From the NCBI RefSeq assembly GCF_003860125.1, contig NZ_RQYL01000024.1, positions 1 to 47,742 of the forward strand: a stretch of DNA of 47,742 bases, written 5' to 3'. The translations under genes and the position numbers were made by a program. Shown here in pieces: positions 1 through 47,742 of this stretch (its first letter is position 1; the number at the start of each line of letters is the position of its first letter). This DNA comes from Fretibacterium sp. OH1220_COT-178 (GTDB lineage Bacteria > Synergistota > Synergistia > Synergistales > Aminobacteriaceae). The notes beneath the pieces were generated by a model. It did no database searches and was not told the DNA's origin. It saw nothing but the letters and a program-made list of their open reading frames with translations.

Positions 1-191
1 TTACCCCCTGCTGCCATTTCTCAATTAATCCCTTGACTTTTTCTAGCAGGTCTTCTTTGAAGGATTCTCTGTTCCATCATAACATGGGACTGTACATCTA
101 GTGTGGTTTTGTTGCAGCATTTTTCAGGTTCCACGGGCTTATCTGGATTCCGAAGGGAGATGACTCCTTGTTCGGGGTCGGGTAGGGTCAT
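1..191 (-). pseudogene. Possible frameshifted small gene cut by the window edge
   Basis: An ATG at 191 with GGAGAG six to seven bases upstream opens a 56-codon frame (starts MTLPDPEQGV) that ends at 21. Near base 77 the reading appears to slip: skipping one A moves into another frame that reads WNRESFKEDLLEKVKGLIEK and stays open to base 1. That second stretch has a natural-looking amphipathic composition, whereas the original frame becomes arginine-rich after the same point. I infer one gene with a one-base indel, continuing off the left edge. The segment is clearly more AT-rich than its neighbours. I do not recognise the family. It could also be two unrelated open frames, so confidence is low. 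Confidence 0.3.
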
Positions 192-224
192 GAGGACTCT
201 CCGTTTTCGCTTTCCGAATCGAAC

Positions 225-256
225 AAAAAAGCCGACGGGAGAGAAATCCCGTCGGC
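225..256 (-). terminator. Intrinsic terminator after the C69 dipeptidase
   Basis: GCCGACGGGA (231-240) pairs perfectly with TCCCGTCGGC (247-256) around a 6-base loop. Read on the minus strand, the stem is followed by TTTTTT (225-230). It lies 34 bases after the dipeptidase stop codon. Confidence 0.9.
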
Positions 257-289
257 CCTGCTCTTGTCCTGTCACGCTTTGAACGTTGC

Positions 290-1912
290 TCAGCGGTTGT
301 TGGTGTACTTCGCGATGCTGGTGGCGTTGAGCTCCCAATAGGCCTTCTCGGCCTTGCCCATGCACTCGATGGTGTAGTCGGTCAGGAACTGGGTGGCCTT
401 CTCCGGGCTCTCCTTGTAGAGCTCGGCCGCCTTCTTCTCCACCTCGGGCTGTTTTTTGAAGAACTCGTCCTCGATCGGGTTGCGGACGGCCTCCAGGTCC
501 TTGATGGCCTCCTGATAGCGCCAGTTCACGACGTCGTCCTGAAGCATGAACGCCCACTGCGCGGAGTCGAAGCTGAACTTGTCCCGGTCGAAATTGCTCT
601 TCCAGCTCTCCTTCGTGTCCCGGGTTCCGGTGTAGACGGGCACGTAAAGCGTATGGGCCGGGTTGTCGTAGCCGAACCACAGGACGCCGCCCACGGGCTC
701 AGGCAGGTCCTTGCGCATCTGCGAGACCCAGCTGTAGGCGCAGCCGTTGACCGCGACGCTGCGGGAATAGGGGATTTTCAAGAGCTTCCGCTGCAGACGG
801 GTCGGGAAGGGGGTCGTCAGAGGGCTCTTGACGGCCTTGCCCTCCTCGTCCGCGACGATCCAGGCGGGGTGTGAGGACATGTCGAAGACGCTGTCGCAGT
901 GGTAGCCGCGGATGAAGCTCATGACGTCGCGCACCGAGATCTTCTTCTCCGGCTTGATGGAGAAGGGATAGGCGTTCACGGGGGCGTAGGGGTCCCATTC
1001 CCGGCTGGGGGCCAGGGCCTTGTGGATGGAATAGAGGCGGTTTCGGATCCACATGGAGCTCAGGGCCCAGTCGTCGTTCCCGGTGGCGGGGGAGTAGGCG
1101 GCCTGGAAGTCGAACGGCTCGCCGCTCTTGGGGTCGTAAAGGCCGTTGTCGATGGCGTGTTGCATGTAGTTGTCGGAGACCATGAAGTTCTTGGTGTCCT
1201 TGGGGTCGATAAAGCGGATGCGGGCGATGTTGGGCACCACCACCACCTCGTCGTCCGGCACGCGCTGCGCCGCCCAGAGGGAGCCGGGTTTGCCGCTCTC
1301 GGGGGTCCAGGTGAACCCCGTGCTGAAGACGTGGAAGATCCAGGCCTCGTCGGGATCGGTGATGGTCAGGCACTCGCCCTCCGTCCCGCAGGAGGGGAGA
1401 AAACCGTACTTCTGGGACAGTTCCCCGATGACGGCGATGGCCTCCCGGGCGGTCTTGGCACGCTGCAGGGCGAAGACCTCCAGCTGTTCGATGGTCATGA
1501 TCGCCTTGCCCCCGTTGGGCACGGTCTTGAGGATTTCCTTTTGGCCGATCGTCGTCTCGCCGATGGCGACGCGGTGTTCGTTCATCGCCGGGTAGCCGAC
1601 GTGGAAATAGCCGTAGGTCTGCTCCACCTGCGGGATCTCGCCGATCTTGACCCAGCCGCCCCGCTCCTCCAGGACGATGTTGCGGAAGACGTCGGCCTTG
1701 GCGCCGGCGGGGAACTTCTGACCGGGGATGAAACGGATCTGGGCGTCGTAATAGGCTCCGTCCGCCGTGTGGCAGGTCATCACGGACCCGTCGGTGGAGG
1801 CGTCCTTGCCGACGACGACGTCCGTACAGGCCAGCGAGGGCAGGCAGAGGGCCAGAAGGCAAAAGGAACCGAGAAGGATGCGACCGAAAACGTTGCGCCT
1901 GGAGCGGATCAT
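290..1912 (-). CDS. Secreted C69-family (U34-type) dipeptidase
   Basis: A 540-residue protein with a signal peptide ending at LPSLA, immediately followed by Cys in CTDVVVGKDASTDGS. In family C69 (Ntn-hydrolase fold) this cysteine becomes the N-terminal nucleophile after processing. The downstream IAIGETTIG and SCGTEGECLTI segments also fit the family. Likely role: hydrolysis of dipeptides at the cell surface or in the periplasm, consistent with a peptide-fermenting life. I chose ATG 1912 because AAAGGAGAT lies about eight bases upstream; an in-frame ATG at 1948 lacks this. It appears monocistronic, with an AT-rich upstream gap and its own terminator. Confident in the family; the exact substrate is unknown. 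Confidence 0.92.
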   Translation of the reverse strand: MIRSRRNVFGRILLGSFCLLALCLPSLACTDVVVGKDASTDGSVMTCHTADGAYYDAQIRFIPGQKFPAGAKADVFRNIVLEERGGWVKIGEIPQVEQTYGYFHVGYPAMNEHRVAIGETTIGQKEILKTVPNGGKAIMTIEQLEVFALQRAKTAREAIAVIGELSQKYGFLPSCGTEGECLTITDPDEAWIFHVFSTGFTWTPESGKPGSLWAAQRVPDDEVVVVPNIARIRFIDPKDTKNFMVSDNYMQHAIDNGLYDPKSGEPFDFQAAYSPATGNDDWALSSMWIRNRLYSIHKALAPSREWDPYAPVNAYPFSIKPEKKISVRDVMSFIRGYHCDSVFDMSSHPAWIVADEEGKAVKSPLTTPFPTRLQRKLLKIPYSRSVAVNGCAYSWVSQMRKDLPEPVGGVLWFGYDNPAHTLYVPVYTGTRDTKESWKSNFDRDKFSFDSAQWAFMLQDDVVNWRYQEAIKDLEAVRNPIEDEFFKKQPEVEKKAAELYKESPEKATQFLTDYTIECMGKAEKAYWELNATSIAKYTNNR

Positions 1913-2278
1913 ATCGATACGATCTCCTTTCTGAAGCGATTGCTTCAAGACTTACCCCAAAACCCTTCACGCACGACTCCAGAGATGTACGGCCCCGGGC
2001 TCCACCTCCTTCGCAGCGCTCCGTTCGGGAAAAGGAGCGACGACCTTCCTCTCTTCAACTTGTTCTCTTCAAGGGCAAAGCCCAAAACAGCTCTCCCTTG
2101 GAGACCTTCCTTCGTTAGTGTAGCACAACACAGGAAATATACACTTCTAATGTTGCATTATGAACAAACGTATTTTTTCATGTTCTATAAAACTGTCGAG
2201 AAGGTTCGATTTGTGGCTTGATTTCGTGCAGAGGGGGCGTTCTTTCATCCAAACGATTCCCCCCGCAAAATAAGACGA
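1913..2278. other. Non-coding gap with AT-rich promoter region
   Basis: No supported gene. About 2120-2215 is much more AT-rich than the surroundings and probably holds the minus-strand promoter of the dipeptidase; reading that strand, TTGTTC followed 18 bases later by TGTATA is one weak candidate. The stretch from 1913 to 2100 would then be a leader of about 200 bases with no structure I recognise. Confidence 0.4.
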
Positions 2279-2308
2279 AGCTCGAGGAGGACGTTCCCTC
2301 CTCGAGCT
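2279..2308 (-). terminator. Hairpin terminator after the SH3-type protein
   Basis: AGCTCGAGGAGG (2279-2290) pairs perfectly with CCTCCTCGAGCT (2297-2308). Read on the minus strand it is followed by an imperfect T-rich tract. It sits about 90 bases after the stop at 2398, so it is a plausible but not classical terminator. Confidence 0.6.
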
Positions 2309-2397
2309 CCGTCGTTCTGTGTGACGCCAAAGCCTGCCTGCCGAGAGTCCGCGGAGCGCTCCCTGCCGAGCCCGAAGATGAAGTGCGGCGGGGTCCG

Positions 2398-3156
2398 TCA
2401 GTCCAGGCTGCGCAGGTTGAGCACCTCGACCGGCCAGTCCGTATCGGCCTCGCCGGTCGAGCCCTTGTAAAGCTCGGCCTGTTCCACGATCTGAGAGCGC
2501 AGCGTGAAGGCCAGAGTCATGTCCCCGTCCGCGAACTCGTAGGAGAGGATGCTGACCTCCGGCTCTCCGCTTGGGGTCTCGCGGACCGTCGGGGTGCCGA
2601 CCTTGGTCCTCAGCTCGTCCTTGCTCATGCCGATGGCCTCGAAGCCCAAAAACGTCTTGCAGGCCTCGGCGGAGTTGGTCTTGAAATAGACGTCCTCGGC
2701 CTTGGGGCCTTCTCCGAGGGTCTGCAGCACGGCCCCGGAGGTGGACCAGGTCTCCACCTCGGCTCCTTCCACCGGGGTGCTCTCCTGTTGAGTCCAGTTC
2801 TTGGGCGCTTTGCCGGCGATCTTCCGGCGGGCCGCGACGTAGCGCTTGTAGATGTTGACGGCCGACTTGCTCTTTGGCCCCATCTTCAGGCGGATTCCCT
2901 CCTGGAAGAGCCAGCCGGTCTTGCCGTCCACCTTCACCTTGTACCAGAGCATATCCTGCTTGTCGCGGATGGCGCTCGGGACGGATACGCCCGACTCCGG
3001 CAGGCTGGCTTCCCACGACTTCGCGCCCTTGTCGGGCTTGGCGTAGAGCGTAACCGGGTCCTCCAGGGCAAACGCCCTCTGCTCCGCCGCCTCGGCCCCC
3101 GTTGCCAGCGCCGCCGCCAGCAGCAGGAGCGCTACTCCCATCCATCGTGTTCTCAT
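2398..3156 (-). CDS. Secreted SH3-like domain protein
   Basis: A 252-residue protein. Residues 1-23 form a signal peptide (ends GAEAA). Residues about 30-90 look like a bacterial SH3 domain: LYAKPDKGAKSWEASLPESG, then WYKVKVDGKTGWLFQEGI. The C-terminal half is mixed alpha/beta with no family I recognise; it contains a GMSKDELRTKVGTPT segment resembling the start of SmpA/BamE-like folds, which is only a weak resemblance. The start is ATG 3156 with AGGAGG eight bases upstream. It stands alone between the dipeptidase and the TRAP unit. SH3-type domains usually bind peptidoglycan or peptides, so a cell-envelope role is likely, but no function can be assigned. Confidence 0.8.
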   Translation of the reverse strand: MRTRWMGVALLLLAAALATGAEAAEQRAFALEDPVTLYAKPDKGAKSWEASLPESGVSVPSAIRDKQDMLWYKVKVDGKTGWLFQEGIRLKMGPKSKSAVNIYKRYVAARRKIAGKAPKNWTQQESTPVEGAEVETWSTSGAVLQTLGEGPKAEDVYFKTNSAEACKTFLGFEAIGMSKDELRTKVGTPTVRETPSGEPEVSILSYEFADGDMTLAFTLRSQIVEQAELYKGSTGEADTDWPVEVLNLRSLD

Positions 3157-3289
3157 CGCTTGGCCTCCTGTAATGATGTCGTTTCCCTGAAAAAGCGGTA
3201 TTGGGATCGCAGGGTCATTTTATTCCAAAGGGACGAGGGGGGAAAGGATGGTTTTCCCAGTCCCGCTGGGGTGGGGCGTTTTTCGGACC

Positions 3290-4417
3290 TTAGATTTCCC
3301 CTTCGTGCAGATAGCGGAACAGATCCCCGTTCGAGAGTTTCTCGAGTCCGAGGCTGCGCAGGGTACGTCCTCTTCGGGCGAAATCGATGCCGGACAGGGA
3401 GGCGGCGAGGGAGGCCACCCCCTTGTTGACGGGGCAGGGAATCTCGTGGCGCTCCAGAATCTCGATAAGGGGCAGCAGACCGAAGGGAACGTCCTCCGTC
3501 AGGTAGCGGTGCTCGAAGGTTTTCGGCAGTTTGCCCAGGGAAAGGCCGGGGTGGCTGCTCACGATTTCGACCAGGGATTCTCCCCGGACCCCGTGGTAGG
3601 CGTACCAATCCTTGATTGTGAACTTCCAGTCCTTCAACGACCGAAATACGCCTTTTTCGAGCAGCTGCATGCGCTCGGCGTTCATATCCTCGTTGACGCG
3701 GGCTACCGCTTCGCTCATGGCGCTCAGGTGTTCTCCGTCGTGGTAGAGCAGCACCTCGGCCTTCCGGTCGACGTAACACGCGTTGAAGACGACCGTGGTC
3801 GCATGCAGGGAGGGGTTGGGGTTCGATACCCCGGTCTGGACGATGTTCTCGAACTCCACGATCTCGGGATAGAGGGCCTTGAGTTTTTCCACCAGAGCCG
3901 TCGCCGATTTGCCGGGAAAGGAGGCGACACCGAGCCCGTGCTTGTACCCGCCTGCCCAGATCGTCGAGGGATTGGTCTTGAATGTGGCGTAGATGGTGTT
4001 GTTCATCTCGGCGACCGCGATGGGCTCGTGGTTGCCGTTCTTTTTGAGCGTCCGGGAGAATTCCAGGCTGCCGTACATGTAGCCCGAGGAGAGGTAGACG
4101 TACTGTTCCTTCCTCAGGTACGGGGCACAGACCTCCGCGGCTCGGGCCTCTCCGTATGCGGGTACAGCGACGATGACGATCTCCGCATCCTTCAACGCGG
4201 CGGCTATGTCCGTCGTGATGGTGCCGATTTCAGCGAATCCCTGGGGAAGGCCGTTGCCCTCGCATATCTCCATGTGGATGCCGCCCAGTTTTTTTATCTC
4301 GGCGACGGACTCCGAGAACTCCGGAAACTCGTAGAGGGCGACCTCGTGCCCCTTCAGAGAACAATGTGCGGCGGTCGTGAAACCGCAAGCGCCCGCGCCG
4401 ATGACTGCTATTTTCAT
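3290..4417 (-). CDS. NAD/NADP octopine/nopaline dehydrogenase-family protein
   Basis: A 375-residue protein. The N-terminus MKIAVIGAGACGFTTAAHCS is a Rossmann dinucleotide-binding glycine motif, followed by VIVAVPAYGEARAA. The C-terminal half (about 185-340) has the helical opine dehydrogenase domain, including TGVSNPNPSLHATTVVFNAC and WYAYHGVRG; the His in NPNPSLHA is the type of residue that acts in catalysis in this family. Members interconvert a keto acid plus an amine-bearing compound and an N-carboxyalkyl amino acid. It is the last gene of the gntR-TRAP unit, 55 bases after dctM, so it probably acts on the imported acid. ATG 4417 has AAAGGAG about ten bases upstream. The substrate is not predictable from sequence. 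Confidence 0.85.
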   Translation of the reverse strand: MKIAVIGAGACGFTTAAHCSLKGHEVALYEFPEFSESVAEIKKLGGIHMEICEGNGLPQGFAEIGTITTDIAAALKDAEIVIVAVPAYGEARAAEVCAPYLRKEQYVYLSSGYMYGSLEFSRTLKKNGNHEPIAVAEMNNTIYATFKTNPSTIWAGGYKHGLGVASFPGKSATALVEKLKALYPEIVEFENIVQTGVSNPNPSLHATTVVFNACYVDRKAEVLLYHDGEHLSAMSEAVARVNEDMNAERMQLLEKGVFRSLKDWKFTIKDWYAYHGVRGESLVEIVSSHPGLSLGKLPKTFEHRYLTEDVPFGLLPLIEILERHEIPCPVNKGVASLAASLSGIDFARRGRTLRSLGLEKLSNGDLFRYLHEGEI

Positions 4418-4472
4418 TTAAAAAGGCTCCTTTCGAAGAAAGCGGATCTCCGGATGCCGGCGTCCATCGGCC

Positions 4473-5765
4473 TCAGACCGAGGAGGGCATGAAAAACCGC
4501 GGAATGAACAGGAAAAGCTCCGGGAACAGGATGCCGAGGACGATGACCCCGATCGTGAGGAAGATCATGGGCAGAATCGCCAGGAAGGCACGCGGGGTGC
4601 TTATCCCCCCCAGTTGGGACGCGATCAGAAGGCAGATCCCGTAGGGGGGTGTGATCAGCCCCAGGGAGAGGGTCAGGTTGACGATGATCCCCAGGTGCAG
4701 GGGGTGGATTCCCACGCTGTCCCCCATGCGCTGGAGGATGGGCAGAAAGATGATGACGGCCGTCAGGGGGCTCAGGAAGGTCCCGACGACGAGGAGGAAC
4801 AGGACGATCATGGCGTAGACGCCGTAATAGCTGCTGGTCATGGACAAAATCCAGTTCGCCACCATCACGGGAGCGTTCAGATAGGCGATGAGCCAGCCGA
4901 AGATACTGGCGTTCGCGACCGCGAACATGGGGACGGCATACCCGACCATGGAGTCCGCGAAGACCGCGGGGAGGTCCCTGACGCCGATATGGCGGTAGAC
5001 CAGAAGGATCAGGACCAGGCCGATGAGTACGGCGACGGCGGCCGCCTCGGTTGCCGTAAAGTACCCCAGGGTGACCCCTCCCAGGATGATGAAGGGCAGG
5101 GACAGGGGCGGAAGGGCCCGGGCGGTCACCCTGAGGCGTTCGAGGTAGCCCTTACGCGGCAGGGAGGGATAATCGCGCTTTCGGGCCAGGCAATAGGTAT
5201 AGACCATCTGGGCGATGCCGATCAGGATTCCGGGGACGATCCCGGTCAGAAAGAGAGCTCCGATGGAAAGCTGCCCCATCGCGCCGTAGACGACCATCAG
5301 GATGCTGGGGGGGATGATCCCGCCGAGCGTCGAGGAGGCCGCCGTGATCGCGACGGAAAAATCCGTGTCGAAACCGGCCTTTTTCATCGCCGGGATCAAC
5401 ATGGCCCCGATGCCGGCCGTGTCCGCCGAGGAGGAGCCGGAAAGCCCTGCAAACAGCATGCTGACCATGACGTTGACGTGCCCCAGACCGCCCTTGATGT
5501 GGCCGACCCAGGCGTCCGAGACCTTCATCAGACGGTCGGTGATACCGCCGTCGTTCATCAGTCTGCCGAGCAGCAGGAAAAAGGGCACCGCAAGCAGCGG
5601 AAAGGAGCTGATTCCACTGAACATCTGATTGACCATCGACATGAACGGCAGCCCCAGCTGGACTATGGTCAGCAGGGAGGACAGGCCCAAGGCGAAGGCC
5701 ACGGGCACTCTGATGGCGATGAAAAGGAAGAAAGTTCCCAGAAGAAAGAGCAGAGGAGCGTTCAT
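4473..5765 (-). CDS. dctM: TRAP transporter large permease (DctM type)
   Basis: A 430-residue, very hydrophobic protein with about 12 membrane segments. Family signatures include VPFFLLLGRLMNDGGIT, FAGLSGSSSADTAGIGAMLI and GIIPPSILMVVYG, typical of the DctM ion/substrate-translocating subunit. The protein works with DctQ and the periplasmic DctP to drive uptake of organic acids with a sodium or proton gradient. Its ATG overlaps the dctQ stop by four bases, indicating translational coupling. The dehydrogenase follows after 55 bases. The length is normal for the family. Confidence 0.95.
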   Translation of the reverse strand: MNAPLLFLLGTFFLFIAIRVPVAFALGLSSLLTIVQLGLPFMSMVNQMFSGISSFPLLAVPFFLLLGRLMNDGGITDRLMKVSDAWVGHIKGGLGHVNVMVSMLFAGLSGSSSADTAGIGAMLIPAMKKAGFDTDFSVAITAASSTLGGIIPPSILMVVYGAMGQLSIGALFLTGIVPGILIGIAQMVYTYCLARKRDYPSLPRKGYLERLRVTARALPPLSLPFIILGGVTLGYFTATEAAAVAVLIGLVLILLVYRHIGVRDLPAVFADSMVGYAVPMFAVANASIFGWLIAYLNAPVMVANWILSMTSSYYGVYAMIVLFLLVVGTFLSPLTAVIIFLPILQRMGDSVGIHPLHLGIIVNLTLSLGLITPPYGICLLIASQLGGISTPRAFLAILPMIFLTIGVIVLGILFPELFLFIPRFFMPSSV

Positions 5766-6265
5766 TTTCTCCCCTCCTCTCCCCCCTGGGGGGTCTTGAA
5801 GGCGCCGATGTCGATCAGAATGTTTTCAAGGTTGAACAGAAACATGAAGGCGGCGCTGATCGGCAGGGAGACAAAAAGCCAGAAGCGCGGGATCTCCAAA
5901 GCCGTTGTCAGCCGGTACCACCCGAGAAGGGCAAATTTCGTCCCTCCCCATATCAGTGCGAGGATGACGAGCGAGACAAGCAGTTCGGAGAGAACGAGCA
6001 TGGCCTTGTTCAGTTTGACGTGGCGGGCGGGGATCAGATCGACCACGTAATGGCGCCTCGTCGACAGCGCTACGGCCGATCCCAGCAATATGGACCAGAT
6101 GAATGCGAAGACGGCGACCTCGGAGGTCCAGTCCATCGATACTTTCAAAATGTTTCTCGAAAGAACTTGCAGCAGAACGGCAACCACAAAAATGCCCAGG
6201 AGCGATACCCCGGAGAACAGCAACAGCTTTCGGATCCTCATATTGAATCGGTGAAGAATATTCAA
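5762..6265 (-). CDS. dctQ: TRAP transporter small permease (DctQ type)
   Basis: A 167-residue membrane protein with four predicted helices and the DctQ pattern VLLQVLSRNILKVSMDWTSE, then WSILLGSAVALSTRRHYVVD. It pairs with DctM in the inner membrane. The preferred start is TTG 6265, preceded by GGAAGGTGA; an internal ATG at 6241 lacks a ribosome binding site. It is separated from dctP by a 126-base gap that contains a strong hairpin, and overlaps dctM by four bases. Confidence 0.92.
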   Translation of the reverse strand: MNILHRFNMRIRKLLLFSGVSLLGIFVVAVLLQVLSRNILKVSMDWTSEVAVFAFIWSILLGSAVALSTRRHYVVDLIPARHVKLNKAMLVLSELLVSLVILALIWGGTKFALLGWYRLTTALEIPRFWLFVSLPISAAFMFLFNLENILIDIGAFKTPQGGEEGRK

Positions 6266-6346
6266 GAGGTCACCTTCCTTGTCGAAATGCGGGGCAAGGC
6301 ATCCTTGCAGCCTTTCGTGGGCTCAAGGATGGAGCGCGCGCCGAAT

Positions 6347-6382
6347 CTTGAGGCGTCGGGCGGTCGGGCCCGACGCCTCAAG
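6347..6382 (-). promoter_or_regulatory. Intercistronic hairpin between dctP and dctQ
   Basis: CTTGAGGCGTCGGG (6347-6360) pairs perfectly with CCCGACGCCTCAAG (6369-6382) around an 8-base loop. It has no T tract on the minus-strand 3' side. A second weaker pair, CATCCTTG near 6300 with CAAGGATG near 6324, lies just downstream. This fits partial termination or mRNA-end protection that would give more binding protein than permease, as is common in such operons. Confidence 0.75.
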
Positions 6383-6391
6383 GATTTTTCG

Positions 6392-7393
6392 TCAGTGGTC
6401 CCGGACCTCCCGCATCAGATTCAACAGGTCGGTGTAGCCGCCGTCCTTCGCAAGTTCATCCTGCAGAGGGCTGTAGAGCTTCATGAAGGCGTCCTTGTCC
6501 ACCTCGTTGACGATGGCGAGTTTTTTGTCGATCATCTCCTGAAGCAGGCGCTCGTCGTATTCCAGGCCCTTTTGGGTCACGATGGCTCCGGCCTCCGAGC
6601 ACACGCCGGCCACGATGTCCCGATAGGCTTCGGGCAGCTTCCTGTAGGTCGCCTCGCTCATGAAGACGCCGCTGATCATGTATTGATGCTGCGTTTTGCT
6701 GTGATATTTCGCAACCTCGTAAAGCTTGCTGCCGTAATAGCCGCTGATCGTCGATTCGAAGGCGTCCACGACCCCCGTCTGAACTGCGGAATAGACCTCC
6801 CCCCAGCTCGTCGGCGTGGTGATCGCCCCCGCCAGCCCCCAGATCTTGCTTTCGATGGGGGAGCCGGGCACGCGCATCTTCATCCCCTGCAAATCGTCCG
6901 GGATCCGGATGGGTTTGATCCTGTTGGAGTACTGACGGGTTCCGCCCCCGCCGAGGGCCAGAAGCTTGATCCCCAGATTGCGGTCCTGGAAGAGTTTTTG
7001 GAAATACTGCAGAACCTTGCTGTCCTTTCCCGTCACCTTGCGGAATTGATCGTAGTCCTTGAAGAAATAGGGGTAGGACAGCACGACGGTTTCCGGGATC
7101 ATGGAGGACAGGACCATCATGCCCTCGAGGCCGAAATCGATGGTGCCCATGCTGATTTCGTCGAGGATCGCCTGAGAGGTTCCCAGGCTCGAGCTGTGAT
7201 AAATGGTGATGCTGACCTTGCCGTCCGTTTTTTTTGCGACTTCCTCCGCAATGAAATTGGCGGCGTCGATCCAGGGATGGGGAGGCGTTGCCGTGACCGC
7301 CAGCCGAAGTTCGTATTCCGGGGCGGCCAGAGCGGGAGCGGCACAGTTCGACAAAAGGACCAGCAGGGCGAGGACGAACACGATCTTTTTCAT
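6392..7393 (-). CDS. dctP: TRAP transporter periplasmic binding protein (DctP type)
   Basis: A 333-residue protein. A signal peptide (residues 1-23, ends APALA) leads into a DctP fold: YELRLAVTATPPHPW, the substrate-contacting arginine region GMKMRVPGSPIESK, and PTSWGEVYSAVQTGVVDAFE, which is nearly diagnostic. It captures an organic acid in the periplasm and delivers it to DctQM. No lipobox, so a soluble periplasmic protein as expected of a diderm. ATG 7393 has AAAGGAGCT upstream. It is the first structural gene after gntR (151-base gap). The ligand cannot be named; an opine, keto acid or N-acyl amino acid is suggested by the dehydrogenase in the same unit. Confidence 0.95.
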   Translation of the reverse strand: MKKIVFVLALLVLLSNCAAPALAAPEYELRLAVTATPPHPWIDAANFIAEEVAKKTDGKVSITIYHSSSLGTSQAILDEISMGTIDFGLEGMMVLSSMIPETVVLSYPYFFKDYDQFRKVTGKDSKVLQYFQKLFQDRNLGIKLLALGGGGTRQYSNRIKPIRIPDDLQGMKMRVPGSPIESKIWGLAGAITTPTSWGEVYSAVQTGVVDAFESTISGYYGSKLYEVAKYHSKTQHQYMISGVFMSEATYRKLPEAYRDIVAGVCSEAGAIVTQKGLEYDERLLQEMIDKKLAIVNEVDKDAFMKLYSPLQDELAKDGGYTDLLNLMREVRDH

Positions 7394-7544
7394 GATACAG
7401 CTCCTTTCATGCTCTCTTTTTATTTATCCTGGGGAAAACAATGAGCTTCAATACTGAACGGTGCCGTGTATCGGTTGAGGATGGCAGGTTTTGCTGTCTC
7501 ACCTCCTTGACAGGATTGCGTTGTGGATGGCTGTCCCCGGAAAT

Positions 7545-8222
7545 TCAGGGATCCGTCTCCCAGTCTTTCCCCGGATTGCGCTGACGGGACAGACGTTGTG
7601 AGAGAAGACGCCGGAGGCCTTCGAGGTCCTTCGCCCTCAGGCAGTCCAGCATCGCGCGATGCGTTTGGAAGCTGTGTCGCATGTAGCCGTATTTGTAAAG
7701 CCAGCCGACAAAGGACAGGCGGATTTGGTAGGAAAGGTTCGTCAGTAATTTCCTGGTCCAAAGGCAGTGGTCCTTCGCAAGAGCGTGAAGCTGCATGTGA
7801 AATTCCATCTCCTTTTCCAGGAAACAATAGACTTTTTCAATGCCGTTCTCCTCCTCGGCGATCTCCCCCAATTCGTGGTTGATTTGTTCTGCGGGAAGGA
7901 GATCCGCCTCGGAGAAACTGGCGCGGTTGATGGCCGTCTCGAAAAGGGAGTGCTCCAGGAGCGTGCGGATGGTGTTGATCTCCAGGATCTCCTCCTCGCT
8001 CGGATCGGCGACGAACCACCCCTTGTACTTGATGGAGACGAGGAATCCCTGGGCCTCCAGTTCCTTGAAGGCCTCCCTCACAGGGGCCCTGCTGATGTTC
8101 AGGGCACGGGCGATCTCCCGTTCGTTGATCTGGCTGCCTGGGGAGAGAGCCCGCTCCTCGAATATCTGCTTTCTGACGTGGCCGATAATGACGTCCTTCA
8201 GGTCTTCAACAGGTCTGTACAC
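7545..8222 (-). CDS. GntR-family regulator with FCD domain
   Basis: A 225-residue protein. An N-terminal winged helix (about 10-75) contains INEREIARALNISRAPVREA, the GntR recognition region. A helical C-terminal FCD domain (about 80-210) carries EFHMQLH and HRAMLDCL, where metal- or ligand-binding residues of the family normally lie. The start is GTG 8222 with GGAG eight bases upstream, and that site is inside the 74-bp palindrome described separately. It heads the TRAP/dehydrogenase unit and most likely represses both that unit and itself until the transported acid binds. Family assignment is firm; ligand unknown. Confidence 0.93.
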   Translation of the reverse strand: MYRPVEDLKDVIIGHVRKQIFEERALSPGSQINEREIARALNISRAPVREAFKELEAQGFLVSIKYKGWFVADPSEEEILEINTIRTLLEHSLFETAINRASFSEADLLPAEQINHELGEIAEEENGIEKVYCFLEKEMEFHMQLHALAKDHCLWTRKLLTNLSYQIRLSFVGWLYKYGYMRHSFQTHRAMLDCLRAKDLEGLRRLLSQRLSRQRNPGKDWETDP

Positions 8223-8224
8223 TG

Positions 8225-8298
8225 TTCAGCTCCATCTGATAGAGTGTTCGGGTGGTCGACCGGTCGACCACCCGAACACTCTATCAGATGGAGCTGAA
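8225..8298. repeat. 74-bp perfect palindrome at the gntR start (candidate operator)
   Basis: Bases 8225-8261 are the exact reverse complement of 8262-8298: two 37-base arms with no loop and no mismatch. The centre is GGTCGACCGGTCGACC (8254-8269), so GGTCGACC, itself a palindrome, is repeated twice. The GGTC...GACC pattern resembles operators of FCD-type GntR proteins such as FadR (core GGTCnGACC). The left arm contains the gntR ribosome binding site and the right arm the -10 element. Transcription starting near 8271 would copy the left arm but only part of the right, so the element should act mainly as DNA. Confidence 0.97.
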
Positions 8299-8306
8299 TT
8301 GGTCAA
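8278..8306 (-). promoter_or_regulatory. Candidate promoter of gntR
   Basis: On the minus strand TTGACC (8301-8306) is followed by exactly 17 bases and TAGAGT (8278-8283). The predicted start point is near 8271, which puts the twin GGTCGACC boxes (8254-8269) directly over the first transcribed bases, as expected for autorepression. Confidence 0.6.
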
Positions 8307-8406
8307 TAAGTGCGAAAGTTGCGTGCTCTGTGTCCGGGCAGGACAGCTGGAAGGGGCCGGGGCTTGGCGCCACCCCAAAATGGCGAATCCAAAAAGTTCG
8401 AATGCG

Positions 8407-8438
8407 AAAGGGGCGAGGCCTCTCAGCCCCGCCCCTTT
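8407..8438 (-). terminator. Terminator of the rbs operon
   Basis: AAAGGGGCG (8407-8415) pairs with CGCCCCTTT (8430-8438), with an inner GGC/GCC extension. On the minus strand the stem ends in TTT. It lies ten bases past the rbsB stop. The remaining bases 8299-8406 contain only the gntR -35 element and nothing else I recognise. Confidence 0.7.
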
Positions 8439-8447
8439 ATTTGCACC

Positions 8448-9323
8448 TCACTCCGTCACCAGCATCAGCTCCACGGGGATGAAGGCGGGGAGCTCCTTCT
8501 TGTTCAGGAGGTCGTCGGCGGCACCGACGCCCTTCGCTCCGATCTCCGCGGGCTTCTGCGCTACCGTGGCGGTCATCTTCTTCTCCTTGACGGCCTTCAC
8601 CGCGTCGTCCGTCGCGTCGAACCCCACCAGGACCACCGCCTTACCCGCGGCCTCCAAAGCCCTCAGGGCTCCGAGGGCCATCTCGTCGTTGTGGGCGAAG
8701 ACGGCGTCGAAATCCGGCTGCGCCTGAACGACGTCCTCCATGACCGTCAGACCCTTGGTGCGGTCGAAATCGGCGGTCTGGCGCGCCACGACCTCCAGCT
8801 TGCCTTTGACGGCCTCGTTGAAGCCCTGCCCACGGTCGCGGGCCGCGGTCGTGCCGGGGATGCCCTCAAGCTCAACGACCTTGCCCTTGCCGCCGAGCTT
8901 CTGGAGGATGAATTCTCCGGCCATCCTGCCGCCGGCCACGTTGTCCGAGGCGATGTGGGCAACGACGGTGCCTCTGTTCGCTCCCCGGTCCAGGGTGACG
9001 ACGGGTACGCCCGCCTTGTTCGCCGCGGCGACCGCCGACCCCACCGCATCGGAGTCCGTGGGGTTGATCAGCAGGACATCGACGCCCTTCACCAGCAGGT
9101 CCTCGACGTTCGAAAGTTCCTTGGCCGGGTCGTTCATGGAGTCCAGAATCGTGAGGTCGTGCCCCAGCTCCTTGGCCTTCGCCTCCGCGCCCTCCTTCAG
9201 CGTCACGAAGAAGGGGTTGTCCTGCGTGGAGATCACCAGCCCCAGCCGCGCCGCTTCCGCGCTTCCGGCCAGAAGAAGCCCAAAAACGCAAAGCAATACC
9301 GCAATCCGTTTCATTCTCTTCAT
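8448..9323 (-). CDS. rbsB: Ribose ABC transporter periplasmic binding protein
   Basis: A 291-residue protein with a signal peptide (ends GSAEA) and a sugar-binding type 1 fold. Stretches such as [55 protein letters not shown] and [13 protein letters not shown] closely follow enterobacterial RbsB, including the ribose-contacting Asn-Asp-Glu region. It binds ribose in the periplasm for RbsAC. ATG 9323 is preserved by AAGGAGGT eight bases upstream; a second in-frame ATG at 9314 is less well placed. It is the last gene of rbsDACB. No rbsK or rbsR is in the window. Confidence 0.95.
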
Positions 9324-9382
9324 CTCCAAGACCTCCTTGAAATATGCCGGGGGGAGATCCCCCCGCCGAACGGATCCGTGCC

Positions 9383-10306
9383 TCAGACGCTCCTGCGCTT
9401 GTCGATCAGGACCGCCGTCAGGATGACGGCCGCCTGGATCATCATCTGGTAGTACGAGGTGACGTTCAGAAGGTTGAGGGCGTTGCCGAGCACGCCCATG
9501 ATGACGACGCCCAAAGCCGTTCCGGAGACCTTCCCGAAGCCGCCGGCGAGCGAGGTGCCGCCCAGGACCACCGCCGCGATCGCATCCAGCTCGTACCCCG
9601 TCCCCGCCGTCGGCTGGGCCGACCCCAGGCGCGAGGTGACGATGACCCCCGCCAGGGCCGCCAAAGCTCCGGAGAGGCCATAGACCAGGGCCTTGACCCT
9701 TGCCGTGTCGATGCCCGAGAGGCGGGCCGCCTCCTCGTTGCCGCCGATCGCGTAGACGTAGCGGCCGATTCTGAAGCGGCTCAGCAGATATTGTCCCGCC
9801 GCGAACAGGACGACCATGAGGACGATGGGGACGGGCACGTTCAGGATGTACCCTCCGCCGATGGACGAGAAGAGCTCGCTGCCGCGCACCGGGATCGGAC
9901 GGCCGTTTGTGAAGACCAGGGTGGCGCCCCGAAGGAAGGTCATTGAGACCAGGGTCACGATGAAGGGCTGCAGGCGGGCGTAGGCGACGAAGAAGCCGCT
10001 GCAGGCCCCCAGCAGGAAGCCCGCTCCGATCGTCAGAAACACCGCCGGGACGGCGCCGATCCCGGCCCCCAGCATGGAGGCGCACAGCGCCCCGGTGAAG
10101 GCCAGCACGGAGCCGACGGAGAGGTCGATTCCGCCCGTCAGAATCACGAAGGTCATTCCGATGGCGATGACCGAGTTGATCGAGGTTTGGCGCAGCACGT
10201 TGAGGAGGTTGCCCATCGTGAGAAAACGGGGATTGATCGCCGAAACCACGGCGGCGAACAGCATCAGACCGATCAGGGGCTTGTTCGTCCAAATCCTTTT
10301 CAGCAT
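9383..10306 (-). CDS. rbsC: Ribose ABC transporter permease
   Basis: A 307-residue membrane protein with about eight to ten helices. Family signatures: [37 protein letters not shown] and [20 protein letters not shown]. It forms the ribose channel with RbsA. The ATG at 10306 overlaps the rbsA stop by seven bases. A much longer open frame continues upstream in this frame but is only the antisense-free shadow of rbsA. Confidence 0.95.
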
Positions 10307-11841
10307 GGCTTCACCTCGCAGAGTTCCGAGCCGGAGGAGGGCGCGGCGTCCGGGAGGGCGAGGCGCATGATCCGCTCCTGGTCGAAGTCCTCGCGGAGCA
10401 CCTCGCCGGATATCGCGCCGTCCCGCACCACCAGGATGCGATCGCTCAGCCCCATCAGCTCGGGCATCTCCGAGGAGATGACGATGAGGCTCAGCCCCTC
10501 CCGCTTCAGGTCGTTGACGACGTCGTAGATCTCCTTCCTGGCCCCCACGTCGATTCCGCGCGTGGGCTCGTCCAGAATCAGGATTGCCGGGTGCGTCAGC
10601 AGGGCCTTTGCGATCGCGACCTTCTGCTGGTTCCCGCCGCTCAGATTTCGGACGATCTGCTCCTGGGATGGGGTCTTGATGCGGAACGTCTGCACGAAGT
10701 CCTGCACGGCGGCCCGTTCCTCGCGGGCACGCACGTGTCCCCGGGGGGAGAAACGCGCCAGGGCGGAGAGGGTCATGTTCTCCCTCACGTTCATGCCCAG
10801 GACCAGTCCCGTGCCCTTCCGGTCCTCCGAAACGTAGGCCAGCCCGTTCCGCAACGCGTCGCGCGGCGTGTCGATCCGGCAGGGCCGGCCTGCGATCCGA
10901 ACCTCGCCGGACGTTTTGGGCAGACTCCCGCAAAGTGTGCGGACCAGCTCCGTCCGGCCCGATCCCATCAGCCCGGCGATGCCCAGCACCTCGCCGCGGC
11001 GCAGGGAGAAGCCGACGTCGCGCGCGTGGGGGCCCGTCAAATGCGAAACGCGAAGGGCCTCGTCCCCCAGCGAGACGGAGACCTTCGGATACTGCTCCCC
11101 GAGGGGGCGTCCCACCATCTTCTCGATGATGAAGGGCTCTGGGGCGTGCTCCACGGCCTCCTCCACGATGAACCGGCCGTCCCTCATGATGGTGACGCGG
11201 TCGCAGATCTTGGGGATCTCCTTCAGACGGTGGGAGATGTAGACGATGCCCTTGCCCCTGGCGGCAAGCCCGCGGACGACCCGGAACAGGCAGTGCGTCT
11301 CCTTGTCCGTGAGGGCGCCCGTGGGTTCGTCCAGGACGAGGATCTGCGCATTCTGCGACAGCGCCTTGGCGATCTCCACCAGCTGCCGCTTGCCGATCGT
11401 GAGGTCCTTCACGAGGGTGCGCGGGCTCTCGTGCATGTCGAGGGCGGCCAGCAGCTCCCGCGCCTCCCGCTCCATCCGCTCACGGTCGATGCGTCCGAGG
11501 GTGCCCGTGGGCTCGCGTCCCAGAAAGATGTTCTCGGCGGCGCTCATCTGGGGGACCAGGTTCAGCTCCTGATGGATGACCGCGATGCCCGCCGCCTGGG
11601 ACTCCCGGATGCTGCCGTAGCAGACCGGGCGCCCGTCGCGCAGGATCTCGCCCGAGTCCATTCGGTAAATTCCGGCCATGATCTTGATGAGGGTGGATTT
11701 CCCCGCCCCGTTCTCCCCCAGAAGGGCCATGACCCCGCCGCCGTAGACGCGGAGCTCGGCGTGGTCCAGCGCCTTGACCCCCGGGAAGCTCTTCTCGATG
11801 CCCCGCATCTCCAGCAGCACGGAGCCGATGTTCGGTCTCAT
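10300..11841 (-). CDS. rbsA: Ribose ABC transporter ATPase (two fused domains)
   Basis: A 513-residue tandem ATPase. Domain 1 (about 8-240) has Walker [10 protein letters not shown], a variant signature [10 protein letters not shown] and Walker [12 protein letters not shown]. Domain 2 (about 255-500) has a degenerate P-loop, GLMGSGRTE, plus [15 protein letters not shown] and [14 protein letters not shown]. This asymmetry is normal in RbsA/MglA-type proteins. It energises ribose import with RbsBC. Start ATG 11841; seven bases separate it from rbsD and it overlaps rbsC. Confidence 0.95.
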
Positions 11842-11848
11842 GACGGCC

Positions 11849-12256
11849 TCAGAAGACGACCCCGGACCTCAGGATGACGTTTGCGTAGGGCGTGCATTCC
11901 CCGGTGCGGACGACGGCCTCCGAGTCCCGGGCCAACGCCTTGAATGCCTCGTGGGGGATCAGGGTGACCTTGGGGGAAAGGCCGTGTGAGGCGAACGTCT
12001 CCAGGATGCCCTGAAATATGGGGGCGTTTTTCTCGCGGATCTCCTCCGCCAGGACGATCTCCTCCACCATCATCTCGCTCAGCAGGGCGTCGAGGACGCG
12101 CAAGAAGGCGGGGTACCCGGGCTCGACCGCGAGGTCGATCCGACGCACGCCCGGCGGGATGGGAAGCCCCGCGTCGCAGATCGTGATGTGTGCCGTGTGG
12201 CCGATACGGCTTACAGCGTAGCTCAGTTCGGAGTTCAGCAACCGTCCTTTTTTCAT
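11849..12256 (-). CDS. rbsD: D-ribose pyranase
   Basis: A 135-residue protein of the RbsD/FucU family. The N-terminus MKKGRLLNSELSYAVSRIGH contains the catalytic His of the family, followed by ITICDAGLPIP and a C-terminal TGECTPYANVILRSGV with the conserved Tyr-Ala-Asn. It converts beta-pyranose to beta-furanose ribose after import. ATG 12256 has GGGAGGG upstream. It is the first gene of rbsDACB. A TATAAT on the minus strand (12353-12358) overlapping the stop of the upstream MmcQ gene may be the operon's -10 element, but no convincing -35 is visible. Confidence 0.95.
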   Translation of the reverse strand: MKKGRLLNSELSYAVSRIGHTAHITICDAGLPIPPGVRRIDLAVEPGYPAFLRVLDALLSEMMVEEIVLAEEIREKNAPIFQGILETFASHGLSPKVTLIPHEAFKALARDSEAVVRTGECTPYANVILRSGVVF

Positions 12257-12352
12257 CGAATCCCTCCCGACGTCTTCGGGCGCAAGGGCCTGAGGATGAT
12301 GAGCTGTGGCACTGGATGGAGGTGCCCGTCGAGCCGCTGGACACCCCCTCAA

Positions 12353-12736
12353 TTATACCTTCGGTTCCGAGGGGGGCGCACCCAGGGAATCCCGGACCTT
12401 TTGGGGGAGGCCGACGAGGACCAGGGCGTACGAGTCGTCGACCAGTCCGAAGAGCAGGATGTCCTCGAACGGGACGTCGAGAAAGATCGAGATCCAGTGT
12501 TTTTTGTCGGAATAATAGCCTGGAATGACGATCCCCTCGTAGGCCTCGCGCAGGATCAGCGCCTTCTCGGGGTTGGCCTTCAGCGTGACGATCGGCCGTC
12601 CGTCCCGATAGGCCCCGAACCTGGCGAAGGCCTTCCCGCCGACGGTCAGGACGTCGGCCTCCCAGGCCTCCTTGTATTCGTGTTCGGCGTGCGGTTTCGC
12701 CTTGGCGTATTGCAGAATCTTGTCCCTTTGAATCAA
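12353..12736 (-). CDS. MmcQ/YjbR family protein
   Basis: A 127-residue protein with the CyaY-like MmcQ/YjbR pattern: VLTVGGKAFARFGAYRDGRP, then VTLKANPEKALILREAYEGI and a HWISIFLD segment. The family binds DNA in some members but its cellular role is poorly defined. The start is TTG 12736 with AAGGGAT upstream; I see no ATG in the right place. It follows the TauE-type permease by 60 bases and may be co-transcribed with it. Its stop lies 96 bases before rbsD. Confidence 0.85.
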   Translation of the reverse strand: MIQRDKILQYAKAKPHAEHEYKEAWEADVLTVGGKAFARFGAYRDGRPIVTLKANPEKALILREAYEGIVIPGYYSDKKHWISIFLDVPFEDILLFGLVDDSYALVLVGLPQKVRDSLGAPPSEPKV

Positions 12737-12796
12737 CGAAATCCCTTCTTTCTTGCGAGCGACTGCGGCATCCCTGCAGGGAACGCCGGCGCGACG

Positions 12797-13588
12797 TCAG
12801 CCGGCAATCAGCTTGACTGCCGCACCCAGGGCCAGGAGGAGCACCAGGTTCTTGAAGGCCCTCTGGGGAACCTTCTTCGCGAAAAGGTGTCCTGCGATCC
12901 CGCCCAGGACCACCAGGGGCAGTGCCGCGGCGTCCAGGCTCAGCGTCCGTGCGTCGATCATCCCCAGCGAGACGAAGAGCGGGATTTTGAACCAGTTCAT
13001 GAAGAAGGTGCAGACTGCGGTCGTACCGATGAATTCGAACTTTCTGAGGCGCGAGACCAGCATGTAGAGCGCGATGATCGGGCCGGCGGCGTTGGCGAGG
13101 GCCGAGAAGAAACCCGCGGGGCAGCCGAACGCCGCGGATGCGGCCAAGCTCGGGCTCTCCGCTGGGGGAGCCTCGTTTGCGCCCCTCGACTTCATCGCGT
13201 CCGCCACGAGGGTCAGAAGCAGGAGCAGGAGCACGATCCAGCCGATGAGGACGCGAAAGGCCGCGCCGTCGACGGATTCCGCGACCAGCGAGGCGAGCCC
13301 GACGCCGAGACCGACGAACAGAAGGTAGGGGAAGCAATAGCGCCAGCGGGCGAAGTGCCGATAGGCGAGGACGGAGATGACGTCCCCCATCATGAGCATC
13401 GGCAGCAGCAGCCCCACGGACAGCTTGGCGGGGAAGATCGCTGCCATGAGAGGAACGGCCAGAATCGTGACGCCGGGCAGTCCCATCTTGGAAAAGCCGA
13501 CGAGGAACGCGGTCAGCCCGAAGACGGCCCAGGCCCAGGGGGCAAGCCCCCAGTCTCCGAGCCGGAGCAAATCGTAAATGGCGTTCAT
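12797..13588 (-). CDS. TauE/SafE-family anion permease
   Basis: A 263-residue membrane protein with seven to eight helices. It shows the duplicated TauE/SafE (DUF81) architecture: FLVGFSKMGLPGVTILAVPL in the first half and FSALANAAGPIIALYML in the second. Members export or import sulfite, sulfoacetate or other organosulfur anions; the substrate here is unknown. ATG 13588. It is divergent from tolC. A TATAAT on the minus strand at 13626-13631 may be its -10. Confidence 0.9.
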   Translation of the reverse strand: MNAIYDLLRLGDWGLAPWAWAVFGLTAFLVGFSKMGLPGVTILAVPLMAAIFPAKLSVGLLLPMLMMGDVISVLAYRHFARWRYCFPYLLFVGLGVGLASLVAESVDGAAFRVLIGWIVLLLLLLTLVADAMKSRGANEAPPAESPSLAASAAFGCPAGFFSALANAAGPIIALYMLVSRLRKFEFIGTTAVCTFFMNWFKIPLFVSLGMIDARTLSLDAAALPLVVLGGIAGHLFAKKVPQRAFKNLVLLLALGAAVKLIAG

Positions 13589-13696
13589 GGTCGGTGCTCA
13601 TCCCCTCCCGTCGGAATATGCTTCGATTATACGACACTCCCGTCCCGGCACTCGTGCGTCTTGCGGGGACCATGCCCCCCTGCGGGCATTTGCGAG

Positions 13697-13725
13697 TTGT
13701 GCGCCCGGGCGCGATCCTCTATACT
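13697..13725 (+). promoter_or_regulatory. Candidate promoter for the TolC-like gene
   Basis: TTGTGC (13697-13702), a 17-base spacer and TATACT (13720-13725) lie 50 bases before the gene start, with the start point near 13732. Confidence 0.6.
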
Positions 13726-13775
13726 GCACCCGATAGATCCTGGGGCGCGTCCCCTGTCGGGAGGCGGAAAATCGC

Positions 13776-15086
13776 ATGAGATCGGACGGAAAAGTACGGG
13801 CCGGGGCTTTTCTGCGGAGCGGGGCCCTCCTGCTCGGGCTGGTGTCGTTTTGCCTGCCGCTCCCGGCGTCGGGGGCCGGAGCGGCACGGATCCTGACGCT
13901 CGAGGAATGCCTGGCCCTAGCGGAGGAGAACCATCCGGACCTGGCGGGCGCCGAGGCACGGATTGCGGTGGAGCGGCACCGCCTCTCCCAGACGGCCGCC
14001 GAGGATCGCATGCGGGCTTCGGGCAGCCTTTCGGCCTCTCGCAGGGGGCGGGGGGACGCGACCTCGGGCAGCTATTCTGCGGAGGTGACTGCGAGCCTGA
14101 AGGTCTTCGACTCGAACCGGACGAGGTATGCCGTCGACGCCCGGAAAAGCGTGCTGAAGGCCTCGGAGGCCGAGGCAAACGGGGTACGCCTCCGGGTTCG
14201 CACCGGAGTGAAGACGGCCTGCATGGGCCTGCTCCTGGCCTTGGAGGTTCGGGAGCAGAGGAGGGAGTCGGTTAAGGCGTTCGAAAGGCATCTGGAACGG
14301 GCGAGGGGCTACTACGAGACGGGGCTCAAGCCGAAGATCGACGTCACGAAGGCGGAGGTGGAGCTCGGGAGGGCCCAGCTGGCCTTGACGGAGGCGGCCT
14401 CGGAGGTGGAGCTTGCCGGTGCGGCGCTGCGGAACGCGATGGGCGTGGCGTCGGCGGAGCCGTTCGAGGTCCGAGCCGCGGCGTTGAGGCTTCCCGAGTC
14501 GGCGGACCGGAGCGCGGAGGCCTTGGCCCTGGAACATCGCCAGGACTATAAAGCTGCGGTGTTGAGGACTATAGCCGGGAGGGCCGAGGTGCGCTCGGCC
14601 GCGCGCTACGCCTCGCCCAGCCTGTCGCTTCGGGGCGGCTATGCCGCTGCGGGCGAGGAGCCCTCGTCCCTGGAGTCGAGCTGGAACGCCGGACTTGCCC
14701 TGACCTTCCCCATCGTCGACGGAGGGGAGACGGCCGCGAGGGTCGGCATGGCCTCGGGGCAGCTCGGGAACCTGGAGGCCGCGCAGGAGGCCCTGCGGCA
14801 GGACATCCTGCTGGAGGTTCGCAAAGCCGTCCTGAGCATCCGTGACGCGCGCGAACGCATCCGCATCGCCGGGCTGACGGTCGTCCAGGCGGAGGAAAAC
14901 CATGCCCTGGCCGAGGGGCGGTACCGAGCGGGGGTCGGCGCTTCTCTGGAGATCTCGGACGCTCTGCTGACGCTGACCGAGGCCCGTTTGTCCGAATACC
15001 GGGCCCGGCACGACCTGCAGGTGGCCCAGGTGGCGCTGGAAAGGGCGACGGGGTTGGAGCTGACGGAGCCGGACGGCGTCCGGTGA
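13776..15086 (+). CDS. TolC-family outer membrane efflux protein
   Basis: A 436-residue protein with a signal peptide (about 1-35) and the two-repeat OEP fold: LTLEECLALAEENHPDLAGA at the start of repeat 1 and long heptad-rich helices around 160-215 and 345-420, with YRAGVGASLEISDALLTLTE in the second repeat. It forms a trimeric outer-membrane channel for efflux or type I secretion, so the host has an outer membrane. No inner-membrane pump or adaptor gene is beside it. ATG 13776; a promoter lies upstream and the macro-domain gene starts 50 bases after the stop. Confidence 0.93.
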   Translation: MRSDGKVRAGAFLRSGALLLGLVSFCLPLPASGAGAARILTLEECLALAEENHPDLAGAEARIAVERHRLSQTAAEDRMRASGSLSASRRGRGDATSGSYSAEVTASLKVFDSNRTRYAVDARKSVLKASEAEANGVRLRVRTGVKTACMGLLLALEVREQRRESVKAFERHLERARGYYETGLKPKIDVTKAEVELGRAQLALTEAASEVELAGAALRNAMGVASAEPFEVRAAALRLPESADRSAEALALEHRQDYKAAVLRTIAGRAEVRSAARYASPSLSLRGGYAAAGEEPSSLESSWNAGLALTFPIVDGGETAARVGMASGQLGNLEAAQEALRQDILLEVRKAVLSIRDARERIRIAGLTVVQAEENHALAEGRYRAGVGASLEISDALLTLTEARLSEYRARHDLQVAQVALERATGLELTEPDGVR

Positions 15087-15136
15087 GGGAAGCGCTCACC
15101 CCGTCCGATCGAAGGGCCTTTGAAAGGGGGATCTCG

Positions 15137-15676
15137 ATGGATGGTGCATTGGAGCGCATAAAGGTGGTGCGGGGCGACATCACCAAGGAGGTTGTGGACG
15201 CAATTGTCAATGCGGCGAACGAATCCCTGCTGGGTGGGGGCGGGGTGGACGGAGCGATCCACCGTGCGGCGGGCCCCGAGCTGCTGGCGGAGTGCCGGAG
15301 CCTGAAGGGCTGCAGAACGGGCGACGCCAAGACGACCAAGGGCTATCGGCTTCCTGCCCGCTGGGTGGTCCACACCGTGGGGCCGGTCTGGAACGGAGGG
15401 GAGTGGGGAGAGCCGGAACTTCTGGCCTCGGCCTACCGGCGGTCTCTGGAGGAGACTCTGAAGGTCGGTGCGCGGACCGTTGCGTTTCCCGCAATCTCGA
15501 CGGGCGTCTACGGCTATCCCAAGGACGCCGCGGCGCGGATCGCCCTGCGGACGATCGCGGAATTTCTGACCGGCTGCGATGCCATTCGGGAGGTCCGCCT
15601 GGTCTGTTTCGGGGAGGACTCCGCCGAGGCCCACCGGGCGGCGCTCGAGGCGCTGAGAGGGGAGCGGAGGAGTTGA
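15137..15676 (+). CDS. Macro-domain ADP-ribose hydrolase
   Basis: A 179-residue protein that is one macro domain. The motifs match the MacroD/YmdB class: VDAIVNAANESLLGGGGVDG, with the catalytic-loop Asn and Asp, then VHTVGPVW and FPAISTGVYGYP. Such enzymes remove acetyl from O-acetyl-ADP-ribose or ADP-ribose from acidic residues. ATG 15137 has AAAGGGGGA upstream; a GTG frame start at 15083 would overlap tolC and lacks a good site. The gene is probably co-transcribed with tolC. Confidence 0.93.
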   Translation: MDGALERIKVVRGDITKEVVDAIVNAANESLLGGGGVDGAIHRAAGPELLAECRSLKGCRTGDAKTTKGYRLPARWVVHTVGPVWNGGEWGEPELLASAYRRSLEETLKVGARTVAFPAISTGVYGYPKDAAARIALRTIAEFLTGCDAIREVRLVCFGEDSAEAHRAALEALRGERRS

Positions 15677-15678
15677 AA

Positions 15679-15711
15679 CCGAGCCTCCCTTCAACAAAAA
15701 GGGAGGCTCGG
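15679..15711. terminator. Hairpin between convergent genes
   Basis: CCGAGCCTCCCTT (15679-15691) and AAGGGAGGCTCGG (15699-15711) form a perfect 13-bp stem with a 7-base loop between the convergent macro-domain gene and the chemoreceptor gene. There is no T tract, so it may act in either direction or only protect mRNA ends. Confidence 0.65.
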
Positions 15712-15722
15712 CGAAAGGGCGG

Positions 15723-17789
15723 TCAGTTTTGCTTCCGGGGCAGGATGGCCGGCTTCTCGGTGAAGGTGAACGTTCCGACCAGCCGCTGGAGTTTGTCTGC
15801 GGTCGCGGACAATCCCTGAGCGGCCGTGGCGATGGCCTCCGCGGCCTTGGTCGTCTCCTGCGTGGAGGTGTGGATGGAGTCCGTTGCGTTCACCACGTTG
15901 CGGTTCGCCTCCGCGACGTGGTGAACGGCCGTGGTCATCTCCTCCGACGAGGCGGCCTGCTGCTGGGAGACGGCCGCGATGTTCTGGATCGCCTCGTTCA
16001 GGCGGGCGATGGCGTCCGTGGCCTCGTTCAGCTTTGTCTGGGTCGACTCCGCCGTCGTGACCGTCTCCGTCAGAAGCTGTTCGGTGGCCTCGGTCGCGGA
16101 AATGGACTCCTCGGAATGTTGCTGGAGCCCCTCGATCAGCTTTTCGACCTCCTGGGCCGCACGCGCCGATTCCTCGGCCAGCTTGCGGACCTCCTCGGCG
16201 ACGACGGCGAATCCCCTGCCCGCCTCGCCGGCCCGTGCCGCTTCGATGGCCGCGTTGAGCGCGAGGAGGTTCGTCTGGTCGGCGATGGAGGTGATGGTGG
16301 CCACGAAGGAGGAGATGGAGTCCACGGAGCGGCCGAGCTCACGAATCTGGGCGATGCTGCGCTCGGATTTGTCCTTGGCCTTTTTCATGCCGTCCACGAC
16401 ACAGCTCACCTCGTCGGAGGCATCTTTGGACAGCTCAGCGACCTGCGCGGCCTGTTCGGCTCCCTCCGTGGCGTTGTGCGCACTGGCCTGGGCGCTGTCG
16501 GCGATCTCGCCGATGGAGGCGTTGGTCTCCTCCACGGCCGCAGAAACCGACCCCACGACTCCATTGACGCGCTCGACGGACGCGGCGACCTCCTCCATGG
16601 CGGCCAGGGTCTCCTCGGCGATCGCGGCCAGGTTGTCGGCCTCCCGCGTCGTTGCGTCGGCCTCGATTTGAATGCCGTGCAGCGTCTCGGATACAGAGCC
16701 GACCATGCAGTTGAGTTCGCGGGCCATGTGGGTCAGCTCGTCCCGGCCGACCTCCTCGAAACGGACGGTCAGGTCTCCTCCGCCCAGTTTCTGGGTGACG
16801 GAGCTCATGTTTTTGAGGGAGCGGGAGAGACCGCGGATAATGGTGAAAATCAGGGTGCCCGTGAGCAGGAGGGCGACGGCTGCGATGAGGACCAGAAGGA
16901 GCGTCAGGCCGTGGACCATGTCGTTGATGATCTCCACCGGGAAGGCGACGTAAAAGAAAAAGCCGTGCCCCACGGGGGCGTAGAAGATGCGCTGCATTTC
17001 TCCGTTCTCGATGCAGTCGGCGACGCCGGAGCCCCCGCCGACGATCTGGGGGGCCAGGGCGTGCATGGTGCCGTCGAACTCCTTGCCGCTCAGGATGTTG
17101 GCCTTGAATACGTGTTCCTTGTCCCGGCAAGCGACCAGCAAGCCGTTTTTCAGAACCAGCGCCCCCGCCCCCTGGCCGAATATCTGCCGCCCGACCACGA
17201 AGTCGCTCAGAGCGTCCAGGGTCACCTCGATGGCGGCGACGCCGATCAGCGCGTTGGCCTCGTCGTAAACGGCCTTGGTCACCGCGAGGACCGCTTTCCC
17301 CGACGCGGCCTCCACATAGGGCTCCGCCACCACCACGGAGCCCCGGGCCGCGACGGCCTCCCGATACCAGCTCCGGGGACGCGCGTCGTATCCGGCGGGC
17401 GCCGTCCATTCACCCTCCATGCTCGCTATGGAGAGCAGCCCCGTAGCCTCCCAGCCCAGAAAGAGGTTCATGATGTTTTGGTCGCCGACGTTCTTCAGCA
17501 TGCTGCGGCAGAGTTCGCCGATGTCCCGGTGCCTCTCCTCCTGGCCGTCGACCCGGACGGCCGCGTGGCGCATGGCGCTGGCGGCCAGTTCCACGATCGA
17601 GACGTAGCGGTCGAACTGATCTTCGATGATGCGGGCCGAGTTCACCGTGATCTCCGCGCCGGCTCGGTTGAGAAAGTCGTCGAGCAGGGTTCCTGCGCGA
17701 AGGTAGGTGACGCCGGCCATCGTCAGGATCACGATGAGGACCGTAACGGCGATGAGTCGAAGTTTCCCCTTGATGCTCATTCTGGACAT
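15723..17789 (-). CDS. Methyl-accepting chemotaxis protein with dCache sensor
   Basis: A 688-residue receptor. TM1 about 11-30, a periplasmic double-Cache domain about 31-290, TM2 about 291-312, HAMP ([17 protein letters not shown]) about 313-365, and a signalling domain whose hairpin tip is [20 protein letters not shown] followed by [20 protein letters not shown]. In the Cache domain RSWYREAV and EPY correspond to the amino-acid-binding motif region of dCache_1 receptors, but the usual Asp near GVAAIEV is Glu. There is no NWETF-type CheR tether at the C-terminus (ends PRKQN). It is paralogous to the receptor at 43097. It appears monocistronic. Confidence 0.95.
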
Positions 17790-17899
17790 CCCTCCGTAAT
17801 CTTTTCACAAAAGGCCTCTTCCGGGTGGCGGCCGAACCGGACAACGACGTAAGGTCAGTGCAATTGAGAGAGAAACTTCATCCCAAATCAAACAAGAAC

Positions 17900-17928
17900 A
17901 TACTAAAGTACGAAGAAATAAAAATCAA
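17900..17928 (-). promoter_or_regulatory. Candidate promoter for the chemoreceptor
   Basis: On the minus strand TTGATT (17923-17928), a 17-base spacer and TAGTAT (17900-17905) lie in a strongly AT-rich block (about 17865-17965). This leaves a leader of about 100 bases. No sigma-28-type motility promoter is evident. The rest of 17790-18077 contains no gene I can support. Confidence 0.5.
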
Positions 17929-18077
17929 GATAAAAACAAGTTTCCCAGGGGTTTATATTGTGTTTTTTCCGCCCGCCTTTTGCCCTGCTCCCCACGGGAA
18001 CGCGAAGGCAAGCGCCGGCAGCGCCCGCCGTGTCGAGCAAAAGAAGACGCCCGCCTCGTCCGAGTCCGGGTTTTCGT

Positions 18078-19154
18078 CTAATCTCCGCCCTTCTGGGGCT
18101 CCTCCCAGAAGGGGTGGTAGATGCGCAGGTGCGTCACGTCCCTCAGGGCGTCGTCCTGCCTGCCGGATACCGACGGCAGCTTCGTCCAGGGGCCGCCGTC
18201 GCGGCGGCAGAGGATCAGGGGGCGGCGCCCGTAGGTGCTCCACAGGTCGGCTAGCCGGTCGTCGAGCTGCGTGCCGGGGACGAGGGTGCCCTTGAACAGC
18301 GGCGCGCTTCCCTCCAGCATGGGATGTCCGGGCAGTGGGGCCAGGACCATCCACTGGGTGAGCTTCCAGGCGTTCGCCATCTCCTTCGAGCTCAGCGCGT
18401 GGACGAGCGGCATGATCTGGATGCCGCCCACCTCGCCGCGGGGGGAGGTGGCGATGTCGATCACGCCCGTGTGCGACGCCCGGATGCGGCCGACCCTCTG
18501 GAACTCGGTCCCTCCGAAGCGTCCCACTCCGCCGATGGGGCGGACGACCCGGGCCACGGTCCGGGGGCCGGCCTTCGTCCAGGCGGTCACCCGTCCTCCG
18601 GGGCGGTTCTCGATGTCGGTCATCCAGGTGTCGGGGCGGTTCGGCAGGGCGGTGCGGATCACCAGGGTCTCCCCCTCGCGGGGCGTGCCGTCGAGGGGGC
18701 GACGAGAGCCGTCCGGTGCCTCGATCCATACCGGGGAGCCCGTCATGGGAGCGAGCCCGCCGAAGAAGGCGGTGCCCGCGGGGCCGGAGAGCGCGAAGAA
18801 TGCGCCCGGCGCCGCGGCCGGGGCCACCGTGACCGAGGGGACGACGCTGAGGATTCGTCCCCGGCCCTTCTCGACGTTCACCAGCATGTGGACTGCGTTG
18901 ACGGCCGAGGCGCAGACGGTCCCCGGCTCGCCCCACTTGCTGGCCGTGTAGGCCGGCCAGTTCGTCTTGACCGGGACCATCCGCACCGTGCCGATCGGAA
19001 CCGATGTCCCGTCGGGCATGAGGGCGTGGGCGGGGTCTCCGACGCGGCAGGGAATGCGCAGCTCCAGCACGCCCGGTCCGGCAAGCGCGGGGAGGGCGGA
19101 GAGCAAAAGACAAAATAGCGTCAACGTCAAATGGAAGCGGAAGTGTTTTTTCAT
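18078..19154 (-). CDS. Secreted protein of unknown function
   Basis: A 358-residue protein with a clear signal peptide (MKKHFRFHLTLTLFCLLLSA, cleavage near ALA-GP). The rest is beta-rich with many Gly and Pro, and segments such as HALMPDGTSVPIGTVRMVPV and RASHTGVIDIATSPRGEVGG. I do not recognise a family. The repeated Gly-Thr-rich turns and frequent Val/Ile strands suggest a beta-sandwich or barrel-like exported protein. ATG 19154 has GGAGGT nine bases upstream. It lies 47 bases after the CPBP protease gene on the same strand, so the two are probably one transcript. No C-terminal sorting motif is seen (ends WEEPQKGGD). Confidence 0.75.
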   Translation of the reverse strand: MKKHFRFHLTLTLFCLLLSALPALAGPGVLELRIPCRVGDPAHALMPDGTSVPIGTVRMVPVKTNWPAYTASKWGEPGTVCASAVNAVHMLVNVEKGRGRILSVVPSVTVAPAAAPGAFFALSGPAGTAFFGGLAPMTGSPVWIEAPDGSRRPLDGTPREGETLVIRTALPNRPDTWMTDIENRPGGRVTAWTKAGPRTVARVVRPIGGVGRFGGTEFQRVGRIRASHTGVIDIATSPRGEVGGIQIMPLVHALSSKEMANAWKLTQWMVLAPLPGHPMLEGSAPLFKGTLVPGTQLDDRLADLWSTYGRRPLILCRRDGGPWTKLPSVSGRQDDALRDVTHLRIYHPFWEEPQKGGD

Positions 19155-19201
19155 CCCAAAACGGACCTCCTTGTTGCGTCGTTGCGGAAAATGGGTTGGA
19201 G

Positions 19202-19747
19202 TCAGGGCAGGGGAGCCCACCAGACGGCCCAGACGTTGCAGAGCGCGTGATAGACGACGGCGGGCAGCACCGAGCCGTTGCGGTGGCGAAGAACTCCCAT
19301 CACCAGCCCCGGGAAGAACGTCGCCAGCCTCAGCCAGCCCGGCATCACGATCAGGTGGGACAGGGCGAAGGGCAGCGTTGCCAGAGGAATCCCCATCCAT
19401 GGTCCCCATCGGCGTACGGTGAGGGTCTGGAGCCAGCCCCGAAAGAACGTCTCCTCGATGAAGGCGGCGGCCAGGCCGCCCCCCAGGAGGTTCAGCGCCC
19501 TGAGGAGCGATGGGGAGTGGGGTCCGGGACCGCCCCATTCGGGAGGCCAGTGCAGGGATACGAGGGTCAGGGGCACCAGCGTCAGGACGAGCGCGAGAAG
19601 GGTGTCCCGCCACGCCCCCGGCCCCATGAACCAGGCCAGCCCCCAGTCCTCCTCGCGTTCTCCCCTCACGCCGCACCACCAGTAGGGGAAGTAAAGCATG
19701 AAGGCGCCCACGGCCAGGCCGAGGACCGCAGCGGCAAGTCCGTTCAC
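19202..19747 (-). CDS. CPBP-family intramembrane glutamic protease
   Basis: A 181-residue membrane protein with the CPBP (Abi/Rce1-like) catalytic motifs: IEETFFRGWLQ (Glu-Glu...Arg), FALSHLIV and a final YHALCN histidine. An N-terminal YFPYWWCGVRGEREEDWGL segment resembles the subgroup dedicated to C-terminal sorting tags. Proteases of this type cleave substrates within the membrane. Synergistetes are known to have a Synerg-CTERM sorting tag for which a CPBP-type enzyme is proposed; this could be that enzyme, but no tagged substrate is in the window. It is upstream of the unknown secreted protein and downstream of the small membrane protein, all on one strand. Confidence 0.85.
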   Translation of the reverse strand: MNGLAAAVLGLAVGAFMLYFPYWWCGVRGEREEDWGLAWFMGPGAWRDTLLALVLTLVPLTLVSLHWPPEWGGPGPHSPSLLRALNLLGGGLAAAFIEETFFRGWLQTLTVRRWGPWMGIPLATLPFALSHLIVMPGWLRLATFFPGLVMGVLRHRNGSVLPAVVYHALCNVWAVWWAPLP

Positions 19748-19796
19748 CTCGACGCCTCCGTATCTCGGAGAGGGATGCGGGCCATCCTCGGCGTCC

Positions 19797-20072
19797 CTAG
19801 AGGACCTTCTGGAAGTCCTCGAGGAGTTTCCAGGCCTCGTTTATGAAGAGCATCACGTCGAGGCGATGGACGTAGAGCGCGCGGGCCGCCCGCCAGAGGA
19901 GATAGACGATCGGGGTGGCGACGATGATGGCCCCGGTCTTGTAGAGCACCTTGGCGGGGATCGAGCCGAAGCGTTCGAAGACGACGTCGATCAGCCACCC
20001 TGCGGCCATGAGGGCGAAGCCCATGATCCAAAGCGATATCCCAAGAACCGTCCTCGTATCGATCAAGCGCAT
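19797..20072 (-). CDS. Small membrane protein, unknown function
   Basis: A 91-residue protein with two hydrophobic segments (about 8-30 and 42-65) flanked by charged residues, ending in an amphipathic LFINEAWKLLEDFQKVL. ATG 20072 is preceded by AGGAGG with good spacing, so it is likely a real gene rather than a longer frame starting at 20156. No family recognised. It precedes the CPBP gene by 49 bases on the same strand and may be co-transcribed. Confidence 0.75.
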   Translation of the reverse strand: MRLIDTRTVLGISLWIMGFALMAAGWLIDVVFERFGSIPAKVLYKTGAIIVATPIVYLLWRAARALYVHRLDVMLFINEAWKLLEDFQKVL

Positions 20073-20277
20073 GTTCGCCCTCCTGTCCTTCCTCCCGAGA
20101 AAACCTTCGCGCAGGTGCCGCTCCGGTACGATTATATCCCAGTTGCGGGCCTGCACGGGCCTATGGGATGGATATACGCACTTTTACCTCGTTCCCGCGC
20201 CTTCCTTTGTGCTACAATGCCATACCGTGCCGGTCGTCGGCGCACAAGTCGAGAACAATCATGGGGAGGAAGAGAAC

Positions 20278-21186
20278 GTGAAAGGATCATTTGCCAGAAG
20301 GACGACGTTCGGGCTGGTTTTGATGGCTTTGCTGGCTGCGGGATGGGCCTGGGCCGCTCCGACGGAACCGGCTCCGGAGCCCAAGACGGATCCCGAGAAG
20401 GTTTTGGCCAGGGTGGAGGGCCAGGAGATCAAGGAGAAGGACGTCGACCAGATCATCCGGATGATGGGGCCCCAGGGGGCCATGATGTACGACAATCCGC
20501 AGGGTCGCAAGGCCGTGCTGGACGAGCTCGTCTCCATGCGTCTGTTCGCCCTGAAGGGCGCCGCGGAGAAGCTGGACCAGACGCCGGATTTCCAGGCGGC
20601 GCTCGAGACGTTCCGCGTCCAGTCCCTGGCCCGTGCGGCCATCGACGCGGCTCTGAAGGACGTCTCCGTCACCGATGAGGAGGCCAAGAAGTTCTACGAC
20701 GGGCATCCGGACCAGTTTACCCAGCCCGAGCGCGTGCGCGTGCGCCATATCCTGGTCAGCGACGATGTGACGAGCGCCGACACCATCGCGAAGGTCCAGG
20801 CGGAGCTCAAGGGGGGCGTCTCCTTCGACGAGTTGGCGAAGACGCATTCGCTCTGCCCCTCCAGCGCCCAGGGCGGCGACCTGGGCGAGGTCTCCAAGGG
20901 GCAGATGGTCCCCGAGTTCGAGTCCGCGGCCTTCGCGCTCAAGAACCCCGGCGACGTCTCCGAGCCCGTCAAGACCCAGTTCGGCTGGCACGTCATCAAG
21001 CTGGAGAGCCGGATCCCCGAGACCGTGGAGCCGTTCGATACGGTAAAGCCCCAGCTGCTTCAGTACCTCACCAATGAAAAGAAGGGGGAGGCCTTCAAGG
21101 CCGCCACGGAGCTCCTGAAGAAGACCTACAAGGTGGAGATGCTGGTGTCCGAGGACGTCGCCCCTGCGGAGTCGGGGAAGAAGTAG
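20278..21186 (+). CDS. Periplasmic parvulin-type peptidyl-prolyl isomerase
   Basis: A 302-residue protein of the SurA/PrsA type. GTG 20278 (GGGGAGGA upstream) starts a signal peptide ending WAWAA; there is no lipobox Cys. A helical chaperone region follows (about 40-155). The parvulin rotamase domain (about 157-255) is clear: VRVRHILVS, CPSSAQGGDLGEVSKGQMVP and FGWHVIKLE. It helps folding of exported and outer-membrane proteins. It is single and closed by a strong terminator. Confidence 0.93.
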   Translation: MKGSFARRTTFGLVLMALLAAGWAWAAPTEPAPEPKTDPEKVLARVEGQEIKEKDVDQIIRMMGPQGAMMYDNPQGRKAVLDELVSMRLFALKGAAEKLDQTPDFQAALETFRVQSLARAAIDAALKDVSVTDEEAKKFYDGHPDQFTQPERVRVRHILVSDDVTSADTIAKVQAELKGGVSFDELAKTHSLCPSSAQGGDLGEVSKGQMVPEFESAAFALKNPGDVSEPVKTQFGWHVIKLESRIPETVEPFDTVKPQLLQYLTNEKKGEAFKAATELLKKTYKVEMLVSEDVAPAESGKK

Positions 21187-21223
21187 CGGTCGTCCGCAAC
21201 AGTATCAGTAAGGAAAACAAACT

Positions 21224-21264
21224 AAGGCCGGCAGGGGGAGATCCTTCCTCTGCCGGCCTTTTTT
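21224..21264 (+). terminator. Strong intrinsic terminator after the parvulin gene
   Basis: AAGGCCGGCA (21224-21233) pairs with TGCCGGCCTT (21251-21260), with an inner G/C extension, followed by a run of T to 21264. It insulates the nitrogenase-like unit from upstream transcription. Confidence 0.95.
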
Positions 21265-21298
21265 CTGGGGCGTGTGCGACGCTTATCCAAAACAATGT

Positions 21299-21346
21299 TT
21301 GACCTACATTACTTTTATGCTATCATTGATGACTCGGTGACTGAGT
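21299..21346 (+). promoter_or_regulatory. Promoter and possible operator of the nitrogenase-like operon
   Basis: TTGACC (21299-21304), a 16-base spacer and TATCAT (21321-21326) form a good sigma-70-type promoter in an AT-rich block. An imperfect palindrome ACTCGGTGACTGAGT (21332-21346; six of seven pairs) covers the expected start point at about 21333 and is a plausible repressor site. It does not match a Fur box. The leader to the first gene is about 60 bases. Confidence 0.7.
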
Positions 21347-21391
21347 GCAACGAGAAAGTGTTTGAAGACAATCGATATCTGGATTTTGGGG

Positions 21392-22159
21392 ATGGGGAAC
21401 CTGTTGAAAAAAATAGCGATTTACGGCAAGGGCGGCATCGGAAAGTCGACGACGACATCCAACCTCTCCGCGGCACTGGCGGAGAGGGGGCTTCGGGTCA
21501 TGCAGATCGGGTGCGACCCCAAGGCGGATTCGACGAAGACCCTGATGGGCGGGCGCGCGATTCCGACCGTGCTGGACCGGATGCGGGAGGGAGCGGACTC
21601 CGTTGGCCTCGGGGATATCGTCTTCGAGGGCTATGGGGGGTGCCTGTGCGTCGAGTCCGGGGGGCCCACCCCGGGGATCGGCTGCGCGGGGCGCGGGATC
21701 ATCGCCGCGTTCGAAAAGCTCGAGGAGCTCGATGCCTACGGGCGTTTCGAACCCGACGTGGTCCTTTACGACGTCCTGGGAGACGTGGTGTGCGGCGGCT
21801 TTGCCATGCCCATACGGGGCGGCTACGCCGACCATGTCCTCATCGTCACCTCGGCGGAGCGGATGGCCCTGTTTGCGGCCTCGAACATCGCTCACGCCGT
21901 CGAGAGCTTCGGCAGCCGCGGTTATGCGAGGCTCGCCGGGTTGATCCACAACTCGCGCAACATCGCCGACGAGGACCGCCAGGTGGCCGAGGCCGCCGAG
22001 GAGATGGGGACCCGGGTCCTGAAAAAGATCCCGCGCGACGGGGACGTCCAGACGGCGGAGAACCGCGGATGCACCGTCATCGAGGCGTTGCCGGAAAGCC
22101 CCATGGCGGCGGAGTACCGGGACCTCGCGGACCGTGTCCTGGAGGTGTGCGGGGGATGA
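21392..22159 (+). CDS. NifH-like iron protein (nitrogenase-superfamily reductase)
   Basis: A 255-residue P-loop protein. Walker A is GKGGIGKST. The two Fe4S4 ligand cysteines are conserved, in [19 protein letters not shown] and [16 protein letters not shown], as is the dimer/switch region. By family knowledge it hydrolyses ATP and donates electrons to the component-1-like proteins encoded next. The N-terminus is uncertain: ATG 21392 is listed, but TTG 21404 would give the standard [15 protein letters not shown] start. The gene overlaps the next by four bases (ATGA). The residues do not place it in the bchL, bchX or true nifH classes by eye; it looks like the uncharacterised (group IV-like) NifH homologs. 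Confidence 0.92.
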
Positions 22160-23409
22160 GCGGCACCTTCGAGGACACGCTTCACTACACCTCGCCGGCG
22201 CACGGCGGCTGGGGGATGGTTCGGATCGGGATGCTGGTCCCGGAGAGCGTTCAGCTCTTCGTCTGCCCCTTCGCCTGCGGCCGGCACGGGGCCATAGGCG
22301 CGATGCGCCAAGGGTTCAAGGACCGTCTGGCGTACCTCTACGTCGATCAGAACGATATCGTCAGGGGGTACGACGACCTGATTCCCGGGGCGGTGGCCGA
22401 TCTCCTGGAGGCCCTGACGTGGCGCCCGAGGGTCGTCCTGATCTTCCTGAGCTGTCTCGACGACCTCATCGGGACGGATCGTGACGCCCTTTTGGAGGTT
22501 CTGCACGATCGCTTTCCCGGCCTGCTCTTCCGGATCTGCCACATGAACCCCATATCGCTCGACTCGAAGTCCCCGCCCCCGGTGACGATCCAGAGGCGCA
22601 TCTACAGCCTGCTGGAGCCCTCCGAGACGAGGGAGGCGGCGGTCAACAGCATCGGCAATCTCGAGGCGGTGGACCCGGGGTGCGAACTGTACCGTCTCCT
22701 GTCGGGCATGGGGGTGGAGGAGCTGCGGCACATCTCGTCCTGTGGGACCTTCGACGCCTTCCGGCGTATGGCGTCCAGCCGGGCCAACCTCGTCCTCCTT
22801 CCGGCCGGGGTTTGGGCCGCCCAGGAGATGGAGCGGAAGCTGGGGATTCCCTTCCTTTTTCTGCCGGTGAGCTACCGCGTCGGGGAGATTGAGGAGGGGT
22901 ACGGGCGACTGAGGGATTTTCTGGATCCCGCAGGGGAGCAGCCCGACCTGGCCGCGGACCGGGCTGATGCGCTCGCCGCCGTGGAGGCGGCTTTGAAGGC
23001 CGTCGGGGACAGGCCGGTGATCGTCGACGCCTCCGCCACGGTGCGTCCCTTCGGTCTTGCCCGCGCGCTCCTGGAGTACGGTTTTTCCGTCCGGCGCGTG
23101 GAGGCCCAGAAGTGCATTCCCATCGACCGCGAGAACCTGGCCTGGCTCGAGTCGAATCGGCCGGACGTCGAGCTGATGCAGCCCCAGCACCACCGGGTCG
23201 TCCGGTTCGACCGCAGGATGGGGGAGGCCCTTGCGATCGGGATCGACGGCGCCTACATTGCGGGGGCCCGGCACGTGGTCGACCTCTTCGCCGACGGCGG
23301 GCTCTTCGGATTCCATGGGCTCCGCACCCTGATGGGACGGATACGCGCGGCCGCCGAGACGGAGACGGACCTCGAGCGCCTGATCGACGGTTACGGGCTG
23401 GTGGTGTGA
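22156..23409 (+). CDS. Nitrogenase component-1-like subunit A
   Basis: A 417-residue protein with the NifD/NifK-type fold. The N-terminal [19 protein letters not shown] and [11 protein letters not shown] sit where NifD has GPVGC and CPVGLIGDD, so about two to three of the usual cluster-ligand cysteines remain. The second half has [35 protein letters not shown] and a C-terminal [12 protein letters not shown] typical of component-1 domains. It has no FeMo-co Cys/His signature I can identify. Start ATG 22156 overlaps the NifH-like stop. It presumably forms a heterodimer with the next product, reducing an unknown substrate with electrons from the iron protein. Confidence 0.85.
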
Positions 23410-24614
23410 TGGCGCGCCTGTCGATATCCCTTCCGCCCTTTTCCCCGGACTACTCGGGGGTCTCCTCCGTGTTCTTCGACCTGCCCGCCGTGGTCGCCAT
23501 CCACGACGCCTCCGGATGCACGGGCAACTACACGGGATACGACGAGCCCCGATGGTACGGGGCGCGTTCCGCGATCTTCTGCTCTGCCCTGAGGGACCTC
23601 GACGCCGTGATGGGGGACGACGAGAAGCTGATCGGCCGCATGATCGCCGCGTGCGGCGACCTGAGGCCGGAGATCGCGGCCTTGGTGGGAAGCCCCGTGC
23701 CGATGGTGGTCGGCAGCGACATGAAGGGGATCGCCGCGGAGCTGGAGGCCAGAACCGGACTGCCGAGCTTTGGGTTCGACACCACGGGCACGGCCTATTA
23801 CGACCGGGGCGTTGCGGCCGCACTGAAGGCGCTGCTGGAGCGCTTTGCGGAGCCCGCTCCGGCCGTCGCGGACGGGGTCAACATCGTGGGGGCGACGCCG
23901 CTCGATTTCGGCGAGGGGGCGAACGTGCGGGACCTTCAGGCTGCGCTGCGGGAACGGGGGGTCGGGATCGTCTCGACCCTGGCGATGGGCTACGGCCTGG
24001 AGGACCTGCGCCGCGCTCCTTCGGCCCGCGTCAACCTGGCCGTGTCGAGGGGCGGCTTTATGGTCTCGGAGTGGATGCACCGCCGGTTCGGCACGCCGTA
24101 TCTTTGCGGGCTGCCGATGGGCGGGGCCTGTCTGGAGGAATACTTCCGCGTGCTCCGCGCGATGCTGAGCGGCGAGGCTCCCAAGCCCCACGTACTGCAG
24201 GGCTCACCGCCCTCCTCCGAACCGGAGGTCCTGGTGATCGGGGAGCAGGTTCAGGCGAACGCCGTCCGATGGGCGCTGTCCCGGGAGTTCGGCGTCGATA
24301 ACGTCGCGGTGGGGTGTCTGTTCGGCTTGGAGCCGGGGCTGGCCCTGCCGGGAGACCGCGACCTTCGGGACGAGGCGGCGATACGGAGCGCGATGAACTC
24401 AGGGCCTTCGCTGATCGTCGGAGATCCTCTGCTGGAGTCCCTCCTGCGGAAGCCCTCCGTGGAGTTCGTCCCGTTTCCGCTCTACGCGGTCTCCAGCCAT
24501 CAGTCTCCGACCCCGGCCGTCCGGTACGTCGGGGAGCGCTTCAACGAGGTGTTTTGCAGGGCTTTTCGGACATGGAGCTCCCCCGGCCGGTCCGGCGGGG
24601 AGAGCTCGTCGTGA
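23409..24614 (+). CDS. Nitrogenase component-1-like subunit B
   Basis: A 401-residue partner of subunit A. HDASGCTGNYTGYDEPRW (Cys about 38) matches the GPxGC cluster loop, and VGSPVPMVVGSDMKGIAAEL matches the CPVGLIGDD loop with the cysteine replaced by Ser-Pro. FGFDTTGTAYYDRGV is a typical component-1 strand-loop. The middle third, GFMVSEWMHRRFGTPYL, also fits. The gene overlaps subunit A by one base (TGATG). The altered ligand set suggests an asymmetric cluster held mostly by subunit A. It resembles nitrogenase-superfamily proteins of unknown function rather than NifK, BchB or CfbD, by inspection only. Confidence 0.82.
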   Translation: MARLSISLPPFSPDYSGVSSVFFDLPAVVAIHDASGCTGNYTGYDEPRWYGARSAIFCSALRDLDAVMGDDEKLIGRMIAACGDLRPEIAALVGSPVPMVVGSDMKGIAAELEARTGLPSFGFDTTGTAYYDRGVAAALKALLERFAEPAPAVADGVNIVGATPLDFGEGANVRDLQAALRERGVGIVSTLAMGYGLEDLRRAPSARVNLAVSRGGFMVSEWMHRRFGTPYLCGLPMGGACLEEYFRVLRAMLSGEAPKPHVLQGSPPSSEPEVLVIGEQVQANAVRWALSREFGVDNVAVGCLFGLEPGLALPGDRDLRDEAAIRSAMNSGPSLIVGDPLLESLLRKPSVEFVPFPLYAVSSHQSPTPAVRYVGERFNEVFCRAFRTWSSPGRSGGESSS

Positions 24615-24676
24615 CTCGGGGGACGATTTCCCCGAAAACTCTTTTCGATAGGTATTTGGAAAGGATGAGGTGTCGT

Positions 24677-25819
24677 ATGAAGTCGTTGTGTGACCGTGTT
24701 TTTCGTCCGGCCGGCATTTTCTGTGCCGTCCTTCTCCTCTCCCTGACCCTGGGGGCCTGGGGGGCGTCCGCCTCGAGCGGCGCAGCGAAGGTGTCCTCCG
24801 AGAAGGAGACTCGGGTGGTCGTCGACCACACGGGCAAGGAGGTGCGCATACCGGCGAAGATCGAGCGCATCGTCATCACGGGGCCCTGGCCCCTTCCGTC
24901 CGTCTATTGCCTGTTCGAGGGGGCGGGCGACAAGCTGGTGGGCATTCATCCCGGTTCCATGTCCGCCGCCCAACATTCGTTGCTTCCGCGCGTGGCCCCC
25001 GGAGTGCTGAAGGCTCGGACCGAATTTCTGAAGGGAGACGTGCTCAACGCGGAGGAGCTTTTGGAATTGGAGCCGGACGTCGTGTTCTATAGGGTCGAGA
25101 CTGCGGCGCATGCGAAGCAGCTGGCTTTGACCGGCATTCCCTCGGTGGGCTTTTCGACGGCGCTCTCAGGCTTCGACACCATCAAGACCTTCGAGAGCTG
25201 GGTCAAGCTCCTGGGCGAGGTCCTCCAGCAGGAGGACCGGGCGGGCGGCATCGTCGAATACGGCCGGAAGACCTACGACGAGATTCAAGCCGCGCTGAAC
25301 GGCGCGAAGGACCTGAGGAAGCCGCGGGCCCTGATCCTGTTCAACTACGGGGACGGGATCATCAAGACGTCCGGCAGCAACTTCTACGGGCAGTACTGGC
25401 TGGAGTCCACCGGGGCGGTCAACGTCGCTTCGGGCCTGTCCGGGGTTGCGGAGATCAACATGGAGCAGATCTACGCCTGGGATCCCGACATCATCTACAT
25501 CACGAACTTCAGCCGGCACATGCCGGAGGACCTGTACGAGAACGCGATTCCCGGCCACGACTGGAGCACCGTGAAGGCCGTCCGGGAGAAAAAGGTCTAC
25601 AAGTTCCCCCTGGGCATGTACCGCTGGTACCCGCCCGCATCCGATACGCCGCTGGTGCTGAAGTGGCTGGCCCAGAAGAACCAGCCGGAGCTCTTCGCCC
25701 GGGTGGATATGGATGCCGAGGTTCGGAGCTACTACAAGCGTTTCTACGGCGTCGACCTGACGGACGACGAGCTCCACAGGATCTTCCATCCCGTGCGCGA
25801 GGCCGCCAACACCAAGTGA
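24677..25819 (+). CDS. Periplasmic binding protein of the operon's ABC importer (first copy)
   Basis: A 380-residue BtuF/FepB-type protein. A signal peptide (about 1-33) has no lipobox Cys. The mature part opens with RVVVDHTGKEVRIPAKIERI, the usual strand of siderophore/cobalamin-type binding proteins, and contains [27 protein letters not shown] and [13 protein letters not shown] 24677 has GAGG with good spacing; ATG 24665 is poorly placed. It follows subunit B by 62 bases and precedes the permease by two. It is clearly paralogous to the binding protein at 27637. The ligand is likely a metal chelate, heme or corrinoid-like compound. Confidence 0.92.
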   Translation: MKSLCDRVFRPAGIFCAVLLLSLTLGAWGASASSGAAKVSSEKETRVVVDHTGKEVRIPAKIERIVITGPWPLPSVYCLFEGAGDKLVGIHPGSMSAAQHSLLPRVAPGVLKARTEFLKGDVLNAEELLELEPDVVFYRVETAAHAKQLALTGIPSVGFSTALSGFDTIKTFESWVKLLGEVLQQEDRAGGIVEYGRKTYDEIQAALNGAKDLRKPRALILFNYGDGIIKTSGSNFYGQYWLESTGAVNVASGLSGVAEINMEQIYAWDPDIIYITNFSRHMPEDLYENAIPGHDWSTVKAVREKKVYKFPLGMYRWYPPASDTPLVLKWLAQKNQPELFARVDMDAEVRSYYKRFYGVDLTDDELHRIFHPVREAANTK

Positions 25820-25821
25820 TC

Positions 25822-26820
25822 ATGCGAAGGCGAGGGCTTTTTTTCCTGCTGGCTCTCCTGCCCGTCGCCACGGCGTTGATCTGCCTCGGGGTCGGGCGCT
25901 ATCACGTGAGCATTCGGGAGACGCTGGAGATTCTGTTCTCCGCGCTCAGGGGCGAGAGCGTCGCCTCCACCGCCCATTCGGTCATCTGCAAGGTGCGGCT
26001 GCCCCGGATCCTTTTATCCCTCTTTGTGGGGGCGGGGCTCTCGGCGGCGGGCGCCTCCTTCCAGTCCCTGTTCAGCAACCCCCTGGCGACGCCGGACACC
26101 CTGGGCGTCGCCACGGGGGCCTCGTTCGGCGCGGTGCTGGCGCTCCTCTTCTCCCAGAATCTCCTGGCCGTGCAGAGCTCGGCGATGGTCATGGGGCTGA
26201 TCGCGCTGCTCGCGACGACCTTCATCAGCCGGGTCCGCGGCAAGAGCAGCGTCGTCATGGTGGTGCTGGCGGGGATGGTGGTCTCCGCGCTCTTCCAGGC
26301 CATGGTCTCGCTGGCCAAATACGTGGCCGATCCGGAGGAGGTGCTTCCCGCCATCACCTACTGGCTGATGGGGAGCATGTCGCGGGCCAGCTTTCACGGC
26401 ATCGCGATGGGGGTGCCCCTGATCGCCGCAGGGGTGTTCGTCCTGTTTCTGCTGCGCTGGAGGCTGAACATCCTTTCGCTCCAGGAGGACGAGGCGAAAT
26501 CGCTGGGGATCGACGTGAAGAAGCTGCGGCTTGCGGTGATGGGGGCGGCGACGCTGATCACGGCCTCGTGCGTCTCGCTCTGCGGCAACGTGGGGTGGGT
26601 GGGACTGCTGATCCCGCATGCGGCGCGGATGATCTGCGGAAGCGACAACAAGCGGATCGTGCCCGTCAGCCTGGCGTTGGGCGCGGCGTTCATGGTCCTC
26701 ATCGACACGGCCGCCCGCAGCGCCACGGCGGCGGAGATCCCGGTCTCCATCCTGACGGCGATCATCGGAGCGCCGTTCTTCATCGTGCTGCTGCGGCGGA
26801 CCAGGGGGGCCAGGCTGTGA
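25822..26820 (+). CDS. FecCD/BtuC-type ABC permease
   Basis: A 332-residue membrane protein with about nine to ten helices. Family signatures: VRLPRILLSLFVGAGLSAAG, NPLATPDTLGVATGASFGAV, the coupling-helix region LQEDEAKSLGIDVKKLRL and GNVGWVGLLIPHAARMICG. It is the translocation pore of a type II importer. Only one permease gene is present, so the pore is a homodimer. It starts two bases after the first binding-protein stop, and its stop overlaps the ATPase GTG by three bases. Confidence 0.95.
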   Translation: MRRRGLFFLLALLPVATALICLGVGRYHVSIRETLEILFSALRGESVASTAHSVICKVRLPRILLSLFVGAGLSAAGASFQSLFSNPLATPDTLGVATGASFGAVLALLFSQNLLAVQSSAMVMGLIALLATTFISRVRGKSSVVMVVLAGMVVSALFQAMVSLAKYVADPEEVLPAITYWLMGSMSRASFHGIAMGVPLIAAGVFVLFLLRWRLNILSLQEDEAKSLGIDVKKLRLAVMGAATLITASCVSLCGNVGWVGLLIPHAARMICGSDNKRIVPVSLALGAAFMVLIDTAARSATAAEIPVSILTAIIGAPFFIVLLRRTRGARL

Positions 26821-27602
26821 TCTTCGACGTTCGGAAGGGAAGTTTCGGTTACGATGCGGTTCCGGTGCTGAAGGACGTCACCTTCTCCGTGAAGGGGTGC
26901 GAGATCCTGGCGGTGCTGGGGCCCAACGGCGTGGGGAAGACGACCCTGCTGCGGTGCATGATGGGGCTTCTGCGCTGGAAGAAGGGTGCCAGCTACATCG
27001 ACGGGCGCGACCTTTCCCGTCTGAGCCCGCGCGAGGTCTGGAGGCGCATCGCCTATGTCCCCCAGTCCAAGGGCACGGCGCTCTCCTATACGGCCGGGGA
27101 GATGGTCCTCATGGGACGTTCGGCGCGGATGGGGCTTTTCGCCCAGCCGTCCCGCGCGGACGAGGAGGCCGCGGAACGGGCCATGGAGCACGTGGGCGTG
27201 GCGCACCTGCGCGACAAGAGGTGCAGCTGCATGAGCGGCGGCGAGCTGCAGATGGTCCTCATCGCCCGGGCCCTGAGTGCGGAGCCGGAGATGCTGGTGT
27301 TGGACGAGCCGGAGTCGAACCTCGATTTCAAGAACCAGCTGATCGTGCTGGAGACGATCGAGCGCCTGGCGCACGAGCGGGGCATCGCGGCGGTCATCAA
27401 CACCCACTACCCGGCGCACGCGCTCAAGATTGCGGACAAGGCGCTGATCCTGCACCGGGGCGGCGACAGCCTGTACGGTCCGGCCTCGACCGTCGTGAAC
27501 GAGGAGAACATGCGGCACGCGTTCGACGTCCGCGTCAAGATTCTGGACTGTCTCTGCGACGGTCTGTGCTACAAGAGCGTCATCCCCATCGCGACGCTGT
27601 AG
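26817..27602 (+). CDS. ABC importer ATPase with C-terminal cysteine motif
   Basis: A 261-residue FepC/BtuD-type ATPase. Walker A GPNGVGKTTLL, Q-loop YVPQSKG, signature MSGGELQMVLIARAL, Walker B MLVLDEPESNLD and the H-loop NTHYP are intact. The C-terminus carries an unusual CLCDGLCYKS (three Cys in six residues), rare in this family; it may bind a metal or cluster. GTG 26817 overlaps the permease stop. The gene ends 34 bases before the second binding-protein start. Confidence 0.95.
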   Translation: MIFDVRKGSFGYDAVPVLKDVTFSVKGCEILAVLGPNGVGKTTLLRCMMGLLRWKKGASYIDGRDLSRLSPREVWRRIAYVPQSKGTALSYTAGEMVLMGRSARMGLFAQPSRADEEAAERAMEHVGVAHLRDKRCSCMSGGELQMVLIARALSAEPEMLVLDEPESNLDFKNQLIVLETIERLAHERGIAAVINTHYPAHALKIADKALILHRGGDSLYGPASTVVNEENMRHAFDVRVKILDCLCDGLCYKSVIPIATL

Positions 27603-27636
27603 GGGGATGGCGCCTCATCTCGAGGAGGTCATTAGG

Positions 27637-28785
27637 TTGCGAACACGAAATTTCGGGATGTGCTCCTTTCGTTGTTTGGGATGTCTGACATTGCTTTTGC
27701 TGCTCCTGGGGATGCCCTTCGCCTCGGACGCCTCTGCGGCGACGCCGGAGAACAGGGCTTCCGGGGCGGGGACCCGTATCGTGGTGGATCAGGTGGGGAA
27801 CGAGGTCGAGCTTCCTGCCGAGGTCAATCGCGTGGTGATCGCCTCCGCCTGGCCTCTCGCCTCGGTCTTCTGCCTTTTCGAGGGGAACGTCGACAAGCTG
27901 GTGGGCTTGGACCCCGCGATCATCAGCGCCGCGGAGAATTCGCTTTTGGTGAAGGTCGCTCCCAAGATCGTCCATGTTCCGAGCGGGTTCAGCAAAAATG
28001 GGGTCCTCAATGTCGAGGAGCTGCTGAAGTTGAAGCCGGACGTCGTGCTTTACGCCTCCGCCGTGCCGGGGGATTACGAGGCCTGCAAAAGGGCCGGGAT
28101 ACCCGCCGTGGGATTCAGGCTCGACGTCAAGGGCTTCAATGCGGTCGAGACCATCAACAGCTGGATGGAGCTGTTGGGCCGAGTGATGAATACGGCTATC
28201 GAGGCCGAGGATTTTGTCGCCTACGGAAGGGACATGCAGCATAAAGTGGCGGAGCGCCTCAAAGATGTTCCCCAGAGCGGGAGACCGCGCTGCATGTTCA
28301 TCCACGGCTACGAGGCCTCGGCGGTTCGGGTTCCCGGGGCTTCGTCCTGGGCGGACTACTGGATCGGCGCTTCGGGGGGCGTCAACGTCGCCTCCGAGGC
28401 GGGCAAGGGGACCAAAAGCGTCAACATGGAGCAGATCTATGCGTGGAATCCGGAGAAAATATTCATCACCAATTTCCTTCCGCTGTTGCCGGACGACCTC
28501 TACGGGAACAGGATAACCGGGCACGACTGGACCCCCGTCGAGGCCGTCAAGCGGGCTGCCGTGCGCAAGCTGCCTCTGGGCATGTATCGCTGGTACGTCA
28601 CCTGCTCCGATTCCGCCCTGATGCTGCTGTGGATGGCGAAGGAGAACCACCCGGAGCTTTTCGCGGACATCGATATGAACCGGACGGTAAAGGATTTTTA
28701 CCGGAAGTTTTACGGGCTTGCGCTGAGCGACGGGGAGGTCGCCTCCATCTTTGAGGCCAAGCGTGAGGCCGCGGCGGGGATTTAG
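27637..28785 (+). CDS. Periplasmic binding protein of the operon's ABC importer (second copy)
   Basis: A 382-residue BtuF/FepB-type protein, paralogous to the one at 24677: shared features include [27 protein letters not shown] and [11 protein letters not shown] 27637 is chosen because GAGGAGG sits eight bases upstream; ATG 27607 and 27658 are alternatives. A signal peptide follows (ends SDASA) without a lipobox. Having two binding proteins for one permease suggests two related ligands, or substrate and product of the reductase. It is the last gene of the seven-gene unit; the next sizeable gap holds a GC-rich hairpin. Confidence 0.9.
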
Positions 28786-28834
28786 GGGTCGCACATGCCC
28801 GCCGCGGGCGACGTGGGAGCATGAGAGGCTTTTG

Positions 28835-28861
28835 GGCGCCCGGGCGGAAATCCCGGGCGCC
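28835..28861 (+). terminator. GC-rich hairpin after the nitrogenase-like operon
   Basis: GGCGCCCGGG (28835-28844) and CCCGGGCGCC (28852-28861) form a perfect 10-bp stem with a 7-base loop, 50 bases past the last stop codon. It lacks a T tract, so it is a possible but weak terminator. Confidence 0.5.
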
Positions 28862-28919
28862 GTGTTATCATGACGGTACCGGCGGCCCTGCCGCGGTCAT
28901 CTGTCGAGAGGGGATATTC

Positions 28920-29489
28920 ATGGTGAGAGAGTTTATGGAAATAACGTTCGTGCTTTTCCTGGTGTTGTCCTGTTTGCTTCTGCTGTCGCCGGGGACGGCC
29001 CGGGCCGAGGAACGCCCCGTCGCGGTGGTCCAGACCAACATGGGGACCTTCAGGGTCGAGCTGTTCAGCGATCTTGCGCCCAAGACGGCGCAGAACTTCA
29101 TTGACCTGGCGAAAAAGGGCTTCTACGACGGCGTGATCTTCCACCGGGTCATCGACGGCTTCATGATCCAGGGCGGGGACCCCAAGGGGACGGGGACGGG
29201 CGGACCCGGCTACACGATTCCCGACGAGTTCGGCCCCGGCCTCAAGCACGACAAGCCGGGGATCCTGTCCATGGCCAATGCCGGTCCCGATACGGGCGGC
29301 TCCCAGTTCTTCGTCACCCTGGTCCCCACCCCCTGGCTGGACGGGAAACACGCCATCTTCGGCCAGGTCGTCTCGGGCATGGACGTGGTCGAGGCCATCG
29401 GCAAGGTCGAGACGGGGCGTCAGGATCGTCCGGTCAAGGATGTGGTGATGACGAGCGTCACGGTCGAGGGCCAGGGAAAGGCCGAGTGA
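28920..29489 (+). CDS. Exported cyclophilin-type peptidyl-prolyl isomerase
   Basis: A 189-residue protein: a hydrophobic signal peptide (about 1-30, ends ARAEE) and one cyclophilin domain. [19 protein letters not shown] and GSQFFVTL contain the catalytic Arg and the Phe/Gln of the active site. It speeds prolyl isomerisation of exported proteins. ATG 28920 is preceded by GAGAGGGGAT; the open frame extends upstream to 28821 but without a good start. It appears to be independent of the upstream operon. Confidence 0.95.
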
Positions 29490-29502
29490 GGCCCCAGTTC
29501 CT

Positions 29503-29528
29503 ATTCTGAGTTCGAATTCTGAGTTCGA
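29503..29528. repeat. Two tandem copies of a 13-bp unit
   Basis: ATTCTGAGTTCGA occurs exactly twice in a row (29503-29515 and 29516-29528), just upstream of the dehydrogenase ribosome binding site. It could be a slippage product or a double binding site. Confidence 0.9.
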
Positions 29529-29542
29529 AGGGAGTGGCGACG

Positions 29543-30508
29543 ATGGAGCGAAGGGGTAGCGTCTACGTCACACGGCTGCTGCCGGCCCCGATCATGGAGA
29601 GGCTGAGGGAGATCTGCGACTATGAGGTCAACGCGGAGCCGCGTCCGGCGACCCGGGAGGAGCTGCTCCGGGGGGTCCGGGGGCGGGACGCCGTGCTGTG
29701 CCTCCTGAACGATCGGATCGACGCGGAGGTCTACGACGCGGCGGGGCCGCAGTGCCGCCTGTTCGCCAATTACGGGGTGGGCTACAACAACATCGACGTC
29801 CCGGAGGCGCACAGACGGGGCGTGTGGATCACAAACACGCCGGACGTCCTGAACGACGCCACGGCGGATATCGCGTGGGCGCTGCTCTTCGCGACGGCCC
29901 GGCGCGTGGCGGAGGGCGACCGGCTGATGCGCTCGGAAACCTTCAGCTGGCAGCCCGAGTTCATGTTGGGCATGGACATTACGGGACGGACCCTGGGGGT
30001 GATCGGGGCGGGGCGCATCGGCCGGAACTTCGCGCGCAAGAGCCGCGGGTTCGACATGAAGGTCCTCTACGCGGGCCGGCGTCCCTCCCCCGAGTTCGAG
30101 GCGGAGACGGGCGGTCGATTCGTCCCCATGGACGAGCTCCTGAGGGAGTCGGATTTCGTCTCCCTGCACGTGCCCCTGACGCCCGAGACGCGCCACCTGA
30201 TCGGCGAGCGGGAACTGGGGCTCATGAAGCGGACCGCCATCCTCATCAACACGTCGCGCGGCCCCGTGGTCGACGAGGGGGCGCTGGTGCGCGCCCTGGA
30301 GTCCCGTACGATCTGGGGCGCCGGGCTCGACGTCTTCGAGAACGAGCCGGACACGGCGCCCGGCCTGAGCGCGCTGGACAACGTGGTGATGACGCCTCAC
30401 GTCGGCAGCGCCACCGTGGAGACCCGCGTCAACATGGGGCTTGTCGCGGTGGCGAACATCGCCGCGGCGCTCGAGGGCAGGGAGCCGCCGAACCTGGTGA
30501 GGGCCTGA
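29543..30508 (+). CDS. D-2-hydroxyacid dehydrogenase
   Basis: A 321-residue NAD(P)-dependent enzyme. The coenzyme domain has GVIGAGRIGRNFARKSRGF; LINTSRGPVVDEGAL and GLDVFENEP are family signatures. Catalytic residues are visible: Arg in NTSRG (about 235), Glu in the DVFENEP segment, and His in TPHVGS. The active-site N-terminal motif NYGVGYNNID is typical of glyoxylate/hydroxypyruvate reductases. ATG 29543 has AAGGGAG about eight bases upstream; GTG 29534 is less likely. It is closed by a terminator at 30526. Confidence 0.93.
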   Translation: MERRGSVYVTRLLPAPIMERLREICDYEVNAEPRPATREELLRGVRGRDAVLCLLNDRIDAEVYDAAGPQCRLFANYGVGYNNIDVPEAHRRGVWITNTPDVLNDATADIAWALLFATARRVAEGDRLMRSETFSWQPEFMLGMDITGRTLGVIGAGRIGRNFARKSRGFDMKVLYAGRRPSPEFEAETGGRFVPMDELLRESDFVSLHVPLTPETRHLIGERELGLMKRTAILINTSRGPVVDEGALVRALESRTIWGAGLDVFENEPDTAPGLSALDNVVMTPHVGSATVETRVNMGLVAVANIAAALEGREPPNLVRA

Positions 30509-30525
30509 ACGACACGAAACAACTG

Positions 30526-30564
30526 CGATCGGACCGTCCATTCACGGGCGGTCCGATCGGTTTT
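30526..30564 (+). terminator. Terminator after the hydroxyacid dehydrogenase
   Basis: CGATCGGACCG (30526-30536) pairs perfectly with CGGTCCGATCG (30549-30559), followed by GTTTT. It reaches the stop codon of the convergent hydrolase gene. Confidence 0.85.
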
Positions 30565-31375
30565 ACAGGCGTTCTGCCATCCAGGAGGCGATGCGGGAGA
30601 CCACGGCGTCGCGTGCCGCGTCGTGAAGGATGTCGTGGTAGCAGTTCGGCAGAATCTCGATCGTTTTGTCGGCCGAGGACGAGCGGTCGTGGAGGATGCG
30701 CGAGGACTCCACCGGGACGAGCCGATCGTCGCCGCCGTGGAGGACGAGGCAGGGCAGACGATGAAGGGGCAGGGTATCCTCCAGGCTGTCCACGCCCCGG
30801 ATGAAGACTTCGTGGAGCAGTCTGTTGGTGAAGGCGTGAAGGACCCACGGGTCCCGGTCGTATTCGTCCGCCACTCCGGGGTCGCGGCTCAGCAGGGCCG
30901 ATCCGACGGAGGGCGACGTGCGCAGTGCGATCCTGTCGATGTGGGGGCGGCGAAAATTGCGGTACAGCGGGAGCTCGCAGGCGCAGGCGCCCAGAAAGAT
31001 CTGCCCCCTCAGGAGCTCCGGGCGACGGATGCCCAGAAGGAGGGAGATCAGCCCCCCCATGCTGTAGCCGCAGGTGAACACGGGACCCGGAGAATCCCTT
31101 CCTGCGGCCTCCACGACGAACTCCGCGTCCTTCACGAGAATCGCGTAGTCGCTCACGTAGGCGCGCGCTCCTCCGGATCTTCCGTGCCCCCGATGATCGT
31201 AGCGGACGACGCACCACCCGGCCTCGCTCAGATGACGCGCGGGCTCGTCGAACCTTCGGCTGTGGCCTCCCAGCCCGTGGAGCAGGATGACGGTCCCGCG
31301 GGGCGAGGACGGAACGTCGGCGCACCGGTACAGTTCCACTCCGTCGAAGGAGCGGACGATCTCCTCCTGAAACAT
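30563..31375 (-). CDS. Alpha/beta hydrolase (monoacylglycerol-lipase-like)
   Basis: A 270-residue serine hydrolase. The oxyanion region is LLHGLGGHSRRF, the nucleophile elbow GYSMGG, the acid in HGGDDRLVP and the His in NCYHDILHD, so the catalytic triad is complete. The cap region is short. This pattern matches lysophospholipase/monoacylglycerol lipase-type enzymes (YvaK/PldB-like) of the cytoplasm, with no signal peptide. ATG 31375 has GAGGAG upstream; an ATG frame start at 31438 lacks support. It is a single gene, convergent with the dehydrogenase. Confidence 0.9.
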   Translation of the reverse strand: MFQEEIVRSFDGVELYRCADVPSSPRGTVILLHGLGGHSRRFDEPARHLSEAGWCVVRYDHRGHGRSGGARAYVSDYAILVKDAEFVVEAAGRDSPGPVFTCGYSMGGLISLLLGIRRPELLRGQIFLGACACELPLYRNFRRPHIDRIALRTSPSVGSALLSRDPGVADEYDRDPWVLHAFTNRLLHEVFIRGVDSLEDTLPLHRLPCLVLHGGDDRLVPVESSRILHDRSSSADKTIEILPNCYHDILHDAARDAVVSRIASWMAERL

Positions 31376-31578
31376 GCTCTCGTCTCCTCGTTCGTATGCG
31401 CTGAAGGGGGACGGAAATGCCCCCGGTTTTCCCTCCAAATTATAGCGTTACGGTGTGAGATAAAAGTCGGGGCTGTGATTTTTGTCCATGCCGGATGCGG
31501 GGACGATGTCGATCGACCCATGTAATGGCCCGCTTTGTGTTAAAAGGACCCGGATCCTGAAAGTTTGAATTTACCCCC

Positions 31579-31606
31579 TTGACATTATGCAAGTCCTCTG
31601 TATAAT
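31579..31606 (+). promoter_or_regulatory. Consensus sigma-70-type promoter
   Basis: TTGACA (31579-31584), a 16-base spacer and TATAAT (31601-31606) are both perfect consensus hexamers, the strongest promoter in the window. The start point should be near 31613. No coding start with a ribosome binding site follows, but a terminator does. The gap 31376-31578 before it shows nothing else. Confidence 0.92.
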
Positions 31607-31612
31607 GTTTGG

Positions 31613-31774
31613 TGTCACGAACAAATGACGAACGCCGAAAGCTCCTTGAGCCCTCTCCTGGAAATACCGGTTCTGAGGATGTCGAGTAGGCACACCCCCT
31701 CGTTCTTGTTCGGTCGTTTTGGAACCCCCCCTCAAAAAGAAGGAGGCCGGCGATTGCGTCGGCCTCTTTCTTTG
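31613..31774 (+). ncRNA. Candidate small RNA of about 160 nt
   Basis: Transcription from the consensus promoter would give an RNA ending at the hairpin-plus-T terminator. CGAACAA (31618-31624) can pair with TTGTTCG (31706-31712), closing a long domain, with small inner hairpins (GCTC-CTT-GAGC near 31641, CTGG...CCGG near 31668). An open frame of 67 codons from ATG 31625 has no ribosome binding site and runs through the terminator, so it is not likely translated. I compared it by eye with 6S RNA, SRP RNA, tmRNA and common riboswitches and could not match it. Confidence 0.6.
31734..31774 (+). terminator. Terminator of the candidate small RNA
   Basis: GAGGCCG (31743-31749) pairs with CGGCCTC (31760-31766), extended with a bulge by A-rich and T-rich flanks (AAAGAA with TTTCTTT). 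The flanks would allow it to work on both strands. Confidence 0.85.
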
Positions 31775-31939
31775 TTTGAAGAGTCGATATGGCGCGGTCG
31801 CCCTCCTTTTCCGCTGGGGAGGGTATAATGTTTTGAAGAGCCTGTTTTTTGTCGCTAACGTGTCCTGCTTCGCATGGGCGCCGCCGCGTCCGCGGAGGGG
31901 CTCCCCATTCCGCGTATGCAGGGAAAAGGAGGTGACGTC

Positions 31940-33310
31940 ATGTCCTGGATCTGGGCGGCTTTGATGCCGCATCCGCCGGTCCTCGTCCCCGAAGTGGGCC
32001 GGGGAAGGGAGAGGGAGGCGGGGAGGACCCTGGAGGGGCTGGAGCGGCTGACGGCGTCTCTCGGGGACAAGAGGCCCGATCTGCTGCTTCTCCTCTCCCC
32101 CCATCAGCCCTACGCTCCCGGGGCGCTCTTTCTCAACACCGCCGAACGGCCGCGGGGGACGCTGGCGCCCTTCGGAGCCCCCTCCGTCGTCCTCGAGCCG
32201 GTCGCGTCCCCGGAGCGCCGCAAGGCCCTTGCGGTGCAGCTCGCCGGGGCCGGAACGCCGGTCCGGGAGGGGAGCCGTCCCGATCTGACGGCGGACCAAG
32301 GCTCCCTCGTGCCGCTGTATTTTCTGCGGCAGGCCTGGGGGACGCTGCCGCCGGTCGTCCTGGCCTCTCCCATCGGTCTGACGCCTCGGCAGGCGTTGAG
32401 CATGGGGGAACACCTGGCGGGCTTCGACGACGGCCTGCGGTGGGGGCTTGTCGCCAGCGGGGACTTGTCGCATCGGTTGATCCCGGGCGCCCCGGCGGGC
32501 TACAGCTCCGCGGGGCGAGTATTCGACGGCGCGGTCCTCGAGGCCCTGAAGTCCGGCGACGCCGGGCCCCTGATCGCGTTGTCCCCCGAGACGCTTGACG
32601 CGGCGGGGGAGTGCGGCCTGCGGTCCGTCCTGGCGATGCTGGGGCTCTGTCGGGCGCTCTCCGGGTCGCCCCGTGTGCTCTCCTACGAGGGCCCGTTCGG
32701 GGTGGGGTACTGCAACGCCCTTTGGGAGGCGCCCGGAGGGGCTCCGGTGGAGGGGAGGCCCGGGGCGCACCCCTGTGCGCGGCTGGCGCGGGAGACCGTC
32801 GCCCGGCTGCTTGGCGGTCGTCCTCTGCCCCGATCGGGATCGGAGGTCGCTTCATCGGAACTCTGGGCGGAGCGCCGCGCCTGCTTCGTCTCCATCAAGA
32901 GCCGGTCCGGGGCTCTCAGAGGCTGCATCGGCACCCTGGCCCCCGCGGAGCGGAGCCTGGACCGGGAGATCATTGCCAACGCCGTCTCCGCCTCGACCCG
33001 CGATCCCCGCTTTCCGCCCATGACGGCCGGGGAGCTGGCGGACGCCGTGTTCTCGGTGGACGTGCTCGCCGACCCGGAGCCGGTGGCGGGCCTCGAGGCG
33101 CTCGACCCCAAGGTCTGGGGCGTCATCGTCTCGAAGGGCGGCCGGCGCGGGGTGCTGCTGCCGGACCTGGAGGGGGTCGATACGGTCGAGGCGCAGCTCT
33201 CCATCGCGATGCGGAAGGCGGGGATCGCCGACCCCGAGGGGATGGCCGTCGAGCGGTTCCGGGTGGACCGCTACGGGGAGGACGGCCGGCCCGGGGGCGA
33301 CGGCTCGTAA
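31940..33310 (+). CDS. Fused LigB/Memo-like and AMMECR1 domain protein (AmmeMemoRadiSam-type)
   Basis: A 456-residue protein. The N-terminal half (1-265) is a class III extradiol-dioxygenase/Memo-like domain: MPHPPVLVPE, LLLSPHQPY, VASGDLSHRL carry the histidines typical of the metal site. The C-terminal half (about 280-450) is AMMECR1: KSRSGALRGCIGTLAP and STRDPRFPPMT. The two parts correspond to proteins B and A of the AmmeMemoRadiSam system, whose reaction is not known to me; the radical SAM partner is not in the window. ATG 31940 is preceded by AAGGAGGTG. A short gap separates it from ggt. Confidence 0.92.
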   Translation: MSWIWAALMPHPPVLVPEVGRGREREAGRTLEGLERLTASLGDKRPDLLLLLSPHQPYAPGALFLNTAERPRGTLAPFGAPSVVLEPVASPERRKALAVQLAGAGTPVREGSRPDLTADQGSLVPLYFLRQAWGTLPPVVLASPIGLTPRQALSMGEHLAGFDDGLRWGLVASGDLSHRLIPGAPAGYSSAGRVFDGAVLEALKSGDAGPLIALSPETLDAAGECGLRSVLAMLGLCRALSGSPRVLSYEGPFGVGYCNALWEAPGGAPVEGRPGAHPCARLARETVARLLGGRPLPRSGSEVASSELWAERRACFVSIKSRSGALRGCIGTLAPAERSLDREIIANAVSASTRDPRFPPMTAGELADAVFSVDVLADPEPVAGLEALDPKVWGVIVSKGGRRGVLLPDLEGVDTVEAQLSIAMRKAGIADPEGMAVERFRVDRYGEDGRPGGDGS

Positions 33311-33387
33311 CGTCCCCGCATCGCGTTGCCCGAAGTCGGGCGTAGAGAGGAGTCGTACCTATCCATTGCATCGAGGAGGAACGGGAG

Positions 33388-35166
33388 ATGTGGAATCGCA
33401 GGTGGAGGAGAACGTGGTGTCTTGGTGTTGCGATGACGCTCCTTTCCGTGGTCTCGGCCTGCGCCGTGACCACCGAGCAGGTGCTGAGCTCGGACAAGGG
33501 AATGGTGGCCGCGGCGCATCCCCTGGCCGCGGCGGCGGGGGCCGAGATTCTGGAGATGGGCGGCAACGCCATCGATGCGGCCGTCGCCACCAGCCTGGCC
33601 CTGGGGGTCGTGGAACCCTATGCCTCCGGTCTTTTCGGGGAGGGCTACATGGTCGTCCGCATGGCCGACGGTCGTACGTATTCCATCGATTTTCGCAGCA
33701 AGGCCCCGGAGATGGCCACGTACGAACGCCTGAGGAGCGAGGATCTCACGATCAAGCAGATCAGCAGGATGCCGCAGGGCGCCTGTGTTCCGGGGGTGGT
33801 GGCGGCCATCGAGGAGGTCCTTTCCAGGGGCGCGACCAAGCCTCTGGCGGAGCTGGCCGCTCCCGCGATCCGCTATGCCGAGGAAGGCTTCGAGGTGAAC
33901 AGGACCTTCGCTCAGATCTGCAAGGACAACTTTACGCTCCTCTCCGGCAACGCCCCGGATTTTCTCAACGACGGGTTGGCGTGGGAGCCGGGGGAGACGT
34001 TCAGGAACCCCAAACTGGCCGCCACGTTGAGGACGCTCGTCGACAAGGGGCTTCGTGAATTTTACGAGGGCTCCATCGCCGACGACGTCGATGCGTTCAT
34101 GGTCGAAAAAGGCGGATGGATGCGCAAAAGCGATCTCTGGGATTACAAGGTCATCGAGCGTGAGCCGTTTCGAGGTTCCTACAGGGGGTACGACATCGTC
34201 GTTGCGGGGCTTCCGGTCGGCGGGCCCCGCCTTCTGGAGAACCTGAACATCTTCGAGAACTTCAATTTCGCCAACATGGGCTGGGACGACCCCCTTCGAC
34301 TGCACATCATGCAGGAGGCGTTTCTCCTGACGCAGCAGGATCTGCGCGCCTACATCGGGGATCCCGCCTTCAACCGGACGTCGGCAAAGGGCATGGCGGC
34401 CAAGGATTACGCCAAGCTGCGGCTGATGAAGATCAAGCTCGAGGGGGCGACGACCGCGGACGAGTGGAAGGACGGAAAATCCAAGCCCGGCGACGCTCCC
34501 GCCTTCGAGGAGGGGGGGGAGTTCCGGAGGTATTTCGCGCTTCCTAAGGCCGCCGCCCTGGAGGTATGGGATGCCGAGGAGCGCGAATCGGCTTCGACGA
34601 CGCATTTTTCGGTCATCGACCGTTGGGGAAACGCTGTAGCCTGGACCCAGACGATCTCCGGCTTTTTCGGGACCGGATGCTGGGTCGACGGCTTTTTCCT
34701 GAACAACGAGATGGGGAACTTCTGGAACGAGCCCGGCGGCGGCGTGAGCGATCTGGCCCCCGGCAAGCGCGTTCGGACGACGATCGCTCCCATGGTCGTC
34801 GAGAGGAACGGCAAGCTCCGCTGGGTTCTCGGTACCCCCGGCGGGGGACGGATCGTCCCCACCCTGACCCAGATGCTCGTCGACATGATCGACTTCAGGA
34901 TGACGCTGGAGCAGACCATCAAGGCCCCGAAGATCATGAGCAGCTTCGTCGAAAAAGACGGCGTGTCCCTGATGGAGATGGAGAGCGGCTACGACCCCGC
35001 AACGATGCAGGCGCTGGAGAATGGTTTCGGCCACAAGGTCGATGTGAAGCCCTTCCCCCACCTGTACTTCGGCGGTCCCAACGCCATCGAGGTGGGGCTT
35101 GACGGCCTTCTGACCGGTGTGGGCTCCGTACGCCGCGGCGGGGCCGCGTCCGCTCCGGAGAAGTAG
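33388..35166 (+). CDS. ggt: Gamma-glutamyltransferase, exported
   Basis: A 592-residue precursor of normal length. The signal region (1-25) ends LLSVVSACAV, whose VSAC could be a lipobox, so it may be a lipoprotein. The autoprocessing site is the Thr of the ASTTHFSVID motif (about residue 404), giving large and small subunits. PYASGLFGEGYMVV replaces the usual SGIGGGGF oxyanion loop, and GTPGGGRI is the downstream glycine motif. It cleaves gamma-glutamyl bonds of glutathione or poly-gamma-glutamyl peptides and supplies Glu and Cys-Gly. ATG 33388 has GAGGAA upstream. The two following hydrolases may be co-transcribed. Confidence 0.93.
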   Translation: MWNRRWRRTWCLGVAMTLLSVVSACAVTTEQVLSSDKGMVAAAHPLAAAAGAEILEMGGNAIDAAVATSLALGVVEPYASGLFGEGYMVVRMADGRTYSIDFRSKAPEMATYERLRSEDLTIKQISRMPQGACVPGVVAAIEEVLSRGATKPLAELAAPAIRYAEEGFEVNRTFAQICKDNFTLLSGNAPDFLNDGLAWEPGETFRNPKLAATLRTLVDKGLREFYEGSIADDVDAFMVEKGGWMRKSDLWDYKVIEREPFRGSYRGYDIVVAGLPVGGPRLLENLNIFENFNFANMGWDDPLRLHIMQEAFLLTQQDLRAYIGDPAFNRTSAKGMAAKDYAKLRLMKIKLEGATTADEWKDGKSKPGDAPAFEEGGEFRRYFALPKAAALEVWDAEERESASTTHFSVIDRWGNAVAWTQTISGFFGTGCWVDGFFLNNEMGNFWNEPGGGVSDLAPGKRVRTTIAPMVVERNGKLRWVLGTPGGGRIVPTLTQMLVDMIDFRMTLEQTIKAPKIMSSFVEKDGVSLMEMESGYDPATMQALENGFGHKVDVKPFPHLYFGGPNAIEVGLDGLLTGVGSVRRGGAASAPEK

Positions 35167-35250
35167 GGCCGGAACCGTGCCGCGTGAGGGGCGGGGAAGG
35201 GGCCTCCCCACTTCCCGGACCCGTTTTCCGAGATGAATGGAGGTACTTGC

Positions 35251-36357
35251 ATGCGTATCCTGCGTTTCAGGCGTTTTTGGGCCCTGACTGCGGTCCTCGT
35301 CGTCGTCCTTTGCACGTCCGCATGGGCCGCTTTCTTCCGGCCGGACGTCCGGCCGGGCTATGGGGTGACCCGCCTGGGCTGGCTCTCCGATTATCACGCC
35401 CCCTTGAGGGGGACCCATCTGGACGCTCCGGTCTACTACATCGAGGGAGAGAAGGCCGGGGCGACCATGCTGATCCTGGGCGGTGCACACCCCCGTGAGC
35501 TCGCGGGGCACGTCGCGGCCCTCATCGCGGTCGAGAACGCCAGGGCCGTCGAGGGGCGCCTTATCGTCGTTCCAGCTCTGAACGCGAGCGGATACGGCAT
35601 TCGCGACCTTGCGACGAACATCCCCAGGTTCCACAAGGTCGAGTGCCGTTCGGGCTTCCGGTACCTTCCCTTCGGCGACCGCCGCGTCGACGTTGCCGAT
35701 CAGGGGCCCGATCCCGTTCAGTACAAACACCAGTCCGGGGCGATCATCCCGAACTCCAGGGGCAAGGACGGCAACGAGATGCGGAACATCAACCGCTGTT
35801 ATCCGGGACTGCCCGACGGGACCCCGACGCAGCAGGCGGCTTATGCCGTGATGGAGCTGGTTCGTAAGGAAAACGTGGGGCTGGCCGTCGATATGCACGA
35901 GGCGGATACGCCGAGCTGGTACCTGTCCAGAAAGACCGGCGAGGTGCAGCAGGGGGGGCGCCTCGCCTACATGCTGGTCTGCAACCCCAAGGAGAAGGCC
36001 ATGGAGCTGGGGGCGGAGGCGGTCATGAACGTGGGGGCGAACCTCGGCATGGAGCTCAAGATGGAGCCCTCCAACAGGGCGTTTCGCGGCTTGAGCCATC
36101 TGGAGATCGGCGACGCGACGGACTGTCTGTCCTTCCTGTTCGAGACCCCGACCCCTGCCCTGGACGATTGGCGGGAGAACCCCGATATCCTCACCGACAG
36201 GACCTATCCGATCGAACATCGTGCGGGGCTGCATCAGGAGGTCTTTCAGGAGCTGGTGCGCCTTTACAACGAATCTCACGAAGAGCGTCTCGTGCTCGAG
36301 GGACTGCCGACCTATCAGGTCCTCGTGGAGCAGGGAATCGCGGCCTGGCTGAACTGA
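35251..36357 (+). CDS. Exported M14-like zinc deacylase/carboxypeptidase (first paralog)
   Basis: A 368-residue protein with a signal peptide (ends TSAWA). Zinc-site motifs are GGAHPRELAGH (His, Glu), MRNINRCYPG (Asn-Arg binding pair) and VDMHEADTP (His), and a late LFETPTP Glu; together they fit the succinylglutamate desuccinylase/aspartoacylase branch of M14. It likely removes an acyl or C-terminal residue in the periplasm. ATG 35251 has GGAGGT upstream. It is followed after two bases by its paralog. Confidence 0.88.
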   Translation: MRILRFRRFWALTAVLVVVLCTSAWAAFFRPDVRPGYGVTRLGWLSDYHAPLRGTHLDAPVYYIEGEKAGATMLILGGAHPRELAGHVAALIAVENARAVEGRLIVVPALNASGYGIRDLATNIPRFHKVECRSGFRYLPFGDRRVDVADQGPDPVQYKHQSGAIIPNSRGKDGNEMRNINRCYPGLPDGTPTQQAAYAVMELVRKENVGLAVDMHEADTPSWYLSRKTGEVQQGGRLAYMLVCNPKEKAMELGAEAVMNVGANLGMELKMEPSNRAFRGLSHLEIGDATDCLSFLFETPTPALDDWRENPDILTDRTYPIEHRAGLHQEVFQELVRLYNESHEERLVLEGLPTYQVLVEQGIAAWLN

Positions 36358-36359
36358 CC

Positions 36360-37445
36360 ATGGCGACGAGTTTCCGCAAGGCGTTCCGGCTCGGCGTCAC
36401 GGCGGTCGTTTTGGGGGCGTTGGCCGTTCAGACGTCCCTTGCCGCTTTTCGGATGGACGTGCGTCCCGGGTACGGCGTCACACGCATGAAATGGCTGTCC
36501 GACTACAACGAGCACCTGAAGAACAGCGAGTACGACACGCCGGTCCTCATGTTGGAGGGACGCGGGCAAGGAGCCGTCGCGCTCGTGATGGGCGGGACCC
36601 ATCCCCGGGAGATCGCGGGCGTGACCGCGGCGACGCTGATCGTCGAGAACGCCCGCGTCGAGGAGGGAACGCTGTTCGTCATCCCCTGTCTCAATGCCGC
36701 GGGCATGTCCGTCAGCGATACGCTGGGGCGCCGACCCCACCAGATCGAGGTCGAGGGACGCTCGGGCAAGCGTTTCCTGTCGTACGGCGACCGTTATGTC
36801 CCGCTCCGTCCCGGGGAGCGGGACCCCGAGCATTTCATCCATCCGTCCGGTTTTGTCCACAAGAACGGCGCGGAGTGGCGGAACGTGAACAGAAATTACC
36901 CGGGGAAGGCCGACGGGACGCCGGCCCAGAGGATCACGTTCGCGGTGATGGAGCTGATCCGTCGCGAACGGGTGAACTTCAGCCTCGATATGCACGAGGC
37001 CAGGACCTTCGAGGACGCCCTCGATCCCCGCACGGGAAAGGTGGGGAAGAACAGTCTGTTGGCCAATTCCCTGATCGCTCATCCCAGAGCGGTCGAGATC
37101 GGTGCGGAGGCTCTGTTCCTGCTGGAGGACAGGGGAATCCATCTCAAGTTGGATCAATCGGCGCCGGGCTACCGCGGAATATGCCATTACGAGATCGGCG
37201 AGGGGACGGAGTGTCTGGCCTTCCTTTCGGAGACGCCCAACCCCGCCATGAACCTGTGGAGCGAAAATCCGGACCCCTTGGGGCTGAGGGAATATCCGCT
37301 CGAAGAACGTGCGGGGACGGCATTGGAGCTCTTTTTGGCCCTCTGCAGCGCGTACGGCTCCAATTTCGGGGCCCGAATCGTCGTCGAGGGCCTTCCCTCC
37401 AAGGCCGAGCTCGAACGGGAGGGGCTCAGAAGTTGGTTGAATTGA
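36360..37445 (+). CDS. Exported M14-like zinc deacylase/carboxypeptidase (second paralog)
   Basis: A 361-residue protein with a signal peptide (ends TSLAA). It carries the same motifs as its neighbour: GGTHPREIAGV, WRNVNRNYPG, LDMHEARTF and LSETPNPA, and the shared opening RPGYGVTRMKWLSDYN. ATG 36360 lies two bases after the previous stop with no obvious ribosome binding site, so translation is probably coupled. The pair arose by tandem duplication. Next to GGT it suggests a peptide or gamma-glutamyl scavenging unit. Confidence 0.88.
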   Translation: MATSFRKAFRLGVTAVVLGALAVQTSLAAFRMDVRPGYGVTRMKWLSDYNEHLKNSEYDTPVLMLEGRGQGAVALVMGGTHPREIAGVTAATLIVENARVEEGTLFVIPCLNAAGMSVSDTLGRRPHQIEVEGRSGKRFLSYGDRYVPLRPGERDPEHFIHPSGFVHKNGAEWRNVNRNYPGKADGTPAQRITFAVMELIRRERVNFSLDMHEARTFEDALDPRTGKVGKNSLLANSLIAHPRAVEIGAEALFLLEDRGIHLKLDQSAPGYRGICHYEIGEGTECLAFLSETPNPAMNLWSENPDPLGLREYPLEERAGTALELFLALCSAYGSNFGARIVVEGLPSKAELEREGLRSWLN

Positions 37446-37517
37446 CCCGAGGGGGGCTCCGGATTTGACGTTGGAGAGGCAGGCATCGCGCGTCCTGCCC
37501 TGCCGCCCCTCAAAAAT

Positions 37518-37546
37518 CGGGGTTCCCCTCACTTGGGGGCACCCCG
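37518..37546. terminator. Hairpin between convergent genes
   Basis: CGGGGT (37518-37523) pairs with ACCCCG (37541-37546), with an inner CCC/GGG extension. It lies between the M14-like paralog and the iclR gene; no T tract. Confidence 0.4.
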
Positions 37547-37548
37547 GC

Positions 37549-38337
37549 TCAATCGGCGTTCCCCTGGATCCCCAGGGAGCCCGTGAAGTTTTCCGTGGCC
37601 TCCAGCAGGAGGGGCAGCATTTCCCTCCACCTCTCCTCCGCACCGGCGTAGAGAAACTTGGGCAGGGCGATGCTCATGGCCGCAACCACCTCCCCATTCC
37701 GGCCGCGCACCGGTGCGGCGATACAGATGAGCCCTTCGACGTACTCCTCGTCGTCCAGGGAGAAGCCATTTTCCCTCACCGAACGTAGGTCCTCCTTCAG
37801 CGCCTCCGGGGTGACCCTGGTGTTGGGTGTGAATTTTGGGAGGGGAAAGGGGCCCAGCAGCTCCTCGACCCTCTCCTCGGGCAGCCAGGCGAGCAGGGCC
37901 TTTCCGAGCCCCGTGCAGTAGGCCGGAAGCCGCTTCCCCACGGAGAGGTCCACCCTGATGGTGGATCGGCTCTCGATTTTATCGATGAACAGGATGTGGA
38001 CCCCGTCGAGGATGGCGAGGTTGACCGCCTCGTTCGTCCGTGCGGAGAGCTCCCGGAGGAATGGCGCGCACTGCCGGCGCAGCCCGTGGCGCCTCACCAC
38101 GGTGTTGCCCATCTCGAAGAAACGGAAGCTCAGGGAATACTTTGCGTTCCCCGGATTCTGGACGAGGTAGCCGAGGTCCCTCAGGGTCGAGGCGATGCGG
38201 TGGACGGTGCTCCGCTCCAGACGAAGCCTGCGCCCCATCTCGGAGGCACCCATCTCCCCCTCCGTGTCGAGAAGGTCCAGCACCGCGCACGCCCGCTCGA
38301 TGGATTGAACGCCGCCTTTCCTTTCCTTCGACTCCAT
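37549..38337 (-). CDS. IclR-family transcriptional regulator
   Basis: A 262-residue protein: N-terminal winged helix (about 10-75; ASEMGRRLRLERSTVHRIAS) and an IclR effector domain (about 80-255), including LPAYCTGLGKALLAWLPEE and ICIAAPVRGRNGEVVAAMSI. ATG 38337 has AGGAGGA upstream. It follows panF-yhdT on the same strand with a hairpin in between, so it probably regulates that group and perhaps the amidohydrolase. The effector is unknown. Confidence 0.93.
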   Translation of the reverse strand: MESKERKGGVQSIERACAVLDLLDTEGEMGASEMGRRLRLERSTVHRIASTLRDLGYLVQNPGNAKYSLSFRFFEMGNTVVRRHGLRRQCAPFLRELSARTNEAVNLAILDGVHILFIDKIESRSTIRVDLSVGKRLPAYCTGLGKALLAWLPEERVEELLGPFPLPKFTPNTRVTPEALKEDLRSVRENGFSLDDEEYVEGLICIAAPVRGRNGEVVAAMSIALPKFLYAGAEERWREMLPLLLEATENFTGSLGIQGNAD

Positions 38338-38374
38338 CGTGTCCTCCTGAAAAGATTGTTGCCGAAAGGGCCGA

Positions 38375-38413
38375 GCGGCCGAGAGGGCGGAACGATCCGC
38401 CCCTCTCGGCCGC
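38375..38413 (-). terminator. Terminator or attenuator after panF
   Basis: GCGGCCGAGAGGG (38375-38387) pairs perfectly with CCCTCTCGGCCGC (38401-38413). The 13-bp stem lies in the 85-base gap between panF and iclR; no T tract directly after it on the minus strand. Confidence 0.65.
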
Positions 38414-38422
38414 CTCGTTTCG

Positions 38423-39919
38423 CTAAAGCCCCCAGAAGAGCCGAATCACCCTCTCCGACGGTTTTCGGGTCATCTTTGCGACCACGACGAAGGCCAGGAG
38501 GGAGAGCGCCAGCGACGGCACGATGGGGTGCAGGCCGATGGGCCGCGGCATGAGGTAGTTGAAATAAAGATAGGTTCCGATGCCCGCCACCATGCCGGCG
38601 ATGGCCCCCGGCGCGTTGGCCCTCTTCCAGTAGAGTCCCAGAATGGTGGGCCACAGGAAGGTCGAGAGCTGGCCCGCCGTGGCGAAGAGGTTCAGCCACA
38701 CCATCAGCTCCGGCGGATTGAAGGCCAGGGCGACGATGATCACGCCCACGATGCAGCAGGTGGCGATGGTGATGGTGCGGAGGGCCTTGAACTTTTCCTT
38801 GAGGTCCGGCTTGATGTAGTTCACCAGCAGGTCGTTGACGATGGCCGCGACGACGACCAGAAGCTGGGAGTCGACCGTGGACATGACCGCCGCCAGGGGG
38901 CCGGCGAGGATGATCCCGGCCAGCACGGGATGGAACAGGGAGCGGATGAGGGTGGGGATGACCAGGTCCCCGGAGGCGATGCCGGATACCTGGGTGACCC
39001 CGAAGGCGCCCACGAGATGCATGCCCAGCAGCAGCACGAGGGAGACGGCGGTCCCGTAGAGGATCCCCGCGTGGAGGCTCTTCGAGTCCTTGTAGCTCAT
39101 GGCCCTCTGAGCGACCGCGGGAAGCCCTATGACCGCAAAGCCCACGAGCACCCAGAAGCTCGACACCCACGGGACGGTCATGAAGCCCTCCTTGACCCCG
39201 TAGGGCGAGATCATGCCGGGGTTGACGGCCTTCATGTCCTGGACGATGTTGGCGATGCCTCCGCCCTTGACCACGATGGCGACGAAGAGGGCCAGGGTCG
39301 AGAAGGTCATGACCACGCCCTGGAGCGTGTCGTTGAAGACCACCCCGCGGAATCCGCCGATGGCCGTATGGACCACCACCGTGGCTGCGAAGAAGAGGAG
39401 CGCGAGCTTGTAGTCCAGCCCCGTGGACCCCTGGAGCAGACGCGAAGCGCCGATGAGCTGGGCGGCCATGGCCGCGATGAGGAAGAAGATGATGGACAGG
39501 GACGCGATGATGAGGACCGCGTTGCTCTCGTAGCGGGCGCGGAGGAAGTCGCTGATGGAGTTGGCCCCCGTCTTTCTCGAGATGATGGCGAACTTCTTGC
39601 CCAGGGCCATCAGGGTGTAGTACCCCGTGGGAATCTGGGACATGGCCAGGAAGACCCAGGCGAGCCCGTGCGTGTACGCCGTTCCGGGGCCGCCTATGAA
39701 GCTGCCGGCACTCAGGTAGGTGGCCACGAGGGTCATGGCCAGGACGAACCCCCCGGTGCTGCGTCCCCCGGTCATGTACTCCTCCATGTAGGCCGAACCG
39801 CTTCCCCCCTTGCGGAGGCTGGCCCGGTTCACCAGGTGCAGGGCGTAGACGCCGATGAAGTACATGAGCGCGAAGTAGCAGACGATGGGCAGGAGCGTGG
39901 ACCACTGCACCGTGTTCAT
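38423..39919 (-). CDS. panF: Sodium/pantothenate symporter (SSS family)
   Basis: A 498-residue protein with about 12-13 helices. It follows E. coli PanF closely in order: FVLAMTLVATYLSAGSFIGG, FRGVVFNDTLQGVVM, VLVGFAVIGLP, AMSYKDSKSLHAGI, GPLAAVMSTVDSQLL and a late FLWPTILGLYWKRANAPGA. It imports pantothenate with sodium. ATG 39919 overlaps the yhdT stop by four bases, the same order as enterobacterial yhdT-panF. Substrate by homology; a different small acid cannot be excluded. Confidence 0.88.
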   Translation of the reverse strand: MNTVQWSTLLPIVCYFALMYFIGVYALHLVNRASLRKGGSGSAYMEEYMTGGRSTGGFVLAMTLVATYLSAGSFIGGPGTAYTHGLAWVFLAMSQIPTGYYTLMALGKKFAIISRKTGANSISDFLRARYESNAVLIIASLSIIFFLIAAMAAQLIGASRLLQGSTGLDYKLALLFFAATVVVHTAIGGFRGVVFNDTLQGVVMTFSTLALFVAIVVKGGGIANIVQDMKAVNPGMISPYGVKEGFMTVPWVSSFWVLVGFAVIGLPAVAQRAMSYKDSKSLHAGILYGTAVSLVLLLGMHLVGAFGVTQVSGIASGDLVIPTLIRSLFHPVLAGIILAGPLAAVMSTVDSQLLVVVAAIVNDLLVNYIKPDLKEKFKALRTITIATCCIVGVIIVALAFNPPELMVWLNLFATAGQLSTFLWPTILGLYWKRANAPGAIAGMVAGIGTYLYFNYLMPRPIGLHPIVPSLALSLLAFVVVAKMTRKPSERVIRLFWGL

Positions 39920-40269
39920 AGCCGACCTCCTCCGTTGCGAACGAACGCCTCGGCCTCATCCTCGGTCATGGGGTCGAGGGGCATGTCCCGCATCTTCTTC
40001 CCGACGATGTAGGCCGTCGCTGCGATCGCGAAGATGGAGTTGGCGATGCAACTGACGAAAAACCAGGCCGGGAAGCCCATAATGTAGGAATAGCCGTCCA
40101 CGGGGCCACTTCCGAGCCCGTAGCCCGTCACCGCCCATATCACCAGGTTGACGATACCGAGAAAGATGCCGTACCAGGCCTCTTTCTCGCACACTTTGTA
40201 GCGGGGGTCCTCGATGAAGCCGTACTCGTTTTTCTCGAGAACCCGGGTCTCTCCTGTCTCTGTCGTCAT
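39916..40269 (-). CDS. yhdT: YhdT-family small membrane protein
   Basis: A 117-residue protein with a hydrophilic N-terminus, two membrane segments (about 30-50 and 65-90) and PAWFFVSCIANSIFAIAATA, the YhdT (DUF997) hallmark. It is translationally coupled to panF, as in other bacteria, and is thought to be an accessory of the symporter. ATG 40269. Confidence 0.85.
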   Translation of the reverse strand: MTTETGETRVLEKNEYGFIEDPRYKVCEKEAWYGIFLGIVNLVIWAVTGYGLGSGPVDGYSYIMGFPAWFFVSCIANSIFAIAATAYIVGKKMRDMPLDPMTEDEAEAFVRNGGGRL

Positions 40270-40551
40270 ATCGTGTCCCGATCCTCCCTTTGACGTGATG
40301 ATATCCGTCCGTGCTTTTCCCTACTGCCCGGCGGCAGGGCGAAGCCTTGGCCGTATGGGCGGGTCCGCTCCTCCACCGGCGATGGACGCGGCATTGCAGC
40401 CGAAGGCCGCTGCGCGGCCGAGCCTGCCGCCTCCCGGAAATCAAGGCCCGCCGCGTTCCTTCCTGTCCTTCCCTTTTTATTTAGCCTCCCTTCGTGCGGC
40501 TTTCACGCGGAAGCTCACTCCGCGACGCCGAGCAGATCCGCTGCCGTCGCC
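40270..40551. other. Non-coding gap between amidohydrolase and yhdT
   Basis: No gene supported. It holds the probable yhdT-panF promoter region on the minus strand but I see no good hexamer pair. GC-rich inverted segments (GGCCGCTGCGCGGCC near 40411) can form short hairpins and may terminate the amidohydrolase transcript. Confidence 0.35.
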
Positions 40552-42228
40552 CTATCCATGTTGGGGTTCCCGCTCGTATTCCACCACGCCGTCGATGACG
40601 GTGCAGTCCACCCGAAGGGTATGGATGTCCATGGGGTCGATCGACAGGATGTCCCCCGAGAGGACGATCATGTCCGCCAGCTTCCCGACCTCGATACTCC
40701 CCTTGATCCCCTCCTCGAAGGAGGAATAGGCCCCGTTGTACGTGGCCGTCCGGATGGCCTCCAGGACCGAGATCGCCTGGGTTTTGTCGCACTGGACGTT
40801 CCGGCTCCGGTCGTAGCGGTTGACCGCCCCGTCGATGGTGTGGATGCCCTTGGGCCCCGACGGCCCGTCGCTCGCCAGGGAGCACATGATGCCCGCGTCG
40901 AGCATGCTGCGAAGGGCGATCAGGCAGGCGTTGCGATGCCCGTAGAACTTCATGTAGTTGGCGCCGATCATCTGGATCATCCCCGCGTTGACGGAGGGGC
41001 AGATGTTCATGGCGGCCATTCGGTCGATCAGGTCCTGGTCCGTCAGGGTGCAGTGCTCGATGCGGTGGCGCATGCGCCTGAACTTCTCCGGGTTCTCCCT
41101 AAAGCAGCGCTCGTACCCCTCGACCATGAACTCCACCGCGAGGTCGCCGATGGCATGAGCGGTACACTGGCATTCCGCATCCACGATCCGCTTGATGTAG
41201 TCCCACACCTCCTCGCGCTCCCAGCCCCGCTCGCGCACCAGGGCCGGGTCGTGGGAGTAGGGCTCGCGGGTGGCGCAGGAGGGACCTCCCGATCCCCCGT
41301 CGATCATGAACTTGCAGGGCCCCACACGAAAGCGTTCGTCTCCGAGCCCCGACAGGAACCCCAGGCTCATCCAGTGCCCGTTCTGCTCCAGGGAGTATGC
41401 TTTCCCGAAGATGCTGTGGAGCGCCATGTTGACCCGCACCTTGAAGACCCCGTCCCGGCAGAGCTTCTGCATGATGTGGTAGGAGGTGGGGCCGCACTCC
41501 CCCATGTCCCCGATGGACGTCACCCCCGCCTCCAGAGCCTGTTGGTGGGACTTCATCGCCGCGCGGACCTGTTGTGCCTCCGTATAGTCCACCATCCCCC
41601 ACAGCTTGAAGTGGGTGTGGCCGCGCACCATTCCGGTGAGCCGGCCGTCCGCGACCTCGACCTCGTCCGGGGGGTACTTCGACGCGTCCTGGGGACCGTG
41701 CACGTCGAGGTGCGTCAGGGCCCGAGTGTTGTACATGCAGATGTGTCCGCCGCCGTGCATGCAGTGCACCGGGTTGTCCGGGGCAATGGCGTCCAGCTCC
41801 TCCAGGGTGGGATGGCGCCGCTCGTCGGAGAAGAGCTCAGGCTCGTATCCCATCATGGAGATCCACTGGCCCCGCTCCTTGCGTCCGACCGCTTCCCGGA
41901 GCATGTCGAGCATTTCTTTCAGAGAAGCGCAATTCCTCCTGGTGGTGTCGATCATCCCCGAATCGAGATCCGACCCGAGAAGCCCGTTGAGGATGGGGTG
42001 AAAATGGGTGTCGTTGATGCCGGGCATGAGGGTGCGCCCCCGAAGGTCGCGGACCGCCGTGTTCTCGGACAGGTAGGGGGCGATGCCCCCGGAGCTCCCG
42101 ACGTAGGCGATGCGGTTTCCCTTGACGCCCACCGCCTCGGCGATCTCGTCCCCTCCGTTCACGGTGACGACGCTGCCGTTCACGAAGGCCATGTCCAGTT
42201 CGTTGCAGGGCGCGAAGTTCTCTTTCAC
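40552..42228 (-). CDS. YtcJ-like metal-dependent amidohydrolase
   Basis: A 558-residue amidohydrolase (amidohydro_3 group). Metal ligands: INDTHFHPIL (HxH), TAHAIGDLAVE (His), RIEHCTL (His) and SLASDGPSGP (Asp). The N-terminal beta-sandwich strand is MAFVNGSVVTVNGGDE and the C-terminal end IEVGKLADMIVLSGDIL returns to it. Substrates of such enzymes are N-acyl or cyclic amides; not predictable here. I chose GTG 42228 because AAAGGAGAG lies upstream; the same frame stays open for 97 more codons. It precedes yhdT-panF-iclR. Confidence 0.9.
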   Translation of the reverse strand: MKENFAPCNELDMAFVNGSVVTVNGGDEIAEAVGVKGNRIAYVGSSGGIAPYLSENTAVRDLRGRTLMPGINDTHFHPILNGLLGSDLDSGMIDTTRRNCASLKEMLDMLREAVGRKERGQWISMMGYEPELFSDERRHPTLEELDAIAPDNPVHCMHGGGHICMYNTRALTHLDVHGPQDASKYPPDEVEVADGRLTGMVRGHTHFKLWGMVDYTEAQQVRAAMKSHQQALEAGVTSIGDMGECGPTSYHIMQKLCRDGVFKVRVNMALHSIFGKAYSLEQNGHWMSLGFLSGLGDERFRVGPCKFMIDGGSGGPSCATREPYSHDPALVRERGWEREEVWDYIKRIVDAECQCTAHAIGDLAVEFMVEGYERCFRENPEKFRRMRHRIEHCTLTDQDLIDRMAAMNICPSVNAGMIQMIGANYMKFYGHRNACLIALRSMLDAGIMCSLASDGPSGPKGIHTIDGAVNRYDRSRNVQCDKTQAISVLEAIRTATYNGAYSSFEEGIKGSIEVGKLADMIVLSGDILSIDPMDIHTLRVDCTVIDGVVEYEREPQHG

Positions 42229-42523
42229 GGAAGCCTCTCCTTTCTGTGCCTCTCCGGCCGGTCCCTTCCAGGACGGCCGGGGGCCGTTTTGCGCCTCGGC
42301 GGCGTAGGCCGAGTGCCGACGAATCGGCCTGAGGAGCATTTCCGCCGGACGGCTTTCGTTGAGTTCAGATCCGCTTCTGCAATTCGATTTGTTTCTCTGA
42401 GGGTCTACCGTAAAATGTGCGTTCTCGCTGCGTCGGGGCTTGGGAGAACAACCCCGCACCGGCCCGACCGGCCGAAGGAATGTGTCCCGTATGGCGGGAC
42501 AATGTTGATCTATTCGCACTACT
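42229..42523 (-). promoter_or_regulatory. Long leader of the amidohydrolase with an inverted repeat
   Basis: A start point near 42523 would leave a leader of about 295 bases. TGTCCCG (42483-42489) and CGGGACA (42495-42501) form an inverted repeat just downstream of the promoter, an operator or an early RNA hairpin. The amidohydrolase frame is open through the whole leader from a GTG at 42519. I see no riboswitch class I recognise. Confidence 0.5.
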
Positions 42524-42529
42524 TATTGC

Positions 42530-42557
42530 AGTATACCCGTTCCGCTCTTTCTGTCAA
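42530..42557 (-). promoter_or_regulatory. Strong promoter for the amidohydrolase
   Basis: On the minus strand TTGACA (42552-42557), a 16-base spacer and TATACT (42530-42535). Sequence from 42558 to 42725 contains no supported gene. Confidence 0.85.
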
Positions 42558-42725
42558 CGGCCCTGGAGGGTTTTCGGCGCCGCAGGAGCGGTGATTTTTT
42601 GAGGATGAAATCCATCATTTTGTGGATCGGCCGGCCGATTTTTCTGCGTCGGACGGGTGGTGCGGAACGAAACGTACGGGACCTGTCTTTGTCCCACACT
42701 GAATTTGGGGCTGCAAACACGGAAT

Positions 42726-42753
42726 TTGACAGCCGGATTTTTTATGCTATATT
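42726..42753 (+). promoter_or_regulatory. Promoter of the tRNA-Arg gene
   Basis: TTGACA (42726-42731), a 16-base spacer and TATATT (42748-42753), placing the start about 10 bases before the mature tRNA. Confidence 0.85.
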
Positions 42754-42769
42754 CATTCGGTACGTTTGC

Positions 42770-42845
42770 GGGCTTGTAGCTCAGTGGATAGAGCGACGGC
42801 CTCCTAAGCCGTAGGTCGGGCGTTCGAGTCGCCCCAAGCTCGCCA
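42770..42845 (+). tRNA. tRNA-Arg (anticodon CCT)
   Basis: A 76-base cloverleaf with all arms: acceptor GGGCTTG/CAAGCTC (one G-T pair), D arm GCTC...GAGC, anticodon stem ACGGC/GCCGT with loop CTCCTAA, T arm GGGCG/CGCCC with TTCGAGT, discriminator G and an encoded CCA. The anticodon CCT reads AGG. A hairpin CATAATCC/GGATTATG (42844-42867) begins inside the CCA end and probably guides 3' processing. Confidence 0.98.
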
Positions 42846-42878
42846 TAATCCAACCGAAGGGATTATGGCAGGACGGTA

Positions 42879-43059
42879 CAGAGCAAAAAGCAGGCTTTTC
42901 TTGATGGAATCTAAATACGGGATTCTGCCTCGTTTGCCCAAACAAAGGCCCGTTTTTCCTGGACATGGAGAAACGGGCCTTTTTATTTTGCTCTGAAGCC
43001 CGAATGCCGATGGAGGGGCAAGCTCCTCTTACCCCGGGAGCGTTGCGCCGAATCCCGTA
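42879..43059. repeat. Two interleaved 10-bp inverted repeats after the tRNA
   Basis: CAGAGCAAAA (42879-42888) pairs with TTTTGCTCTG (42986-42995), and TACGGGATTC (42916-42925) pairs with GAATCCCGTA (43050-43059). The order is A-B-A'-B', so the two helices cannot nest and would form a pseudoknot-like layout around the terminator. Confidence 0.85.
42944..42984 (+). terminator. Intrinsic terminator downstream of tRNA-Arg
   Basis: AAAGGCCCGTTT (42944-42955) pairs with AAACGGGCCTTT (42971-42982), ending in a T run. It is 100 bases past the tRNA, so the primary transcript carries a long trailer. Confidence 0.92.
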
Positions 43060-43096
43060 AAACATAAATGATTCTGGAATTGGGAAGGAGGTTCTC

Positions 43097-45232
43097 ATGG
43101 CAGAGCCTCTTCGAATGGGGCTCGTGTCCTGTGGATGGGCCTATGGGTTTGGCATCGACACAAAATATTTGAAGGGAAGGTTGTTTGCATTGACTATCCG
43201 CAGGAAGCTCTATCTGATGCTGTTTGTCGCTCTTTTTGTGATTACGGCAATGACGGGCGTGACCTATTTTCACGGCAGTGCGGTGATCGGGGATCTGGCC
43301 GATGCCGTGGGGATGCAGACCGTCGACGAGGGCGTCAGGATCATCGACAATCAGTTCTCGCGCTACGTGGCGTCCTTGAACACCGCTGCGGATTCCGTGC
43401 AGCACGTGCAGAGGGCGTTCGGTATCGGGGACGAGGCGAGGGTGGAACAGCTGCTCCATTCCATGTCGGAGAGCACCACGAAGGCCGGGTTCGTGAAAGT
43501 CTTCATGGGATTGGAAGCCACGGGAAGGCTGGCCGACGGCTCGCTCTGGCAGGAGCCCGAGGACTTCGATGCGCGGCTTCGGCCCTGGTATCGAAAAGCG
43601 GTCGAGGGCAAGGGCAGCGTCGTTTTCTCCGATCCTTATTCCGATGCGCAGAGCCAGAAGATCATCATCTCCCTGTGCAGGGCCCTTTATGACGGCGAGG
43701 GCAAATTGCTGGGGGTTCTCGGAGGAGACATCTTTCTGGACGAGCTCAACGACTACGTCGTCTCCCTGCAGATCTTCGGGAGGGGAAATGGAATCCTCCT
43801 GCTGAAGGATGGGACGGTATTGGCCGGACCCCATGCGGAGGACATCCTGAAGGTCAACCTGGCGGAAGCGCCTCAGCTTCCGGAACCCCTCCGAGCGGTT
43901 GCCCGGAGGATGATCGGCGGGGAGAGGGGAAGGCGGCACTACAGCTACGGCGGATCGGACCGGGAGATGTTCTACGCGCCCACCAAACAGGGGTTCTACC
44001 TCGGCATCACCTTTCCGTCCAGCGAGATGAAAGCGCTCGTCAACTCGCTCACGATGGTCCTCCTCGTCATCGCCGCCGTGGCGCTGATCGGGACCGGGGC
44101 CGTCATCGTACTGGTCAACCGCGGCCTGACGCGCAGCATCCGCTCCATGCAAAGCGCCACCGAACGGCTCGGCGAGGGAGACCTCACCGTCCGCTACGAC
44201 GACACCGGCAAGGACGAGTTGGCCTACATATCCGGGAAGCTCAACGCGACCGTGGCGTCCCTTCGGGCCAGCATGACGGACATCCGAATCACCGCGGACA
44301 CCACGGCCCACCAGTCCGAGACCCTCGCCGCTCTTTCCGAGGAGACCCTCGCCTCCATGGAGGAGGTCTCCGCGTCCACGGAGCGCATCCTTCGGAGTCT
44401 GGAGGACAACGTCGCGACGTTGCAGGTTACGGACTCCTCCATCGAGGAGATCGCCTCGGGCGCCCAAGCGTCCGCGGAGGCGGCCACTCAGGGCGCCGAG
44501 GGGGCGGCCAGCGTCTCCGAGAGGGCCGAGGGCTCCTCCGAGGAGCTGAGTCGGGCTCTCGAGGACATCAGGAAAGCGGAGGAGGTCTCCGTGCAGAGCA
44601 TCGAACGCCTTCAGAGGCTCGAGAGGTCCGTGGACGCCATCGCGGGCTTCGTCAACACCATCACCTCCATTGCCGACCAGACCAACCTGCTGGCCCTGAA
44701 CGCCGCGATCGAAGCCGCCCGTGCGGGCGAGGCCGGGCGTGGATTCGCCGTGGTCGCCGACGAGGTCCGTAAGCTGGCCGAGGAGTCGGCCCGTGCCGCC
44801 TCGCAGGTCGACGTGCTCATCACGGAGCTTCAGGAGCACTCCAAGAGCTCCATCGATGCGACCGAGAGGACCGGTGCCCTGCTGGGCGAGACGACGGCGA
44901 GGACGACGGACGCTCAGGGAAAGCTCAAGGATGCCCTGAACGCCTTGAATCGCTTGACGGAGTCGATCCAGAACGTTGCTGCGGTATCCGAGGAGCAGGC
45001 GGCCTCCAGTGCCGAAATGAGCCATTCCGTCCACACCGTGGTCGAGACCACGGAGCGCATAGTGGAGTCCAGCCGCAGCGTGGAGACGGCAACGCACGAG
45101 ACGACCCGTGCGGCGGAATCGATTGCGGGCGAAGCGCAGCGTATGGCGGAGACGTCGGAAAACCTGCTGGCGATCGTGCGGCGTTTCGTTCTGGATGCGG
45201 GAGAGCCCGGCCTCGTGCCCTCGAAGAAATAG
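43097..45232 (+). CDS. Methyl-accepting chemotaxis protein with amino-acid-type dCache sensor
   Basis: A 711-residue receptor. TM1 about 37-58 after an unusually long 36-residue cytoplasmic N-terminus, dCache domain about 60-310, TM2 about 315-340, HAMP ([17 protein letters not shown]) and signalling domain with [20 protein letters not shown]. In the Cache domain [11 protein letters not shown] and GVLGGDIFL (Asp) match the amino-acid-binding motif of dCache_1 receptors, so an amino acid is a likely ligand. ATG 43097 has GGAAGGAGG upstream; a start nearer TM1 (about 43190) would also be possible. It is paralogous to the receptor at 15723. No CheR tether at the C-terminus. Confidence 0.95.
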
Positions 45233-45280
45233 CCGGGAGAGGTCGTCCCCTTTTCGTGAGCGGGGGATTTGAGCTGGTGT

Positions 45281-45321
45281 TGAAGCGGCCCCCCGGTTGA
45301 GACGACCGGGGGGCCGCTTCA
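45281..45321 (+). terminator. Long hairpin terminator after the chemoreceptor
   Basis: TGAAGCGGCCCCCCGGT (45281-45297) pairs perfectly over 17 bp with ACCGGGGGGCCGCTTCA (45305-45321), loop TGAGACG, without a T tract. Confidence 0.8.
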
Positions 45322-45412
45322 GGCTGTTCTACGGGCCGCTCAGGCCGGAGGCGTGAGCGGGACCGGGGGATCGTGGGGGCAGGGTATGGAATGGAATGAG
45401 GGAGGGGAAACG

Positions 45413-45721
45413 ATGGCTTGTTTGGGGGATGACATCAAAAAGCTGGGTTTCGGGCTGATGCGCCTGTCCGAGAAGGACGACCCGAGCTTCCGCCCGTCCA
45501 TCGAGGGCATCGTCGAGACCACGGGGCGGAGCGTTCTGCGCTTCGTCCCCCTGAAGCCGAAGATGACGGCGCGTCTGGTTCTCGCCTGGAAGAAGGACGC
45601 CCTGTTCTCGCCGGCGGCGGAAAAGTTCTTCGAACTTGTGCGCGGCGCTCCGACGGATCGATGCCCAAGAGCGGGGCTTCGAAAAACACGCGGGTTGAAA
45701 ATCGAAAATCCGAGTGGATGA
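45413..45721 (+). pseudogene. Relic joining an aldo/keto reductase start to a LysR regulator end
   Basis: A 102-codon frame with an intact start (GGAGGGG before ATG 45413). Residues 1-25 (GDDIKKLGFGLMRLSEKD) read like the N-terminal strand of an aldo/keto reductase. From about residue 27 onward, FRPSIEGIVETTGRSVLRFVP and ARLVLAWKKDALFSPAAEKF match the last 60 residues of a LysR effector domain. The two halves do not belong together, and the rest of each gene is missing. I infer a deletion fusing two former neighbours. It may still be expressed but is unlikely to be functional. Confidence 0.65.
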
Positions 45722-45804
45722 AATCATGAAATTTGAAGGAATGATATTTCAAAATCCAACGGAATGAGATATGATAAAGGCAGCAAACTCTGGAGGAAGC
45801 GTAT

Positions 45805-47082
45805 ATGAAACGCCCCGGTTACAGACCCCGTATCATCGACCGCAAAGTGGAAGAATATCTCTCCGTCTTCGGTGCCGTCTGCATCGAGGGGCCGAAGTGG
45901 TGCGGCAAGACTTGGACCGCTTCCTGTCATTGCAGGAGTGCCGTCTATATCGGCGACCCGGCGGACAATTTTCAGAATCGGAGGCTGGCGGAGCTCTCCC
46001 CCGCGTTGGTGTTGGAGGGCGAGTCGCCCCGCTTGCTTGATGAATGGCAGGAGGTTCCGTCCCTTTGGGATGCCGTCCGCCATAAGATCGATGCGACCTC
46101 CGGCAAAGGGCGCTTTATCCTCACCGGTTCCGCGACTCCAAACCATAAGGGTATCCTTCACAGCGGTGCGGGGCGGATCGCCAGGCTGCGGATGCGCCCT
46201 ATGTCCCTCTACGAGTCGGGCGATTCCAGCGGCGAGGTCTCCCTGTCGAAACTGTGCAACGGCGAGCTGACGCCTGTGGCGACCGGCGAGGTGAATCTTG
46301 GGAAGCTCGTCGATCTGATTATCCGCGGTGGTTGGCCCGGCAGCCTGGGGCTTCCCCCGGAACGGGCGGCGCTGCTGCCCGGGGAATATTTGAACGCGAT
46401 CATCGACGACGACGTGCACCGCGTCGACGGCGTCAGGCGGGACTCGTTCAAGATGCGCCTGCTGCTGCGCTCGCTGGCCCGGAACGAGAGCTGCACCGCA
46501 ACCAACAGGACGCTGATGAAGGACGTCAAGGGTGTGGAGGACGGGGATATCGACGCCGGCACCGTCGCCGCCTACCTGGATATTTTCAGGCGGCTGTTCG
46601 TCACGGACAATCAGCCGCCGTTTTCCGCCGGTATACGCTCGTCCGTCCGCGTCAAACAGGCGGAGAAGCGGCACTTTTCCGATCCTTCCCTCGCCTGCGC
46701 CCTGCTGAAGGCGACGCGCACCGGCCTGCTGAACGATCTGAAGACGTTGGGCTTTCTGTTCGAGGCGCTTTGCGAGCGGGATCTGCGCATTTATGCCGAG
46801 TCCTTTGGGGCTGGCCTTTATCACTATCAGGACTACAGAAATCAGGAGATTGACGCGGTCGTCGAGCTGCCAGACGGCCGCTGGTGTGCTTTCGAGATCA
46901 AGCTGGGGGCGAATCAAATCGACGCAGCAGCAGCAGAGCTGTTGGCGATCCAAAGGCGGATGGCGGAGGATCCCAAGGGGAGGCTGCCCGATGTCCTCTG
47001 CGTTCTCTGCGGCATGGCCGCCGCCGCCTACCGACGTCCGGACGGCGTGTTCGTGGTGCCGGTTACGGCGCTGAGGGAATGA
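45805..47082 (+). CDS. AAA-type ATPase with DUF4143 domain
   Basis: A 425-residue protein. The N-terminal ATPase has a variant P-loop GPKWCGKTWTA, Walker B-like RLLDEWQEV and RFILTGSATPN. The C-terminal DUF4143 part contains QEIDAVVELPDGRWCAFEIK, the D...E-x-K pattern of a PD-(D/E)XK nuclease-like fold. These proteins are frequent, variable and often horizontally acquired in gut and oral anaerobes; their function is unsettled. ATG 45805 has GGAGGAAG upstream. It lies between two decayed genes, suggesting a recent insertion or survival in a decaying region. Confidence 0.93.
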   Translation: MKRPGYRPRIIDRKVEEYLSVFGAVCIEGPKWCGKTWTASCHCRSAVYIGDPADNFQNRRLAELSPALVLEGESPRLLDEWQEVPSLWDAVRHKIDATSGKGRFILTGSATPNHKGILHSGAGRIARLRMRPMSLYESGDSSGEVSLSKLCNGELTPVATGEVNLGKLVDLIIRGGWPGSLGLPPERAALLPGEYLNAIIDDDVHRVDGVRRDSFKMRLLLRSLARNESCTATNRTLMKDVKGVEDGDIDAGTVAAYLDIFRRLFVTDNQPPFSAGIRSSVRVKQAEKRHFSDPSLACALLKATRTGLLNDLKTLGFLFEALCERDLRIYAESFGAGLYHYQDYRNQEIDAVVELPDGRWCAFEIKLGANQIDAAAAELLAIQRRMAEDPKGRLPDVLCVLCGMAAAAYRRPDGVFVVPVTALRE

Positions 47083-47106
47083 GCCCATTGGCCCTTGACC
47101 GAGCGG

Positions 47107-47134
47107 CCCCCTCCCCCGTGATGGGGTGAGGGGG
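47107..47134. terminator. GC-rich hairpin between convergent genes
   Basis: CCCCCTCCCCC (47107-47117) pairs with GGGG/GAGGGGG (47123-47134, one bulge) around GTGAT. It lies between the DUF4143 gene and the nitroreductase relic. Confidence 0.6.
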
Positions 47135-47152
47135 CGCTGGGCATCGGGGGAA

Positions 47153-47507
47153 TCAGAAGGTGTTGCGGCGCGTCGTCTTCTCCGGGGGCAGGCGCTCGGC
47201 GTGCTTCGGGCTGGGGACGTTCGTCCCGTGGGGGTAGCCCATCGGCAGGATGGCGACCGGGGTCACGTTCTCCGGTAGGGTGAAGGCCGAGCGCACCTTT
47301 TGCGGATCGAAGTGTCTCACCCAGGTGGGCGCCCAGGCCGAGGGCCGCCTCCGAGTCGAGCGCCGGGCCCCGCTGCGGCTGGTAGTTGCACGCGGTGGGG
47401 GCCAGCCCGCCGGCCTCCAGGACCGCGTTCAGCTTCTCGCGTTCCACCTCTTTTCCGGCGAACCTCCGGACGGAATGGCATTCTCTCGCCAACTCCAGAA
47501 AATCCAT
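47153..47507 (-). pseudogene. Nitroreductase relic with internal deletion and frameshift
   Basis: The start is intact: ATG 47507 with GGAGGGA upstream, then LARECHSVRRFAGKEVEREK and GGLAPTACNYQPQR, the FMN-binding N-terminus of a nitroreductase. About 60 residues of the middle of the family are missing; the frame jumps to EAALGLGA, and near 47330 one extra base shifts the frame. After correction it continues TWVRHFDPQKVRSAFTLPEN and VTPVAILPMGYP to RRNTF-stop at 47153. So both a deletion and a frameshift have occurred. It cannot encode a working flavoprotein. Confidence 0.85.
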
Positions 47508-47742
47508 GATTATCCCTCCCGATTTTTTATCGTTTTGTTGAGGTGTACGCCGCCTCCTGTTACCGGGGAGAGGCCGATCGGCTTGGCCTTTGGGAGAGGC
47601 ACGAGCCTTTCTTCCTTTTCCCCCTGTCAAGGGACAGAGAAAATCCCAAAACCACAGGTTGTGGTGCGCTTATCGAGAACGGAGTATGTTATTGCATAGT
47701 TTAAGCGAACTTTAGTTTTGCACCCGTCGGGTGCGGCAAAAA
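47508..47742. other. Right-edge non-coding sequence
   Basis: No supported gene. The final bases contain GCACCC/GGGTGC (about 47717-47732) flanked by TTTT before and AAAAA after, an imperfect palindrome at the edge. The 3' end of the region becomes AT-rich. Confidence 0.35.

Follow-up and report, generated by a model that had tools for sequence, protein, structure and literature searches.

The window, the whole 47,742-nucleotide stretch of Fretibacterium sp. OH1220_COT-178 DNA that was analysed, carries a minus-strand gene for a 225-aa GntR-FCD regulator of the FadR subfamily (gntR, 7545..8222). Its product combines an N-terminal winged helix-turn-helix domain (Pfam PF00392, E 1.9e-12) with a C-terminal FCD domain (PF07729, E 1.6e-10), both above the cut-off. 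Compared with the named equivalogs (PhnR-type, NanR, LldR, PdhR and CsiR), its top score was 69 bits, where 271.5 was required, and it reached the cut-off of none of them. Downstream of gntR on the same strand lie genes assigned by Pfam to a TRAP transporter (dctP-dctQ-dctM, 4473..7393) and, last in the same-strand run, an octopine/nopaline dehydrogenase-like gene (3290..4417, PF02317). The gntR-TRAP order is retained in the relative G075, and the TRAP proteins are 45-69% identical. A ribose-type ABC operon on this strand precedes gntR, and after it repeat, terminator and promoter scans placed a hairpin (8407..8438) that is probably a weak terminator, since a T run is absent on the minus strand.

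A repeat search and our own scan both recovered a perfect, gap-free palindrome of 74 bp (8225..8298), as an earlier note on this DNA had described. Its two 37-base arms (8225-8261 and 8262-8298) are 100% complementary with no spacer, and its centre is GGTCGACC repeated twice (8254-8261 and 8262-8269). Given the base composition of the window, about 2e-15 centres with arms of at least 37 bases are expected by chance in 2.86 Mb; the palindrome is real in the assembly and chance is ruled out.

The sole promoter-like site in 7380-8500 is a sigma-70-type gntR promoter on the minus strand (8278..8306), with a -35 element TTGACC (8306-8301), a 17-bp spacer, a -10 element TAGAGT (8283-8278) and a TGn extension. 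The palindrome stops 2 bp short of the -35, which lies just outside it and had gone unmentioned in the earlier note. On the minus strand, the -10 is followed by 7 nt, TGGTCGACCGGTCGACCA (8270-8253), the mirror copy, the Shine-Dalgarno core GGAG (8230..8233), another 7 nt and the GTG start codon of gntR (8222-8220). The distal, promoter-side arm (8262..8298, minus strand) therefore holds the -10 and the proximal arm (8225..8261, minus strand), which forms the 5' leader, carries the ribosome binding site (RBS), an arrangement that the earlier note had read correctly. Only CA stands between the proximal arm and the start codon, so that gntR would have no visible RBS if this arm were removed. One end of the palindrome falls within the -35/-10 spacing and the other within the RBS/start spacing, so each arm fits the sequence that adjoins it. 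A divergent promoter using the mirrored -10 was considered and dropped, as the promoter scan of 7380-8500 flagged none.

The core at the centre of the palindrome, TGGTCGACCGGTCGACCA (8253..8270), consists of two overlapping GTCGAC palindromes 8 bp apart (8255-8260 and 8263-8268), located after the -10. Operators of the FadR subfamily follow the consensus NyGTM-N0-1-KACNy, commonly with an extra box 7-12 nt away (PMC4494728), and the GTCGAC of TGGTCGACCGGTCGACCA, which lies near its own gntR promoter, fits this consensus. Copies with no or one mismatch occupy the same promoter position in relatives: a layout of TTGAC-17-TAnnnT, followed 5-13 bp on by the core, is shared by the window and every site compared in relatives, whether a gntR orthologue or a transporter operon lies behind it. 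Before gntR, the core is exact in G075 and G076 and has one mismatch in Lutispora; it also precedes dipeptide-type ABC permease genes or operons in several genomes. With at most one mismatch it was found in 7 of 188 genomes of the phylum (0 hits for a reversed control pattern). Nine of these 188 genomes encode a close GntR orthologue, and all seven core-bearing genomes are among them, a co-occurrence with a chance of 2.4e-11 if genomes are treated as independent, which ignores their shared ancestry. The core was absent from the other two orthologue-bearing genomes, G011 and G013, and from the gntR of G005 itself. The gntR genes of G023 and G033 are accompanied by a related site of spaced form, in which TTGGTCGACC is followed by TCGACCAA or TCGGCCAA as the second half-site. 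A GntR search of a genome-contig collection gave Lutispora as its sole match, and a viral contig collection yielded no GntR relative; two core matches in viral contigs look like chance on inspection of their flanks.

Since the core fits the consensus, recurs at gntR orthologues as part of the same unit of promoter and operator and co-occurs with the orthologue, we regard TGGTCGACCGGTCGACCA as a well-supported candidate for a conserved GntR-linked operator. The likeness of the GGTCGACC repeat to FCD-type GntR operators, raised in the earlier note, is thereby substantiated. We found no description of TGGTCGACCGGTCGACCA as a GntR-FCD operator in the literature searched; sequence comparison would now define it as such and assign it a transporter regulon in Lutispora as well as in the phylum. 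The genome of the window holds no other operator copy with fewer than three mismatches, so the target here seems to be the regulator's own promoter, with the TRAP genes perhaps controlled as well through co-transcription. Upstream of GntR genes for more distant FCD regulators (L011, L014, L015, L017, L019 and L020), we observed TGTCGACA-type boxes after the -10, which suggests that operator specificity has shifted within the family.

The operator accounts for only about 18-28 bp of the 74 bp. Our test for an inverted copy was arm length: the perfect arm spans 5-14 bp at the other ten operator sites compared, the G005 case described below excepted, versus 37 bp in the window. Perfect palindromes in relatives measure 10-28 bp, and each arm in the window is about 27 bases longer. 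The promoter arm of the window resembles those of relatives (TTGACC, 17 bp and TAGAGT, as in G075), and the leaders of relatives at the compared operator sites are short, with neither a mirrored -10 nor a counterpart of the proximal arm. The distal arm is therefore likely to be the original sequence and the leader arm its inverted copy, an assignment that rests on promoter layout. A DNA search of 60 relatives with positions 8150-8400 gave no match outside the genome itself; the comparison genomes, from which we infer the copying event, belong to other genera, with about 50-56% GntR identity.

Taken together, these features are most likely explained by an operator-promoter through which an FCD-type GntR repressor controls its own gene and which was lengthened by one inverted duplication. 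GntR dimers would bind TGGTCGACCGGTCGACCA across the transcription start and so silence the promoter; the position of the operator over the start site argues for repression. A ligand, probably a substrate of the neighbouring transporter, would lift it. In this lineage, the palindromic core may have made replication stall or fold, and in a template switch the polymerase would have copied the promoter arm backwards into the leader, ending 2 bp before the -35. The inverted copy would thus have replaced the original leader and supplied the GGAG 7 nt before the GTG. As a predicted side effect, RNA that reads through from the upstream operon would fold along the entire repeat and enclose the ribosome site in the hairpin, while RNA begun at the gntR promoter would start at the operator edge, lack the 5' arm and leave this site partly open; the folding-derived probability that GGAG is unpaired is 0.0 in the former and about 0.3-0.6 in the latter. 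The folding energy of the palindrome RNA is -69.8 kcal/mol. In bacteria, the conversion of quasipalindromes into perfect ones by template switching is an established kind of mutation (PMC7202029; PMC8794818). The earlier note had offered selection or artefact as the alternatives; both are weighed below, but this either/or misses the best-fitting option, a template-switch inverted duplication seeded by a conserved operator.

The earlier note also held that perfect palindromes of such length are unusual and unstable, which proved overstated. In the roughly 2.0 of 2.86 Mb of the genome that were inspected, window included, the 74-bp palindrome is the longest of its gap-free, perfect kind, and it is followed by others of 58, 40, 40, 36 and 36 bp; G005, a single-contig relative, has perfect palindromes of 48 and 36 bp in 0.4 Mb. 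As long perfect palindromes occur naturally in both genomes, the assertion of necessary instability at 74 bp goes too far. Perfect palindromes of about this size are tolerated in E. coli. A breakage study in that species worked with a palindrome of 460 bp (PMC4245961). Among the palindromes in the genome of the window, that of 58 bp (C15:29952-30009; L114:9952-10009) is apparently intergenic and perhaps a two-way terminator, and one of 40 bp (C2:57678-57717; L066:17678-17717) lies 5' of what looks like an ORF start and may be a further operator.

A considerably less likely account is that the long palindrome was selected as a dual device, a GntR operator in DNA and an insulator against read-through in RNA. 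Its model is phage T4 gene e, in which the RBS is hidden in long transcripts and free in promoter-proximal ones (PMC3014915). The folding contrast described above is consistent with such a role, as are the same-strand upstream operon, whose terminal hairpin lacks a T run, and an extended operator followed by T6, 3' of a same-strand gene, in G005. However, RNA from the gntR promoter still pairs GGAG in part, which makes the predicted contrast incomplete, and 9 of the 11 operator sites compared do without such an extension, so it is not needed for regulation.

The G005 operator lies 5' of a dpp-type ABC operon and 3' of a polyA-polymerase-like gene, within a 44-bp palindrome (L117 / L133:14763-14806 approx.; G005:C1 near 1704776) that has 22-bp arms with 1 mismatch, reaches the predicted -10 and is followed by TTTTTT. 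The proposed promoter matches at 8/12 positions, with a stronger promoter-like site further downstream. Simple scans at this site flagged neither that promoter nor the hairpin as a terminator, and we therefore consider G005 a weaker candidate for a second, independent case of an extended operator. This palindrome and its T run may double as a terminator of the polyA-polymerase-like gene. A broader generalization, that template switching has repeatedly expanded the operators of this regulator into long, promoter-capturing palindromes that are retained as insulation from upstream transcription, is in our view unlikely.

The palindrome is very unlikely to be a fold-back chimera inside the contig, whether from assembly, library preparation or amplification. 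The assembly is a draft of 105 contigs and the repeat is perfect up to its last base, as such an artefact would have it. Yet a chimera would not be expected to centre exactly on a conserved operator or to join functional sequence at both ends with correct promoter and RBS-start spacing; gntR would lack a visible RBS without the proximal arm, and the single-contig G005 has long perfect palindromes too. Least credible of all is a single large multi-dimer operator contacted along the entire 74 bp, because, although cooperative multi-dimer operators are known in the subfamily (NanR, PMC8012715), the conserved symmetry ends at about 18-28 bp in relatives and the outer arms hold no further GTCGAC-like box.

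Inverted duplication of the operator-promoter, our preferred reading, would provide a sequence-level example of a repressor operator that seeds an inverted duplication and thereby rearranges the promoter, the leader and the ribosome site all at once, and would illustrate a route by which an otherwise ordinary control region acquires such a repeat. The locus resembles known FadR/FCD GntR systems, whose operators are autoregulated and overlap the promoter start, in its GntR and FCD domains, its fit to the consensus, its placement at the promoters of the regulator's own gene and of transporters, and its extra adjacent box. In contrast to the described motifs, which are mostly A/T-rich and separate GT from AC by 3 nt, the operator in the window is G/C-rich, has a separation of 2 nt, and combines two overlapping cores with an outer 74-bp palindrome. 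As in quasipalindrome template-switch mutation in the E. coli thyA and lacZ reporters, an inverted repeat would have become longer and perfect through copying of one arm; unlike in those cases, the event is deduced from comparison only and a promoter would have been copied into a 5' leader. With the RBS-sequestering hairpins of T4 gene e and I-TevI, the palindrome shares a promoter within the 5' arm, so that the hairpin would form only in upstream-initiated RNA; it differs from them in that it belongs to a chromosomal regulator gene, its hairpin would double as a DNA operator and its RNA contrast comes from folding prediction.
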